DNA from: Gammaproteobacteria bacterium | GTDB taxonomy: Bacteria; Pseudomonadota; Gammaproteobacteria; Chromatiales; Chromatiaceae | DNA length: 64,000 bases | Reading direction: 5' to 3' | Assembly (NCBI GenBank): GCA_020445335.1 | Contig: JAGRGU010000005.1 | Span: 1-64,000 of the forward strand | Part shown: positions 1-64,000 of the stretch, piece by piece | Position numbering within the stretch: the stretch's first letter is position 1 | How the letters are laid out: every line of letters begins with the position of its first letter | Notes under the pieces: model-generated | Database searches by the model: none | What the model saw: the letters and a program-made list of their open reading frames with translations, nothing else | What the model was told of the DNA's origin: nothing | Position numbers and translations under genes: made by a program

Positions 1-1919
<1,919 letters not shown>

Positions 1920-1967
1920 TCTGGCTCATGTTGTTAAGGGCCTGTTTTACGCGAATATAGAGGCAGT

Positions 1968-1993
1968 GGGCGGACCCCGGTCCGGGTTCGCCC
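1968..1993. terminator. Stem-loop downstream of EF-G gene
   Basis: A 10-bp stem with one G.T pair (GGGCGGACCC, 1968-1977, against GGGTTCGCCC, 1984-1993) and a six-base loop lies 49 bases after the fusA stop. No T-run follows, so it is at best a weak or Rho-assisted terminator, or an mRNA-stabilising structure. Confidence 0.4.
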
Positions 1994-2051
1994 CGAAATT
2001 CCATCCGAATCGCCGCTACGCGCTTGTCACGCGGCCAGGTACAAAGCACGA

Positions 2052-2069
2052 GCCCGGATAAAGCCGGGC
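2052..2069. other. Stem-loop just upstream of the YdcH-like gene
   Basis: GCCCGG (2052-2057) pairs with CCGGGC (2064-2069), ending a few bases before the ribosome site AGGAGAGG of the next gene. It could insulate or modulate translation; function unknown. Confidence 0.3.
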
Positions 2070-2084
2070 AACAGGAGAGGGGAT

Positions 2085-2324
2085 ATGCTTTCAGAGCACC
2101 ATGACATCGACCATGAATTTCCCGAGTTTCACGAGAGACTTGAAAGACTGGTGGCAACCGACCCCGAGTTTGCGGACAAGGTTGGCAGACACGACTCTCT
2201 GGACAACCAGATTCGTCTACTCGAGGAGCTTGGGCAGCCAATCGCCGATGAAAATCTGGAAAAGATGAAATTCGAACGCGCCGAATTGAAAGACATCATC
2301 TACGCCAGATTAAGGGATATATGA
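2085..2324 (+). CDS. YdcH-like (DUF465) small protein
   Basis: 79 residues, acidic at the N-terminus and helical. It carries the family pattern: an early FxxLxxxDxEF-like segment (ERLVATDPEFADKV), then a HDxLDxxI helix (RHDSLDNQIRLLEEL), then KMKFERAELKDII at the C-terminus. Length matches the family. The start is supported by AGGAGAGGGG seven bases upstream. DUF465 proteins are widespread in Proteobacteria and have no agreed function. A GC-rich stem-loop follows the stop. Confidence 0.85.
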   Translation: MLSEHHDIDHEFPEFHERLERLVATDPEFADKVGRHDSLDNQIRLLEELGQPIADENLEKMKFERAELKDIIYARLRDI

Positions 2325-2334
2325 AATCCCGCTT

Positions 2335-2358
2335 GCCCCGGCGTGCCCGCGCTGGGGC
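2335..2358. terminator. Possible terminator after YdcH-like gene
   Basis: GCCCCGGCG (2335-2343) pairs with CGCTGGGGC (2350-2358) with one G.T pair, 10 bases after the stop codon. No T-tract follows, so intrinsic termination is uncertain. The sequence from here to 2542 shows no gene. Confidence 0.4.
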
Positions 2359-2542
2359 CGACCAAACAGCACATCACCGTACAATAAGATTTATCTCAAC
2401 GTGCCCTCGCTATTGAAGCGCACGCTTTAACGTATTTCCCGCTGAACCTAGAAAAACGGAATAACCATCGGAGTTGACAGAAGTGAGCCATCGGAGTGGT
2501 GGAGCACGCTGAGATTCACATCTGCGCCAGTCTTAGTACATT

Positions 2543-2570
2543 ATTTAACATAATATATATTATGCGCAAT
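2543..2570. other. dif: Chromosome dimer resolution site dif (left junction of the integrated element)
   Basis: On the + strand it reads as the reverse complement of the gammaproteobacterial dif consensus: XerD arm ATTTAACATAA (2543-2553), centre TATATA (2554-2559; E. coli equivalent TATACA) and XerC arm TTATGCGCAAT (2560-2570). Both arms fit the degenerate gammaproteobacterial consensus and the centre differs at one base. XerC/XerD recombine chromosome dimers here under FtsK control. Being intact, it should still work as dif although an element is inserted to its right. The polarity of FtsK-orienting octamers in the rest of the window agrees with dif lying here. Confidence 0.9.
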
Positions 2571-2862
2571 AGCATATTCCAGGGATGCTAACCCTGGGCG
2601 GACCCAAGGAAAGGGCCAGAATCGGTATAGCAGTGCCGGATCTGGAGAGTTAGAGCCCGTAAGGAACCCGAAACGGCTGTACAGCCTAGCCAATGGAGGT
2701 TGGGCGTTTGAATTGAAAGTCCTGTGTAAAGCAGGAATGAAAAGGCCCGCGAGAGTAGCAGCTCTCCGGGCCCGTGGCTGATCGGTTCGCGTCTATAACG
2801 AAAGGATCTGTCAGCAATGTTGAATATATATCACTCGCTGGCGCCAGGACAGAGGGCCGCCA
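2571..2862. other. Structured noncoding region of the element (candidate replication origin or packaging signal)
   Basis: About 290 bases without a credible gene but with several stem-loops: CCAGGG/CCCTGG at 2579-2584 and 2592-2597; the 12-bp palindrome GGCTGTACAGCC at 2675-2686; a long hairpin at 2744-2772 with loop TAGCAG and a single bulged C; and CTGGCG/CGCCAG at 2838-2843 and 2858-2863, which runs into the Rep start. Single-stranded DNA replicons put the Rep nicking site and, in filamentous phages, the packaging hairpin in such regions. Which structure does what is not visible. Confidence 0.55.
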
Positions 2863-3780
2863 GTGATGAACCCTTCTAGCTCTGTCAATTCATCAAATAT
2901 ATTGATGGGTCAGCCGCATCCCGCAGGCTGCAAAGCCGGTGCGGATGCTGGTTCGTCTCGTGTTGTTTCTGGATGTGATGTTTCCGGGCCAGGGCGTGGG
3001 GATGGATCTCGCACCGCCACGCCAGTGCGTGGTGCGAAGGACAGCCCCGCCCCTGGCCCTGGGCTTGTCTCTACTGAAACAAGTGACACGCGCAAGCGTA
3101 TCCATCGGCATGAAGCTCGATTGAAACGGATGAAACGCTCGGTGCTGACCTCCGCGAGATTGTTGCAGGAGGAGCTGCAGCGGGTTGGGTGGATCGGTCG
3201 TATTGCCATGCTCACGCTGACCTATCGACCGGAGGCCGACTGGGAAGCCAAACAGATTACGCGCTGCGTGAAGGCGCTGCGGGTGTGGATGGAGCGCCGG
3301 GGGCACCCGCTTCGCTATGTGTCTGTCCTGGAACTCACTCGGGCAGGTAAGCCGCATTATCACCTTTTGATCTGGTTACCCCGTGGGCTCTCGCTTCCGA
3401 AGCCTGATAAGCGGGGCTGGTGGTGTCATGGATGGACGCGCATCGAATGGGCGCGCAATGCGCTCGGGTATATCGCCAAGTACGCCAGCAAGGGAACCAG
3501 CGGCGGCAAGTTTCCCAAGGGGGCCCGGCTGACCAATAGCGGAGGCCTTACCCGTCGATCTCGCTTTGAGCGGGCCTGGTGGCTCGCCCCTGGATGGGTC
3601 CGCGAGCAATTCACTGTCGAGGATCGCCCGGTTCGGGCGCCTGGTGGTGGTTGGGTCTCGAGGGTTACAGGGGATTGGCTCCCCTCCCCCTGGCGGCTTG
3701 TGGATAAGGCGGCGGATTGGTCTTGGATGCTGTTCGAGAAGATCGACCCGGCAGGGGAAAGCTGCACAGAAAGAGGATGA
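2863..3780 (+). CDS. HUH rolling-circle replication initiator (Rep), inovirus/TLC-phi type
   Basis: 305 residues. The Rep motifs appear in order: motif I LTLTYR (about 117-122), metal-binding HUH motif GKPHYHLLIW (162-171, H165 and H167), and motif III GYIAKYASK (about 202-210) with candidate nicking tyrosines Y203 and Y207. This architecture belongs to single-tyrosine or paired-tyrosine initiators that nick one strand at the double-strand origin. The first 75 residues are Gly/Pro/Ser-rich and not conserved in appearance, so a later start is possible. A GTG at 2863 and an ATG at 2866 both follow AGAGGG (2851-2856). Stop is four bases before the next gene, suggesting one transcript. The exact Rep subfamily is inferred from context. 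Confidence 0.85.
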   Translation: MMNPSSSVNSSNILMGQPHPAGCKAGADAGSSRVVSGCDVSGPGRGDGSRTATPVRGAKDSPAPGPGLVSTETSDTRKRIHRHEARLKRMKRSVLTSARLLQEELQRVGWIGRIAMLTLTYRPEADWEAKQITRCVKALRVWMERRGHPLRYVSVLELTRAGKPHYHLLIWLPRGLSLPKPDKRGWWCHGWTRIEWARNALGYIAKYASKGTSGGKFPKGARLTNSGGLTRRSRFERAWWLAPGWVREQFTVEDRPVRAPGGGWVSRVTGDWLPSPWRLVDKAADWSWMLFEKIDPAGESCTERG

Positions 3781-3784
3781 CGAA

Positions 3785-4030
3785 ATGAGGAGCATAGGAA
3801 ATCAGGAAGAGGCATGGGTTCGCATTTGTGAGGGTTTTGCGGATGCACTGAGGGGTATTGGTCTGTTGGAAACGGCTTACAGAGCAGACCGAGCTGCACA
3901 TGAGTACAGAAATGGTCATGTCGTTAGGGGGCGATTGTTATGGCGATTGGTGAAGTTTGAGATATCGAGAAGGCGCGCATGGGGTGATGTGTCTGAATGG
4001 CTCCAGATTGAGAGCATTAGGCGTGGTTGA
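3785..4030 (+). CDS. Orphan 81-residue protein of the dif element
   Basis: Starts at ATG 3785, four bases after the Rep stop, with AGAGGATGA upstream acting as ribosome site; translational coupling to Rep is likely. The protein has an acidic N-terminal half (NQEEAWVRICEGFADAL) and a basic, Trp-containing C-terminal half (RGRLLWRLVKFEISRRRAW). There is no signal peptide or clear membrane segment. I do not recognise a family. In small replicons this position often holds an accessory replication or ssDNA-binding protein, but nothing in the sequence proves that. Confidence 0.65.
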   Translation: MRSIGNQEEAWVRICEGFADALRGIGLLETAYRADRAAHEYRNGHVVRGRLLWRLVKFEISRRRAWGDVSEWLQIESIRRG

Positions 4031-4054
4031 AGGGCTGTCCACAAGTCCACAGAC

Positions 4055-4089
4055 GGCCACCCGTCACGCAGTGACGTTGGAGGGTGGCC
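4055..4089. other. Compound stem-loop between element genes
   Basis: Outer stem GGCCACCC (4055-4062) pairs with GGGTGGCC (4082-4089); an inner stem GTCAC (4063-4067) pairs with GTGAC (4071-4075) around a three-base loop. Perfect pairing in both arms makes this the strongest fold in the element. It may be a terminator, a complementary-strand origin or a packaging signal; there is no T-tract. Confidence 0.5.
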
Positions 4090-4133
4090 AAGCTGTGGGC
4101 CCTGTGGGCAGGCCGTTGCCGGCGGCATAGAGA

Positions 4134-4526
4134 ATGCGAAAGATCAGTTATCGATCGTTCGATGAGTGCAGGCAAGAAGCGGGGCTTTCGTTGTCTCGCG
4201 CTGCTGACGTTCTCGGCGTTTCAGTTCGAACCTTGCAGCGCTGGCGGAGGGTCGACAGCTTCCCGGCGTGGACTGCTCAAGTGATTCGTGTCCATGCCGG
4301 TTATCTTCCCTGGCAAGGCTGGGATGGTTGGCAGGTCGATAACGGATATCTCTTTCCGCCTGGGTTCAGGCGTCATGGGCTCAAGCCGGGGGATATCAAT
4401 GCTCTACCCTACCTGCTGCAGCTGGTGGCGGAGTATCAGCGAAAGGAGAGAGATCTGCGAACTATGTATGACCAGGCGGAGACTTGCCAGCAGATGCCTG
4501 AAAAGATCAGAACCAGAATTGATTAG
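4134..4526 (+). CDS. XafT/VC1465-like Xer recombination activation factor (HTH + DUF3653)
   Basis: 130 residues. An N-terminal helix-turn-helix (about 9-40: FDECRQEAGLSLSRAADVLG then VSVRTLQRWR) is followed by a DUF3653-like segment with its pattern GWxGWxxxxGxLxxP, then a PxDIxALPYL-type helix and a charged C-terminal helix. This arrangement is that of VC1465-family proteins; the TLC-phi member XafT switches on XerD catalysis at an attachment site lacking a proper XerD arm. The adjacent right junction lacks that arm too, which agrees with the assignment. ATG 4134 has only a weak GAGA ribosome site. A plain phage HTH regulator is the alternative. Confidence 0.72.
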   Translation: MRKISYRSFDECRQEAGLSLSRAADVLGVSVRTLQRWRRVDSFPAWTAQVIRVHAGYLPWQGWDGWQVDNGYLFPPGFRRHGLKPGDINALPYLLQLVAEYQRKERDLRTMYDQAETCQQMPEKIRTRID

Positions 4527-4641
4527 TCGGGCAAATGGTCGTGCGGTATATTCGGGGAACCAAGCGCCAGGCTTTCGTTTCTGGCGAAACGAGAAACCAT
4601 AGGAGACCCAGGAACTTAGAGATTATCTGCGTCAAATTGTC

Positions 4642-4669
4642 GGTCAACCACGTATATATTATACGCAAT
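4642..4669. other. Right junction of the element: hybrid dif with degenerate XerD arm
   Basis: XerC arm TTATACGCAAT (4659-4669) and centre TATATA (4653-4658) match the left site, but the XerD-arm position holds GGTCAACCACG (4642-4652), which agrees with ATTTAACATAA at only 4 of 11 positions. The circular element would therefore have an attachment site with a good XerC arm and almost no XerD arm. From 4670 to 4783 I see only AT-rich spacer. Confidence 0.82.
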
Positions 4670-4783
4670 TATAAATGGAATTGAAAAATACCCGGTAAGG
4701 CATTGTGCCCCTTATCTACCCAGAGAGCTCCGATCTGAGCGGAAAGCGACTAATGGGTAATGCGGTCGATATCTGAGATCTTT

Positions 4784-7447
4784 CTAAAGATCCTGCGTTT
4801 TCACCACCAACACCGAACAATCGAGCTGTTTGACGATCGTACTGGAGGTATTCTCCATGATCATCTCGGCCAGACCGGTACGGGGCGTGTTGCCGACGAC
4901 CACGAGATCCGCTTCGAGATCGGCGGCCATTCGCACTATCTCTTCCACGTGATCCCCCTTTTGGATGTGGCAGATGGGATTGAACATCGGCAGCAGGTCG
5001 CTGGCGAGCGAGCCACGTAGTTCCGCCAACATCTGATCCACCGCTTCGCTGTTGCGTTTCTGTTCCAGCTCGACATAGTTTTCAGCTTCGAACTGAAATG
5101 GCGAAAAACCGCTGCGCAACTCCTGTTCGCCATACGCCTCCCAGGCATGGACGATGTGCAATTCGGCAAATTGCGCAGTCGCCAGCCAGGCTGCACTCTC
5201 CAGAATGGTTCGATTGATCGGCAGACGATCATTGCGGTGCCCACCGGGTGTTTCATCCAGATAGATTCCGGCGCAGATCTTGCGATGCAGGTGTGGCATT
5301 GGAGGCGGATTACGGATGAGCAGCAGCGGAACCGGACACTGTTTCAGCAGGCGTATATCTTCATTCCCGAGCAGGCGTTGCAACCGGCCACTCTGCTGGG
5401 AAGCAACCGGCTTCAGCACCAGGTCTACATCATGCACGACAACCTCCTGAGTAATCTGCTCGTGCGCGCTGCCGATCAGCGCCTTGGTCTGAATTTCCAG
5501 CGTTTCACGCAGGGGCTCGACCATGCTCTCCAGTCTGGCGATGCTGCGCCCGGACATTCTCTCCTCCAACTCATCCGGAGAGGTGATGCCCGATTCATCC
5601 CCCGAGGTTGGCTCCGCCAACAATTCGGCAACGGTGAGTCTGGCGTGCTGTGTACTCGCCAGTGCCGCGGCATAAGCCAGAGTTTCCGCCGTTGTCGAAG
5701 CCTCCGTGACAACCAACAGTATGTTTTTGTAACCGTGCGCTCCCTCCTCTCTCTGCTGTTTCTGCAGCCGATGAACGTCTGTATGCTGACGGTCCGCATC
5801 CAGAAGCCGCGTTACTGCTGCGGCCTCGAGGCCGGTCGCCTGCAGAACGTCGCGGGTCAGCTGCTGGCAACTCTCCCGGGTTTCGGCGATGGCGTAGGTC
5901 GCACCATTGAGCAGCAGCTTGCGCGCCATCCGGTTATCCCACGCGCGTGCGTAGATCTGCAACTCGGGGAAGGCTTCGCGCGCGGTAACGACTGCCTGCC
6001 CCACAGGCTCCATCTGATCCATGGCAAATACCACCAGCGACGCTCTGTCCGCTCCGGCCGAGCGCAAGACTTCGATCTGGCTCGCATCACCGAAATAGAC
6101 GGGATAATCGAGCGTCTGTGCGCTGGCGACTTTCGTCGGATCTATCTCGATCGCCAGATAGTGGACTCTCGCCCGTTTCAGATTGTTGGCCAGTTGCCTG
6201 CCGAAGCGTCCGAATCCGGCTATGATGACATGATTGCTCGATTGCGGGATCCGCTTCTCATCCGGGATCCTCCGAGCCGGCTTTGTGATCGACGGTTTAA
6301 TGAGCCATGGACTCAGCCTTACCAGCAACGGCGTCGCCGCCATGCTCAGGGCGATGATCAACAGCAACAGCTGGAACAGTTGCGCGTCTACGACACCCGC
6401 CACATTGGCCAAACCGAAGAGGATGAAACCGAACTCTCCTCCCTGCGACAGAAGCAGCGCCACCTGTGCCGAATCGCCGGCGGAGCGGCCGGTGAAGCGA
6501 CACAGAATCCAGATCACACCGGCTTTGGCGAGTAACAATCCGACTACCAGCGCCACGACCAGCAACCCCTGGGAGGCCAGCAGACCGAAGTTGATCGACA
6601 TGCCGACGCTCATGAAGAAGAGCCCCAGCAACAGACCTCGAAACGGCTGGATGTCGGCCATGATCTGGTGGCGATAACGCGAGTCAGCCAGCAGCAGGCC
6701 ACCGAGAAAAGCGCCAAGTGCCATCGACAGACCGGCCCAGTCGGTCAGCCAGGCGGCTCCGAGTACCAGCAGAATCCCGGTCGCGGTGAAAATCTCGGGA
6801 TTGCGCCGGCTGCCGGCTACCAACTGCAGCAGCGGTCGCAGCAGCAATCTGCCCAGCAGGAATACGCCTATGATAATCAGCAGCGACTCCGTGGCGGCCA
6901 GTTCGACATCTTGCGTAACCGTCAACTCTTGCGACGCCAACAGCGGTATCAGCGCCATCATTGGCACGATCGCCAGATCCTGCAGCAACAGGATCGAAAA
7001 GGCGGTACGCCCGTAGACACTTCCCAACTCGCCGCTATCGCTGAGAATCTGCAGTCCGAACGCGGTCGACGAGAGTGCCAGGCCGAAACCGACGAACAGC
7101 GCGGTGCGCAATTCGAAGCCCAGCGCGAGCGCCAGCAGCATGATCAACGTGCCGCTGACAACGACCTGCGCGGTACCCAGTCCGAAGACGCTGTGGCGCA
7201 TGATCCACAAGCGAGAGGGCTTGAGTTCGATGCCGATGACAAAGAGCAGAAAAACCACGCCGAACTCGGCCAGGTGGCGGATCTCCTCGACGGCGATAAT
7301 GAAGCCGAACCCCCAGGGACCAACCAGAGTGCCCGCGACCAGAAATCCAAGTACCGCACCCAGCCCGAGGCGCTGGAACAGCGGCACCGCCAGCACGGCG
7401 CCGGACAAAAGAATCAGGATATCGACGATGTAGTGTGTCTCGCCCAT
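4784..7447 (-). CDS. CPA2 cation/proton antiporter fused to RCK and two UspA domains
   Basis: 887 residues. Residues 1-385 are hydrophobic helices of the Kef/CPA2 type, with the family segments LLFVIGIELKPSRLW (68-82) and SQGGEFGFI (334-342). An RCK/TrkA-N domain follows (about 405-520) with Rossmann motif GFGRFGRQ (411-418). Two universal-stress-protein domains fill the C-terminus (about 570-712 and 725-885), the second ending in the nucleotide-site pattern VVGNTPRTGLAEM and STIVKQLDCSVLVVK. Expected to export K+ (or Na+) for H+ at the inner membrane with nucleotide gating. KefB/KefC lack the Usp tail. Transcribed towards the dif element, apparently alone. Confidence 0.88.
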   Translation of the reverse strand: MGETHYIVDILILLSGAVLAVPLFQRLGLGAVLGFLVAGTLVGPWGFGFIIAVEEIRHLAEFGVVFLLFVIGIELKPSRLWIMRHSVFGLGTAQVVVSGTLIMLLALALGFELRTALFVGFGLALSSTAFGLQILSDSGELGSVYGRTAFSILLLQDLAIVPMMALIPLLASQELTVTQDVELAATESLLIIIGVFLLGRLLLRPLLQLVAGSRRNPEIFTATGILLVLGAAWLTDWAGLSMALGAFLGGLLLADSRYRHQIMADIQPFRGLLLGLFFMSVGMSINFGLLASQGLLVVALVVGLLLAKAGVIWILCRFTGRSAGDSAQVALLLSQGGEFGFILFGLANVAGVVDAQLFQLLLLIIALSMAATPLLVRLSPWLIKPSITKPARRIPDEKRIPQSSNHVIIAGFGRFGRQLANNLKRARVHYLAIEIDPTKVASAQTLDYPVYFGDASQIEVLRSAGADRASLVVFAMDQMEPVGQAVVTAREAFPELQIYARAWDNRMARKLLLNGATYAIAETRESCQQLTRDVLQATGLEAAAVTRLLDADRQHTDVHRLQKQQREEGAHGYKNILLVVTEASTTAETLAYAAALASTQHARLTVAELLAEPTSGDESGITSPDELEERMSGRSIARLESMVEPLRETLEIQTKALIGSAHEQITQEVVVHDVDLVLKPVASQQSGRLQRLLGNEDIRLLKQCPVPLLLIRNPPPMPHLHRKICAGIYLDETPGGHRNDRLPINRTILESAAWLATAQFAELHIVHAWEAYGEQELRSGFSPFQFEAENYVELEQKRNSEAVDQMLAELRGSLASDLLPMFNPICHIQKGDHVEEIVRMAADLEADLVVVGNTPRTGLAEMIMENTSSTIVKQLDCSVLVVKTQDL

Positions 7448-7468
7448 CGATGATCGATTCGAGTACGA

Positions 7469-7993
7469 TCAGGATTCGAGCGACAGGTCTCTACGGTAGC
7501 GTTGCGACCGTTCGACGTAACCGGCGGCAGATCTCCGCAGTCGCGATGCACTCTCCTCATCAAGCTCCCGCACCACTTTGCCGGGAGAGCCCAGTACCAG
7601 AGAATTGTCCGGAATCTGCATATTTTCCCGCACCAACGCGTTGGCACCGATGATGCAATTTCTACCGATTCGGGCGCCGTTCAGCACCACCGCGTTGATG
7701 CCTATGAGTGAGTTGTCGCCGATCTCGCAACCGTGCAGCATGACCAGATGACCCACGGTAACGCCCTTGCCCAGCGTCAGTGGAAATCCGGGATCCGTGT
7801 GCAGCACGCAACCGTCCTGCACATTGCTCTCCTCGCCGATGGTGATCGGTTCATTATCGCCGCGAAGCACCGCATTGAACCACACGCTCGCGCGGGCGTG
7901 TACCCGCACCCTGCCGATCAGGATCGCTTGCGGCGCGATGAAATGCCCCTCCCCGATCAACTCGACCCGCTCATCTCCCAGTGTGTAGATCAT
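7469..7993 (-). CDS. Gamma-class carbonic anhydrase family protein (YrdA-like)
   Basis: 174 residues from the ATG at 7993, chosen because GGAG lies eight bases upstream; a longer frame has no ribosome site. The sequence is a left-handed beta-helix of hexapeptide repeats ([67 protein letters not shown]). The histidines of [12 protein letters not shown] match the metal ligands of gamma carbonic anhydrases. YrdA-like members often show little CO2-hydration activity, so the substrate is open. It ends 21 bases before the antiporter start on the same strand. Confidence 0.88.
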
Positions 7994-8068
7994 ATATTTT
8001 CTCCGAATACGGACCATTGAGGACAACCATACCGAAAGCACCCCAGCGGTTAAACACCTCCAGAGATT

Positions 8069-8824
8069 CTACGTCACAACACCGCAGATGCCGTCGTACA
8101 GCAGTTTGATACCGGTCAGCATCAGCAGCAGATAGGCGATTGGATAGAAGCGATCATCAGAGACCCGATGGTGCAACCGCAACCCTAGCCACATGCCAGC
8201 CGCGGCCAGCGGCAACAACGTGAACGATATGAGCAGATTGCTGCCGTCGAGCGCACCGAGCATCACGTAGGGGATCAGTTTGACGTAATTGATCAGCGTG
8301 AAAAAGGCGACGGAGGTGGCCAGGTAGACCGTTTTATCCAGCTTGAGCGGCAGCAGATAGACGTTGATCGGCGGCCCGCCGGCGTGGGCGACGAAGCTTG
8401 TGAAACCGGACACGCTTCCCCAGAGGAGAGCTGCTCCCCTGCCCGCCCGTCTGCTTTTGGCAACGCGTTTTCCAGTCCAGTAGTTGAGCGCGAAACCAAC
8501 GGCGATCAAACCCACCAGCAGGCGTATGTATGACGCGTGCAGATAACTGTAGCTGAGCGTGCCAAACAAGATTCCCAACATCGCGCCGGAGGCGAGAAGT
8601 GCGACCAGTCGCCCGTTCCAACCATTCCAGTAGGCCCGCAGTCCAATCAGATCCATCAGGCAGAGTACCGGGAGCATCACCGCGGCAGCCTGTACGGGCT
8701 CGACCGCAAGCGTCAAAATCGGGAGACCCAGCACTCCGAGCCCGCCGCCAAATCCCCCCTTTGAGACACCGACGATCAACAGCGCCGGTATGGCAGCCAG
8801 ATAGAACAGCGGATCCGGCAGCAT
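8069..8824 (-). CDS. TSUP (TauE/SafE) family membrane exporter
   Basis: 251 residues, about eight membrane segments, with the paired family signatures GVSKGGFGGGLGVLGLPIL (19-37) and SGFTSFVAHAGGPPINVYL in the second half. TSUP proteins move sulfite, organosulfonates or related anions out of the cell. Only four bases separate it from the upstream dctM stop, so it is probably the last gene of dctP-dctQ-dctM-TSUP. A TRAP importer next to TauE is the layout of taurine/isethionate loci, but no sulfonate enzymes are in the window. Confidence 0.88.
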   Translation of the reverse strand: MLPDPLFYLAAIPALLIVGVSKGGFGGGLGVLGLPILTLAVEPVQAAAVMLPVLCLMDLIGLRAYWNGWNGRLVALLASGAMLGILFGTLSYSYLHASYIRLLVGLIAVGFALNYWTGKRVAKSRRAGRGAALLWGSVSGFTSFVAHAGGPPINVYLLPLKLDKTVYLATSVAFFTLINYVKLIPYVMLGALDGSNLLISFTLLPLAAAGMWLGLRLHHRVSDDRFYPIAYLLLMLTGIKLLYDGICGVVT

Positions 8825-8828
8825 TCTG

Positions 8829-10235
8829 TCAGGCGAACCCCATCAGTCCTGGAAGCCAGAGGACGATACCGGGCAACGAGATGAGGGTGGCGATGGTAAC
8901 GACATCTGCGACGAAGAAGGGGGTACACCCGCGGAATACATCCTGCACGGTGCACTCCGGTCGCACGCCGGCGACGACGAAACAGTTGAGTCCGATCGGC
9001 GGTGTGATCAGACAGAGTTCCGCCATTTTGACCACAATGATGCCGAACCAGATCGAACAGCCCACCCCGGAGACGCCAAATGCGGAGTCTGCAGCACTGA
9101 CGCCTTCGCCGCCGTTGAGTGCGATTACCGCCGGATAAACCACAGGCAACGTCAGCAGCAGCATGCCGATCGCGTCCATGAACATGCCCAGTACCGCGTA
9201 GGCGCAGAGAATCAGCAACAGCGTCAGCATAGGGCTTTGGTCGAGACTTGTGATCCAGTCGGAGAAAGCGGCCGGAAGATCGGCGAATCCGAGAAAGCGA
9301 ACATAGAGCAGCACCCCCCAAATGATGGTGAAGATCATCACCGAGAGTTTCGCCGTCTCCATCAGTGACTGCTTCAATTGAGGCCAACGCATGCCCCGAT
9401 AGAGCGCCATGCAAAGAATGACGAATGCGCCCAGCGAGCCGGCCTCGGTGGGCGTACCGACGCCGCCGTAGATGCAGACGACGATTATGCCGACGACAAA
9501 AAATATCGGCAGCGAACCGGGCAGCGCCTCGAAGCGCTGCTTCCAGCTGAATCCTGTGATCGGCGGCCCGAAGTTCTTGCGGGTCTTGGCCAGCAGAATG
9601 ACCAGGCCGCCATAGATGACCGCAGATACGGCGCCGGGCAGAAATCCTGCCATCAGCAGCGCGCCGACATCCTGCTCGACGATGATCGCGTAGATGACCA
9701 GAATCGCCGACGGCGGAATCAGCGAAGCGAGCGTTCCGCCGGCGGCGACCACGCCGGCGGCGAAACGCTTGTCGTAACCCAGACTCAGCATCTCCGGAAT
9801 CGCGATGCGCGCGAAAACTGCCGAAGTCGCGACCGAAGCACCGGAGACAGCGGCGAACCCGGCGGTCGAGAAGACCGTCGCGACCCCCATTCCGCCCGGG
9901 AGCCATCCGAGCCAGCGCTTGGCTGCCTCGAACAGCGCGCGTGTCAGACCGGCGTGGTAAGCGAGAAAACCGATCAGGATGAATGTCGGTATCAGCGAAA
10001 GCGCGAGCGTCGATACTTTCGAGTGTGGGATGGTGCCCGCCATTTTCAGCGCCACCATGAAACCCTTCTCGAATCCGAGTTTGGCTGAGAAGATCCACAG
10101 CAGGCCGATAAACCCGGCCAGCGCCGCGGCGAACGCGACGCGCACGCCGATGACCACGAACAGCAGCATCGCGCAGGTGACCCAGAGCCCGATGGCTATG
10201 GAGTCCATGTTGCCCAGCGTTTCCCAAAAAGTCAT
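8829..10235 (-). CDS. dctM: TRAP transporter large permease DctM
   Basis: 468 residues from the ATG at 10235, which overlaps the dctQ stop as ATGA; a longer frame upstream is less likely. About twelve hydrophobic segments with typical DctM stretches such as GGTLASLIPPSAILVIYAII and TPTEAGSLGAF. It forms the sodium-driven channel of a tripartite importer with DctQ and the periplasmic DctP. Substrate is not determined by the permease sequence. Confidence 0.93.
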   Translation of the reverse strand: MTFWETLGNMDSIAIGLWVTCAMLLFVVIGVRVAFAAALAGFIGLLWIFSAKLGFEKGFMVALKMAGTIPHSKVSTLALSLIPTFILIGFLAYHAGLTRALFEAAKRWLGWLPGGMGVATVFSTAGFAAVSGASVATSAVFARIAIPEMLSLGYDKRFAAGVVAAGGTLASLIPPSAILVIYAIIVEQDVGALLMAGFLPGAVSAVIYGGLVILLAKTRKNFGPPITGFSWKQRFEALPGSLPIFFVVGIIVVCIYGGVGTPTEAGSLGAFVILCMALYRGMRWPQLKQSLMETAKLSVMIFTIIWGVLLYVRFLGFADLPAAFSDWITSLDQSPMLTLLLILCAYAVLGMFMDAIGMLLLTLPVVYPAVIALNGGEGVSAADSAFGVSGVGCSIWFGIIVVKMAELCLITPPIGLNCFVVAGVRPECTVQDVFRGCTPFFVADVVTIATLISLPGIVLWLPGLMGFA

Positions 10236-10864
10236 GCGCTGCGCTCCCGGCAACCGTCATCCGTGATCACCGACGCCGCCTCTTTGGCCGCCACCTCCGC
10301 GGCGCTCTCAATCAGCGGTACCGCAATCGGCGCCATGCTCCCCTCCCCGATCGCCCGCAGGTAGCCCCAGATCTGCAGCAGAATGCGCAGCGCAAGTATC
10401 GTCAGCGCGATGGGCACCACCAGTTTTGCCGGCCAGGTCGGCAAATGGATATCGAGCGAGGAGTCGCCGATGCTGAACGCGCGCCAGAAGTGCAGGTAGG
10501 AACCGTAAATCAGCACCAGCGTCACCAGCAGCATCGACGTCGACGAGATGAGCTCGACCCACCAGAGCGCTCTCCCGTGCAGATGCCCGACCAGCATGTC
10601 CATGCGGATATGCCCCCCCAGACGCTGGGTGTAGGCGATTCCAAGAAACGCGAGGAATGCCATCGCCTGCTCGACCCAATCGACATAGCCGTCGATTGGC
10701 AGATTGAAAAACCAGCGCCCCAGAATGTTGGCGGTGGCAAGAAAAACCAGCAGGAAGATGACGACCCCACCCGTCAGGTTCAGAATCGACTCGAGCCTGA
10801 AAAAGAGTCTGTCGATACGACTCAACCTGGAGTCGTCCACCAGTACGGTTGCGGATGAAGACAT
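10232..10864 (-). CDS. dctQ: TRAP transporter small permease DctQ
   Basis: 210 residues, four membrane helices, with the DctQ features RWFFNLPIDGYVDWVEQAMA and LGGHIRMDML. It bridges DctM and the binding protein in the inner membrane. Its stop overlaps the dctM start. A stem-loop lies between it and dctP. Confidence 0.92.
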   Translation of the reverse strand: MSSSATVLVDDSRLSRIDRLFFRLESILNLTGGVVIFLLVFLATANILGRWFFNLPIDGYVDWVEQAMAFLAFLGIAYTQRLGGHIRMDMLVGHLHGRALWWVELISSTSMLLVTLVLIYGSYLHFWRAFSIGDSSLDIHLPTWPAKLVVPIALTILALRILLQIWGYLRAIGEGSMAPIAVPLIESAAEVAAKEAASVITDDGCRERSA

Positions 10865-10933
10865 GATGTACCTCTGACTTGTCCGTTGGTCGTTTCCAGC
10901 GCCACAACAACCAAGGACAATGCACGCCTACCA

Positions 10934-10958
10934 TGACCGGTTGCGATAAAACCGGTCA
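10934..10958. other. Stem-loop between dctP and dctQ
   Basis: Perfect 9-bp stem TGACCGGTT (10934-10942) with AACCGGTCA (10950-10958), seven-base loop, 17 bases after the dctP stop on the transcribed strand. No T-run follows. Such structures commonly protect the upstream binding-protein message or partly attenuate the permease genes; the role here is inference. Confidence 0.55.
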
Positions 10959-10974
10959 CGGTCGACAGAGACGG

Positions 10975-11979
10975 CTATTGCTCAAACAACCCGACGGTGA
11001 AATCGAACAGCTGCTGTGCATCGAACTCTTTGCTGTAACTCTCGATCCACTCTTTTCGCACCGACTCGGCAAGCGCTTTCAACTCCGCGGTCTGCTCCGG
11101 GGTAAAGGTGACCAGGGTCAGCCCCTCCTCCGCGATTGCCGCTTGATACCTGGCTGTGGTGTTCTCTTCGTAGTTTTTGACGTAGAAGGCCAGCGCTTCG
11201 TCAACCGATCCCAGCAGCGCCTCTCTGTGCGCCGGTGCGAGCGCCTGCAGCGCATCGGTATTGACCACCACAGGGCAGTTGGCGCTGCCAAGATTCAGAT
11301 TTGTGGTCGCCCACTTCCCAACCTTGTAGGAGTTGGTCGCCAGGTGCGCGTGGGGAGCAAAGGAAGCGGCGTCGATCACCCCGGAGTCCATCGACTGGCG
11401 CACCTCCGAGAAGGGCACCCCGGTTTTGACCGCGCCCAACTTGCCGAGCACCCCCATGATCCCTCCCGGGCCGCGCACCCGCAGACCCTGGAAATCCGAC
11501 AGCTTGGTGATGGGGTCGCTTTTACTGACGATGTTGTACTGCGGCATGGGCGTCGGCATCAGCAGGGTTGCGTTCCAGCGGGCAAGATCATTGATAACGA
11601 TCGGGTGCTTGAACACTTCGGTATAGATCTCGGCGATATGGCCGAGCGAGACGTCGCGCGAAAACGGCAGCTCGGTCACGGTGATCGTCGGATTCTTGGC
11701 CGTGTGGTAGAAGGAGCAGAACTGCGCCATTTCGAAGGCACCGATCGAGATGCCGTCGAGATTTTCGCGCGCTTTCGACAGACCGCCGTAGGAGATATTG
11801 AGCTTGAAATCCCCATTGGTCTTGGCCGCTACAAGCTCGGCCAGTTTCTCCACATTCTCCGTGAAAGCGCGCCGTTTGCCCCAGAGTGATACGTTCCATT
11901 CAGTGGCAGCGTAGATATCACCGGCGGTGAAGCTCGCAAGCAACAACGCCGACATGGCCATTTTTGTGGCTCTCTTCAT
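10975..11979 (-). CDS. dctP: TRAP transporter periplasmic substrate-binding protein DctP
   Basis: 334 residues with a Sec signal peptide (MKRATKMAMSALLLASFTAG then DIYAA). DctP family features include the central region LRVRGPGGIMGVLGKLGAVK followed by PFSEVRQSMDSGVIDAA; the first conserved arginine of that region normally binds the ligand carboxylate. GAGGAGGAACAG precedes the ATG. First gene of the TRAP operon, with its promoter expected in 11980-12174, where I see no gene. Ligand unknown; the downstream TauE-like exporter makes a sulfonate possible. Confidence 0.92.
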   Translation of the reverse strand: MKRATKMAMSALLLASFTAGDIYAATEWNVSLWGKRRAFTENVEKLAELVAAKTNGDFKLNISYGGLSKARENLDGISIGAFEMAQFCSFYHTAKNPTITVTELPFSRDVSLGHIAEIYTEVFKHPIVINDLARWNATLLMPTPMPQYNIVSKSDPITKLSDFQGLRVRGPGGIMGVLGKLGAVKTGVPFSEVRQSMDSGVIDAASFAPHAHLATNSYKVGKWATTNLNLGSANCPVVVNTDALQALAPAHREALLGSVDEALAFYVKNYEENTTARYQAAIAEEGLTLVTFTPEQTAELKALAESVRKEWIESYSKEFDAQQLFDFTVGLFEQ

Positions 11980-12174
11980 CTGTTCCTCCTCGGGATAGGG
12001 TATACGCTTTTTTATTTTGAAATGATGCTGGATGTGACTCGTTCCCCCGTCAACGGGCGGGGTCGAGTCGCGGCACTGAAACTAAACTTTAGACGAAAAA
12101 CTGCAACATAGACACCGGCATCGGAGGTTGAGACCGAATCAGCCGGTTTTACTTTTGGAGTATGCCCTGAGCGC

Positions 12175-12684
12175 TCATTCACAACTAACGCTGCAGCTGT
12201 CGGCGTTGCCGTCCGTGCATGGCTTGCGGACGGTGGCCAAAGAGGATTTGACACCGGGAATCCGGCAGACAGTTCGGGTACGTAGTGTGAAGACGGTCCC
12301 GCCCTGGTAGCTGCAGGTAACTTTATAGAGACCGCTCTGCTGCGAAACGGCAACCCCTTTCACCGCCGTTGCTCTGATCTCCTCAGCTGTCAGCGCACAA
12401 CTGGCGTAACTCATGAATTCGCCATCGGCGGACTCCCAGAGTGCATTGAACTTCTGTCGCTTGAACTCCGCGTAACTGTCGCACTTTTCCGGATGTGCAG
12501 TGTTGGGATCGCGTTCGAAACCGCAGGTCGCCTTAAACATGCGCTGGACTTCGGCCTCGGTGGGGCAGTCGGCAATCTGCCTGGCCTGTGAGATATCCGG
12601 ACAGGTCAGAGTTTTCGCCAACGACTGGGCTGATGCCAGAAGAAGGAGAAGGATAACCGGTGGGACGGCAGTGACAGCTCTCAT
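12175..12684 (-). CDS. Secreted cysteine-rich protein of unknown function
   Basis: 169 residues from ATG 12684. A Sec signal peptide (VPPVILLLLLASAQSLAK) is followed by a mature part with about ten cysteines (TCPD, ADCPTE, ATCGFE, EKCDSY, ASCALT, VTCSYQ, TVCRIP, KPCTDG, DSCSVSCE), so a disulfide-rich periplasmic or secreted protein is likely. I do not recognise the family; the first part (CPDISQARQIADCPTEAEVQ) recalls small DUF3757-like exported proteins, weakly. The ribosome site GGAG lies inside a 15-bp hairpin, described separately, which should hold translation down unless opened. Confidence 0.7.
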   Translation of the reverse strand: MRAVTAVPPVILLLLLASAQSLAKTLTCPDISQARQIADCPTEAEVQRMFKATCGFERDPNTAHPEKCDSYAEFKRQKFNALWESADGEFMSYASCALTAEEIRATAVKGVAVSQQSGLYKVTCSYQGGTVFTLRTRTVCRIPGVKSSLATVRKPCTDGNADSCSVSCE

Positions 12685-12688
12685 GGAT

Positions 12689-12722
12689 ATGCTCCGCAAC
12701 GATTGTGATCGTTGCGGAGCAT
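12689..12722 (-). promoter_or_regulatory. Perfect hairpin sequestering the ribosome site, with a possible leader peptide
   Basis: ATGCTCCGCAACGAT (12689-12703) and ATCGTTGCGGAGCAT (12708-12722) form a perfect 15-bp inverted repeat with a four-base loop. In the minus-strand transcript the 3' arm holds GGAG, eight bases before the ATG at 12684. An ATG at the 5' edge of the hairpin opens a 13-codon frame (MLRNDHNRCGAYP) whose TGA overlaps that ATG. Translation of this leader, heat or a protein could open the site. A DNA operator is the main alternative. Confidence 0.6.
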
Positions 12723-12831
12723 AAAAACACTCACTGTCGAATTCAACCCCACGGTCAATACGCTGGGGTGATCACCTCAGGGCGTCCAGGCGAGCGAAAC
12801 GGCAGCTTCCCTTTCAGGGCGCCCCGTCCCG

Positions 12832-14700
12832 TCAGGCCTTGGCGCGCTCCGGGAGTTCGTCTACTGCTTCGTTCGACTCCTCGTCGTCCTCGCCGTCCTG
12901 AGATTCCGCAGCCGCCTCAAGCTCATCCTGATCCAGCTGCAGTTCGCGCGCCAGTTCACGCGCTTCGGCGTCGCCGCTGGCGAAGAGCACCTCGCCCATC
13001 TGTACCAGATTCTTGGCTACATCATATGCGTATGCAGTATCGTTCATAAGCGATGTCGCCATCTGCGCGGTGATGCGGTTTTCCCGGATCATCACCTCGA
13101 GAATTCCGTTGGCGGTGCTGTCGTTCTCCTCCATTTCGACCCTGATAGCGTCGAGTGAAAGCACCGCGGTGGTGTCGCCGCTTTCGCTTTCGGTTCTCGC
13201 CTCGCCGATACGTCGCAATACTTGACCCAGATGGAGGCGAATACTGTTGTACTCCTCGCGGATATCGTCATTGTCGGAGACGATATATTGCGACATATTC
13301 TTGTGCATGTGTTTGGTGTCTTTGATCGCCTCGACGATGTCACGACCCGCGGCCCGCAGCCGGAACAGTTCATCCGACTGCTGCGGCGTCATGCCGACCT
13401 GTACGCGGCTGATGAAATTCACGATCTCGCTGTAGAGCCCTTTGACGTTACTGTTGTACTCGCCGTCGATGTCGACCGGCATCTGTTTGCTCTTCTTCTG
13501 CACCACCTCTTCCAGACTCTTCTCCGAAAGGATGTCGTGGCGATGCAGGTTTAGGCCGTGGGCGATGATCGCGAACGCGTTGTCATAAAGGCGTAGTGTC
13601 TCTTTACGTACCGCTTCGATGGCAGTATCGGGAAGCTCCATGACCGCTTCGTTGATGTAGATCGGTTTTGCCATCTCCGGCACCCTCTCCGGCATGATGC
13701 GTAGCAGCAGATTCACCAATTGGTTGGTGAAAGGCATCATCACCAGGATGCCGATGGTGTTGAAGAGGGTATGGAATACCGCCAGCTTCAGCGTCCAGTC
13801 ATCGGCTGCAATGCCGACCCAGGCGGATACACTGTCCACCGCCGCGATCAGCTGATTGATAAGCGCAATGGCAATGACAGCGGTGACTACGTTGAAGATC
13901 AGGTGCGCGCCAGCCAGGCGTTTGCCCTGCACGTTTGAACTCATCGAGCCGAGAATGGCGGTGATGGTGGTGCCGATATTGGCACCGATTGCGAGACCCA
14001 ACCCATTCTCGTAGGTGATCTGTCCCGCCGCCAGCGCGGTGATGATGATAACCAGGGTCGCGTGGCTCGACTGCATGATGACCGTGGCTGCGACACCCAG
14101 CGCTGTGAAGATCAGCACGCCGGCGTAGCCTTCGACGGCGAAGGCGGTCAGGTCGATGGTGTCGCGAAAGGTTTCGAAACCCTCCTTCATGTGGTGGATA
14201 CCGAGGAACAGAAAGCCAAGTCCTGCCAGGATATAGCCGATGCCGTTCAGGCTTTTGGATTTCTGAAACACCAGGATGATGCCGAAAACCAGCATCGGCA
14301 TCGCATAGGCGGAAATCTTCACCTTCATACCGAACCCGGCGATCAGCCAGGCGCCGGTCGTGGTTCCCAGGTTGGCACCGAAGATGATACCTATGCCCGC
14401 GGCCAGCGTGATCAAGCCGGCGCCGAGGAAGGAGATGGTAATCACCGAAACCAGCGAACTGGACTGCATCAGTGTGGTGGAGACGACGCCGAAGCTCAGG
14501 CTCTTCCAGAGCTTGTCGGTGGTTTTTCTAAGCAGGCGCTCCAGGAGGCCGCCGGTGAAGGCCTTGAACCCCTCCTCCAGCGACAGCATGCCGAAGAGAA
14601 AAATCGCCACGCCGGCTGAGATCTCCTTGAAATCCGGACTGATCCAGAATCCATAGGCCAGTACTATCAGGATTGTCGGCAGAAATATCTTCTTGATCAT
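12832..14700 (-). CDS. Na/phosphate cotransporter family protein with PhoU-like tail
   Basis: 622 residues. Two inverted copies of the NptA/YjbB transport unit carry the QSS signatures TTLMQSSSLVSV and TVIMQSSHATLV, each with a GANIGTT-like motif (GANLGTTTG, GANIGTTIT). About ten membrane segments end near residue 350; the remainder is charged and helical like PhoU. The family moves phosphate with sodium; in bacteria it often works as a low-affinity exporter or homeostatic valve. Acidic C-terminus (DGEDDEESNEAVDELPE). Substrate direction is not visible. Confidence 0.9.
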   Translation of the reverse strand: MIKKIFLPTILIVLAYGFWISPDFKEISAGVAIFLFGMLSLEEGFKAFTGGLLERLLRKTTDKLWKSLSFGVVSTTLMQSSSLVSVITISFLGAGLITLAAGIGIIFGANLGTTTGAWLIAGFGMKVKISAYAMPMLVFGIILVFQKSKSLNGIGYILAGLGFLFLGIHHMKEGFETFRDTIDLTAFAVEGYAGVLIFTALGVAATVIMQSSHATLVIIITALAAGQITYENGLGLAIGANIGTTITAILGSMSSNVQGKRLAGAHLIFNVVTAVIAIALINQLIAAVDSVSAWVGIAADDWTLKLAVFHTLFNTIGILVMMPFTNQLVNLLLRIMPERVPEMAKPIYINEAVMELPDTAIEAVRKETLRLYDNAFAIIAHGLNLHRHDILSEKSLEEVVQKKSKQMPVDIDGEYNSNVKGLYSEIVNFISRVQVGMTPQQSDELFRLRAAGRDIVEAIKDTKHMHKNMSQYIVSDNDDIREEYNSIRLHLGQVLRRIGEARTESESGDTTAVLSLDAIRVEMEENDSTANGILEVMIRENRITAQMATSLMNDTAYAYDVAKNLVQMGEVLFASGDAEARELARELQLDQDELEAAAESQDGEDDEESNEAVDELPERAKA

Positions 14701-14907
14701 AACGACAAGATTCTCGTGTATTTGTTATAAAAAAAGGGACAGCACCGGCAAGCAACCGAACATCGCGCTCGCGAATGCAAGATTTAGAGCAACTATGGTC
14801 CAAAAAAAGCAGTTTACAAGTAATGTTGCAGCATTTTTGAAGTGGTTTTAACGGCCCACCCTGCCGTCTGCGTGAACTGCCGACAGCCTGTCAATCTTTA
14901 TAGAGGG

Positions 14908-15135
14908 TCAGTTCTGCGAGAGCTGACGCAGCCCCTCTTTGACCGCTTTGAGATCCTTCTTCAATTTCTTGCGCCGACGCTTGTCCGACGCTTTCTTCAA
15001 CGCACTTCTCAGAGCCGAGCGACGCGTTTCGAACTGATCGACGATGCCCGCCCTCTGCTTGCGACGTTTATGCTGGCGGCTAGCTGCCTGATCCAGTAAA
15101 AGATTTAGTTCTGAAATCACTTCATTTGTCTTCAT
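14908..15135 (-). CDS. Small basic coiled-coil protein, unknown function
   Basis: 75 residues from ATG 15135, selected because GGGGGAGAG lies about eight bases upstream. After a short start (MKTNEVISELNLLLDQAASR) the protein is very Lys/Arg-rich (KRRKQRAG, SDKRRRKKLKKDLKA) and should be one or two long helices. It could bind nucleic acid, but there is no recognisable domain. Single gene flanked by spacers; 15136-15411 holds no other gene, only AT-rich sequence. Confidence 0.6.
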   Translation of the reverse strand: MKTNEVISELNLLLDQAASRQHKRRKQRAGIVDQFETRRSALRSALKKASDKRRRKKLKKDLKAVKEGLRQLSQN

Positions 15136-15367
15136 CGTGTGAGCTCTCCCCCTCGATTCGCAACTCATCCATCCAAAAGAATCCAGCAATATTTGGACCA
15201 ATTCCAATCCGTAACGTAATTTCAAGTAATACAGAAGGATGGTGAAAAATCACGAGCCGCGGCTCCCCTTTATGGGTGTAATAAAATGGAACTCACCCCC
15301 GATTAGAATCGATATAAATCATCTATTGCCATTAATAATCAGTATTATAGTTAGTCTGTAATGCTAC

Positions 15368-15389
15368 TGTAACATTTTATTTTGTTACA
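15368..15389. terminator. Weak stem-loop after the sigma-54 regulator
   Basis: TGTAAC (15368-15373) pairs with GTTACA (15384-15389) around an AT-only loop, about 20 bases beyond the regulator stop. Short stem; termination is a guess. Confidence 0.25.
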
Positions 15390-15411
15390 CCCGTTAATCT
15401 TCATGGAAATA

Positions 15412-16827
15412 TCAGCATTTGCCCGCTTTCTTCAGGTTGGCAAGCCGCCGATTCAGTGCCGGGCGGGAGATACCCAGCAGTGTTGCCGCGGTGCCCTGGT
15501 TGCCACCTGCCCGTCGCAGTGCCTCATCGATATGCAGCTGTTCCGCCTCTTTCAGAGTGGGGAAATGCCCTTCGTTTACCACCGCCTTTTTTGCCTTCGC
15601 GAGCGGCAAAGATTTGTTGCTGGCCTTTATAAGGCGTCGGAAGCTCTTCACCGACAGCACCCTTCCCGTCGGATGGCTCGCCATCACATCGAACAGCATC
15701 GCTCTCAGTTCACGTACATTGCCAGGGAAGTGGTAATTCTCCAGCAGGGTCAGCACCTCCCCCGAGATCTCCGGCGCTTTGCGTTGCAGCGCAGTCGCGG
15801 CCTCTTCGACGAAATGGGCCAGCAACAGCGGTATGTCGCCGCTGCGCCGTCTCAACGGCGGAATCTCCACCTGGTGCACGGAGAGCCTGAAATAGAGATC
15901 CGAGCGAAACTTCTCTTTGGTCATCTGACCCTGGAGGTCGCGATTGGTGGCGCAGACCACCCGCACGTCGCTCAGTTTCGCCACATCCGAGCCCAACGGG
16001 TAGTACTCCTGCTCCTGTAGCAGGCGCAGCAGTTTTACCTGTGACGCGGATTTCAGATCACCGATCTCATCGAGGAACAGCGTACCCCCTTGCGCCTGCG
16101 CCACCAGCCCCTCACGATTTGAGTCGGCGCCTGAGAAAGCGCCTTTGCGGTGGCCGAACAGAGTGTCGGAAAAGAGCGCATCATCGAGCCCGGCGACGTT
16201 GACCGTGACGAAAGGGCCGCTCCTGTTGCTCAACTGATGTACGGCATGGGCCAGTAACTCCTTCCCCGTTCCCGTCTCGCCGGAAATCAGCACCGGCTCG
16301 CCCGAATCCGATATCGCCTCGATATACTGGAAAAGAGTGCGCATTTTCCGGCTGGCGGTGATGATCGGAGTGAAAGCCTCGTCGTGCTCCAGGTGATCGG
16401 TGATAAGGTAACGCTTCAGCGCGCCGACCTGCTGGCGCAGCGCACGCAACTCCAGCGCACGCTGAACGCTGGAGACAAACCTACTCTCCTCGACCGGCTT
16501 GACCAGATAGTCGAACGCCCCCTCCTTCATGCAGTGCACCGCCGACTCAACCTCCTGCGACGCGGTCATGACGATCACCGGCAGTTCGGGGTACTCCTGC
16601 ACGATCTGCGGCAGCAGTTTGGTGCCCGGGTGATACGGCATGAAGAGGTCGAGCACCACCACACCCGCCTCCTGCGTTTCGAGCAGCGGCAGCAGTTCGC
16701 GACTGTCATTGATCGTCTGCACATTTCTGATTCCGGCGCTGGCGAGAATCATGCGCGAGCTGAGCAGAACGGTCTGTTCGTCGTCGACCAGAATGACCGG
16801 AAGCGATGTCGATTTTTGCGGTGTCAT
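15412..16827 (-). CDS. Sigma-54-dependent response regulator (NtrC type)
   Basis: 471 residues: receiver domain (about 10-120, phosphoacceptor D60 in VVVLDLFMP), AAA+ domain with Walker A GETGTGKE (183-190), sigma-54 contact loop GAFSGA (229-234, a Ser for the usual Thr), Walker B FLDEIGD, arginine-finger region, and a C-terminal Fis-type HTH (LRRAGGNQGTAATLLGISRP). Activates RNA polymerase-sigma54 promoters after phosphorylation. Starts one base after the upstream sensor kinase stop, so the two form a pair. Target genes unknown. Confidence 0.94.
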   Translation of the reverse strand: MTPQKSTSLPVILVDDEQTVLLSSRMILASAGIRNVQTINDSRELLPLLETQEAGVVVLDLFMPYHPGTKLLPQIVQEYPELPVIVMTASQEVESAVHCMKEGAFDYLVKPVEESRFVSSVQRALELRALRQQVGALKRYLITDHLEHDEAFTPIITASRKMRTLFQYIEAISDSGEPVLISGETGTGKELLAHAVHQLSNRSGPFVTVNVAGLDDALFSDTLFGHRKGAFSGADSNREGLVAQAQGGTLFLDEIGDLKSASQVKLLRLLQEQEYYPLGSDVAKLSDVRVVCATNRDLQGQMTKEKFRSDLYFRLSVHQVEIPPLRRRSGDIPLLLAHFVEEAATALQRKAPEISGEVLTLLENYHFPGNVRELRAMLFDVMASHPTGRVLSVKSFRRLIKASNKSLPLAKAKKAVVNEGHFPTLKEAEQLHIDEALRRAGGNQGTAATLLGISRPALNRRLANLKKAGKC

Positions 16828-16828
16828 G

Positions 16829-19387
16829 TCACTCCTTCAATTGTCCAACGTACGGCAACCGTATGGTAGCCCGTGTTCCCTCGTTTATTCTCGATTCGAA
16901 GCTGAGGCTGCCGCCGTGCTTCTCCATGATCGATCTGGAGATCGAGAGTCCCAGACCGGTGCCCCCGGTCGCGGTGCGGGTGGTGAAGAATGGTTCGGTG
17001 AGGCGTCCCAGGTCATGCTCGCTCACGCCACAACCTTCATCCGCGACCACTATTTCCACAATCTGCTTGTCGGGGTCGTGGCGCACACTGATCTGCACGC
17101 CGCGGGAGCGGTCCGGGAGGGACTGCAATGCATTCAGCAGCAGGTTTATAAAGACCTGCTCCAACTGCTGTCCATTGCCCCTGATTTCAGGCAATACATC
17201 AGGAATATCAACGGTGCAGCTGTCGGTATGTTTCTGCACCTGATTGTGCAGAATCATCAACGAGGTTTCCAGCACCTGACGGATATCGACCCGCTGCGAA
17301 TATTCACCGGCATCCTGCCGCGCCATGTGTTTGAGGTTTTCCACGATGCGGCGGATGCGCTCGGAGTTGCCGTGGATATCGGACAACAGTTGCGGCAATA
17401 CGTCCTTTGCCTCTGAGAAGGGCAACCCGCCCAGCGCGAAATCGCCCTGCTCTTCAAAATACTCTGTCAGAATAGGTGTCACGTCGGACCAGACCCGGGA
17501 GACAATCGAGGCATTGAACTGGATGGCGTTATTCGGGTTGTTGATCTCATGCGCGACACCCGCCGCCAATACGCCGATCGACGCCAGCCGTGCATTACGC
17601 AGCGTCTGCTGTTCCAGACTGCGTTTTTCGCTGACATCCGAAGCGATCACCATCGCGGCCGTGACTCCGCCGTCGCTGAGGATCGGCACGATTCGCCCTT
17701 CCCAATAGACGCCATCGTCGGTTGTGTTCTGGAAGCTTCGCGTCACCCCTTGCCTGAACACTTCCCCCAGTGCCCGTCGGTACCACTTCCTGAAATCGCG
17801 GGGCATCAGTGCCAGCGAATTGTGCCCGACCGCACGCTCCGCCGGAAGCGCCGGTATCGAGCGATTCATCAACAGTATCTTGCCCCTGGCGTCGACTGTC
17901 ATGATCACGTCCGGGGACTGTTGGAACAGATCGCGCAGGTTTGACTCTGATTTGCGCAAAGCCTCGTCAGCCAATTTGCGTTCGGTGATGTCCTCCGAGA
18001 AGCCGACGATGCGAACCACCTTGTCGTCCTCCCCCATCACAGGAAACCCCCGGGTCCTGAGCCATCGGGTGGCGCCGTCGGCATGCTCGATACGGTAGAT
18101 AACCTCGACATCTGTTTTGTCCGCGGGGATGCGCTCCAGCGCCTCGACCACCAGAGGCTTGTCGGCTTGGTGCACTGCCTCTAGCATACCGCTCGGTCGC
18201 GCTTTGCTTTTCGCTCCGGTGATTCGCGCGAAGGCCGGACTTAGATAGAGCAGATCACGTTTGTCGACGTCGGCGGCCCAGAAAGCTTCGTCAACCGTCT
18301 CTGTCATCTGCCGGAACAGCTCTTCCCGTTCGATCAACTGCTGTTCCATTTTCAGGCGCTGACGTGCATGCTTGCGCTGCCGGTCGAGATAGAACACAAG
18401 CAACATGGTGAACAGCAGGCCTGTGAGCAGTGCCACCCAGGGTGTCTCGCTGAATGCCTCGGCACTGCGAAAGTGGTCGGTCTGGTGGCAGATGATCAGC
18501 CAGTTGCGATCGGCCACCGCTACTTTCTGCCGCAGTCCGCCACCGCCTCTCCGCTCCCAGTCGAGGATCTCCGCGTCATCAATCGATTCCTGCGTCAGGC
18601 GACTTTGATAGAAGTGCAGAAAGCGGTTGCTCTCTTCGGCACTATCGTCGAGCAACAGGATATCGACACCGCGCGGTTCGAGCAGCGCGATCGATGCGCT
18701 GATCACCTCGTCCAATCTGAACAGGCCCAGCGTGAAGCCTCGCAATTCCGGCTGGACTCCCTTCCGCTTCGTATAGACCGGCAAGGCTGCCATGAATCCG
18801 TAGCTTGCCCGACGAGCTACATCCTTGAATTCGATCCTACCGCTGGCCGCCATGCGGCCACGGCTGCGCGCGTGCTCGAGCAGTGCATGTAACGATGCTG
18901 CCGAGCCCAATCCCGCCGGCAGACCACTCGCCGCGGCCGGATCGAACCGCTTCACCGGATCTTCGGTACCCTGCCTGCCGGAGAGAAAGTAGCCCTGTGC
19001 AATGTCGGCTGTGGCTGTGTTTCCGACACCGTTGGTTGGCGTCACCACCGGAATCCAGATCAACGCGTGCAGCGCCTTGTGCGTACGCAATTGGGAAGCG
19101 GCGAAAAGGTGGAACTCGTCATCATCCCTGCTGCCCGTGGCGGCAAAAAAATCACGCAGGTTGGTCACTGCCAACAGGCCATTCTCTATTCCGTTGCTCA
19201 GTGCGCGGATGCGGTTGTGGGACACCCACTCGAACTCGAGCGCCTTGTGCGCCTGCAGTTGATCGCGGATCAACCAAAGCGCGGAGATCGACAGAGAGAC
19301 ACCGATGCAGGCCACCAGCACCACGGCGCGATACTCTCGCGCAACAAGTCTGCGTGCGACGCTGGATGCAGCTTTGCGAATCTTCAT
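16829..19387 (-). CDS. CHASE-PAS-PAS sensor histidine kinase
   Basis: 852 residues. Membrane segment near 20-42 (VVLVACIGVSLSISALWLI), a periplasmic CHASE domain to about 315, a second membrane segment (LLTGLLFTMLLVFYL), two PAS domains (one with the PAC-like ending IVGFSEDITERKLADEAL), HisKA box HEINNPNNAIQF and a HATPase domain with N box NLLLNALQSL, G1 box DEGCGV and G2 box GTGLGLSI. Autophosphorylates and should donate to the adjacent sigma-54 regulator. The CHASE ligand is not predictable. Confidence 0.93.
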   Translation of the reverse strand: MKIRKAASSVARRLVAREYRAVVLVACIGVSLSISALWLIRDQLQAHKALEFEWVSHNRIRALSNGIENGLLAVTNLRDFFAATGSRDDDEFHLFAASQLRTHKALHALIWIPVVTPTNGVGNTATADIAQGYFLSGRQGTEDPVKRFDPAAASGLPAGLGSAASLHALLEHARSRGRMAASGRIEFKDVARRASYGFMAALPVYTKRKGVQPELRGFTLGLFRLDEVISASIALLEPRGVDILLLDDSAEESNRFLHFYQSRLTQESIDDAEILDWERRGGGGLRQKVAVADRNWLIICHQTDHFRSAEAFSETPWVALLTGLLFTMLLVFYLDRQRKHARQRLKMEQQLIEREELFRQMTETVDEAFWAADVDKRDLLYLSPAFARITGAKSKARPSGMLEAVHQADKPLVVEALERIPADKTDVEVIYRIEHADGATRWLRTRGFPVMGEDDKVVRIVGFSEDITERKLADEALRKSESNLRDLFQQSPDVIMTVDARGKILLMNRSIPALPAERAVGHNSLALMPRDFRKWYRRALGEVFRQGVTRSFQNTTDDGVYWEGRIVPILSDGGVTAAMVIASDVSEKRSLEQQTLRNARLASIGVLAAGVAHEINNPNNAIQFNASIVSRVWSDVTPILTEYFEEQGDFALGGLPFSEAKDVLPQLLSDIHGNSERIRRIVENLKHMARQDAGEYSQRVDIRQVLETSLMILHNQVQKHTDSCTVDIPDVLPEIRGNGQQLEQVFINLLLNALQSLPDRSRGVQISVRHDPDKQIVEIVVADEGCGVSEHDLGRLTEPFFTTRTATGGTGLGLSISRSIMEKHGGSLSFESRINEGTRATIRLPYVGQLKE

Positions 19388-19481
19388 TGTGCTAGCCTAC
19401 ACCAAGGTCAGCGAGCTGCACATCAACCACGAAGGCATGCACGACACTCAAGACCTCTTCTGAATATTGTCGGGAGTTGTG

Positions 19482-20606
19482 ATGAACAGTGAATTCTCAT
19501 TGAGTGAAGATATCATCTATCTCAACCATGCCGCCGTTGCACCCTGGCCGGCAAGAACCGCAAGGGCGGTGGAGGCATTTGCGCGCGAGAATGTGCGCTA
19601 TGGCGCGGCGCACTACCCACGCTGGCTCGAGGTCGAATCGTCACTCCGGAAGCGCATGGCCAAGCTGATCAATTCCCCGTCAACTGCGGATATCGCCATT
19701 CTCAAAAGCACATCGGAAGCACTCTCGGTGGTCGCCCACGGCATCGACTGGCGCCCGGGCGACAACCTCGTAATCTTCGCCCAGGAGTTCCCCTCCAACC
19801 GGCTGGTATGGGAGGCCTTGAAGCCTCGCGGCGTCGAAGTTCGTCTGATAGACCTGCAGGCGGATCAGCACCCGGAGCAGCGCATGATCGCCGCCTGCGA
19901 TGCACGCACGCGGCTTGTCTCGGTCAGTTCGGTGCAGTATGCCAGCGGTTTTCGCACCGATCTGGAGCCAATCGGCGCCCACTGCAGACAGCGAGGGATT
20001 CTCTACTGTATCGATGCGATCCAGAGCCTGGGTGCGATCCCGTTCGACGTGCAGCATTACCGGGCCGATTTCGTCATGGCCGACGGACACAAGTGGATGC
20101 TTGGCCCTGAAGGTTGCGCCCTTTTCTACTCCCGCGAAGAGGCACGCGACCGGCTGACGCTGCACCAGCACGGCTGGCGCATGGTGGCGCGTCCCGGCGA
20201 CTACGACGACACCTCCTGGTCTTTATCGCCGACCGCGACCCGTTTTGAGTGCGGCTCTCCCAACATGTTGGGGATTCACGCGCTGGATGCCAGTCTGAGC
20301 CTGCTGCTGGAGATCGGAATCGACAGGGTTCACGGAGCGCTCATGGAGAGAAGCGATTACCTGCTGGAGTTGTTCGAGCGCCACGCGCAGAGGATACGGG
20401 TATTATCTTCCTGCGAACAGCGGCGACGATCCGGGATCGTAACTTTTCGCCTGGAAGGTGGTGAACCCCAGGATTCGGTCTACCGAAGGCTGATGAGCGC
20501 CGGGGTGGTATGCGCCAGCAGAGGAGGCGGTGTCCGCTTCTCGCCACACTTCTATACGCCGCTCTCCGACCTGGACCGGGCAGTCGAAAAACTTCTTTCT
20601 ATTTAA
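19482..20606 (+). CDS. Class V aminotransferase (cysteine desulfurase/epimerase-like)
   Basis: 374 residues from ATG 19482 with GGGAG seven bases upstream; a TTG five codons earlier is less likely. PLP-enzyme features: DAIQSLGAIPFDV and the Schiff-base lysine in ADGHKWMLGPEG. The C-terminal part ends in VCASRGGGVRFSPHFYTPLSD, typical of the isopenicillin-N-epimerase-like branch rather than IscS/SufS; no mobile-sulfur cysteine loop is obvious. Substrate unknown. Divergent from the sensor kinase, with about 94 bases between. Confidence 0.85.
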   Translation: MNSEFSLSEDIIYLNHAAVAPWPARTARAVEAFARENVRYGAAHYPRWLEVESSLRKRMAKLINSPSTADIAILKSTSEALSVVAHGIDWRPGDNLVIFAQEFPSNRLVWEALKPRGVEVRLIDLQADQHPEQRMIAACDARTRLVSVSSVQYASGFRTDLEPIGAHCRQRGILYCIDAIQSLGAIPFDVQHYRADFVMADGHKWMLGPEGCALFYSREEARDRLTLHQHGWRMVARPGDYDDTSWSLSPTATRFECGSPNMLGIHALDASLSLLLEIGIDRVHGALMERSDYLLELFERHAQRIRVLSSCEQRRRSGIVTFRLEGGEPQDSVYRRLMSAGVVCASRGGGVRFSPHFYTPLSDLDRAVEKLLSI

Positions 20607-20704
20607 TAAAATATAGATTAATCAAGTAGTAATAAATATTTACTTACTATCGACATTAATTTCTAACAGGCGAGCGCGCCTGCCACTCACTCGGAGCTAT
20701 CAGA

Positions 20705-21103
20705 ATGGACAATCCAGGCGAAGCCGGCCACCCCCAGAGCGGACTTTTGGCGGTAAGGGTGTTGGCGATGCCCGCTGATACCAATCCGGCGGGCGATATC
20801 TTCGGCGGCTGGCTGATGTCCCAGGTCGATATTGCAGGGAGTATCCTCGCGGTACAGCTGGCCCGGGGACGGGTCGCGACTGTGGCTGTGCACGACTTCC
20901 AGTTCATCAAACCGGTGCTGGTGGGCGACCTCGTCAGCTGTTACGCGGAGGTCGAACGCAAGGGTCGCACCTCTGTGCGTATTAAGGTGGAGGTCTTTAC
21001 CGAGCGCGATCGCGATCCCGACTCGGTCAGCAAGGTAGCCAGCGCGTCGCTGACCTTCGTCGCGGTGGATGAGCGCTCGCGACCGCGGGAGATTCCCGCT
21101 TAG
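20705..21103 (+). CDS. Acyl-CoA thioesterase, YciA-like hot-dog fold
   Basis: 132 residues. The pattern MPADTNPAGDIFGGWLMSQVD is the YciA/Acot active-site stretch, with the catalytic Asp in NPAGDIFGG, followed by FIKPVLVGDLVSCYAEV. Hydrolyses acyl-CoA, with broad specificity expected. Its end overlaps the convergent tatD end by four bases. The spacer 20607-20704 is AT-rich and may contain its promoter. Confidence 0.9.
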   Translation: MDNPGEAGHPQSGLLAVRVLAMPADTNPAGDIFGGWLMSQVDIAGSILAVQLARGRVATVAVHDFQFIKPVLVGDLVSCYAEVERKGRTSVRIKVEVFTERDRDPDSVSKVASASLTFVAVDERSRPREIPA

Positions 21104-21882
21104 TTTCGACCGACGGCGCCGAAGAGTTCGAAGAAATTGCGGCCGGAGATCTCCGCCAGCTGCTCGCTGGTGATTCCGCGCTGCTGCGCGACACACTCAG
21201 CCACCTTGCCCACATAGTGCGGCAGATTGGGTTTTCCACGGTAAGGCACCGGGGCCAGATAGGGGGCGTCGGTCTCGACAAGCAATCGATCCGCGGGAAC
21301 CCTGGCGGCAACTTCTCGCAGATCGGCAGCGCTGTTGAAGGTGACGATACCCGAAAAGGAGATGTAGAAGCCCAGATCCAGCGCCTGCTTCGCCATCGCC
21401 CAATCCTCGGTGAAGCAGTGCATCACCCCCCCCACATCGTCAGCACGCTCTTCGCGCATGATCTCGATGGTATCCTCACGCGCCGCGCGGGTATGGATGA
21501 TCAGCGGTTTTCCGCAGTTGCGCGCGGCCGTTATATGGTATCGAAACCGGTTCCGCTGCCACTCCAGGTCGCCCTCGCTACGAAAATAGTCGAGCCCGGT
21601 TTCACCGATGGCGACGTTGCGCGGGTGCTGCGCCAGACGCTCCAGTTCTCCAGCTTCCGCTTCGCGCCGGTCACGATCGTTGGGATGGATCCCGACCGAG
21701 ACCGAGATCTGCGGATAGGGCTCCACCAACGCAAGCATCGCTGGATAGGATTCGAGGTCGATCGAGACGCAGAGCATGTGCGCCACGCCGGCCTCCTCCG
21801 TGACCTGCATAAACCTCTCGAAACGGCCGTCAAACGGCGCCAGATCGAGCCGGTCCAGATGGCAGTGGGAATCAACCAACAT
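21100..21882 (-). CDS. TatD-family metal-dependent hydrolase (YcfH-like)
   Basis: 260 residues. Metal-site motifs in order: VDSHCHLD (3-10), GIHPND, GETGLDY, IIHTRAA, GVMHCFTE and VETDAPYLAP. These are the HxH and downstream metal ligands of the TatD TIM barrel. Members act as 3'-5' exonucleases or deoxyribonucleases. Last gene of the fab-tmk-holB-pilZ cluster, as in many Gammaproteobacteria. Confidence 0.93.
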   Translation of the reverse strand: MLVDSHCHLDRLDLAPFDGRFERFMQVTEEAGVAHMLCVSIDLESYPAMLALVEPYPQISVSVGIHPNDRDRREAEAGELERLAQHPRNVAIGETGLDYFRSEGDLEWQRNRFRYHITAARNCGKPLIIHTRAAREDTIEIMREERADDVGGVMHCFTEDWAMAKQALDLGFYISFSGIVTFNSAADLREVAARVPADRLLVETDAPYLAPVPYRGKPNLPHYVGKVAECVAQQRGITSEQLAEISGRNFFELFGAVGRN

Positions 21883-21921
21883 AACGAAAACTACCCGGAA
21901 GTGTTCGCTCTCGCGGACGGT

Positions 21922-22278
21922 TTACATGGTATGGGTGGGCCGCTCGGCTTTCAGCGCACCCGCGAGATAGGTCTCGATCTTGTTGCGCGCGGCACCCTCG
22001 TCCTGCTCACTGAACTGAACACCGATGCCGGTGGCGCGGTTGCCCTCGGCGCCGATGGGGGTGATCCATATGATCTTGCCGGCGACCGGAATGCGCTCGC
22101 TCTCGTCCATCAGCGTCAACAGCATGAAGACCTCGTCGCCGAGCCGGTATTTCTTGTTCGTCGGAATGAACAGGCCGCCGTTCTTGACGAACTGCATATA
22201 GGCCGCGTAGAGCGCGTTGTTGTCTTTGATCGTCAGCGAAAGTATGCCTTGTCGCGCCGATGGTAATCTTTCCGCCAT
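21922..22278 (-). CDS. pilZ: PilZ-domain protein, type IV pilus assembly PilZ
   Basis: 118 residues, a lone PilZ domain (NGGLFIPTNKKYRLGDEVFM, GKIIWITP, RATGIGVQF). The classical c-di-GMP arginine motif RxxxR is not obvious, as in the founding PilZ protein, which does not bind c-di-GMP. Its position directly after holB and before tatD is the conserved place for true pilZ in Pseudomonas-type genomes. Six bases separate its end from the holB end side of the operon. Confidence 0.9.
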   Translation of the reverse strand: MAERLPSARQGILSLTIKDNNALYAAYMQFVKNGGLFIPTNKKYRLGDEVFMLLTLMDESERIPVAGKIIWITPIGAEGNRATGIGVQFSEQDEGAARNKIETYLAGALKAERPTHTM

Positions 22279-22284
22279 ATCCCG

Positions 22285-24932
<2,648 letters not shown>

Positions 24933-24980
24933 ATACTGTTGCCGGTCACTTACGCGCGAGTCAGTCCCGCCTCTTCAGCT

Positions 24981-25811
24981 TCATGCCTCAAAGCCCTCTT
25001 TCATGACCATCCGGATCATCGATTCGGATAGCGCACGGCAGTCGAACTTCAATCCATCTACTACACTCACCGGCCAGAGTCCGATCAGAGAATTGGTGAC
25101 GAAAAGCGCATCCGCAGAGGCGAGATCCTGCAGTGTAATTTTTTCGATCCGCGGCGACAAACCCAGGCGCGGCGCCAGATCCAGCACCACCCCCCGCATT
25201 ACCCCGGCTACACCGCAGGCGCTCAGGTCCGGCGTCAGCAGCACTCCGCCGCGCAACAGAAACAGATTGCTCATGGTGCCTTCGATCAGATTACCCTCGC
25301 TGTCGCACATCAAACCCTCGTCGATCTCGGGATCAGACCATTCGTCGCGTGCCAATACCTGCTCAAGACGGTTGAGGGTCTTCATACCTGCGAGGCTCGG
25401 ATTACTCCCAAGACGGGTTTTACAAATTCGCAGGTGTGCGCCGCGCGTCATGATATCTGCGTGATAGCGGGGCGTGTCAGCAAATGTGACAATGCGTGTC
25501 GGTCGGGCATCGTCCGGTGGGCGATAACCGCGCCCCGAGACACCTCGGGTGAGGATGATCTTCAATACGCCGCTCTGGCAAGGGCCGACCAGCTGCTCGG
25601 CCTCGTGCCGCAACTGCCGCAGATCCGGCATGGGTATCCTCAGACGCTCCGCGCCATGCCTTAATCTCGCCAGATGTCGCTGCCACAGACAGGGCCTGCC
25701 GTGCCGCACGGCCAGCGTTTCGAACAGTCCGTCACCATAGAGCAGACCGCGATCGTCCACTCCCAGCGTACTGTCCGGATTGCCGTTGACCAACGCCAAA
25801 ATGTTCTCCAC
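24981..25811 (-). CDS. pabC: Aminodeoxychorismate lyase
   Basis: 276 residues, fold-type IV PLP enzyme: DDRGLLYGDGLFETLAVRHG at the start, Schiff-base lysine in AGMKTLNRLEQVLA, DEGLMCDSEGNLIEGTMSNL later. Releases p-aminobenzoate and pyruvate for folate synthesis. Between fabF and mltG as in E. coli. A terminator-like hairpin precedes it, so it may also have its own promoter. Confidence 0.94.
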   Translation of the reverse strand: MENILALVNGNPDSTLGVDDRGLLYGDGLFETLAVRHGRPCLWQRHLARLRHGAERLRIPMPDLRQLRHEAEQLVGPCQSGVLKIILTRGVSGRGYRPPDDARPTRIVTFADTPRYHADIMTRGAHLRICKTRLGSNPSLAGMKTLNRLEQVLARDEWSDPEIDEGLMCDSEGNLIEGTMSNLFLLRGGVLLTPDLSACGVAGVMRGVVLDLAPRLGLSPRIEKITLQDLASADALFVTNSLIGLWPVSVVDGLKFDCRALSESMIRMVMKEGFEA

Positions 25812-25817
25812 GCAAAA

Positions 25818-25836
25818 GGCGGGAGTATATCCCGCC
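25818..25836 (-). terminator. Intrinsic terminator or attenuator after fabF
   Basis: On the minus strand GGCGGG pairs with CCCGCC around a short loop, followed at once by TTTT (the AAAA at 25814-25817 on +). It lies between the fabF stop and the pabC start, about 50 bases beyond fabF. Confidence 0.7.
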
Positions 25837-25885
25837 CTTTACGTAAGCTCCTGCCGCAGCGACTGCTGCCGAACCGAACCGGGGT

Positions 25886-27130
25886 TCAGTCTCGCATGCG
25901 TTTGAATACCAGCGTACCGTTGGTACCGCCGAAACCGAACGAATTGGAGATGGCGATATCGATCTTCATCTCGCGTGCGGTATTGGGTACATAGTCCAGA
26001 TCGCACTCCGGATCCGGATTCTCCAGGTTGATCGTGGGGGGAGCCACCTGATCATTCACCGCAAGCGCTGTAAATACCGCCTCGGCTCCACCCGCGGCGC
26101 CGAGCATGTGGCCGGTCATCGATTTGGTTGAACTGACCGCCAGCTTGTAGGCATGGTCGCCGAACGCAGTCTTGACACCCATGGTCTCGGCCACATCTCC
26201 GGCAGGGGTGGAGGTGCCGTGAGCGTTGATGTAGTCGACTTCATCGAGATTGACTCCGGCATCGTCAAGCGCCATACGCATGCACTCGGCGGCACCTATG
26301 CCGCTCGGCGACGGAGCAGTCATATGGTAGGCGTCCGAATTCATGCCGATACCGACGATCTCTGCGTAGATCTTGGCGCCGCGTGCCCTGGCGTGCTCGT
26401 ACTCTTCCAGCACCATGACCCCGGCGCCGTCGCTGAGCACGAATCCGTCGCGATCCCGATCCCAGGGGCGGCTGGCTCGCTGCGGATCGTCATTGCGGGT
26501 GGAGAGTGCGCGCGCTGCAGCGAATCCTCCGAGACCGACCGGCGAGGTAGCCATCTCGGCGCCGCCTGCGACCATGATATCGATATATCCATGACGAATC
26601 AGGCGAGCCGCTTCACCGATCGCATGGGTGCCGGTGCTGCAGGCTGAGACGATGGAGTAGTTGGGACCCTTCAGCCCGTATTTTATCGACAGATCCCCGG
26701 CAACCATATTCACGATGTTGGCAGGAACGAAGAAGGGCGAGATCTTTTTTGGTCCCCGCTCGGCGTAGATCTGGTAGTTGTTCTCGATGCCCGTGATGCC
26801 ACCGATGCCGGAGCCGATTCCCACGCCGATGCGGCGAGAGGTCTCGTCATTTATTTCGAAACCGCTCTCTTCGATAGCCTGACAACCCGCAGCCATACCG
26901 TAATGGATGAACTTGTCCATTTTACGGGCATCTTTGCTGGAGATGTACTGGGTGATATCGAAATCGTAGATCGGGCCGCCGAAACGAACGCTGAACGGCT
27001 CGACATCGAAATGGGTGATCGGCCGGATACCGCTCTTGCCGGCGAGTATGTTTTCCCAGGACTCTTTAACGGTATGACCGACGGGCGCAACCATGCCGAG
27101 CCCGGTTATCACAACCCTTCTTCGAGACAT
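25886..27130 (-). CDS. fabF: 3-oxoacyl-ACP synthase II
   Basis: 414 residues. Condensing-enzyme triad is visible: Cys in [16 protein letters not shown], His in [11 protein letters not shown] and His in [13 protein letters not shown]-terminal [18 protein letters not shown] is typical. Elongates acyl-ACP, including the temperature-regulated C16:1 step. Second of the acpP-fabF pair; separated from acpP by a strong hairpin. Confidence 0.97.
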
Positions 27131-27178
27131 GTACAGAGTACCTTGCGTGAGTGGATTGGGTAGCTGCGTTATTGTGTG

Positions 27179-27204
27179 GGCCCGGCGGATTGATCCGCCC
27201 GGCC
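27179..27204 (-). terminator. Strong stem-loop between acpP and fabF
   Basis: An inner stem around the ATTGAT loop (27184-27199) plus an outer GGCC-type extension (27179-27182 with 27201-27204) and a single mismatch. No T-run on the transcribed strand. A partial terminator here would make acpP more abundant than fabF, as known from E. coli; that role is inference. Confidence 0.5.
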
Positions 27205-27223
27205 TGATAGCAAAGGTGGATGA

Positions 27224-27460
27224 TCAGCTGCTGTGGGCGTTGATGTACGCGACAGCCTGCGCAACGGTTGTGATCTTCTCGGCGTCTTCGTCCGGAATCT
27301 CGGTTTCGAACTCCTCTTCCAGAGCCATGACCAGCTCTACGGTGTCCAACGAATCGGCGCCAAGATCGTCGACGAATGAAGCCTCCGTGGTGACTTCGTC
27401 TTCAGTAACACCAAGCTGTTCAATGACAATTTTTTTTACGCGTTCTTCGATAGAGCTCAT
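27224..27460 (-). CDS. acpP: Acyl carrier protein
   Basis: 78 residues, acidic. Phosphopantetheine attachment serine S37 sits in [15 protein letters not shown]. Carries growing acyl chains as a thioester. Spacer 27461-27627 upstream probably holds a promoter. Confidence 0.98.
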
Positions 27461-27627
27461 GATCGTTAATCCTCTGGATCTTGTGGTATGTCACCCAACG
27501 GCAACCGCTGGGGTATTGTATTCATAAACCTGCAAAGTTGAAAGCTTGAAGCAGGCTCTGAAAATGAATTGATTCATATGCGATTTCAGCATCTTATAGA
27601 TATGAACAAGGCTGTCTCAGGGGGCTG

Positions 27628-28368
27628 TCACGCCATATACATGCCGCCGTTGACGTGCAACGTCTCACCGCTGATATAGGCCGCACCGGGCGACGCCAGG
27701 AAAGCGACCGCCTCGGCAATCTCTTCCGCAGTGCCCAGCCGTCCCAAGGGTATGCCCGCCAGCAGTGCGTCGCGTTGCCCCTCGGGCAGCGCGCGGGTCA
27801 TGTCGGTGTCGATGAAACCGGGTGCCACTGCATTGACGGTGATACCGCGCGAACCGACCTCACGGGCCAGTGATTTGGTAAATCCGAGCATGCCGGCCTT
27901 GGCTGCGGAATAGTTGCTCTGGCCGGGATTGCCGGTCGATCCGACTACCGACGCGATATTGATAATGCGTCCGCTGCGCGCTTTCATCATCGCCCGCAGG
28001 CACCCTTTGCAAAGGCGGTAGAGCGAGGTGAGATTGGTTCCGATGATGCTGTCCCACTCATCCTCCTTCATGCGCATCAACAGGTTGTCGCGTGTGATGC
28101 CGGCATTGTTGACGAGAATGGTGGGGGCACCGAATTTTTCGCCGATCTCATTGAGAGCGCTATCGACCGATTGCTGATCATTGACCTCCAGTACCAAGCC
28201 GCAACCGCCCACTCCGGCCTGCGCAAGCCGTTCGCTGATCGCATCAGCGCCTGCCGTTGAAGTGGCGGTACCGATCACCGTCGCGCCCAGGTTGCCCAGT
28301 TTCAATGCGATGGCACTGCCGATTCCGCGACTGGCGCCGGTCACCAGCGCGATTTGACCTTCAAGCAT
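27628..28368 (-). CDS. fabG: 3-oxoacyl-ACP reductase
   Basis: 246 residues, SDR fold: cofactor motif TGASRGIG (10-17), NNAG motif, catalytic Ser and YxxxK in NYSAAKAGMLGFTKSL, and SGETLHVNGGMYM at the C-terminus. NADPH-dependent ketoreduction in fatty acid elongation. It follows fabH directly, with 40 bases between; the usual fabD is not there. Confidence 0.97.
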   Translation of the reverse strand: MLEGQIALVTGASRGIGSAIALKLGNLGATVIGTATSTAGADAISERLAQAGVGGCGLVLEVNDQQSVDSALNEIGEKFGAPTILVNNAGITRDNLLMRMKEDEWDSIIGTNLTSLYRLCKGCLRAMMKARSGRIINIASVVGSTGNPGQSNYSAAKAGMLGFTKSLAREVGSRGITVNAVAPGFIDTDMTRALPEGQRDALLAGIPLGRLGTAEEIAEAVAFLASPGAAYISGETLHVNGGMYMA

Positions 28369-28408
28369 GTGTCACTCCTGTGGTGGATTGATGCAGGGGC
28401 CCGGATGG

Positions 28409-29377
28409 TCAATACCTGACCAGCGCCGAGCCCCAGGTAAAACCGCCGCCAAATGCCTCCATCAGCAGCATCTCGCCCTGCTTTATTCTGCCGTCGCGAA
28501 CCGCGGCATCGAATGCCAATGGGACCGAAGCGGCCGATGTGTTGCCGTGCTCGGACACAGTGACAACGACACGGTCCATAGGCATCTGCAGTTTTCGCGC
28601 AATACCGCGAATGATGCGGAAGTTTGCCTGGTGTGGGATTAACCAGTCGATATCGGCTTTCTGCAAACCGTTGTGCTGCAAAGTCTCGTCGACTATACGT
28701 CCCAGCGTGTTGACGGCCATCTTGAATACCTCGTTGCCGCGCATCTCGACGTAGGCACGCTCCTGCTGAACCTTGTCATATCCCTTCGAAACCCCGTCCG
28801 GTACCTCGAGCAACTTGGCGTAGTCGCCATCCGCGTGCAGATGGGTCGAGAGTATCCCCGGTTCCTCGCTCGCTTCGAGTACCACGGCTCCGGCGCCATC
28901 GCCGAACAGAACGCAGGTACCGCGATCCTCCCAGTTCAGAATCCTGGAGAAGGTCTCGGCGCCGATGACCAGCGCGCACTTCGCGCTGCCGGCGCGCACG
29001 AAATTGTCTGCAACGCTCAGTGCATAGATAAAACCTGTGCAGACCGCCTGAACATCGAACGCGGCGCAGCCATGAATATCCAGCCGGCTCTGCACCAGGC
29101 ATGCGGTGCTTGGAAAGACCTGGTCCGGTGTGGTGGTGGCCAGCACGATCAGATCGATATCCTTCGGTCCTTTGCCGGCGGCCTGCATCGCCCGCCGTGC
29201 GGCCTGCTCGGCTAGATCACAGGTGGTCTGGTTCTCGGCGGCGATATGCCGCTGTTTTATACCAGTGCGCTCTTGAATCCACTGGTCGGAAGTATCCACC
29301 AGCTTCTCGAGATCGTGGTTGGTCATCACCCGTTCGGGCAGATAGCTTCCGGTTCCGATAATCTTGGCGTAGGTCAT
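28409..29377 (-). CDS. fabH: 3-oxoacyl-ACP synthase III
   Basis: 322 residues. Catalytic cysteine in [14 protein letters not shown], His in [13 protein letters not shown] and Asn in [15 protein letters not shown]. Starts fatty acid synthesis from acetyl-CoA and malonyl-ACP. Its start overlaps the plsX stop by four bases (ATGA), so the two are translationally coupled. Confidence 0.97.
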
Positions 29378-30408
29378 GTCTCGCTTCCCTCTCCCAGGTG
29401 CACCGCCACCCCCCGCTCGATTCGTTGCAGGAGATTGCTACGCGCTGCCTTTCTGGCGACCCTGATCGCGTTCTCGAACGCCATTGCATCGGCTCCACCA
29501 TGGCTCTTGATGACGATGCCGCGCAGGCCGAGCAGACTGGCTCCGTTGTAGCTGCGCGGATCCACTCGCTTGCGGAAGCGGCGCAGTACCGGAAGCGCTA
29601 TTATCCCAGCCAATCGGGTCAGTAGATTCTGCTTGAACTCCGCACGTAGAAAATGAGCGATCATTTTTGCCACGCCCTCCGAACTCTTGAGCGCAACATT
29701 ACCGACGAAACCGTCGGTCACCACCACATCGGCGCCACCCTGGAAGATTCCGTCACCCTCCACATAGCCGATATAGTTCAGTGTGCTTTGAGATAACAGC
29801 AGGTGTGCGTTTTTAACCTGCTCGTTTCCCTTGATCTCCTCTTCACCGATATTGAGCAGCCCGATTTTAGGCAGGGTGTCAATATCCTCAACCGCGCTCA
29901 CCAGTTCGCTGCCCATTACGGCGAACTGGAAGAGGTGTTCACTTGTGCAGTCGACGTTGGCACCCAGGTCGAGCACCCAGGTACGACCCTCAATCGACGG
30001 AATGGCGGTTATGATGGCCGGGCGGTCCACTCGCGGCAGCATCTTAAGCACGAATCTGGCAGTTGCCATCAGTGCGCCGGTATTGCCGGCACTGACGCAG
30101 GCATCGGCCTCACCCGCCTTGACCAGATCTATCGCCACCCGCATCGAGGAGTCTTTCTTGCCACGCAGGGCTTTGGAGGGCAACTCATCCATCCCCACGA
30201 CCTGCGATGCATGATGAATGCGTAGTCTTCGCGGTGGGTTGGCGCCCAACTGCTGGGCCAGAATATCCTGCTGTCCCACCAGGATGATTTCGACATCCGG
30301 GTAGTCACGTACGAACTCCAGCGCGGCCGGCACCACCACGCTAACGCCGTGATCGCCGCCAAAAGCGTCCAGCGCAATTCTGGTCCTGCCACTCTCGCTC
30401 ACGGCCAT
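29374..30408 (-). CDS. plsX: Phosphate acyltransferase PlsX
   Basis: 344 residues with the PlsX signature blocks [48 protein letters not shown] and [17 protein letters not shown]. Converts acyl-ACP to acyl-phosphate for phospholipid synthesis. Standard place between rpmF and fabH. Confidence 0.97.
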
Positions 30409-30502
30409 CGGCTATCGATCCGGCACAGAGGAACACCGTGGAGATCAGCAAAACGGATCTCTACGGTGTTGCGGTCCATGTAGGGGGGCACGAGTCGGAC
30501 TA

Positions 30503-30682
30503 TTACTCGTCTTTTCCTGCAACCACCTTGCGCCCACGATAGAAACCGTCCGGTGTTACGTGATGACGCAGGTGCGTCTCGCCGGAGGTGGGATCTATCG
30601 CCAGTTTGCTGGCGGAAAGGGCGTCGTGCGCACGACGCATGTTGCGTTTGGATGAGGACTTTCGGTTCTGTTGTACGGCCAT
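30503..30682 (-). CDS. rpmF: 50S ribosomal protein L32
   Basis: 59 residues. The N-terminus [20 protein letters not shown] is diagnostic of bacterial L32, followed by [20 protein letters not shown]. The zinc cysteines present in some L32 proteins are absent, as in many Proteobacteria. Sits between yceD and plsX, its conserved position. Confidence 0.97.
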
Positions 30683-30709
30683 GATGCCAGGCTCCCAAAT
30701 CTATAAAAA

Positions 30710-31243
30710 TCAGTTTTCTCTTTCTGTCCGCAAGGCGGACAGCGCCGCGAACGGGTTCTCAGTTTTCGCCTCGTTCTCCGACTGCTCCGGTGGTGGGTCA
30801 CTGATACTGGCCAGATCAACCTCACAATCACTCTCTGCGTGCATCGGAACCTGAGGGATCGCCAGCAGCAGTTCGTCCTCGATGAGGTCGACGATGCTGA
30901 GACTTCCCGCTTCGGCGAAAACCGGATCGCAGGCTTCCGGTATCCGATCTGCTTCGGCCGCCGTCTCTATGACAGCCAACTGCGGCGAGGCGTCGACAAC
31001 GAGCGTCATCGCCTCAAGGCAGCGTTGACACTGGATCACCAAGTCCGCCCGCACCAGCCCATCGATCAATATCCGGCCGTTGTCATCTTTCGAGAAACGG
31101 AAATCAAACTCAACGTTGCCCGACCGCTGCAACAGCAGATCGGCAACCCGTTGCAACGCATCGAGTGGCACTTCTCCCGAGATGACCCCGCCCTGCCCGG
31201 CCAATCGCCAGGGATCCACCGAATGAGGTAAACGAGCCGACAT
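30710..31243 (-). CDS. yceD: YceD / DUF177 family, 23S rRNA accumulation protein
   Basis: 177 residues with the DUF177 core VIQCQRCLEAMTL and an acidic C-terminal half (DLIEDELLLAIPQVPMH). YceD homologues are needed for normal 23S rRNA accumulation and are almost always immediately upstream of rpmF, as here (27 bases). First gene of the fab cluster in the window. Confidence 0.92.
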   Translation of the reverse strand: MSARLPHSVDPWRLAGQGGVISGEVPLDALQRVADLLLQRSGNVEFDFRFSKDDNGRILIDGLVRADLVIQCQRCLEAMTLVVDASPQLAVIETAAEADRIPEACDPVFAEAGSLSIVDLIEDELLLAIPQVPMHAESDCEVDLASISDPPPEQSENEAKTENPFAALSALRTEREN

Positions 31244-31372
31244 AAGCAGACAATGATATTACGGCTTACAGCAGTTCGTCAAAACTAAAATAGGAGAGTG
31301 GATCCCATGCGCAGGAGCGAGATCGGCGCCGGGCACGGTGGCGATAAGCTCGGGTGCGGAATCCGACATCGC

Positions 31373-32506
31373 TCAACCGCCGACGACAGCCAGCAGCACC
31401 CCCGCGGCGACCGCTGAGCCAATGACACCCGCCACATTCGGTCCCATGGCGTGCATCAGCAGAAAGTTATGTTGATCCGCCTCGAGCCCGACCTTGTTGA
31501 CGACCCGCGCAGCCATCGGAACCGCTGAGACCCCGGCCGCCCCGATCAGCGGGTTGACCTTGCCACCGGAGACCCGGTGCATGATTTTCCCCATGATCAC
31601 GCCGGCCGCGGTACCCACGCAGAAAGCGAATGCACCGAGTGCCAGAATGCCGAGTGTGTCCAGGGAGAGGAACTTCTCAGCCGAGAGCTTCGAGCCAACC
31701 GCCAATCCAAGAAAAATAGTGACGATGTTGATGATCTCGTTCTGCGCCGCATTACTCAGACGCGCCACGACGCCCGCCTCGCGCAGCAGGTTGCCGAACA
31801 TCAACATGCCGATCAGCGGCGCCGCGGAGGGTAGGAACAGAATGCAGAGTATCAGCACCGTAAACGGAAAGAGTATCTTTTCGAGCTTGCTCACCGGGCG
31901 CAGCTGCGACATCACCACCCTGCGCTCCTTTTCGGTCGTCAGCAACTTCATGATCGGCGGCTGAATGATCGGCACCAGAGCCATATAGGAGTACGCGGAA
32001 ACCGCGATTGCCCCCAACAGATCGGGTGCCAGACGCGAGGCGAGGAAGATCGCCGTGGGGCCATCGGCGCCACCGATAATGGCGATCGCAGAAGCATCGG
32101 CAAGAGAGAAGTCGAAACCCGGAATACCGTTGAGCGCCAGCGCACCGATCAACGTCACGAAGATGCCGAACTGCGCCGCCGCGCCGAGAAACAGCGTCAT
32201 CGGCATTGCGATCAGTGCGCCGAAATCGGTCAGCGCGCCCACACCCATGAAAATCAGCAACGGAAAGACGCCGGTCTCCACTCCGACGTGGTAGACGTAA
32301 CCGAGCAAGCCGTCCGGGCCGGCGATACCGGCGACGGGAATATTGCTGAGTATCGCTCCGAAGCCGATCGGCAATAGCAAAAGGGGTTCGAACTTGCGGC
32401 GGATGGCCAGATAGATCAGCAACCCGCCGACCAGCATCATGAAAAACTGGCCGAGCTCCAGGTTGGCGATCCCCATCGATCGCCACAGCGCCTCAGTTCC
32501 GTTCAT
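31373..32506 (-). CDS. oadB: Na+-translocating decarboxylase subunit beta (OadB type)
   Basis: 377 residues, about nine to eleven membrane segments. Family stretches: [33 protein letters not shown] and [20 protein letters not shown], with the conserved Asp of the Na+ site in GGADGPT. Couples carboxybiotin decarboxylation to Na+ export. Four bases separate it from the oadA stop. Confidence 0.95.
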
Positions 32507-32510
32507 CCGC

Positions 32511-34292
32511 TCAGCCCAGCATCAGGAGAGGAGCGCCAACCTGTACCGCCTCGCCCTCTTTGACCAGAATCGACTGCACCGTACCGGCGTGTGTGGCGCG
32601 CACCTCCGTCTCCATCTTCATCGCTTCCATGATCATCACCACCTCACCGTCGGCAATTGCCTGGCCGGGTTTGACGTTGATCTTGAAGATGTTGCCCGCC
32701 AGCGGCGCGGGCAGTGGCTCTCCGGCGCTGGCGGCCGCCGGCGCGGCTGCAACCGGCGCCACGCTGGCCACCTGGCTTGCGGCCGAGACGGTGACATCGT
32801 AGGCCTTGCCGTTGACCGAAACGGTATAGGACTCGGTTCCCGCGGGGGCGACGCTCGCCGGCGCTGGGGCGGTCACTTCCGCTGCCTTGGTTTCGCTGCC
32901 CGGCGCCGGCTCGAAAACGCCGGGATTGTCGCGGTTCTGCAGAAACTTGAGGCCAACCTGCGGAAACAGCGCATAGGTAAGCACATCGTCGATCTCGGCT
33001 GCAGCGACCCTGATTCCCTTCTCCTGCACCAGACCGCGGAACTCGGCCGTCAACTGCTCGACCTCCGGCTTGAGCAGGTCGGCCGGACGGCAAGTGACCG
33101 GGGACTCTCCGTCCTTGAGTACATGGGCCTGCAACGCCTTGTCCACCGGTGCAGGCGAGGCGCCATACTCGCCCTTGAGAATGCCGATTGTCTCTTTCGC
33201 CATGCTCTTGTAACGCTCGCCTGTCAGTACATTGAGCACAGCCTGTGTGCCGACGATCTGCGAGGTCGGAGTGACCAGCGGAATCAGCCCCAGATCCTCG
33301 CGCACCCGGGGAATCTCTTCCAGTACCGCGTCGAGCTTGTCGCTGGCGCCCTGCTCGCGCAGCTGGTTCTCCATATTGGTCAGCATACCACCGGGAACCT
33401 GGGCCACCAGAATGCGCGAGTCGACCCCCTTGAGACCGCCTTCGAATTTGGCGTACTTCTTCCTCACTTCACGAAAATAGGCGGAGATCTCCTCCAGCAA
33501 TTGAAGGTTCAGTCCGGTGTCCCTGCCGGTTCCCTGAAGGATCGAGACCACCGATTCGGTCGCCGAATGGCCGTAGGTCATACTCATCGAGGAGATTGAG
33601 GTATCGACCCGGTCGATGCCGGCCTCTGCCACCTTGACGATGGTCGCGGTGCTCAATCCGGTAGTCGCATGGGCATGAAGCGCCAGCGGCAGCCGTACCT
33701 CTTCTTTCAGACGGCTGACCAGCTCGAAGGCCGTATACGGTTTCAACAGACCCGCCATGTCCTTGATGCAGATGGAGTGGCACCCCATCTCCTCCAGTCG
33801 CTTGGCCATATCCAGCCAATACTGCAGGTCGTGTACCGGACTGACAGTGTAGGAGAGTGTGCCCTGCGCGTGCTTCCCGACCTCGAGCGTGGCCTTGACT
33901 GCGGTCTCCAGATTGCGCACGTCATTCATGGCGTCGAAGATGCGAAACACATCCATTCCGTTGACTGCGGCTCGCTCCACGAATGCCCGTACCACATCAT
34001 CGGCGTAGTGCCGGTAACCGAGAATGTTCTGACCGCGAAAGAGCATCTGCATCGGCGTATTGGGCATCGCCGCCTTCAACCGCCGCAGCCGCTCCCAGGG
34101 ATCCTCCCCGAGAAAACGTATACACGAGTCGAACGTTGCCCCTCCCCAGGTCTCCAGCGACCAGAAGCCAACCTGGTCGAGTTTCGAGGCGATAGGCAAC
34201 ATGTCGTCGATGCGCATTCGGGTGGCGAACAGGGACTGGTGGGCATCGCGCAGCACCACATCTGTAATACCTAGGGGTTTGGAATCGCTCAT
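32511..34292 (-). CDS. oadA: Oxaloacetate decarboxylase subunit alpha (biotinylated)
   Basis: 593 residues. Carboxyltransferase TIM barrel with metal motif [18 protein letters not shown] (10-27) and [10 protein letters not shown]; a Pro/Ala-rich linker (about 455-515); and a C-terminal biotinyl domain with the modified lysine K559 in [10 protein letters not shown]. Transfers the oxaloacetate carboxyl to biotin. Order oadG-oadA-oadB matches known Na+ pumps. A methylmalonyl- or pyruvate-carboxylase role is less likely because OadB/OadG are adjacent. Confidence 0.95.
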
Positions 34293-34381
34293 GTGTTTGT
34301 CTGGTCTGTCTGTTGATTGGGTTTATGCAGGTAAACGACTGCCTGATCGCGCCCCATGTCAACGGGGTCGCGACAGTAAAT

Positions 34382-34624
34382 TCATCGTTTGCTCGTTCTG
34401 TAGCGACTGATGGCCGCGGATATCACCGCGATCAACTCTTCACGCTCTTCCCCGGGAGCAGGACCGGAGCTGGTTTCGGATGCAGGCAGCTCAGGCTGCA
34501 GGCGCTCGGCGAGCTGCGACATCCCTTTCAGGGCCACCACCAGCACGGCAAGAAACACGAAAACGCTGCTCATGCCGATCAGCATCAGTTCGACGCCCTT
34601 CAGCAGAAGGTCGGTTAGCGGCAT
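34382..34624 (-). CDS. oadG: Oxaloacetate decarboxylase subunit gamma
   Basis: 80 residues, one membrane helix (LMLIGMSSVFVFLAVLVVAL) followed by a short soluble tail. In the family this subunit anchors the alpha subunit to beta and binds zinc at its C-terminus; here the histidines are few, so the zinc site is unclear. First gene of oadGAB. Spacer 34625-34915 (291 bases) on its upstream side shows no gene and must hold the divergent promoters for oadG and maf. Confidence 0.88.
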   Translation of the reverse strand: MPLTDLLLKGVELMLIGMSSVFVFLAVLVVALKGMSQLAERLQPELPASETSSGPAPGEEREELIAVISAAISRYRTSKR

Positions 34625-34915
34625 GGATTACTCCTGTGGATGACGCTCAATTCGCGTGGCTACCGGAACGTCATCGAACCGATCCGGACGGTGCATCACT
34701 ATCTACTGATAGACACTCGCGCTGTCAAGGTTAAAGCTGACAGGGATTTGCGCAAATCAATGATTTGGCTTGGTTATAGCCAATTTCTATGAGCGCGATT
34801 TGCCAGATCTATAGTTCGGCTCCCATTGCACGAGCGATGAGTTTACCCCACGCGCTTGTTAGCGATCGGCTTCCTGGCTAGAATCCAGCGCAACTCTGGG
34901 CCAGGCTCCGGCAAC

Positions 34916-35515
34916 ATGCAGCCTTCGAAACAAACCTCTTCTAAGCTGGTGCTCGCCTCCACTTCGCCATTTCGCGCCGCGCTGCTCGAGAAACTGGGTC
35001 TTGCCTTCTCAACCTCTGCCCCGCAGGTTGACGAATCTCCTCTGGCCGGCGAGTCTGCCCAGGATCTGGTTTGCAGACTATCACAGGCCAAGGCACGGGC
35101 GGTCGCCTCGCGTTTCCCTGCAGCGCTGATCATCGGTTCCGATCAGGTCGCCTGTATCGACGGTGGGATACTCGGCAAACCGCTAACTCGCGACAACGCA
35201 ATCGCACAGCTGCAACGGGCTTCGGGGCGCTCGGTTGATTTCTATACCGGACTTTCGCTGTTCAACGTCGCAAGCGGCAGAGTACAGACGCTGTGCGAAC
35301 CCTATCGGGTCCATTTCCGCACGCTGACGAACGGAGAGATCGAACGCTATCTGAATGTCGAGGAACCCTACAACTGCGCCGGCAGCTTCAAATCGGAAGG
35401 GCTCGGGATAGCGTTGTTCGAACGGCTCGAAGGTGATGACCCCAATGCGCTGATCGGTCTGCCGCTGATTCGCCTGGTACAGATGCTTGCGGTAGAGGGA
35501 GTGCGCGTCCCCTGA
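34916..35515 (+). CDS. Maf-family nucleotide pyrophosphatase (YceF-like)
   Basis: 199 residues from ATG 34916; the frame extends upstream only from a TTG. Signatures [51 protein letters not shown] and [20 protein letters not shown]-type C-terminal part match Maf/YceF, which in E. coli hydrolyses m7GTP. Housecleaning enzyme. In E. coli yceF neighbours yceD; here it is separated by oadGAB. Confidence 0.92.
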
Positions 35516-35551
35516 TTGGATCGTCGCGCAAGCCACTACGGGCCTGAACAC

Positions 35552-36556
35552 CTACTCCGCGGGTGCCTGGATCGCCGGCCCGGGCGGTGCTTCCGTACTT
35601 GTACGAATCGCATCCAGCTTCTGCAGCACCGTGCGTGCGCGCTGAATTCGATCCTCAACCGCCTTGCGCTCCGGATCCAGTCTGAGCGCGGCCTCCCACA
35701 CGGCGACTGCGGCGCCGGTCTGCTGCGAACGGTAGAGACGATCGCCCAGTCGTGACAGCACTTCTGCCTGCTGTTGCAAGCGCTGCTGCAGATCGACCAG
35801 CTGGCTATGGGCCTCGAAGTTGTGCGGATCCTCCCGCAGCGCTTCATCCACTTTGGCCTTGGCTTCCACCAACGCACCCTGCTGACGCTCCTCCTCGGCC
35901 GCTGCCAGCAACTCCTCGACCCGCCCGGCGCGGATTCGTTGGGTTCGCTCGGCTGCTCTGCGCTTTGCGTTCTGCTCTATCGCCAGGATGCGCCGATTCA
36001 ACCCTTGCAGGATCTCTTCGTTCGCCGTATCGGGCTCGATCCGGTGGGCCATGCGCAGACAGCGCCGCGCGAGCCAGGGATTGACCTGTTCCAACTGTCT
36101 GACACAAACATTCAAATCGGCGATTTTACTCTCGAGATATGATCTCCAGATCAGAATTCTGGTTTTCAGCAGCTGGTTGCCGGGTGCTCCCTCCGCCAAC
36201 TGTTCCAGCAGTGGCAGTGAGTCCACCAGGCGACGTAGTTCGATCAGCAGCAGCTGGTTCTGCAGCATCAGACTCTGTTGATCCCATTCCAGGCGATAGG
36301 CCTGAATCTGCTGTGTGATTTCACTCTCGCCGGGAAAGCGATCACGGCCTGCCTCCAGCAGCGCCAGCGCATTTATCCAGTCGCCCCGGTCGTGTATCGC
36401 TTTCGCCTGCTGCTGCAACTGCTCCGACGACTCGACGGCGTCGAGCTGGGCCAGGATCGCTTTCGATGGCTGTGTGGAGATCGGCAGCATACTGCACCCC
36501 TGGAGCAACCCGAGAAGCAATGGCAACCATTTGAAATGGGTAATATCGACCTTCAT
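35552..36556 (-). CDS. Helical repeat (TPR-like) lipoprotein
   Basis: 334 residues with a lipobox LLGLLQGC (acylated Cys about 21), then a long, Gln/Leu-rich helical body with TPR-like stretches, for example RVEELLAAAEEERQQGALVE followed by AKAKVDEALREDPHNFEAHS and LYRSQQTGAAVAVWEAALRL. Anchored in the outer membrane or periplasmic face. Its start overlaps the cyclase stop by four bases, so it is translated with the cyclase and probably works with its periplasmic sensor part. No specific family name recognised. Confidence 0.78.
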   Translation of the reverse strand: MKVDITHFKWLPLLLGLLQGCSMLPISTQPSKAILAQLDAVESSEQLQQQAKAIHDRGDWINALALLEAGRDRFPGESEITQQIQAYRLEWDQQSLMLQNQLLLIELRRLVDSLPLLEQLAEGAPGNQLLKTRILIWRSYLESKIADLNVCVRQLEQVNPWLARRCLRMAHRIEPDTANEEILQGLNRRILAIEQNAKRRAAERTQRIRAGRVEELLAAAEEERQQGALVEAKAKVDEALREDPHNFEAHSQLVDLQQRLQQQAEVLSRLGDRLYRSQQTGAAVAVWEAALRLDPERKAVEDRIQRARTVLQKLDAIRTSTEAPPGPAIQAPAE

Positions 36557-37995
36557 GGCTTGATAAAAATGGCGTCCAGGCTCTCTTGTATCTGTGTATC
36601 ACCGCGAAACAGGCCGATGTCGACTTCATAGGGCTGCACCGGTGTGCTTCTGCCCCTCACTTTGAGGGGCCCACCGCGGCCGGGTTCCACGAACTCCCGC
36701 ATGCCGGGTTGCCGCGCCGATTCCTCCGTCAACAGCACCGCACCGGGTTGGGCCAGGCCGCAGATTCGCGACGCAACGTTGACCGTATCGCCGACCACCG
36801 TGTATTGCATTCTCTCATGGCTGCCAAGATTTCCCTCCAGCATCGCGCCGCTGTTGATCCCGATCCTGAAGAGCACGGGGTCGACCTTCTGCGCCACCCG
36901 CTGCTGGTTGATCCTCTCCGCCACCAGCTGGATCAACACCGCACAGGTGAGTGCATGGAACGCGTGGCGCTCATCGCGCTGCGGGACGCCGAAAACGATC
37001 ATGATGCAGTCGCCGATGAACTTGTCGACGGTCCCCTGACAGCTGTGTCCAGCAGCGGCGAAGTAGCGGAAGAAATCATTCAACAGCAGCGCTACCGCTT
37101 CGGGATCGAGCCGCTCGGAAAGCTCGGTGAAACCCACGATGTCACAGAACAGCACGCTACCCTCACTGCGTATACCACCGAATGCAGGGGTCACCTCACC
37201 GGATATCACTTTGGCCGCGTACTCGGGAGAGATGTATCTCGAAAGCGTGCTCTCCAACTGCTGCTTGACGACAATCTCATCAGCCATTCGGCCAAAGGCA
37301 TTGTAGATCCGACCGATCTCGTCGCCACGTCCGGGTGGCAGCGCCTGATAACTGTCACCCCGATCCATCGCCTCGCCGACAGCGACCAGTTGGCGTATTG
37401 GTCGACTGAAGCGGTAGGCGAGCGGAACCGCGAGCATTACGCCCACCAGGATCAGCCCCAGGGTGGTGAAAACCAGCGCCTTGAAAGTCCGTGCAAGCTC
37501 TCGCTCCAGCGGCTCCCGGTCGACCACCAGTTCGGCAAAACCAACCCGGGTATCCTGGAACAGGATCGGCTTACGATAGCTGATCGCCCCCCCATCCGCG
37601 CTGATCCAGCTCTCCGCCACGATTCCACCTGCCGTGACCCGGCTCTGCCTTGCCTCGTCGCGAGCGTTTCCGTCGAGCGGCTGAACGCCGGCGCTCACCA
37701 CCACCTCGCCCCTGTGGTTGAGTACCTGCATTCCCTTGATCAGGGGGTTTCGCTCCTGGCCGCTCACCAGCACCTGCAGCGACAACAGGTCGTCAGCCAT
37801 CAGCGGTTCGCTCGCGGCACGCGTGAACTGGTCAATGATCACTTCACCCAACAGATCGCTCTGCAGCTTGTAACTGCTCTGCTGCTGACCGATCAGAAAC
37901 CAACCCAGCAGTCCCATCGCGGCGGTCACCAGCGCCGAAATGGCTATCGACCAACGTATTGCCAGCGGAATCGAATATCGGTTCAAGCGCTTCAA
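36553..37995 (-). CDS. Membrane class III adenylate/guanylate cyclase with HAMP
   Basis: 480 residues. N-terminal membrane helix (about 13-35), a periplasmic domain, a second membrane helix (LGLILVGVMLAVPLAYRF), HAMP (about 195-250) and a class III catalytic domain. Metal aspartates lie in LFCDIVGFTELSERL and KFIGDCIMIVFGVPQ, with transition-state residues near GDTVNVASRICGLA. Produces cAMP or cGMP; which one is not certain from the sequence. Cotranscribed with the lipoprotein downstream. The 265-base gap 37996-38260 separates it from a divergent gene and shows no other gene. Confidence 0.9.
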   Translation of the reverse strand: MKRLNRYSIPLAIRWSIAISALVTAAMGLLGWFLIGQQQSSYKLQSDLLGEVIIDQFTRAASEPLMADDLLSLQVLVSGQERNPLIKGMQVLNHRGEVVVSAGVQPLDGNARDEARQSRVTAGGIVAESWISADGGAISYRKPILFQDTRVGFAELVVDREPLERELARTFKALVFTTLGLILVGVMLAVPLAYRFSRPIRQLVAVGEAMDRGDSYQALPPGRGDEIGRIYNAFGRMADEIVVKQQLESTLSRYISPEYAAKVISGEVTPAFGGIRSEGSVLFCDIVGFTELSERLDPEAVALLLNDFFRYFAAAGHSCQGTVDKFIGDCIMIVFGVPQRDERHAFHALTCAVLIQLVAERINQQRVAQKVDPVLFRIGINSGAMLEGNLGSHERMQYTVVGDTVNVASRICGLAQPGAVLLTEESARQPGMREFVEPGRGGPLKVRGRSTPVQPYEVDIGLFRGDTQIQESLDAIFIKP

Positions 37996-38260
37996 GGATT
38001 CTCCCTATGCCCAGCTGTCGTCAGAAGGCCCGCGCCCGGGTTCGAACGCGTTATCATAGCACCCATTGTCCGCTGTTCAGGATCGCCGTTCGCGCGCCTT
38101 GCCTGGTGGCGGAACACGCCAACGCCCACATCTCCGCGCCGCGGTTGCGCACGGCAGCGAAAGGGGGTAGTTTGCTAGCGGCGACCTGCCGCCACCCACG
38201 TTGCCGGAAACCGAGCCCTCCTCTGCCGATTACAAAATCACGTCGACCCGATATTTCGCC

Positions 38261-38824
38261 ATGAACGAAAAGATATTCATCAACGCGCAGGATCTCCTGA
38301 TCGACTCGTTTAGGCTGGGCCTGGAGATCTACCGGAGCGGTTTTCGTCCCGACTTCATTGTCGGCGTCTGGCGTGGGGGCACCCCCGTCGGGGTCGCCGT
38401 GCAGGAGATTCTCGACTGCCATGGCGTAAAGACCGATCACATCGCCATTCGCACGACCTCGTACACGGGCATAGGCAAACGTGACAAGGAGGTGCAGGTG
38501 CACGGGCTCAACTATCTGCTCGACAATGTCAATTGGGATGATTCGCTGCTGATCGTGGATGATGTCTTCGACTCCGGACTCAGCGTCAAGGCGATCATCG
38601 ATTCGCTGCATCGCAAGGCGCGGCGCAATACCCCCGGCGATATCCGCATCGCCACTCCCTGGTTCAAGCCCGGCAACAATCAGACGCAGATCGTGCCGGA
38701 CTACTACATTCACGAAACATCCCACTGGCTGGTATTTCCCCACGAACTGGACGGGCTTTCCCGGGAAGAGATGCTGAATTACAAGCCTGGACTGCGTCAG
38801 CTGATAGAGGAGTTCGGACTCTAG
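38261..38824 (+). CDS. Phosphoribosyltransferase (hypoxanthine/guanine-type)
   Basis: 187 residues from ATG 38261; a TTG at 38201 would add 20 residues. PRPP-binding loop LLIVDDVFDSGLSVKAI and upstream VGVWRGGTPVGVAV define a type I PRTase. The C-terminal part (TSHWLVFPHELDGLSREEML) resembles bacterial purine PRTases with a W(V)xFPWE-like hood. Likely salvages hypoxanthine or guanine, but substrate could be xanthine. A GGCCCT/AGGGCC hairpin (38837-38851) follows the stop. Confidence 0.85.
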   Translation: MNEKIFINAQDLLIDSFRLGLEIYRSGFRPDFIVGVWRGGTPVGVAVQEILDCHGVKTDHIAIRTTSYTGIGKRDKEVQVHGLNYLLDNVNWDDSLLIVDDVFDSGLSVKAIIDSLHRKARRNTPGDIRIATPWFKPGNNQTQIVPDYYIHETSHWLVFPHELDGLSREEMLNYKPGLRQLIEEFGL

Positions 38825-38836
38825 GACCTTTCGCCA

Positions 38837-38851
38837 GGCCCTGGCAGGGCC
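38837..38851 (+). terminator. Short hairpin after the phosphoribosyltransferase
   Basis: GGCCCT (38837-38842) and AGGGCC (38846-38851) around a three-base loop, 12 bases after the stop. No immediate T-run. Confidence 0.35.
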
Positions 38852-38984
38852 GAAGCCCGCCCGGACTTCAGATTTCTCTATCGCCTGCCGCTATCGGATC
38901 TGTTCCAATGCAGCGGCGATCCGCTACAGGTTTCACTGCTGCGATGCGATCTTCCGAACCACGTCTGACAAGCGGACCGATGCC

Positions 38985-39665
38985 ATGCCCAAAGAGAAAA
39001 CCGTCACCACCGATGGCATATTGCTGATGCTCTGCAGCTCCCTCTCGGAAGTGCTCGCTTCGGCGACCGCCAGCGGCATCAACTACTCGCCGATGGTACA
39101 AAAGATCAACAAGACCTGCCTGAAACCGGATATCGGCTGCTTCGTGCTCTTCGACGGAGGGTTTTCGGGTCTGGTGGTGATCAACTTCACCGCCGAGGCG
39201 GCATTGGAGATATACCAGAACTACATGATGAACATGGGTATGCCGAAGAGCGAGCTGGCAACCCGGCACACTTCGGACGAGGTAGGCAACGTGCTGGGCG
39301 AGCTCATGAATCAAATCGTCGGCGACTTCACCGGCCGCGTCGCCAAGGAACTGCTCACCTCTATCAGTCAGAACCAGCCGAAAATGCTGACGATCAACAA
39401 GGAGGTGGTGATATCGGTCAACACCAACCTCGACCGGCCCCAGGCGCGACGCGTCACCTTTCGCACCGCGCAGAACAATATCTTCTATCTGGAACTGGCC
39501 ATCGACAAGACCGAGTTCATCCAGCTGCACGCGTTCGAAAGTCAGGGTGATATCAATCCTGATGAGATTATCGACCAAGCGGCAAAGCCATCCCAGGCAC
39601 CTGGGAAAAAGCAGACCTCGTCCGACGATATTGATGAGGATCTGCTTAGAGAGTTGGGGCTTTAG
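38985..39665 (+). CDS. DUF3334 / CheX-like protein
   Basis: 226 residues. The middle (SDEVGNVLGELMNQIVGDFT) has the ExxN-type helix of CheX/CheC-fold phosphatases, followed by a beta-rich part (KEVVISVNTNL) and an acidic C-terminus (SSDDIDEDLLRELGL) ending like a docking peptide. Similar proteins are filed as DUF3334 in marine Gammaproteobacteria. A role in dephosphorylating a receiver protein is possible but not demonstrated. No chemotaxis genes are next to it. Confidence 0.75.
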   Translation: MPKEKTVTTDGILLMLCSSLSEVLASATASGINYSPMVQKINKTCLKPDIGCFVLFDGGFSGLVVINFTAEAALEIYQNYMMNMGMPKSELATRHTSDEVGNVLGELMNQIVGDFTGRVAKELLTSISQNQPKMLTINKEVVISVNTNLDRPQARRVTFRTAQNNIFYLELAIDKTEFIQLHAFESQGDINPDEIIDQAAKPSQAPGKKQTSSDDIDEDLLRELGL

Positions 39666-39692
39666 CCTGCACCACGGGTTCGAACACAGACC

Positions 39693-40214
39693 CTAATAGA
39701 GCATTGGCAGTACCGGTATGCCGACCGTCTCGGCCATCCTCCTATAGGCATCGCTCCAGGCTCCCGGCTGCAACACATCGATATCGACGCGGTGCAGCTT
39801 GCCCTCGGCATCGACCGATTGCAGATGGGGCGAGAGCGTCATCGCCTTTTCCTTCAGCGAGAACACATACACTCGCTTTACCTGCGCAGCGATCTGAGCG
39901 GCAATCTCGGGTGGACAGACAACCAATGCCCCGCGTTTCGCCTGACCTATCGCCGTCAGCAGCGACTCTTTGAAAATACCGACGAAACTGCCCCCGTACT
40001 CGATATGGGCCAGCACCCGGTGTTCGGCGTTGGCCAGATGAAACTCGCTTTCGGAGATGAGTTCGTATGCCGCGTCCTGGATTGGACGCTCGGTGGTGAA
40101 CCAGTTGGGTCTGACAAATCCGTCGCGTACGAACAGTTTGCGCGGTGCGCTGCGACTCCCGGACCAGACACTTCCGGTAAGACAGATCAGTTGCTTATCG
40201 CCTGGTATCTCCAA
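39693..40214 (-). CDS. Degenerate guanylate-kinase-like protein
   Basis: 173 residues from a TTG at 40214 that has GGAG about nine bases upstream. The frame follows the guanylate kinase layout: NWFTTERPIQ at the place of the TTRxPR GMP loop, ELISESEFHLAN like YHFVSxxEF, then AHIEYGGSFVGIFKESLLTA and KRVYVFSL. The N-terminal loop LTGSVWSGSRSAPRK replaces the GPSGSGKS P-loop and lacks its lysine, so ATP phosphotransfer is doubtful. It lies just beyond the hydrogenase terminator. Function unknown; family call is by pattern only. Confidence 0.55.
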   Translation of the reverse strand: MEIPGDKQLICLTGSVWSGSRSAPRKLFVRDGFVRPNWFTTERPIQDAAYELISESEFHLANAEHRVLAHIEYGGSFVGIFKESLLTAIGQAKRGALVVCPPEIAAQIAAQVKRVYVFSLKEKAMTLSPHLQSVDAEGKLHRVDIDVLQPGAWSDAYRRMAETVGIPVLPMLY

Positions 40215-40291
40215 TTATTCAGCTCCGATTAGCGTTCACGCCGTAATATGAGCCTAATCAAAGCACAGCTGAACAGAAAATTAAACCGATC

Positions 40292-40315
40292 GCGCCCTCG
40301 ATAGAGAGGGCGCGT
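40292..40315 (-). terminator. Terminator of the hydrogenase operon
   Basis: Perfect 9-bp stem CGCGCCCTC (40292-40300) with GAGGGCGCG (40307-40315), six-base loop, about 50 bases after the hynL stop. On the minus strand it is followed by a moderately T-rich stretch (GGTTTAATTTT). Confidence 0.65.
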
Positions 40316-40365
40316 GGTAGCGGAATGCTTGTCGGAGGGAGGTGGAAACCGGCCCTCGTGGACGG

Positions 40366-42090
40366 CTATTCGGTAACCTGAATCCTGATCAGCTCCTCCC
40401 CAGCCTCATCGGAGAGATGGACCGCACAGGCAATACAGGGATCAAAGCTGTGGATAGTGCGCAGAATCTCCAGGGGCTGCTCGTTGTCCTCCAGCGTATG
40501 CCGGTCCTGCAGTGCCGCTTCATAGGCTCCAGCCTGGCCCAGCGAGTCGCGCGGCCCAGCGTTCCAGGTCGACGGAACAATCGCCTGATAGTTAGCAATC
40601 TTGCGGTTTTCGATAACGATCCAGTGACCCAATGCACCACGTGGCGCCTCCGTGAAACCGGCGCCCTGGCATCTGCTTGGCCAGCTCGACGGCTCCCAAA
40701 GGGTCTCGTTGAAGGTCTTGGTATCCCCCGCCTTGATATTGGCGATGAGATCGTCGAACCAGCCCTGCATACTGTCGGCGAGCAGTTTGGATTCGAGCGT
40801 TCGTGCTGCGGTCCGGCCCAGTGTCGAGTAAAGCGCCTCGATCGGCTGACCAAGCTTGTTCAGTGCGAAACCGGCCAGCTCCCTGGTTGGTTCATGTCCC
40901 TTGGCGTACATCAGCAGAACACGGGACAGCGGTCCCACTTCGACCGATTTGTCGCGCCACCTGGGTGCCTTGATCCAGGAGTATGGGTCCTCGACGTTCA
41001 GCTGCTGGAAAGGCGGCTCAGGGCCGGTATAGTCGAGGTTGGTTTCGCCTTCATAAGGGTGCAGCCCGGCGCTTTTGCCCGCTTCATATTGATACCAGGA
41101 GTGGCTCACGTACTCCTGAATCTGCTCCTTGTCGTGAACGTCGATATCATGCACGCGATTCAGATCGCGATTGAGGATGACACCTGCGGGAAACAGGAAG
41201 CTGGAGGGATCCTGCATGCTGGTTGACGGCAGGTCACCGTAACAGAGGAAGTTGCCCAATCCCTCGCCGCGCTTGAACCAGTCCGGATAGAAGGAGGCGA
41301 CCGCCAGTGTATCAGGCAGGTAGACCTGATCGACAAAGTTGCGCATCTTGGTGATGACGCTCTGCACCTCGGAGAGCCGTTTGGCGTTGATCGCCGAATC
41401 AGAGTTCAGATCGATCGGTGAGGCGACACCACCAACCAGGAAGTTCGGATGGGGATTCTTGCCGCCGAAGATGGTATGCAGCTTGACCACGTCTCGCTGC
41501 CAGGCCAGCGCCTCCAGATAGTGCGCCACCGCCATCAGGTTGGCTTCGGGCGGCAGCCGATACTCGGGATGTCCCCAGTAGCCGTTGGCGAATATGCCCA
41601 ACTGCCCCGACTCGACGAAGTTGGCCAGTTTCTTCCTGGTATCGGCGAAGTACCCGGGCGAAGAGAGCGGCCAGTTGCTCAGCGACTGCGCCAGCTCCGA
41701 AGTTGCCTTGGGATCCGCCTGCAAAGCAGAAACCACATCGACCCAGTCCAGCGCATGCAGATGATAGAAATGCATGACATGATCGTGGATGTACTGCGCG
41801 CCGATCATAAGGTTGCGGATCAACTGGGCGTTCCTGGGGATCTCGTACTTCAGCGCATCCTCAACCGCACGGATCGAAGCCATGCCATGCACCAGCGTGC
41901 AGACGCCGCAGATCCGCTGGGCATAGGCCCAGGCATCACGAGGATCGCGCCCCTTCAGAATCGTCTCAATACCGCGCACCATGGTGCCGGAAGAGTAGGC
42001 CTGCCCGATTTTATTCCCATCCATCTGGGCTTCGATGCGCAGGTGACCTTCGATGCGTGTAATCGGGTCAACGACAATGCGTTCGCTCAT
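40366..42090 (-). CDS. hynL: [NiFe] hydrogenase large subunit, group 1e
   Basis: 574 residues. Nickel-iron site ligands: proximal motif RICGVC (C61, C64) and distal motif DPCIAC (C552, C555). The chain ends AVHLSDEAGEELIRIQ..., so the maturation protease should cut after H558 and remove 16 residues. Splits H2 on the periplasmic side with HynS. Located last in the operon, after isp1 and isp2, which is the hynS-isp1-isp2-hynL order of Thiocapsa. Subgroup assignment rests on that order. Confidence 0.94.
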   Translation of the reverse strand: MSERIVVDPITRIEGHLRIEAQMDGNKIGQAYSSGTMVRGIETILKGRDPRDAWAYAQRICGVCTLVHGMASIRAVEDALKYEIPRNAQLIRNLMIGAQYIHDHVMHFYHLHALDWVDVVSALQADPKATSELAQSLSNWPLSSPGYFADTRKKLANFVESGQLGIFANGYWGHPEYRLPPEANLMAVAHYLEALAWQRDVVKLHTIFGGKNPHPNFLVGGVASPIDLNSDSAINAKRLSEVQSVITKMRNFVDQVYLPDTLAVASFYPDWFKRGEGLGNFLCYGDLPSTSMQDPSSFLFPAGVILNRDLNRVHDIDVHDKEQIQEYVSHSWYQYEAGKSAGLHPYEGETNLDYTGPEPPFQQLNVEDPYSWIKAPRWRDKSVEVGPLSRVLLMYAKGHEPTRELAGFALNKLGQPIEALYSTLGRTAARTLESKLLADSMQGWFDDLIANIKAGDTKTFNETLWEPSSWPSRCQGAGFTEAPRGALGHWIVIENRKIANYQAIVPSTWNAGPRDSLGQAGAYEAALQDRHTLEDNEQPLEILRTIHSFDPCIACAVHLSDEAGEELIRIQVTE

Positions 42091-42179
42091 TACAGTTTCT
42101 CCGCTTTTTTGACCCTTGCTTCAGGTCATTGGCCCGGCTCCCAGGCCACCGGGCTGTCAGCCAAAAATTTTCCAGGAAG

Positions 42180-43457
42180 TCAGGCTTCCACGTTCTCGTC
42201 CACCACCAGATGCTGTGCAACCAGTTCGGTAAGTCCCTCCATAGGCATCTCGACGTTGTACTCCTCGAGCCCCTCTTCGATCACCAGTCGGCAGTTGGCG
42301 CAGGCGGTGACCAGCAGTTCGGCGCCGGTCTCTGCGATCTGCTCTTTCTTGCGCCTGAACGCCTTGAGCCGAAGCTCTTCCGCATCGGTGTTGGCGCTTA
42401 CGCCACCGCCACCACCGCAGCACCAGTTCCACTTGCCGTGATCCTTCATCTCGACGAAGTTGGTGGAGACCATGTCCATCAGCCGACGCGGCGACTCGAT
42501 GACGCCGCCCTTGCGCGCGATGGAGCAGGGATCGTGGAAGGTCATCCGCTCGTCGGAGAGGTTCTCTGTCCTGATCTTTCCCGAAGCGCGTAGTTCGTCG
42601 AGCAGTTCGAGAATATGCAGTACGCGAAAATTGTAGGGCCGGCCGATCAGGTTGGGACCGTCCCAGCGGATTGAGGTATAGGCGTGGCCGCACTCGGGTG
42701 CGATCACGTACTTGACCTTCAGCTTCTCGGCGCCGTCGACGATACGCTGTACCAGTTGGCGCGCGATATCGCTGGAGCCGATCTGAATGCCGGTGTTGGT
42801 CGCCTCGAAAGCCTCAGAACAGAGCGTCCAGCTGACGCCGGCCTGCTTGAAGATCTTCGCCAACGATTGGATGTACTCGGGGAAGTTGATCACTTCCATC
42901 GACGACAGCAGCGCCATGTAGTCGGCACCCTCGACATCCACCGGAATCTTTTCGCCGCTGTCGGCCTCGATATGTTTTATCTGTGCTTCCAGAGCTTTGT
43001 ATTTGATGCCCATGGGACTGCCAATCTTGACCGCGCGGCCGGCGGCCGAGATCACATCGGCCGGCGCGTTGCCAGAGGCGGCCATGCCCTCGCGCGCCTT
43101 GCGCACCATGTAGGCGATGTCGTTGCCAACCGGGCAGACCATCGAGCAGCGTGCGCACATCGTACAGCTGTCGTACAGCAGTTCGCGCCACTCGACCAGC
43201 ATCGCATCGGTGACCGGCCGGGCGAAGCCGAGTGCCTTCTTGATCTTGCCGCTGATGGTGTACTCCTGCTCCCACACTCGGCGCAGCGGCTCGAGCTTGC
43301 GAATAGGCGTGTACTTGGGATCATTCGTTTCGGTGTAGAAGAGGCAGGCCTCGGCACACATGCCACAGCTGACGCAGCTGGAGAAGAAAGCCGCCACCGG
43401 CGCATCTATCTGCTCTCTGAATGCGTTGAGACCGCGTTCCAGTGTTGCTTCGCTCAT
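42180..43457 (-). CDS. isp2: Isp2, DsrK/HdrD-like iron-sulfur protein
   Basis: 425 residues. Two ferredoxin-type clusters (SCVSCGMCAEACLFY and SCTMCARCSMVCPVGNDIA) are followed by two CCG domains (CCGGGGGVSA and a second with ACANCRLVIEEG), the pattern of heterodisulfide reductase HdrD and DsrK. In Thiocapsa, Isp2 and Isp1 carry electrons between hydrogenase and the quinone/sulfur side. Start overlaps isp1 stop by four bases. Confidence 0.92.
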   Translation of the reverse strand: MSEATLERGLNAFREQIDAPVAAFFSSCVSCGMCAEACLFYTETNDPKYTPIRKLEPLRRVWEQEYTISGKIKKALGFARPVTDAMLVEWRELLYDSCTMCARCSMVCPVGNDIAYMVRKAREGMAASGNAPADVISAAGRAVKIGSPMGIKYKALEAQIKHIEADSGEKIPVDVEGADYMALLSSMEVINFPEYIQSLAKIFKQAGVSWTLCSEAFEATNTGIQIGSSDIARQLVQRIVDGAEKLKVKYVIAPECGHAYTSIRWDGPNLIGRPYNFRVLHILELLDELRASGKIRTENLSDERMTFHDPCSIARKGGVIESPRRLMDMVSTNFVEMKDHGKWNWCCGGGGGVSANTDAEELRLKAFRRKKEQIAETGAELLVTACANCRLVIEEGLEEYNVEMPMEGLTELVAQHLVVDENVEA

Positions 43458-44116
43458 GACTCAACCCCTCTGCGACCATTCATGGCCCCGTTGTACCAAC
43501 GGGCCAGAAACAAAGTGAAAGTGTGCATCAGCTTGGTGAACGGGAAGAGCACCAGCAGCAACTCCACGCTCAGGATATGCAGACCCAGAATGAAGGGATA
43601 AGGATTGACAAGCCGATGGTAGGCGAGATAGCCGGTCAGCAACGGCAAAAATGTCAGTAGCCAGACCAGATAGTCCTCCTTCTCTGTCAGGATCTTCATG
43701 ACCGGATTGGTCAGCCGGTGCCAGAGCACAGCCAGTAGCCCGACGATACCGAGCACGGCGGCCGCATCGACGATCGGATTGGGCAGGCCCGGCCAGGAGA
43801 AGCCGAAGGTCGCTGCAAACAGCTCGATATGAGGAATGAACAGAAACAGGCTGATCAGAAGGCCGAAGTGGAATACATAGCCACCGATGACGGTCAGTGG
43901 CTGACGCTTGAAAACCCCGGCTTCCGGCAATGTGCGCGTCACTATCGTCTTCATGCCGGGGCCGAATTCGCTGCCCTTCGGCTCCGCCAGGTTATTGGCC
44001 CGCCCCAACGAAACTATTTCGAAAAGACGGATGATCACACCGATCACGAATATCGCCACCGCGACGTCAAATGCAGTACCCCTGGCCCACAAGAGAAAAT
44101 CCATCGATTCATTCAT
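43454..44116 (-). CDS. isp1: Isp1, membrane b-type cytochrome (DsrM/NarI-like)
   Basis: 220 residues, five to six membrane helices with histidines placed for heme b (GGYVFHFGLLISLFLFIPH, VLWHRLTNP, LGLHILSVELLLV, KLMHTF). NarI/DsrM fold. Accepts electrons from Isp2/HynS and passes them to the quinone pool. Overlaps both neighbours by four bases (ATGA type), so the three genes are translationally coupled. Confidence 0.92.
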   Translation of the reverse strand: MNESMDFLLWARGTAFDVAVAIFVIGVIIRLFEIVSLGRANNLAEPKGSEFGPGMKTIVTRTLPEAGVFKRQPLTVIGGYVFHFGLLISLFLFIPHIELFAATFGFSWPGLPNPIVDAAAVLGIVGLLAVLWHRLTNPVMKILTEKEDYLVWLLTFLPLLTGYLAYHRLVNPYPFILGLHILSVELLLVLFPFTKLMHTFTLFLARWYNGAMNGRRGVES

Positions 44117-45210
44117 GACTTTTTCTCCAAGTCATCGACGGTGACAGTGCCATGATTCTTTTTCGCTTTCGCCTTGGCCCTGCTGTTCAGTCCGGCTGCT
44201 GCCGCGCCCACCGCCAGGCCGGCGGCTGCTGCGTAACTCACCGAACGTGAAACCTCGCCCACCGGGATGGAGAGCGCATTGTAGAAGCCTCCGGCGTCCC
44301 AGAAATTGGGCTCGGAGCAGCCGAGACAGCCATGCCCGGATTCCACCGGCCAACTGGTACCCTCGTTCCACTTGGCGGTCGCACAGGCGTTGTAGGTCAT
44401 CGGCCCCTTGCAGCCCAGTTTGTAGAGGCACCAGCCTTTCCTTGCTCCCTCGTCATCGAATGTATCGGCGAACAGCCCCTTGTCGTAGAACGGACGGCGA
44501 TAGCAGCGATCGTGGATACTGGTGCCGTAGAAGTTCATCGGTCGGCCGTACTGATCCAACTGTGGAAGCGTGCCGAATGTGAGGTAGTGCGCCAGCACTC
44601 CGGTGATCACCATCGGAATAGGCGGACAACCGGAGACGTTGATCACCGGTTTGTCGTGCACGATATCGCGTACCGCGACGGCGCCTGTCGGATTGGGATA
44701 GGCCTTCGGCAGACCGCCGAACGCGGCACAGGTGCCGACCGCGATCACCGCCGCGGCTCCGGCGACTGTCTCCTCCAGCGTTTGCAGGTTGCTGACGCCC
44801 GCGGTAGTCGAGTAACCGGGATTGCCGAGCGGAATCGAGCCGTCGACGACCACCAGATAGTTGCCATGGTTGGCGTGCATCGCCTCTTCGCGTGCCTTCT
44901 CGGCCGCGTGACCCGATGCCACCTGTAACGTATGGTGATAATCGAGCGAGATGTGATCGAATATGAGACTCTCCAGCGTCGGCGAGTGGCTGCGCGTCAG
45001 CGACTCGGTACAGCCGGTGCACTCCTGGAAGGAGAGCCAGATCACCGAGGGCCGGCTGGCCTTGTCCAACGCCGCCGCAACGGCCGGAACCATCGAAGGG
45101 GGCAGCGCCATCATCGACGCGGTTGCGGTACAGAATTTGAGAAACCCGCGCCGCGACACGCCGTGTCGTCTGAGGGTCTCGCCAAGGGTTTTTGTTCTAG
45201 GGTCTGCCAT
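44113..45210 (-). CDS. hynS: [NiFe] hydrogenase small subunit, Tat-exported
   Basis: 365 residues from ATG 45210 (CGGAGGC just upstream). Twin-arginine signal SRRGFLKFC near residue 19, then cluster ligands ECTGCTESL (proximal), GTCAAFGG, SGCPPIP, and the distal/medial cysteines in DRCYRRPFYDKG, GWCLYKLGCKGP and CLGCSEPNFWD. A C-terminal hydrophobic helix (YAAAAGLAVGAAAAGL) anchors the dimer to the membrane. Electron-transfer subunit of the uptake hydrogenase. Confidence 0.94.
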   Translation of the reverse strand: MADPRTKTLGETLRRHGVSRRGFLKFCTATASMMALPPSMVPAVAAALDKASRPSVIWLSFQECTGCTESLTRSHSPTLESLIFDHISLDYHHTLQVASGHAAEKAREEAMHANHGNYLVVVDGSIPLGNPGYSTTAGVSNLQTLEETVAGAAAVIAVGTCAAFGGLPKAYPNPTGAVAVRDIVHDKPVINVSGCPPIPMVITGVLAHYLTFGTLPQLDQYGRPMNFYGTSIHDRCYRRPFYDKGLFADTFDDEGARKGWCLYKLGCKGPMTYNACATAKWNEGTSWPVESGHGCLGCSEPNFWDAGGFYNALSIPVGEVSRSVSYAAAAGLAVGAAAAGLNSRAKAKAKKNHGTVTVDDLEKKS

Positions 45211-45232
45211 GTAGCCTCCGATAGTTCGACCG

Positions 45233-45667
45233 TCAGACCGGTTCACCTGCCTTCAGAGTTTCCAGAGCTTCCTGCATTGCATCGAGCCCCGCGCCGATAT
45301 CTTCCGGCTGAGTCTGGAGAATCGCCGGCAGACGCGTGACTTCAATCTGTAGAGCCACGCGCCGTCCGCCCGAACTCTTGTGCTCGATGATCCATACCCC
45401 GCTGAATCGACTCTCGCGAATCGACGACTGGCCCATTGCATCCAACTCCGCACTGAGTTCTCCGTTGCCCAGGAATTCGAACAAGCGCGCTTCGTCGCCG
45501 GGTCCGAACGGCATTGCCAGCAGATCCAGCGCGGTGCTGGTGCCGTCGCGGTGCAGACGCCGCAGCGCATGAAGAATTTCGTGAAGTAAAGGGAGGGTGT
45601 TCAGGTAGGACTGCGCCGCCGCTTCGGGCGCCTCGACCAGAATGGGAATCTTTTCCAGTGCAGTCAC
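45233..45667 (-). CDS. hupH: Hydrogenase expression protein HupH/HyaF family
   Basis: 144 residues. The HupH C-terminal domain is recognisable: LLHEILHALRRL, TALDLLAMPFGPGDEARLFE, LGNGELSAELDA, ESRFSGVWIIEHK and the IEVTRLPAILQTQPEDI end. Supports assembly of the small subunit. Only this domain is present, shorter than HyaF of E. coli. Directly precedes hynS by 22 bases. Confidence 0.82.
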   Translation of the reverse strand: MTALEKIPILVEAPEAAAQSYLNTLPLLHEILHALRRLHRDGTSTALDLLAMPFGPGDEARLFEFLGNGELSAELDAMGQSSIRESRFSGVWIIEHKSSGGRRVALQIEVTRLPAILQTQPEDIGAGLDAMQEALETLKAGEPV

Positions 45668-45839
45668 CGTAACTACTTAACTACTTTCTTAAATTACCGG
45701 GTACTAAGACTAAGGCTGATAGGGTTTTATTTTGATGATTCAGATCAGTTTTTAACGCTTTCCAGCGCTTTTGTCGGAGAGATATTGACTCAGGCCAATT
45801 AGGTGCTATTTTGCTGTCGTCCGCGAGGATATTTCGCTG

Positions 45840-46319
45840 TTAACCAAGCCTGCTCCAGCGCGTGATCAGCGCCATGACAGCGTCCGCCGCCAGTGCCAGC
45901 GATTGGGCGACGGGCTCGCTGACCATCTCCCCCCAATCCATGCTCGAAGGTTCGATGCCGACCAGCGCCCGCTGCCCGGGATAGTGGTCGGAGAGTTTGG
46001 CGATATCCAGCAGATCGCTCAGGCCGACCTCATGCACGCTCTTGCGGTTCCCTCTCAGGTAGTGGTCCATCTCCTCACCTTCGTAGCAGACCACCGTTCC
46101 CGGCTCACTACCTGTATGTGCCGCGTCGACGACGATCAGGCGTTGATGCTCGGCCAGATCTCCGGCCAGGCTGAAGCTGAGCGTACCGCCGTCGAGAAAA
46201 GTCACCTCCTCCAACCGGGGGTACCGCTGCTTGAGCAGAGTGATTACGTGCACCCCGACCCCTTCGTCGGTCAGCAGAGTGTTGCCTATGCCCAGCACCA
46301 ATGTTCTGCTCGTGGACAT
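45840..46319 (-). CDS. hynD: Hydrogenase maturation protease (HyaD/HupD/HynD type)
   Basis: 159 residues from ATG 46319 (GAGGGG nine bases upstream). Signatures LGIGNTLLTDEGVGVHV with the nickel-binding Glu/Asp of the TDEG motif, VVDAAHTGSEPGTV and SVHEVGLSDLL. Cleaves the C-terminal extension of HynL after nickel insertion. Separated from hupH by 172 bases without a gene, so a second promoter may lie there. Confidence 0.92.
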   Translation of the reverse strand: MSTSRTLVLGIGNTLLTDEGVGVHVITLLKQRYPRLEEVTFLDGGTLSFSLAGDLAEHQRLIVVDAAHTGSEPGTVVCYEGEEMDHYLRGNRKSVHEVGLSDLLDIAKLSDHYPGQRALVGIEPSSMDWGEMVSEPVAQSLALAADAVMALITRWSRLG

Positions 46320-46371
46320 CTTTTTATACCCCCTCACCGCCAGCGATTACCGGTGTGAAAAAAATGAAACC

Positions 46372-46404
46372 GGCACTTTCGCCGCCGGGTAGTCGGAAAG
46401 TGCC
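46372..46404. other. Inverted repeat upstream of hynD
   Basis: GGCACTTTC (46372-46380) and GAAAGTGCC (46396-46404), perfect 9-bp arms with a 15-base spacer, 53 bases before the hynD start. Candidate operator or leader hairpin of the hydrogenase operon. Confidence 0.45.
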
Positions 46405-46480
46405 CGATCATCGTCAATGACACAAAAGTATCCGTTTGATTTTACGATATATTTGCTTTTGCTAATAGAGAAAGGAGTGC

Positions 46481-46509
46481 TTGACAGCCCCTGAAGTTAC
46501 GCCTAACCT
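46481..46509 (+). promoter_or_regulatory. Candidate sigma-70 promoter of nrdJab
   Basis: TTGACA (46481-46486), a 17-base spacer and TAACCT (46504-46509). The -35 box is perfect, the -10 box weak. NrdR boxes start 13 bases further on, as expected for repression. Confidence 0.45.
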
Positions 46510-46521
46510 TCTCACTCGGAA

Positions 46522-46578
46522 TCACTACATATTGTGCCTTAATGAAAAACAAAGACTATAAAGCACAATATATGGGAA
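46522..46578 (+). promoter_or_regulatory. Pair of NrdR boxes upstream of nrdJab
   Basis: Box 1 at 46522-46537 (TCACTACATATTGTGC) matches the NrdR consensus at about 13 of 16 positions; box 2 at 46563-46578 begins GCACAATATAT and matches at about 11. Start-to-start distance is 41 bp, close to four helical turns, as NrdR requires. The rest of 46579-46764 is a leader with no gene seen. Confidence 0.7.
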
Positions 46579-46764
46579 TGCCGGAGACGCTGATAATGCG
46601 CTCTCCGAGCACCCCATCGGGGTCGCGCGGCTCATATTCGACCCAACGAACGAAACTGTAGTATCGGTAGTATCGAGCGTGCCATGCGCCGCCCGTTTCG
46701 TCGCGCCGGCACCTTGCTGCGGGGGCGATGACCGCGGGTCGCGCCAACCAGGATTTGACAACCA

Positions 46765-48918
46765 ATGAAGAGAGTTCAATTGAAGGCTGTTCCCGCCAGC
46801 GCCGCCGAAGTCCCGATGCAGGAGGCATCGCTCGACATCTGGAGCACCAAGTACCGGCTCAGAGCCAAAGACGGCAAGCCGGTCGACGCCGATATCGACG
46901 CGACCTACGCACGCGTTGCCACGGCCCTGGCCGAGACCGAAGCGACCCCTGAACTGCAGGCCGAGTGGAGCGAGAAGTTCCTCTGGGCGCTACGCCACGG
47001 CGCCATTCCCGCCGGCCGCATCGTCTCCAACGCCGGGGCCCGGGAGCACAAACCTGCCACCTCGACCATCAACTGCACAGTCTCCGGCACCATCCATGAC
47101 TCGATGAACGAGATACTGGGCAAGGTGCATGAAGCCGGCCTGACGCTGAAAGCGGGCTGCGGCATCGGCTACGAATTTTCCACGCTGCGCCCACGCGGGG
47201 CCTACGTCAGCGGCGCCGGGGCCTACACCTCCGGTCCGCTCTCGTTCATGGATATCTACGACAAGATGTGCTTCACCGTCTCTTCCGCCGGTGGCAGGCG
47301 GGGCGCGCAGATGGCGACCTTCGACATCGGTCATCCCGACGTGATGGATTTTATCCGCGCCAAACGGGAAAACGGCAGACTGCGTCAGTTCAACCTCTCG
47401 CTGCTGATCACCGAGGAGTTCATGGAGGCGGTCAAAAACGACCGCAACTGGGATCTCGCCTTCCCCATCAGCGAGCAGGAGGTGGCATCGGAGGCGTTGC
47501 AGCTCTCCAATCCGGAGCAGGTTGTCTGGCGCGACTGGCCCTATAAGGGTGACTACATCGTCGACGACCGTGGCCGGGTCGCCTGCCGCATCTACAAGAC
47601 GATTCGAGCGCAGCGGCTGTGGGACGTGATCATGGCTTCGACCTACGATTTCGCCGAGCCGGGGTTCATTCTGATCGACAAGGTCAACGAGATGAACAAC
47701 AACTGGTTCTGCGAGAACGTGCGCGCCACCAATCCGTGCGGTGAGCAACCGCTGCCTGCCTACGGCGCCTGTCTGCTGGGTTCGATCAATCTCACCAAGT
47801 TCGTGCGCAACCCCTTCACCGGCGAAGCCTATTTCGACTGGGAGGAGTTTCGCAAGGTGGTCGCCGTTTTCACCCGCATGCTCGACAACGTGGTCGAGAT
47901 CAACGGCCTGCCGCTGAAAGAGCAGCGCGACGAAATCATGCGCAAGCGCCGCCACGGCATGGGTTATCTCGGACTCGGCTCGAGCATCACGATGCTGCAG
48001 ATGCGCTATGGAGACGAAGAGTCGCTGGCCTTCACCGAACGCGTTACGCGTGAAATGGCGCTGGTCGGCTGGCGAACCGGTCTGGATCTGGCGAAGGAGA
48101 AAGGCTCCGCACCGATCATGGATGAGGAGTTTACCGTCACCGGCGAAATGCTGGCCCAGCGCCCGGAGATGGCAGTGGACAACTGGCAGGTCGGAGACAG
48201 GATCAAAGGCCGGGTACTGCACGCGCGTTACAGCCGCTACATGCAGCAGTTGGCCAAGGTCGATCCCGAGCTGATCGACGAACTGGAGCGGGTTGGCTCG
48301 CGTTTTTCGCACCACAGCTCGATCGCGCCCACCGGTACCATATCGCTGTCGCTGGCCAACAACGCCAGCAACGGCATCGAACCCAGCTTCGCCCATCACT
48401 ACTCGCGCAACCTTATCCGGCAGGGCCGAAAGAGCAAGGAGAAGGTCGATGTCTTCAGCTTTGAGCTGCTGGCCTATCGCAAGCTGATCAATGCCAATGC
48501 CATGCCCAACTCCACCGACGCCGAAACCAGGCTGCCCGACTACTTCGTCTCTGCCGACGACATCACCCCGCAGCAGCATGTGGATATTCAGGCGGCGGCG
48601 CAGCGGTGGATCGACTCTTCCATCTCCAAGACTGCCAACGTGCCGACCGACTACCCCTACGAGCAGTTCAAGGATATTTATCTCTACGCCTACGAGCAGG
48701 GCCTCAAGGGGTGCACCACCTTCCGCTTCAATCCGGAAGCCTTTCAGGGAGTGCTGGTCAAGGAGGAGGATCTGGAGAACACAACCTACCGCTTCACGCT
48801 GGAAGATGGCTCGGTGGTCGAGGTCAAAGGCAACGACGAGATCGAATACGACGGCGAGACCCACTCGGCGGCCAATCTTTTCGATGCGCTGAAAGAGGGC
48901 TACTACGGGAAGCTGTAA
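46765..48918 (+). CDS. nrdJa: Class II (adenosylcobalamin-dependent) ribonucleotide reductase, main subunit
   Basis: 717 residues. The ten-stranded barrel carries the N-terminal redox Cys in STINCTVSGT, the active-site segment TNPCGEQPLPAYGACLLGSI and the finger-loop/Cys region, and the SIAPTGTISL substrate loop; GAGAYTSGPLSFMDIYDKMC fits the class II branch. Makes deoxyribonucleotides with B12, with or without oxygen. The C-terminal zinc-cysteine tail is missing and is encoded by the next gene, as in Pseudomonas NrdJa/NrdJb. Confidence 0.94.
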   Translation: MKRVQLKAVPASAAEVPMQEASLDIWSTKYRLRAKDGKPVDADIDATYARVATALAETEATPELQAEWSEKFLWALRHGAIPAGRIVSNAGAREHKPATSTINCTVSGTIHDSMNEILGKVHEAGLTLKAGCGIGYEFSTLRPRGAYVSGAGAYTSGPLSFMDIYDKMCFTVSSAGGRRGAQMATFDIGHPDVMDFIRAKRENGRLRQFNLSLLITEEFMEAVKNDRNWDLAFPISEQEVASEALQLSNPEQVVWRDWPYKGDYIVDDRGRVACRIYKTIRAQRLWDVIMASTYDFAEPGFILIDKVNEMNNNWFCENVRATNPCGEQPLPAYGACLLGSINLTKFVRNPFTGEAYFDWEEFRKVVAVFTRMLDNVVEINGLPLKEQRDEIMRKRRHGMGYLGLGSSITMLQMRYGDEESLAFTERVTREMALVGWRTGLDLAKEKGSAPIMDEEFTVTGEMLAQRPEMAVDNWQVGDRIKGRVLHARYSRYMQQLAKVDPELIDELERVGSRFSHHSSIAPTGTISLSLANNASNGIEPSFAHHYSRNLIRQGRKSKEKVDVFSFELLAYRKLINANAMPNSTDAETRLPDYFVSADDITPQQHVDIQAAAQRWIDSSISKTANVPTDYPYEQFKDIYLYAYEQGLKGCTTFRFNPEAFQGVLVKEEDLENTTYRFTLEDGSVVEVKGNDEIEYDGETHSAANLFDALKEGYYGKL

Positions 48919-48989
48919 CAGTCGCCGAGCAGGCACGCAGCAAACGTATTCAGGTGTCGGCAGATGCCGTTACAACCAGGTGAAAGAGA

Positions 48990-49685
48990 ATGACTATCAA
49001 GATAGAGAAGAAGATCGTCGACTATAGCGTGGCCAAGCCCGGCGAGCAGCCGGTCGCCGCTGCGGAGAGCACGAAAAAAGCCGACGACAACATCATTCAC
49101 ATGCACGAGAAGGTGGCACGGCCCGAGATGCTGTTCGGCTCCACCTACAAGATCAAGACGCCGCTGACCGAGCATGCGCTCTACGTCACCATCAACGACA
49201 TCATCCTCAACCGCGGCACACCGCATGAGATCCGCCGGCCATTCGAGGTGTTCATCAACTCGAAGAATATGGATCACTTTCAGTGGATCGTGGCCCTGAC
49301 GCGCATCATCTCCGCTGTTTTCCGCAAGGGTGGCGATATCTCCTTTCTGGTCGAAGAGCTGCGCTCGGTGTTCGATCCAGCCGGCGGCTACTTCAAGAAG
49401 GGCGGCAAGTACATGCCGTCGCTGGTGGCCGAGATCGGTGACGTGATTCATTGCCATCTGGTGATGATCGGTATGTTGAAAGAGGATGGCCCGGACGAGA
49501 ACCAGCAGAAGCTGATCGATGAGAAGCGGGCCGAATACGAAAAGTCGATCGAAACTTCCGACTCACACCATAGCAGCGATTTCCCCGACGGCGCGCAGTT
49601 GTGCAAGAAGTGCAATACCAAGGCGATGATCCAGATGGATGGTTGTATGACCTGCCTCAACTGCGGCGACTCCAAGTGCGGCTAG
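48990..49685 (+). CDS. nrdJb: Class II ribonucleotide reductase, second subunit (TSCPD + zinc tail)
   Basis: 231 residues. The TSCPD-type domain (about 55-160: EMLFGSTYKIKTPLTEHALY, PHEIRRPFEVFINSK, AEIGDVIHCHLVM) ends in a zinc ribbon and redox tail CKKCNTKAMIQMDGC followed by CLNCGDSKCG. The tail normally reduces the active site of class II enzymes. Follows nrdJa by 71 bases with its own ribosome site. Confidence 0.9.
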   Translation: MTIKIEKKIVDYSVAKPGEQPVAAAESTKKADDNIIHMHEKVARPEMLFGSTYKIKTPLTEHALYVTINDIILNRGTPHEIRRPFEVFINSKNMDHFQWIVALTRIISAVFRKGGDISFLVEELRSVFDPAGGYFKKGGKYMPSLVAEIGDVIHCHLVMIGMLKEDGPDENQQKLIDEKRAEYEKSIETSDSHHSSDFPDGAQLCKKCNTKAMIQMDGCMTCLNCGDSKCG

Positions 49686-49734
49686 CCGACTTACGCCTAC
49701 GCTGCTTAACCCCACCATTGGAACTTTGAAAAAA

Positions 49735-50625
49735 ATGAGTCGAAAGAGAGCCGCTTTTATCGGACTGGGCGTGATGGGGTATCCGATGGCCGGCCACCTC
49801 GTCACTGCCGGTCACCAGGTCAGCGTCTATAACCGTACCACATCGAAGGCCGAGCGCTGGTGCCGGGAGCACGGCGGGACGATGGCAGCCACGCCCGCCG
49901 CGGCCGCGGACGAGGCGGAGATCGTCTGCATTTGTGTCGGCAACGACGACGATCTGCGTTCGGTCGTATACGGTAAGCAGGGGGTGCTGTCGGCCATGGC
50001 TCCAGGCGCGCTGCTGGTCGACCATACCACCGCTTCCGCGGATGTCGCCCACGAGATCTGGGGCACGGCCGCTGAACGCGGAGTCGGATTTCTCGACGCG
50101 CCCGTCTCCGGCGGACAGGCTGGCGCGGAGAACGGCGTGTTGACGATCATGGTCGGCGGTGAGGAAGCGGATTTCGTACGTGCGCAGCCGGTGATGGAGG
50201 CTTACGCCAGGGCGGTGACACTGCTCGGTTCTGCCGGATCGGGACAGTTGACAAAAATGGTCAACCAGATCTGCATCGCGGGGATCGTGCAGGGGCTCTC
50301 AGAGGCGTTGAATTTCGCTCAGCGTGCCGGTTTGGACGGAACCAAAGTGGTCGAAGTGCTCGCTAAGGGCGCCGCGCACTCATGGCAGATGGATAATCGT
50401 GGTGAAACGATGCTGCAGAACCGCTTCGATTTCGGTTTCGCTGTCGACTGGATGCGCAAGGATCTCGCAATCTGCCTCGACGAAAGTCGTCGCAATGGTG
50501 CGGGACTGCCAATGACAGCATTGGTCGATCAGTTCTACGCCCAGGTGCAGGCGCTTGGCGGTGGACGCTGGGATACTTCCAGTCTGATTCGACTGTTGAA
50601 CGGCTACTCCCCCGGGCCTCGCTGA
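49735..50625 (+). CDS. Beta-hydroxyacid dehydrogenase (3-hydroxyisobutyrate / tartronate semialdehyde type)
   Basis: 296 residues from ATG 49735. Rossmann motif GLGVMGYPMAGHLVTAGH, substrate motif FLDAPVSGGQAGAENGVLTI and catalytic lysine in GQLTKMVNQICIAG are the family signatures; DFGFAVDWMRKDL is near the C-terminus. Reduces or oxidises a small 3-hydroxyacid with NAD(P). Exact substrate cannot be read; succinic- or glyoxylic-semialdehyde reductases are alternatives. Converges on the HTH-REC gene. Confidence 0.88.
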   Translation: MSRKRAAFIGLGVMGYPMAGHLVTAGHQVSVYNRTTSKAERWCREHGGTMAATPAAAADEAEIVCICVGNDDDLRSVVYGKQGVLSAMAPGALLVDHTTASADVAHEIWGTAAERGVGFLDAPVSGGQAGAENGVLTIMVGGEEADFVRAQPVMEAYARAVTLLGSAGSGQLTKMVNQICIAGIVQGLSEALNFAQRAGLDGTKVVEVLAKGAAHSWQMDNRGETMLQNRFDFGFAVDWMRKDLAICLDESRRNGAGLPMTALVDQFYAQVQALGGGRWDTSSLIRLLNGYSPGPR

Positions 50626-50685
50626 AAACGAAAACCCGGGGAAGATCTGTAGCCGGCAAAGGCGATGCGTTACCCTGTCGCAGTG

Positions 50686-51285
50686 CTACTGATGATTGGC
50701 CACCTGGGTGGAGGATTTCATTTCCCCCAGACCGATGGCATCCAGCAGTTGGCTGCTGTCGACCGGCTTGGCGAAACAGCGTTCGACCCCCGCCTCTATC
50801 AACCTGGTCTCGTTTTCACTGTCGATGTAACCGGAGATGCAGAATACGCGCGCGGAACTGGTTTCCGGATCACTCTTGATCGCACGGCAGACCTGCGCGC
50901 CGTCGATGCCCGGCATCATAAGGTCCAAAAGCACCAGATGCGGCTTCAACGCCGACACTTTTCGCCCCGCCTCGAACCCGTCTGCGGCCGTTTCGATCAC
51001 GATATCTTCGCTGTTCGAGCGTAGCAGCTCGGTCAGCAGTTCGCGCCAGTCCGGCTCGTCGTCGACGATCAATACGCGATACTGGTCCTCGTTCGCGACC
51101 TGCAAGGTAATGCCATGACTTCTGGCAAAACGCTTCACCTCCTGCAGCATGTAACGCCTGTGCCCGCCTGGCGTCACCTCCGCCTTGAGCATACCCTTCT
51201 GCGCCCACATCCGAACCGTAACTGTGGCAACCCGGAGCATCCTTGCAACTTCGGTTGGGGTGAGATAGGGCTTATTGGTTGTCAT
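50686..51285 (-). CDS. MerR-type HTH fused to a receiver domain
   Basis: 199 residues. N-terminal BldC/MerR-like HTH (YLTPTEVARMLRVATVTVRM then TPGGHRRYMLQEVKRFAR) followed by a receiver domain (about 68-185) with VLIVDDEPDW and phosphoacceptor Asp in LVLLDLMMPG. The usual order (REC then DNA-binding) is reversed. Likely a transcription regulator whose DNA binding depends on phosphorylation. No kinase is adjacent; 51286-51531 is spacer. Confidence 0.88.
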   Translation of the reverse strand: MTTNKPYLTPTEVARMLRVATVTVRMWAQKGMLKAEVTPGGHRRYMLQEVKRFARSHGITLQVANEDQYRVLIVDDEPDWRELLTELLRSNSEDIVIETAADGFEAGRKVSALKPHLVLLDLMMPGIDGAQVCRAIKSDPETSSARVFCISGYIDSENETRLIEAGVERCFAKPVDSSQLLDAIGLGEMKSSTQVANHQ

Positions 51286-51531
51286 TGATGGATACCCCCC
51301 ACTTACAACACTTAAGCGGGCCGATCATAACACAATTTCAAAAATACAGGCGCAGCTAACTCCTTGTCGTAAATATCGTTTATTTCGTAAATAGCGATGA
51401 CTGGCGAAGGGGGATCGGTGTCGCCGTGGAACTCCCTAAGAGGCATTTAGATCCTGGGATCGACACGATTAGTCGGTTGCTGACAACGGGTTGCGCCCCC
51501 CTTCGGGTGTGTGGGGGCCGGATTCCCGGTA

Positions 51532-52719
51532 CTAGGGAGCGTTACCTGATTGTGCCAGCCAGTCGAGGATATCGGTGCCTGGCATCGGGCGGGCGATATG
51601 GTATCCCTGCGCGGCATCGCAACCCAGCGAGTGCAACAGCGCCCAGGTCTCCGCTGTCTCGATCCCCTCCGCCACCACCCGCATACCAAGCTCGTGCGCC
51701 AGCATGATGGTGATTTTGACGATCGCAAGCGCTTCTTCGTCGGCCAGTGCATGTTTGACGAAAGAGCGATCGATCTTCATTTCGGAGAAGGGAATTCGGT
51801 GTAGTTGTACGAGCGAGGAGTAGCCGGTGCCGAAGTCATCGATGGAGAGGCCGATCCCCTTCATGCGCAGGCGCGTGAGAATCTCGAGCGATCTGACCAG
51901 CTCCCGCATCAATGCCGACTCGGTCACCTCCAGCACCACCTGATTGGGTTCCAGCGCGTAGTCCTCGAGCTGTTTCCCCAGCAGTTTTGGCAGCTCGAGA
52001 TCCATCAGCGTATCGGCGGAGACGTTGATCGATACCTGCGTGCGCAGCCCCTGGTCCAGCCAGTGCCGACACTGGATCAACGCCTGATTGAGAATGCTGT
52101 TGGTCAGCTCTCCCATCAATCCCGAAGAGAGTGCCAGGTCCAGGATCAGGCCTGCCGGCAAGACTCCCCGCTGCGGATGCTTCCAGCGAACCAATGCCTC
52201 GACACCGAGCAGTGAACGGTCGGCGATGCGCAGCTGCGGCTGATAGAAAGGCAGGATCTCCCCCCGCTCGATCGCCTGCTGCAGCTCAACCACGCTGGGA
52301 ATATCGGCCAGCCCCTGCGCGCCGCGCGGCTGTTTATCGGTCAGCGGTGGTACCAGCAGCAGCAGGCGCTCCAGCTCGGTATAACGAATCGGTTTGGTCA
52401 GCGTGCCAAGTACATGGAGGCCATGTTCGGAGGCCAGCTCCTGCGCGGAGTGCAGCACCCCGGCGTGATAGCCACTTATCAGTATGATCGCGGAGTTGGA
52501 GCCGCACTCGGCAAGATAACGGATGATCTCGACACCATCGGTTCCGGGCATCATCAGGTCCAGTACCACGACATCGATATTGTGCTGGTAGAGCGAGGGA
52601 AAGCTCTCCGAGGTGTGACTGGAGATGGCCTCGAACTCGCATTCGATGGCCACATCGCGTACAAACTCGCCGATATCTGGCTCGTCGTCCAGCACCAGCA
52701 GTTTGCGTTTACGGGTCAT
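51532..52719 (-). CDS. Receiver-EAL response regulator (c-di-GMP phosphodiesterase)
   Basis: 395 residues. REC (about 5-120; VLDDEPDIGEF, VVVLDLMMPGTDG) followed by an EAL domain (about 145-390) whose catalytic and metal residues are present: LGVEALVRW, SINVSADTL, LEVTESAL, IDDFGTGYSSL, EMKIDRSF, VAEGIET and AQGYHIARPM. Predicted to degrade c-di-GMP under control of phosphorylation. Overlaps the upstream receiver gene by four bases. Confidence 0.93.
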   Translation of the reverse strand: MTRKRKLLVLDDEPDIGEFVRDVAIECEFEAISSHTSESFPSLYQHNIDVVVLDLMMPGTDGVEIIRYLAECGSNSAIILISGYHAGVLHSAQELASEHGLHVLGTLTKPIRYTELERLLLLVPPLTDKQPRGAQGLADIPSVVELQQAIERGEILPFYQPQLRIADRSLLGVEALVRWKHPQRGVLPAGLILDLALSSGLMGELTNSILNQALIQCRHWLDQGLRTQVSINVSADTLMDLELPKLLGKQLEDYALEPNQVVLEVTESALMRELVRSLEILTRLRMKGIGLSIDDFGTGYSSLVQLHRIPFSEMKIDRSFVKHALADEEALAIVKITIMLAHELGMRVVAEGIETAETWALLHSLGCDAAQGYHIARPMPGTDILDWLAQSGNAP

Positions 52720-53150
52720 GTCGATCCCGCTGCAAACTGTCTGTAGACATCCCTCAAAGCCGACTGGAGTTCCGCCAGACGGAAGGGCTTGGATATCACC
52801 GAGCGCAGTTTCAACCCCCGTGCCCGGGCAATCTTGGCCGCCCCTTCCAGCAGCGTTTTTCCGTACCCGCTGATCAGGATGATTTCAGAAGAGCAGCGTT
52901 GATCTGCCAGCTCCCCGATCAACTCGAACCCGTCCGTATCCGGCATGAAGATATCGATGACCATCACATCCGCCTGAGAACCGGAAAAGGCCTGGCGCAG
53001 AGCTTGGACGCTGGTGACCGCGGAGACCCGGTAGCCCACCACCTCGGCAACCTCGGCCACAAAACCGGCCATCTCAAACTCATCATCAACCACCACCAGG
53101 GTGGGCCTGTGATCTTCGCTGTCGATCTTCCTGTCCAAGTCATTATCCAT
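52716..53150 (-). CDS. Single-domain response regulator
   Basis: 144 residues, receiver domain only: LVVVDDEFEMAGF, phosphoacceptor Asp in VMVIDIFMPDTDG, Ser/Thr at EIILISGYGKT and Lys in SVISKPFRLAEL. First of the REC/REC-EAL pair; the two may share a kinase elsewhere. The 368 bases between 53151 and 53518 contain no credible gene. Confidence 0.92.
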   Translation of the reverse strand: MDNDLDRKIDSEDHRPTLVVVDDEFEMAGFVAEVAEVVGYRVSAVTSVQALRQAFSGSQADVMVIDIFMPDTDGFELIGELADQRCSSEIILISGYGKTLLEGAAKIARARGLKLRSVISKPFRLAELQSALRDVYRQFAAGST

Positions 53151-53518
53151 GTTGTTTGCGCCGACTCCTCACAACTTTCCCTAGATGGCGGCGTACTGGT
53201 CAGAGTGTCATCTTTATTCCGGTCAGCGGTTTCAGGGTTGGTGCAATCCGGAAGGATCTACCGGCGAACGCATCGGCCCCTGCCCTGTCCTAGCATACCC
53301 GAGTTGGTGCGATTTCTCGACGTCGGGAGAGAGCTGCTCCGAGCTCCGCGTTGGAGCGGGCTGGCCAACCGCCACGCTGATCGAGCCTACCCGGATTCTG
53401 CGGCAGTCCACAATGCTTCGAGCAGACTTTTGGTTTGCCCACACCACACCCGGACCCGGGGAGAACTGCCGCGCCGACACGCTATCCGGCAGCATCCTTC
53501 AAAGACCAAATCAGGCGC

Positions 53519-53710
53519 TCAGGCGTTCTCCGCCCGTGCAGAAACGAAGATCCCCTCGCGATCGTTGCAGCTGACACTTACGAGCATCGGGCTGCAGCAG
53601 ACCGGGCAATCCTCCACGTACTCCTGCTGCTCGACGCTGCCGTCGATAAACAGCGTCACCGACTCACCGCAGTTCGGACACTCCAGTTGGTACTCTTCAA
53701 CCGTGTTCAC
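53519..53710 (-). CDS. CPXCG-motif cysteine-rich protein
   Basis: 63 residues from the GTG at 53710, chosen because GGAGGA lies eight bases upstream and the longer frame overlaps the SDR gene. Two zinc knuckles, ECPNCGES and DCPVCCSPM, with the second lacking the exact CPxCG ending. Members of this small family are of unknown function. Downstream of the SDR on the same strand. Confidence 0.85.
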   Translation of the reverse strand: MNTVEEYQLECPNCGESVTLFIDGSVEQQEYVEDCPVCCSPMLVSVSCNDREGIFVSARAENA

Positions 53711-53723
53711 CGGCTTCCTCCGC

Positions 53724-54521
53724 TCAGTGCGAAACAAGATCAGTCAGGTGCTCTCCCAGCGCGCCACAACCCGAAAGCGACCAGCCACCGTCCACCGGCA
53801 GCACGGCACCGCTGATATAGCGGGCCATGTCGCTGGCGAGAAACATCGCCGCCCCGGCGATATCCAGCGCGGTGCCAAACCGTTTCAGCGGTACCGTGGC
53901 GGTGATCTTCTCTCTGAGTTCTGCCGTTGGCGCCAGGCGTGCCATTCCCTCCGTTCCATCGATCGGGCCGGGCACGATCGAATTTATCCTGATCCCCACC
54001 GCACCCCATTCGAGCGCCAGGGTACGGGTGATCATATCGACACCCGCCTTGGCAGCGCAGACGTGCACCTGCGCCTGCATTGGAACGAATGCCTGGGGCG
54101 CCGATATATTGATGACGCTCGCACCGGGCGTAGTCAGATAGGGTCTGGTTGCGCGCATGACATGAAAGGTCCCAAGCGTATCGATCTCCATTACCGCTCG
54201 AAACCCGTTGCTGCTGAGCCGTTCCGCCAGTGCGGGGAAATTCCCCGCAGCACCGGAAACCAGTACGTCAATGCTGCCAAACGCCTGATACACCTCGGCC
54301 ACGCCCGCTTCCACCGCCGCCAGATCGCGTACGTCGGCGCTGAATCCAAAGGCTTCGCCACCGGACTGCTGCAAAGCTTCAACCGTCGCTGACACCTTCG
54401 CCGGATCGCGGCTTGCCACCGCCACGCGACCGCCCGCTCTCGCGAATGCTTCGGCAATCCCGCGGTTGATTCCACTCGTGCCGCCTACTACCAGAATGGC
54501 TTTGCCCGAAAAATCCAGCAT
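53724..54521 (-). CDS. Short-chain dehydrogenase/reductase
   Basis: 265 residues from ATG 54521 (GAGGAA upstream). Cofactor motif is GGTSGINRGIAEAF, with an N where most SDRs have a G. NAAG-like VSGAAGNFPAL, then a catalytic region without the usual Tyr: VHVCAAKAGVDMITRTLALE has Cys-Ala-Ala-Lys where YxxxK is expected (V-x-x-x-K), and this is close to 2,4-dienoyl-CoA reductases, which also lack that Tyr. Ends AMFLASDMARYISGAVLPVD. Likely an enoyl/dienoyl-CoA reductase, inference. Confidence 0.8.
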   Translation of the reverse strand: MLDFSGKAILVVGGTSGINRGIAEAFARAGGRVAVASRDPAKVSATVEALQQSGGEAFGFSADVRDLAAVEAGVAEVYQAFGSIDVLVSGAAGNFPALAERLSSNGFRAVMEIDTLGTFHVMRATRPYLTTPGASVINISAPQAFVPMQAQVHVCAAKAGVDMITRTLALEWGAVGIRINSIVPGPIDGTEGMARLAPTAELREKITATVPLKRFGTALDIAGAAMFLASDMARYISGAVLPVDGGWSLSGCGALGEHLTDLVSH

Positions 54522-54667
54522 TTTTGTTCCTCGATTCAAGTGTTCAACAGGCATGCTGTTGCAGCCATTAAGCAGTCTAGACCATAACCTCATCGGTAGT
54601 GACCGGCAGCTAAGCCAGCAACGTTGTCAAAGCGGCGAGAAGATCTAAACTTCAAAGTTACGGGGGA

Positions 54668-54685
54668 GAATTCAGTTCTGAATTC
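54668..54685. promoter_or_regulatory. Palindrome in the SDR / peptide-transporter divergent region
   Basis: GAATTCAG (54668-54675), TT, CTGAATTC (54678-54685): an 18-bp perfect dyad inside the 403-base gap 54522-54924. Candidate operator for the divergent genes. Nothing else is recognisable in the gap. Confidence 0.4.
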
Positions 54686-54924
54686 AAGGTGAAATGAGCG
54701 GGGTCATAGCGCGGCCTGGGGACGGGCCGATTGCAGACTCCGTGCCTTGCAATTAGTCAAGAGCGGCGTAGACTCCCCTCATTCCGGCGAGCGGCAACCG
54801 CAGCGTTCATCGACGGCGCGCAATGCGTGGATTGGTGATCCGATGATCTCAGCTCTGCAGATCGATCAGATGCCGGGTTCGGCGCCGGAGTCATCCAGAT
54901 AAACAGATGAGGAGTAATGTCCTG

Positions 54925-56478
54925 ATGAAGAAAACGCTTGCCATCGCAGCCGTTGTGCTGCTCGGTTTGAACCTGAGCTTCGGAGCCGCCGCCAAAACAC
55001 TACGGCTCGCTTACGATGCCGATCCGGTTTCGCTGGACCCGCACGAGCAGCTTTCAGGCGGTATGGTGCAGCTTTCCCATATGGTCTTCGATCCGCTGGT
55101 GCGCTGGAACAGAGAGACCACCTTCGACCCCCGCCTCGCCTCCTCCTGGGAGCGCCTCGACCCCCACACCGTGCGCTTTCATCTGCGCCAGGATGTCAAG
55201 TTTCACAGCGGCAACGACTTCACCGCCAACGATGTCGCCTGGACCTTCAAACGCCTGAAGACCAGCCCCGACTTCAAGGGTCTGTTCCAGCCCTTCAAGG
55301 AGCTGAAGGTGATCGACGACTACACCATCGACCTGGTCACCACCGATCCCTACCCATTGGTGCTGCATATGGCGACCTACATCTTCCCGATGGACTCGAA
55401 GTTCTATACCGGAGAGGACGACAAGGGCAACCCGAAAGATATGCTGAAGAAGCATGCTGACACCTTCGCTTCGGTCAATGCCTCCGGCACCGGCCCGTTC
55501 ATCGTCAGCAAGCGTCAGCAGGGCGTACGCGTCGACTTCAAGCGCTTCGAGGGGTACTGGGACAAGGAGTCGAAGGGCAATGTCGACGAGATCGTGCTGA
55601 CGCCGATCAAGGAGGACCCGACCCGCGTCGCCGCGCTGCTCTCCGGTGACGTCGATTTCATCGCGCCGGTTCCGCCGACCGATCTCGATCGCATCCGCAA
55701 CAACGACAAGGTCGATCTGATCACGATGAGCGGCACCCGCATCATCACCTTCCAGCTCAACCAGGAGCGCCGTCCCGAGTTCAAGGACAAGCGGGTGCGT
55801 CAGGCGATCGTCCATGCGGTCAACAACGAAGGCATAGTGCAGAAGATCATGAAGGGCTTCGGCACCGCCTCCGGGCAGCAGAGCCCTGTCGGTTATCTCG
55901 GCCATGTCGCTTCGATCAAGCCGCGCTACGACCTGGCGAAAGCCAAGCAGCTGATGAAAGAGGCCGGCTACGAGCAGGGCTTCTCGGTGACGATGATGGC
56001 GCCCAACAACCGCTACATCAACGACGACAAGATCGCGCAGGCGGTCAGCTCGATGCTCGCGCGCATCAATATCAAGGTCGATCTGAAGACCATGCCCAAA
56101 GCACAATACTGGCCGAAGTTCGACGAGCGCGCCGCCGACATCATGATGATCGGCTGGCACTCCGACACCGAGGATTCGTCCAACTTCACCGAGTTTCTCG
56201 CCATGTGTCCCGACAAGGAGACAGGCTACGGCCAGTACAACAGCGGCAACTATTGCAACAAGGAGATCGACAAGCTGATTCTCGCCTCTCAGGGTGAAAC
56301 CGACGAGGGCAAGCGCGCCGCGATGCTGCAGCAGGTCGAGCAGATGCTCTACGACGATGCCGCGTTCGTGCCGTTGCACTGGCAGGATCTGGCCTGGGCC
56401 GCGCGCAAGGGCGTACACATCGAGGATATCGTCAACGTGATGAACTTCCCCTACCTCGGGGATCTGGTCATCGATTGA
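54925..56478 (+). CDS. Peptide ABC transporter substrate-binding protein
   Basis: 517 residues from ATG 54925; an ATG 18 bases upstream lies inside the ribosome site region. Sec signal peptide (MKKTLAIAAVVLLGLNLSFG then AAAK). SBP family 5 blocks: AYDADPVSLDPHEQLSGG, WERLDPHTVRFHLRQDVKFH, LDRIRNNDKVDLI and VDLKTMPKAQYWPKF. Binds di- or oligopeptides, or another class 5 ligand, in the periplasm. First gene of a five-gene operon. Confidence 0.92.
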   Translation: MKKTLAIAAVVLLGLNLSFGAAAKTLRLAYDADPVSLDPHEQLSGGMVQLSHMVFDPLVRWNRETTFDPRLASSWERLDPHTVRFHLRQDVKFHSGNDFTANDVAWTFKRLKTSPDFKGLFQPFKELKVIDDYTIDLVTTDPYPLVLHMATYIFPMDSKFYTGEDDKGNPKDMLKKHADTFASVNASGTGPFIVSKRQQGVRVDFKRFEGYWDKESKGNVDEIVLTPIKEDPTRVAALLSGDVDFIAPVPPTDLDRIRNNDKVDLITMSGTRIITFQLNQERRPEFKDKRVRQAIVHAVNNEGIVQKIMKGFGTASGQQSPVGYLGHVASIKPRYDLAKAKQLMKEAGYEQGFSVTMMAPNNRYINDDKIAQAVSSMLARINIKVDLKTMPKAQYWPKFDERAADIMMIGWHSDTEDSSNFTEFLAMCPDKETGYGQYNSGNYCNKEIDKLILASQGETDEGKRAAMLQQVEQMLYDDAAFVPLHWQDLAWAARKGVHIEDIVNVMNFPYLGDLVID

Positions 56479-56589
56479 TGTTTGGCTCCGGCGCGGCCCG
56501 ATGACCATGCCGCCGCGCCATCTCACACAGCCCGACGGTCGCGATCCGGCCGTCGGGCGTTCGATTTTCCGCAAGCCCGCCGAATACCC

Positions 56590-57567
56590 ATGATCGCCTT
56601 TCTCATACGACGAATCGGGCAGGCACTGGTGGTGATGTTCGTCATCAGCCTGCTCAGCTTCTCCATCCAGGACAACCTCGGCGACCCGCTGCGCGAGCTG
56701 GTGGGTCAGTCGGTCTCCGAAGCGGAGCGGCAGGCGCTGCGCGACCAGATGGGGCTCAACGACCCGTTCCTGGCGCAGTACTGGCGCTTTCTGCGCAAGG
56801 CGGTTCAAGGCGACCTGGGTAACTCCTACTTCTTCAAGCGTCCGGCACTGGAGGTGATCATGGAGAAGTTCCCCGCCACCATGGAGCTGGTGCTGGGGGC
56901 GACGCTGATCATTCTGCTCTTGTCGGTGCCGATCGGGGTCTACTGCGCGATCAACCCGCGCAGCTGGTTCACCAGGGTGATGATGGGACTGAGTATCGTC
57001 GGCATCTCGATTCCGGTCTTTCTGACCGCGATCATGTTGATCTATCTCTTCTCGATCCACCTCGGCTGGCTCCCCTCCTACGGCCGCGGCGAAACAGTCA
57101 TGATCGGCGCCTGGGAGAGCGGACTGCTGACCTGGGACGGCGTACTGCATCTGATCCTGCCGTCGATCGCGCTCTCCTCGATCATGCTGCCGCTTTTCAT
57201 TCGTCTGATCCGCTCGGAGATGATGGAGGTGCTGGAGCAGGAGTACATCCGCTTTGCCTGGGCCAAGGGGCTGCAGCGTCGGCGCATCTGGTTTCTGCAC
57301 GCGCTGAAGAACACGCTGCTGCCGGTGATCACCGTCGGCGGCGTGCAGATCGGCACCATGATCGCCTACACCATTCTCACCGAGACGGTGTTTCAGTGGC
57401 CCGGCATGGGCTTCCTTTTTCTCGAAGCGGTCAACCGCGTCGACACCCCGTTGATCATTGCCTATCTGATCGTGGTCGGGCTGATCTTCGTCGTTACCAA
57501 CACCGTCGTCGATCTGATCTACGGCCTGGTCAACCCGACAGTCAAATTGACCAGGGGGCTGGCGTGA
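56590..57567 (+). CDS. Peptide ABC transporter permease DppB-like
   Basis: 325 residues from ATG 56590; the open frame begins earlier but that part is not transporter-like. Six membrane helices; N-terminal FLIRRIGQALVVMFVISLLS and LRRIRF-like cytoplasmic EAA loop EYIRFAWAKGLQRRRIWFLH are typical. Pairs with the next permease. The following ATG overlaps its stop (TGATG). Confidence 0.93.
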   Translation: MIAFLIRRIGQALVVMFVISLLSFSIQDNLGDPLRELVGQSVSEAERQALRDQMGLNDPFLAQYWRFLRKAVQGDLGNSYFFKRPALEVIMEKFPATMELVLGATLIILLLSVPIGVYCAINPRSWFTRVMMGLSIVGISIPVFLTAIMLIYLFSIHLGWLPSYGRGETVMIGAWESGLLTWDGVLHLILPSIALSSIMLPLFIRLIRSEMMEVLEQEYIRFAWAKGLQRRRIWFLHALKNTLLPVITVGGVQIGTMIAYTILTETVFQWPGMGFLFLEAVNRVDTPLIIAYLIVVGLIFVVTNTVVDLIYGLVNPTVKLTRGLA

Positions 57568-58484
57568 TGCGCTACTGGAGACTGTTCAGGAAGTCGGCCT
57601 TCCTCTACCGCTTCCGCAAGGACAAGGTCGCGGTGGCCAGCTTCAGCGTGCTGATGCTGCTGGTGGTGATGAGCTTCTCGGCGCCATTGATCGCTCCCTA
57701 CGACCCCTACGATCCGGTGCAGATCGACATCATGGATTCGGACATTCCGCCCTCCTGGCAGGCGGAGGGCGATACGCGCTTCGCGCTCGGCACAGACGCC
57801 CAGGGTCGCGACATGTGGAGCACCATGCTCTACGGCACCCGGCTGTCGATCACGATCGGGCTTTTCGCGGTGCTGCTGCAATCGCTGCTCGGCATCGCCT
57901 TGGGGCTGGTCGCCGGTTACTTCGGTGGCCGCATCGACAGCTTCCTGATGCGCCTGGCCGACATTCAGCTCTCATTCTCGACGCTGATGGTGGCAATCGT
58001 GGTGCTGGCGGTCTTCCAGGCATCATTCGGCACCGAACTCTACAACGAGCTGGCGCTGTTCATGCTGATTCTGGTGATCGGAATTGCGGAATGGCCGCAG
58101 TACGCGCGTACGGTGCGGGCATCGGTATTGGCCGAAAAGAGAAAGGAGTATGTCGACGCAGTGCGCGTGATCGGCCTCAACCGCCGACGCATCATGTTCC
58201 GGCACATCCTGCCCAATACACTCTCCCCCATCCTGGTGATCTCGACAGTGCAGGTGGCCAACGCGATCATGAGCGAGGCGGCACTCTCCTTTCTCGGACT
58301 TGGTATGCCGGTCAACCAGCCGTCGCTGGGTTCACTGATCAACAGCGGCTTCGAGTTCATCCTTTCCGGCTCCTGGTGGATCACCACGTTCCCCGCGCTG
58401 CTGCTGGTGGTGCTGGTGCTGGTGATCAATCTATTGGGTGACTGGATGCGCGACGTTCTCAACCCCAAACTCTACAAGGAGTGA
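57567..58484 (+). CDS. Peptide ABC transporter permease DppC-like
   Basis: 305 residues from ATG 57567, overlapping the dppB-like stop. DppC features: SAPLIAPYDPYDPVQI, LGTDAQGRDMWSTMLYGTRL and EAA loop KEYVDAVRVIGLNRRRIMFR. Six membrane helices. Forms the channel with the preceding permease. Confidence 0.93.
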   Translation: MRYWRLFRKSAFLYRFRKDKVAVASFSVLMLLVVMSFSAPLIAPYDPYDPVQIDIMDSDIPPSWQAEGDTRFALGTDAQGRDMWSTMLYGTRLSITIGLFAVLLQSLLGIALGLVAGYFGGRIDSFLMRLADIQLSFSTLMVAIVVLAVFQASFGTELYNELALFMLILVIGIAEWPQYARTVRASVLAEKRKEYVDAVRVIGLNRRRIMFRHILPNTLSPILVISTVQVANAIMSEAALSFLGLGMPVNQPSLGSLINSGFEFILSGSWWITTFPALLLVVLVLVINLLGDWMRDVLNPKLYKE

Positions 58485-58487
58485 ACC

Positions 58488-59462
58488 ATGGCGCTGCTTG
58501 AGGTGAAGAATCTCGAAGTGAAATTTCCGCTGCGCCAGGGCGAATTGACGGCACTGCGCGATGTCAGTTTCTCGCTCGACAGGGGAGAGCGGCTGGGGAT
58601 CGTCGGTGAGAGCGGCGCAGGCAAATCGGTGGCGGCTTTCGCCATCCTCAATCTGGTCAGCCGCCCCGGCTATATCTCCGGCGGAAAGATACTCTTCGAG
58701 GGCAGGGATCTCGCGGGTCTCAGCCGCAGCGAGCTGCGCACGATCCGTGGCAACCGCATAAACATGATCTTTCAGGATCCGATGATGACGCTCAATCCGG
58801 TGCTCACCATCGGCACTCAGATGATCGAGTGCCTGCGGGCGCACCGCAGAATCACACCGGCCGCAGCGCGCCAACTGGCGATCGAGAAGCTGCGCGCGGT
58901 CTCGATTCCCTCACCCGAAGCGCGCATCGACCAGTATCCGCATGAGCTCTCCGGCGGCATGCGCCAGCGCGTTGTAATCGCCATCGCGCTGCTGACCGAT
59001 CCTTCGGTGATAATCGCCGATGAACCCACCACGGCGCTCGATGTCACCATCCAGGCGGAGATCATGGAACTGCTGCTGGAGCTGTGCGAGCACAACAACG
59101 TGGCGCTGATTCTGATCACCCACGATCTGGGCGTGGTATCGCAAGTGACCCAACGGGCGATCGTGATGTACGCCGGCCGCATCGTCGAGGAGGGAGCGAC
59201 GCGCAGGATCATAGATAGCGCGCGCCACCCCTACACCCAGGGGCTGATCAACGCGCTGCCGGAGCGTACTCGACCCGGGCAGCGGTTGAACCAGATTCCC
59301 GGGGTCATGCCCTCGCTGATGGATATTCCCCAGGGTTGCGCCTTCCATCCCCGCTGCCAGCTCAGGATCGATGCCTGTCAGCAGCAGCTGCCCGCCTACA
59401 GCGGCAGCGAGCACGCCCGCGTCGCCTGCCTCCGGGTCGATGAGCAGGAGCGTGCGCAATGA
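58488..59462 (+). CDS. Peptide ABC transporter ATPase DppD-like
   Basis: 324 residues. Walker A GESGAGKSV, signature ELSGGMRQRV, Walker B VIIADEPTTAL and switch His in LITHDLGVVS. The oligopeptide-type C-terminal motif GCAFHPRCQLRIDAC, which binds a 4Fe-4S cluster or caps the domain in this family, is present. Three bases after the permease. Confidence 0.95.
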   Translation: MALLEVKNLEVKFPLRQGELTALRDVSFSLDRGERLGIVGESGAGKSVAAFAILNLVSRPGYISGGKILFEGRDLAGLSRSELRTIRGNRINMIFQDPMMTLNPVLTIGTQMIECLRAHRRITPAAARQLAIEKLRAVSIPSPEARIDQYPHELSGGMRQRVVIAIALLTDPSVIIADEPTTALDVTIQAEIMELLLELCEHNNVALILITHDLGVVSQVTQRAIVMYAGRIVEEGATRRIIDSARHPYTQGLINALPERTRPGQRLNQIPGVMPSLMDIPQGCAFHPRCQLRIDACQQQLPAYSGSEHARVACLRVDEQERAQ

Positions 59463-60505
59463 GCAGCCAAGCCGTCGCAGCGGAAAAGAGCGCCGCCGAA
59501 GAGCTGCTGCGCGTGGAGGGGCTCAGCCGCGAGTTTCCATTGACCAGCGGCCTGCTCGAACAGCTACGCTTCGAAGGCGGAAAACTGGTCCGCCGGCAGG
59601 AGAGCGTGCGCGCGGTCAACGGCGTCGACCTGCAGGTCAGACGCGGCGAGGCGCTCTGCGTCGTCGGCGAGAGCGGCTGCGGCAAATCGACGCTGGCCAG
59701 GGTGGTGATGGGGCTGATCCGACCAACCGCGGGCAGCGTCCGCTTCGAAGGCACGCGGATCGACAACCTCTCCGCTGAAAAGCTGCTCCCCTTTCGCCGT
59801 AAGATGCAGATGATCTTCCAGAACCCCTACGCCTCGTTGAATCCGCGCATGACGGTCAAGCAGACCTTGGAAGAGCCGGTCCGTTTCCATTCACCCGGTA
59901 TCGGACGCGCTGCCCTCGGTGACAAGGTCAACGACGTGATGCGTTCGGTCGGCGTCGACCCGGGCTGGAACGAACGTTTCCCGCACGAATTCTCCGGCGG
60001 CCAGCGGCAGCGCATCTCTATTGCACGAGCGCTGATGACCGATCCCGAGTTCATCGTCGCCGACGAACCGATATCGGCGCTGGACGTCTCGATCCAGGCG
60101 CAGGTGCTCAACCTGCTGATGGAGGCGCAGGAGCAGCGCGGCCTCACCTATCTGTTCATCACCCACGATCTGTCGGTGGTCGAACATTTCGGCACCCGCG
60201 TGGCGGTGATGTATCTCGGCGCGCTGTGCGAACTGGCGATAACCGGGCAACTCTTCAGCCGACCGCGGCACCCCTATACCCAAGCGCTTCTGAGCGCGAT
60301 TCCGCGACTGGACCAGGAGCGTCCGAGTCATATGAAGCTGATGGGCGAGGTACCGACACCGATCAATCTGCCAAGCGGCTGCTTTTTCCACCCCCGCTGC
60401 GTGCACGCTCAGGATCGCTGCCGACACGAGCTGCCGAAGCTGTTCGATAGCGGCGACGGCACCCTGGTCGCTTGCCACGCGGTGCAGGAGGGACGACTCG
60501 ATTGA
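59459..60505 (+). CDS. Peptide ABC transporter ATPase DppF-like
   Basis: 348 residues. Walker A GESGCGKST, signature EFSGGQRQRI, Walker B FIVADEPISAL, His switch FITHDLSVV and a C-terminal cysteine motif GCFFHPRCVHAQDRC. It overlaps the DppD-like stop by four bases and closes the operon. Confidence 0.95.
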   Translation: MSSQAVAAEKSAAEELLRVEGLSREFPLTSGLLEQLRFEGGKLVRRQESVRAVNGVDLQVRRGEALCVVGESGCGKSTLARVVMGLIRPTAGSVRFEGTRIDNLSAEKLLPFRRKMQMIFQNPYASLNPRMTVKQTLEEPVRFHSPGIGRAALGDKVNDVMRSVGVDPGWNERFPHEFSGGQRQRISIARALMTDPEFIVADEPISALDVSIQAQVLNLLMEAQEQRGLTYLFITHDLSVVEHFGTRVAVMYLGALCELAITGQLFSRPRHPYTQALLSAIPRLDQERPSHMKLMGEVPTPINLPSGCFFHPRCVHAQDRCRHELPKLFDSGDGTLVACHAVQEGRLD

Positions 60506-60521
60506 CCTCGGGTCGGGTGGC

Positions 60522-61226
60522 ATGTGCGGACGCTACAATCTGATCACCGACGGCCAGGCGCTGGCCGAATTTTTCGGTCTGCTGCAGCGCTTCGATCCGC
60601 CGCGCCGCTACAACATCGCGCCGACCCAGCTGGCACCGGTGGTGCGTCTGGTCGACGGCTCGCCGCAGGCGGCAATGCTGCGCTGGGGGTTGATCCCAGG
60701 TTGGTCGAAAACGCCGCAGAGCCATTATCAGATGATCAATGCGCGGGCCGAGACGGTGGCGGAGAAGCCTGCCTACCGCGCCGCCTTTCGCCACAGGCGC
60801 TGTCTGGTACCCGCCACCGGCTTCTTCGAGTGGAGCCGGCAGGGGGCGCGTAAACAGCCCTACAACATCCAGTGGCACGGCGGCGAACTGATGGCTTTCG
60901 CCGGGCTCTGGGAGCATTGGCGTGGCGATGGAGAAGCGCAGCCGATCGACTCCTTCAGCATCATCGTCACCGATGCCAACGATGCCATTCGGCCATTGCA
61001 CGAGCGCATGCCGGTGATCCTCGCGCCCGCCGATTTTCAGCAGTGGCTGGCGCCCGGGTCGGTCGATACGGAGAAACTGCAGGCGCTGCTCAAACCGGCG
61101 CCGAGCGCGGCGATCTCCAGCTATCCGGTCGGCCTGACGGTCAACAATCCCGGCAACGACGATCCGTGCTGCGTGGCACCGTCAGGTAGCGGCAGTGAGC
61201 CGCTCCGAAGCCCGCCGGCGGAGTGA
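60522..61226 (+). CDS. SOS response-associated protein YedK/HMCES (SRAP)
   Basis: 234 residues. Catalytic Cys2 in MCGRYN, which forms a thiazolidine crosslink to abasic sites in single-stranded DNA; NARAETV, ATGFFEW (catalytic Glu) and HERMPVIL (His) complete the SRAP site. 16 bases after the ABC operon on the same strand, possibly read through. Terminal 20 residues are variable. Confidence 0.95.
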   Translation: MCGRYNLITDGQALAEFFGLLQRFDPPRRYNIAPTQLAPVVRLVDGSPQAAMLRWGLIPGWSKTPQSHYQMINARAETVAEKPAYRAAFRHRRCLVPATGFFEWSRQGARKQPYNIQWHGGELMAFAGLWEHWRGDGEAQPIDSFSIIVTDANDAIRPLHERMPVILAPADFQQWLAPGSVDTEKLQALLKPAPSAAISSYPVGLTVNNPGNDDPCCVAPSGSGSEPLRSPPAE

Positions 61227-61244
61227 CTTGCCGTCAACAGCCGG

Positions 61245-61673
61245 CTAGTCGTCGATGCTGCGGCGCAGCTGCTTGAGCTTGCCGCGAATACTCTTGCGCT
61301 CCAGGCGTCGCTCGGTCGATCCGAGCGTGGGCCGGGTGGGAATGCGGCGCTTGCGACGCTGCATCGCCATTTGCACCATTTCGCGCAAACGCTGCAGCGC
61401 TTCCACCCTGTTCATCTCCTGGCTGCGGAACTGCTGTGCCTTGATGACGACAACTCCGCGGTCGCTGATTCTGCTGTCATGCAACTTCAGCAGCCGCTGT
61501 TTCAGTTTCAACGGCAGGCTCGAGGCACGTACGTCGAAGCGCAGATGGATGGCGCTGGAGACCTTGTTCACGTTCTGACCGCCGGCGCCCTGCGAACGGA
61601 TTGCGCTCAACTCTATCTCATCGTCTGGAACGACTATGCCGTCGCCGAGTTCAACCGCCACTTGCACCACCAT
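61245..61673 (-). CDS. arfB: Alternative ribosome-rescue factor ArfB (YaeJ)
   Basis: 142 residues. GGQ motif in SAIRSQGAGGQNVNKVSSAI and a very basic C-terminal tail (QRRKRRIPTRPTLG, RLERKSIRGKLKQLRR) that enters the empty mRNA channel. Hydrolyses peptidyl-tRNA on stalled ribosomes. Length near the family norm of about 140. Confidence 0.95.
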   Translation of the reverse strand: MVVQVAVELGDGIVVPDDEIELSAIRSQGAGGQNVNKVSSAIHLRFDVRASSLPLKLKQRLLKLHDSRISDRGVVVIKAQQFRSQEMNRVEALQRLREMVQMAMQRRKRRIPTRPTLGSTERRLERKSIRGKLKQLRRSIDD

Positions 61674-61691
61674 TTACCGATAAAACAACCA

Positions 61692-61719
61692 GGCCCGGGG
61701 TCGTCACGACACCCGGGCC
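61692..61719 (-). terminator. Intrinsic terminator after msrAB
   Basis: GGCCCGGG (61692-61699) pairs with CCCGGGCC (61712-61719), and an inner GTCG/CGAC extends the stem with one bulged A. On the minus strand it is followed by TGGTTGTTTTATC, a T-rich tract. Confidence 0.75.
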
Positions 61720-61738
61720 CTCTACATTGCAATCATTG

Positions 61739-62857
61739 TCACTCCAACAGTGACAGCAGTTCGGCGTATCCCTCCGACTCCATCTGCTCCTTTGGGATGA
61801 ACTTCAACGCCGCGGAGTTCATGCAGTAGCGCAGCCCGGTGGGCTCGGGGCCATCCTTGAAAACGTGTCCGAGGTGGCTGTCGCCGATCTTGCTGCGTAC
61901 CTCCTGGCGCGGCAGCACCAGTTTGAAATCGGTCTTCTGCCTGATGTTCTCCTCGCTGATGGGACGGGTGAAACTGGGCCAGCCGGTGCCGGAGTCGTAC
62001 TTGTCACGAGAAGAGAAGAGCGGTTCGCCGGTGACGATATCGACGTAGATGCCGTCGCGCTTCTCATCCCAGTACTCGTTCTTGAACGGTGGTTCCGTAC
62101 CCTCGTGCTGGGTGACCTGGTACTGCATCGGCGTCAATCGCTGCTTCAACTCCGCATCGCTCGGTTTCATGTATTTCGCTCCATTGCGGTTCATCTTCTT
62201 CGCTTCGGGCTTGGCGTGCAACTCGTCGCCCCAGACCCGATCCAGGTACTGATCCCGACCCGAACCGCCCCGGTAGAAGCCGTAACGCAAGGGGTTCTTC
62301 TTGTAGTAGTCCTGGTGATACTCCTCGGCAGGATAGAACGCCTTGAAGGGGGTGATTTCGATCGTCACCGGACGATCGTAGCGTCCCGAGCTCTCCAGTG
62401 CCGCGACCGAAGCCTGCGCCAGACGCTTCTCCTCCTCGTTGTGGAAGAAGATCGCCGGTCGATACTGCCTGCCGCGGTCGACAAACTGGCCGCCGGAGTC
62501 GGTCGGGTCGATCTGTTTCCAGAGCGCATCGAGGAGCTCGTCATAGCTCACTTTGGCCGGATCGTAATAGACCTGGATACTCTCGGTGTGCTTGGTCTGG
62601 CCGCTCGATACCTGCTTGTAAGTTGGATTCGCGAGCTCGCCGCCGGAGTAGCCCGATATCACCTCGACCACGCCTGGGATTTTTTCGAATCCCGATTCGA
62701 CGCACCAGAAACAGCCCCCGGCGAAGGTGGCGACCGAGAGTCCCTGCAGTCTCCCGTCATCCGCCACGCCCATCGCCTTCGGTTCGCTGGTGGCATACTG
62801 CTGTATGCCCACCGCTCCTGCCGCCACGATCAATAGTGCAAACAAAACTCTTTTCAT
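61739..62857 (-). CDS. msrAB: Fused peptide methionine sulfoxide reductase MsrA-MsrB, exported
   Basis: 372 residues from ATG 62857 (AGGAGAG upstream). Signal/anchor [19 protein letters not shown], MsrA with catalytic Cys in [13 protein letters not shown], then MsrB with [30 protein letters not shown] and catalytic Cys in [11 protein letters not shown]. MsrB lacks the two CxxC zinc pairs. Repairs both sulfoxide diastereomers in the periplasm. Confidence 0.95.
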
Positions 62858-62970
62858 CTTCGCTCTCCTGAAGCGCATTATAGCCTGTAGAGAATCTGCT
62901 CTGCCGTTGAGCAGGGATTCCGTTGACGGCGACCCGTCGCCCCGCAGACCGCTCTGGCTGTTAATCAACA

Positions 62971-63702
62971 TCAGCCGTCCAACCAGCCGCCCGTGGCCTG
63001 CAGCGGCGCCGGGTCGCCTTTACGGCTTACCCAGGCCGAAATCGCCAGCCGCCCGGAACTTACCCGTTCGAGGGCTGAAAAATCGAACTGCCAGCGGCCA
63101 TCGGCGGCAGTCGAGCTGTGCGTCGCCAGCACCACGAAATCGTGCCGTAACCGCTTTCCCGCGTTCTCGCCGCTTGCAACATCGTTGCTCAGATCGAATC
63201 CGAGCAGCGCCACCGACAGCTCGTAAGCGCCCTCCTCTGCCCGATCGTACTCGGCCGTGACCCGGCTGCCATCAAGCGTGATTCTGAGCACACCAGCCTG
63301 AGACCCGGAATCGGGCATTTTTCTCCCACTGAACCAGCCGCGCCACTCCTTGCCGTTGACGACGAATCCAGGCGTGTAGACTGAACGCAGGTTGCCGCTG
63401 CGCTGATGCGCACGCTGGCGCGCCGAGAACTGCGCGTCGGCGAAACGGTCCTGCCAACCGATGTAGTCCCAGTAGTCGACGTGAAAGGCCATCGGCACCA
63501 GCTCGCGCCAGAGCCGCGGGTCATCCTTCAGCCGTGACAGCCAACGATCCGCCGGTGGGCAACTACTGCACCCTTCCGAGGTGAAAAGTTCGATCACCGT
63601 GCTTCTGGCGGATGTACTGGCAAACTGCTGCTGTGCCAGGGCCGGCACCGACATCAGGGCCGCAGCCAGCAGCAGGTAAACTCTCCGATTCAGGTGGCCC
63701 AT
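62971..63702 (-). CDS. DUF1223 family exported protein
   Basis: 243 residues with signal peptide ([19 protein letters not shown]). The thioredoxin-like segment [20 protein letters not shown] has a CxxC, followed by [17 protein letters not shown] and [15 protein letters not shown]. Family function unknown; redox role is likely from the fold. Directly upstream of msrAB with 113 bases between, so the two exported redox proteins may be expressed together. Confidence 0.92.
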
Positions 63703-63822
63703 CGCAGCTTGCTCCTCCGCTAGTAATCTACAACATGGGGGAGATGATTACGGCACCGCTTCACGCCGGCATCACGTATTTATCACATTTCTGTAAAGCG
63801 GCAGACGATCTCCCGCGGAAGG

Positions 63823-64000
63823 TCAGGGCTGTTCGCGGCTGAAAACCCACTTCTGCGCCGAGGAGAGTTCTGGATTGAAGCGGTAACCGTTTTCTTCGAA
63901 CGATTTCATCGAATCGGCATCGGTCAGCGCGTTGCGGATGACGAAGCGACTCAACTCGCCGCGTGCCTTCTTGGCGTAGACACCGATCATGCGGTACTGG
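63823..64000 (-). CDS. yaaA: Peroxide stress protein YaaA (C-terminal end only)
   Basis: 59 codons to the stop at 63823-63825; the N-terminus lies beyond 64000. The end YAKKARGELSRFVIRNAL and ENGYRFNPELSSAQKWVFSR matches the C-terminus of YaaA/DUF328, a DNA-binding protein that lowers free iron under peroxide stress. Confidence 0.9.
   Translation of the reverse strand, partial: QYRMIGVYAKKARGELSRFVIRNALTDADSMKSFEENGYRFNPELSSAQKWVFSREQP

Follow-up and report, generated by a model that had tools for sequence, protein, structure and literature searches.

The window, by which we mean the whole 64,000-nucleotide stretch of DNA analysed here, carries on its minus strand two co-directional genes with a hairpin in the gap between them. 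The downstream gene (12175-12684, with its ATG at 12684 and its stop at 12175) encodes a Cys-rich protein of 169 residues whose N terminus looks, by eye, like a signal peptide. Sequence searches of Pfam, NCBIfam and the PDB gave no match to this protein, and an AlphaFold2 model built from two sequences had a mean pLDDT of 57, a quality too low to search for similar folds with it. The upstream gene (12832-14700, minus strand) encodes a member of the Na/Pi cotransporter family (PF02690), and 147 nt separate the two. Given that the genes are co-directional, and that a scan of the minus strand between 11900 and 13000 found no terminator-like site, RNA reading through from the Na/Pi gene, its presumed source, into the Cys-rich gene is plausible but unproven.

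Two minor features of the Na/Pi gene can be recorded here. The protein has 622 residues, compared with 604 in the same-genus genome G002, the C-terminal tail being about 18 residues longer. A small Lys/Arg-rich gene (14908-15225) lies upstream of it, and at six loci in relatives (L016, L018, L019, L020, L034 and L035) the Na/Pi gene is immediately followed by a small gene of similar appearance, judged by eye; the order of the two may have changed in the source lineage.

Read as minus-strand RNA, the hairpin has its 5' arm at 12708-12723, a 4-nt loop at 12704-12707 and its 3' arm at 12688-12703, so that the inverted repeat is perfect over 16 bp. The sequence-only reading had rightly described a perfect hairpin at this place, but had counted 15 bp. 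It had also located the GGAG ribosome site of the exported Cys-rich protein in the 3' arm, and this is indeed where it lies, at 12695-12692 and 7 nt before the ATG. For perfect arms of at least 16 bp and a loop of 3-10 nt, the analytic expectation is about 0.0002 per 64 kb. The hairpin is the only perfect one in the window with arms of at least 13 bp and a loop of 3-12 nt, and the longest of 21 (arms of at least 10 bp, loop 3-10 nt) in a 461,106-base sample of the genome, made up of the window and 20 further stretches; the longest perfect arms in three Markov-1 controls were 13, 14 and 11. The predicted RNA fold of the 101-nt region has an energy of -41.4 kcal/mol (z = -6.5), and none of 200 shuffles was equally stable. 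An intrinsic terminator was rejected for want of a T run, the stem being followed by TCCATGAG on the minus strand and by AAAACACT on the plus strand.

Even when up to three mismatches are allowed, the 3.66-Mb source genome contains a single copy of the 32-base dyad, and one of 210 genomes of the family has it, namely the source genome itself. At this stringency a REP-like repeat, a multi-site operator and the end of a mobile element were rejected. The source genome is 89% complete in 157 contigs, and the assembly looks like a MAG. Perfect hairpins of such length are not unheard of in relatives, as one of them (G012) has a perfect 16-bp hairpin with a 6-nt loop (L034:1374-1411), about 90 nt upstream of an Na/Pi paralogue.

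The Cys-rich gene itself is found in 13 of the 210 family genomes, including the source genome, and is absent from both of the other genomes of the same genus (G001 and G002). The sequences upstream of the gene were compared in 14 rows, these being the window (L010) and 13 homologue loci, all named below. One of them, L012, is a further locus from Candidatus Thiodiazotropha sp. (ex Monitilora ramsayi); its upstream sequence is identical to that of L074, and the two probably represent the same organism. The homologues start close to where the window has its ATG, with ATG or, in L080 and L083, GTG. All 13 other rows have a GGAG 6 nt upstream of the start codon, and none of them has the hairpin or any other leader that hides the Shine-Dalgarno sequence. 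The next gene upstream is co-directional at all 11 of the homologue loci that were compared, again with no hairpin at any of them, and in L081 and L084 it is closer than in the window. Near the Cys-rich gene of L011, L012 and L078, from relatives in the Thiodiazotropha group, there is a gene that looks by eye like that of a phosphate-binding protein, whereas in the window the Cys-rich gene comes after one for a Na/Pi cotransporter. In G124 (L082 and L084; G124:C36) the Cys-rich homologue is split over two overlapping frames, and may be broken or may reflect a sequencing error.

A sigma-70-like promoter sequence, TTGAAT-17-TATGCT, overlaps the hairpin. The -35-like hexamer is at 12741-12746 and the -10-like hexamer at 12718-12723 (minus strand), the latter sharing its first base with the hairpin (12723), on the outer edge of the 5' arm, and supplying the first six bases of that arm. 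Scored with assumed hexamer frequencies, this is the best site in the 147-nt gap, at 10.8, with a runner-up at 5.8. The same score was attained in 42 of 2000 Markov resamples of the gap with the same dinucleotide make-up, and at a fraction of 0.00017 of positions in 204 kb of the genome, both strands counted. A stricter consensus scan, with a cut-off of 9 matches out of 12, listed no promoter here, the site matching at 8 of 12. Taken alone, the score is only suggestive of a promoter.

The decisive point for the putative promoter is the position that it shares with the homologues. The pattern TTGNNN-17-TANNNT, which was written after the rows had been inspected, so that the promoter model is post hoc, has the beginning of its -10 element at one and the same distance, 39 nt ahead of the start codon, in 10 of the 14 rows, from four genera (the window, L073, L012, L074, L075, L011, L078, L079, L080 and L083). 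Over the compared stretch L012 and L074 are identical, as are L011, L078 and L079, leaving seven distinct sequences. The pattern occurred 54 times in 928,000 sampled genome positions, or 5.8e-5 per position, a rate taken from a G+C-rich sample as a whole that A+T-richer gaps would exceed. The 39-nt site takes first rank of 124 in five of these rows and second rank in the remaining five; in L075, L011, L077, L078 and L079 a rival 83 nt from the start has the higher score. The pattern is missing at this place in L076, L077, L081 and L084. Of these, L077 has TTGATG-17-CATCCT, with the first base of the -10 changed, and L081 has the very hexamers of the window, TTGAAT-17-TATGCT, but at 52 nt from the start.

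With a -10 that ends at 12718, transcription would be expected to start at about 12711 (zone 12709-12714), inside the 5' arm. The sequence-only reading had named a transcription start downstream of the hairpin as the observation that would refute it, and a predicted start within the hairpin comes close to this.

The consequences for the ribosome site were computed as the energy needed to open the stretch from the Shine-Dalgarno sequence to the start codon, in RNAs with 5' ends at -150, -60, -39 and -27, for the window and the 13 other rows. In RNA that holds both arms the GGAG is buried, as had been claimed: opening costs 18.0 kcal/mol from -150 and 19.4 from -39 in the window, against 3.5-8.9 and 3.0-6.9 kcal/mol in the other rows. 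From -27 the window costs 4.5 kcal/mol and the others 2.5-6.5. When 26 possible 5' ends were folded for the window, those at 12718 or upstream gave 10-20 kcal/mol and those at 12715 or further in gave 4-5; since the switch between 12718 and 12715 is so sharp, the result does not depend on the exact start. It follows that the hairpin hardly affects the gene's own transcript, and acts mainly on RNA from upstream. According to these models, RNA from the predicted promoter should have an accessible ribosome site, like the predicted transcripts of the homologues, and read-through RNA from the Na/Pi gene should be untranslatable. It is a matter of speculation that the short stem left at the 5' end of the gene's own transcript protects the RNA from decay.

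It had been suggested that heat, a ligand or translation of a leader peptide opens the hidden ribosome site. The full pairing of the site in RNA with both arms speaks for such a switch, but the stem is far too stable for a thermometer. Opening costs 20.7 kcal/mol at 25 C, 17.7 at 37 C, 14.8 at 50 C and still 9.2 at 80 C, and an RNA thermometer was rejected because the helix over the ribosome site does not melt in the physiological range. The ligand proposal fared no better, as an Rfam search of 11900-13000 returned no match up to E=1. The leader peptide would be encoded by a 13-codon frame, MLRNDHNRCGAYP (12681-12722, minus strand), that overlaps the start of the gene. The frame does exist, running from an ATG at 12722 to a TGA over the gene's own ATG, but nothing marks it as special, and we judge it incidental. 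It is unremarkable, since its ATG simply pairs with a CAT in the spacer of the ribosome site as that triplet's reverse complement, and since 36% of the 931 minus-strand ATGs scored in the window attain its Shine-Dalgarno score of -3.1. With so weak a ribosome site, no ATG at this place in any of the 13 other rows, and a start codon that lies upstream of the predicted transcript, a leader-peptide attenuator was rejected. We therefore regard an opened switch of any of these kinds as very improbable.

The dyad might instead act as DNA. A dimeric regulator bound to the 36-bp dyad, which spans about -12 to +24 of the predicted promoter and so covers the -10 and the start site, would repress transcription, and a dyad operator had been offered as the other explanation of the repeat. 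Looser versions of the sequence are indeed in excess in the genome: the inner core GCAACGATNNNNATCGTTGC has 24 sites with up to three mismatches, the hairpin included, compared with two for the reversed control, and a half-dyad pattern has 51 and 43, compared with 11 and 19 in reversed controls. However, such an excess could stem from codon usage, and the best of the other inner-core sites carry two mismatches. The whole 32-base dyad has no second copy within three mismatches, either in the source genome or in the other 209 family genomes, and it is present in no homologue. Neither direct neighbour of the hairpin encodes a regulator; a sigma-54 response regulator gene lies at 15412-16827. We consider the operator proposal quite improbable.

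We propose instead that the hairpin makes read-through RNA untranslatable while sparing the gene's own transcript, in the manner of gene e (lysozyme) of phage T4, and we put the probability of this reading at roughly 0.55. A polymerase arriving from the Na/Pi gene would copy both arms; in the resulting long RNA the 16-bp stem would bury the GGAG, and the exported-protein gene would not be translated. A polymerase starting from TTGAAT-17-TATGCT would begin near 12711, within the 5' arm, and its transcript, without the outer stem segment opposite the GGAG, would be translated normally. The reading is built on the hairpin, on a promoter-like sequence at a position common to the homologues and on the difference in energy between long and short RNA, all three of which come directly from computation. 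From these we infer the exact start site, the occurrence of read-through, and the purpose of the hairpin, namely to keep read-through silent.

In T4 gene e, according to PMC3014915, an RNA structure over the ribosome site silences the longer early transcripts 100-fold, and late promoters just upstream of the ribosome site give transcripts that lack the 5' strand and are well translated. The likeness extends to the window, where the 3' arm also covers the ribosome site, and where the predicted promoter at the 5' arm would give RNA without the inhibitory stem, the cost of opening falling from 18-19 to 4.5 kcal/mol. It is the closest known arrangement: the anatomical features are matched by prediction, and the window element may work by the same mechanism. 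The two differ in that T4 uses late promoters to time a phage gene, whereas in the window a predicted sigma-70-like promoter precedes a chromosomal gene whose product is exported.

Related leaders are found in mobile DNA. In Aeh1, the leader of the homing-endonuclease gene mobE reportedly hides its ribosome site by structure in RNA initiated upstream. The T4 I-TevI leader does the same, again according to PMC3014915. Both differ from the window in being mobile genes of phages, and I-TevI in its use of a T4 late promoter. The leader structure of the IS10/Tn10 transposase protects against outside promoters. In the IS200 tnpA leader an inverted repeat hides the ribosome site, as stated in PMC12594629. 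These structures belong to transposon ends, whereas no mobile element was identified at the window hairpin. A search confined to open-access full text brought up no title or abstract opening that clearly described a precedent outside phages and transposons, which is no proof of absence. If our reading is true, then a device of phage genes and transposase leaders also serves an ordinary chromosomal gene.

As to its origin, we infer that the hairpin arose by local replacement of sequence, for example through a template switch during replication, and not by insertion, because the length from the -10 to the start codon, 39 nt, equals that of most of the homologues. Presumably the reverse complement of one part of the leader took the place of the other part. 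A perfect stem can result from a single event of template switching during replication (PMC8794818); the examples described there were inferred from reconstructed histories of rRNA and microRNA, and the event here is one that we propose.

Such an origin also allows the hairpin to be a neutral by-product: one template-switch mutation would have concealed the ribosome site of read-through RNA without consequence, read-through being negligible or harmless. The possibility of making the stem in one step, the unchanged length of the leader and the lack of any SD-hiding leader in the 13 other rows all fit this view. The 11 hairpin-free homologue loci behind co-directional genes tell against the filter and for neutrality, since silencing of read-through is evidently not generally needed, and with one genome assembly known to carry the hairpin, selection for keeping it cannot be shown. 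On the other hand, the promoter, its spacing and the Shine-Dalgarno sequence have all been retained, and the gene's own transcript is predicted to be as accessible as those of the homologues, which is compatible with selection but no proof of it. On balance a neutral by-product seems to us rather unlikely, though it deserves to be weighed.

Under a different ancestry, the hairpin would be what remains of a transcription terminator that belonged to the Na/Pi gene; it would have become joined to the downstream gene's ribosome site and would now serve as a 3' end or a weak terminator. The pattern GCTCCGCN{3,20}GCGGAGC occurs once in the source genome, in the hairpin, and once in G002, but not in G001. 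The copy in G002 lies about 150 nt beyond the orthologous Na/Pi gene and, with its T8 run, has the form of a textbook terminator. A random 16-nt arm would share a 7-mer with the arm of that terminator with a probability of 0.0034; an alternative value of 0.09, computed for this match with the TATGCTCC start taken as fixed, was set aside as it presupposes part of the coincidence. None of the 36 pairs among nine terminator-like sites of the source genome shares a 7-mer. The rarity of the pattern is nevertheless weak evidence, as the reversed control has five sites in the source genome, none in G001 and one in G002. There is the missing T run on both strands, and the flanks between stop codon and hairpin align no better than shuffles, whose local scores equalled theirs in 792 and 713 of 1000 cases. 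A global alignment that included the hairpins had a score reached by 53 of 1000 shuffles. Window positions 12685-12900 have no match in G001 or G002. The G001 Na/Pi orthologue ends at a contig edge, which cuts off its 3' flank. Lastly, a promoter at the homologous distance from the ATG points to a segment that came with the downstream gene, in which case the shared core is a coincidence. In our judgement this positional match outweighs the match in GCTCCGC...GCGGAGC, which makes terminator ancestry a minor rival with a small chance of being right. The proposed function is identical whether the hairpin originated by a template switch or from a terminator.

Under the T4-like reading, the DNA of the promoter's own -10 would also contribute to the strand by which the ribosome site is concealed in RNA, and a one-step template switch, by making a perfect hairpin of the entire segment of promoter and leader at unchanged length, would have yielded a switch that senses where a transcript originated. 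This more specific idea is tentative, and we would call it possible and not yet likely. If the T4-like reading is right, the hairpin arose on a single branch, most of the homologues having kept the same promoter position and ribosome site, and the locus offers a clean before-and-after pair for studying the birth of an RNA hairpin. It would also give a simple rule with which all genomes could be scanned, a palindrome spanning the -10 to the Shine-Dalgarno sequence, and if similar events recur, palindromes of promoter and leader may be a cheap and general insulation from read-through translation.

It is worth adding that a second, near-perfect palindrome of 18 bp, CTGGGGTGATCACCTCAG, lies at 12763-12780, upstream of the predicted -35. 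Its centre falls some 60 bp ahead of the predicted start, a place that is often bound by class I activators. Its core, GGTGATCACC, occurs three times in the window, compared with an expected 0.06, the other two copies being at 44602 and 57324.
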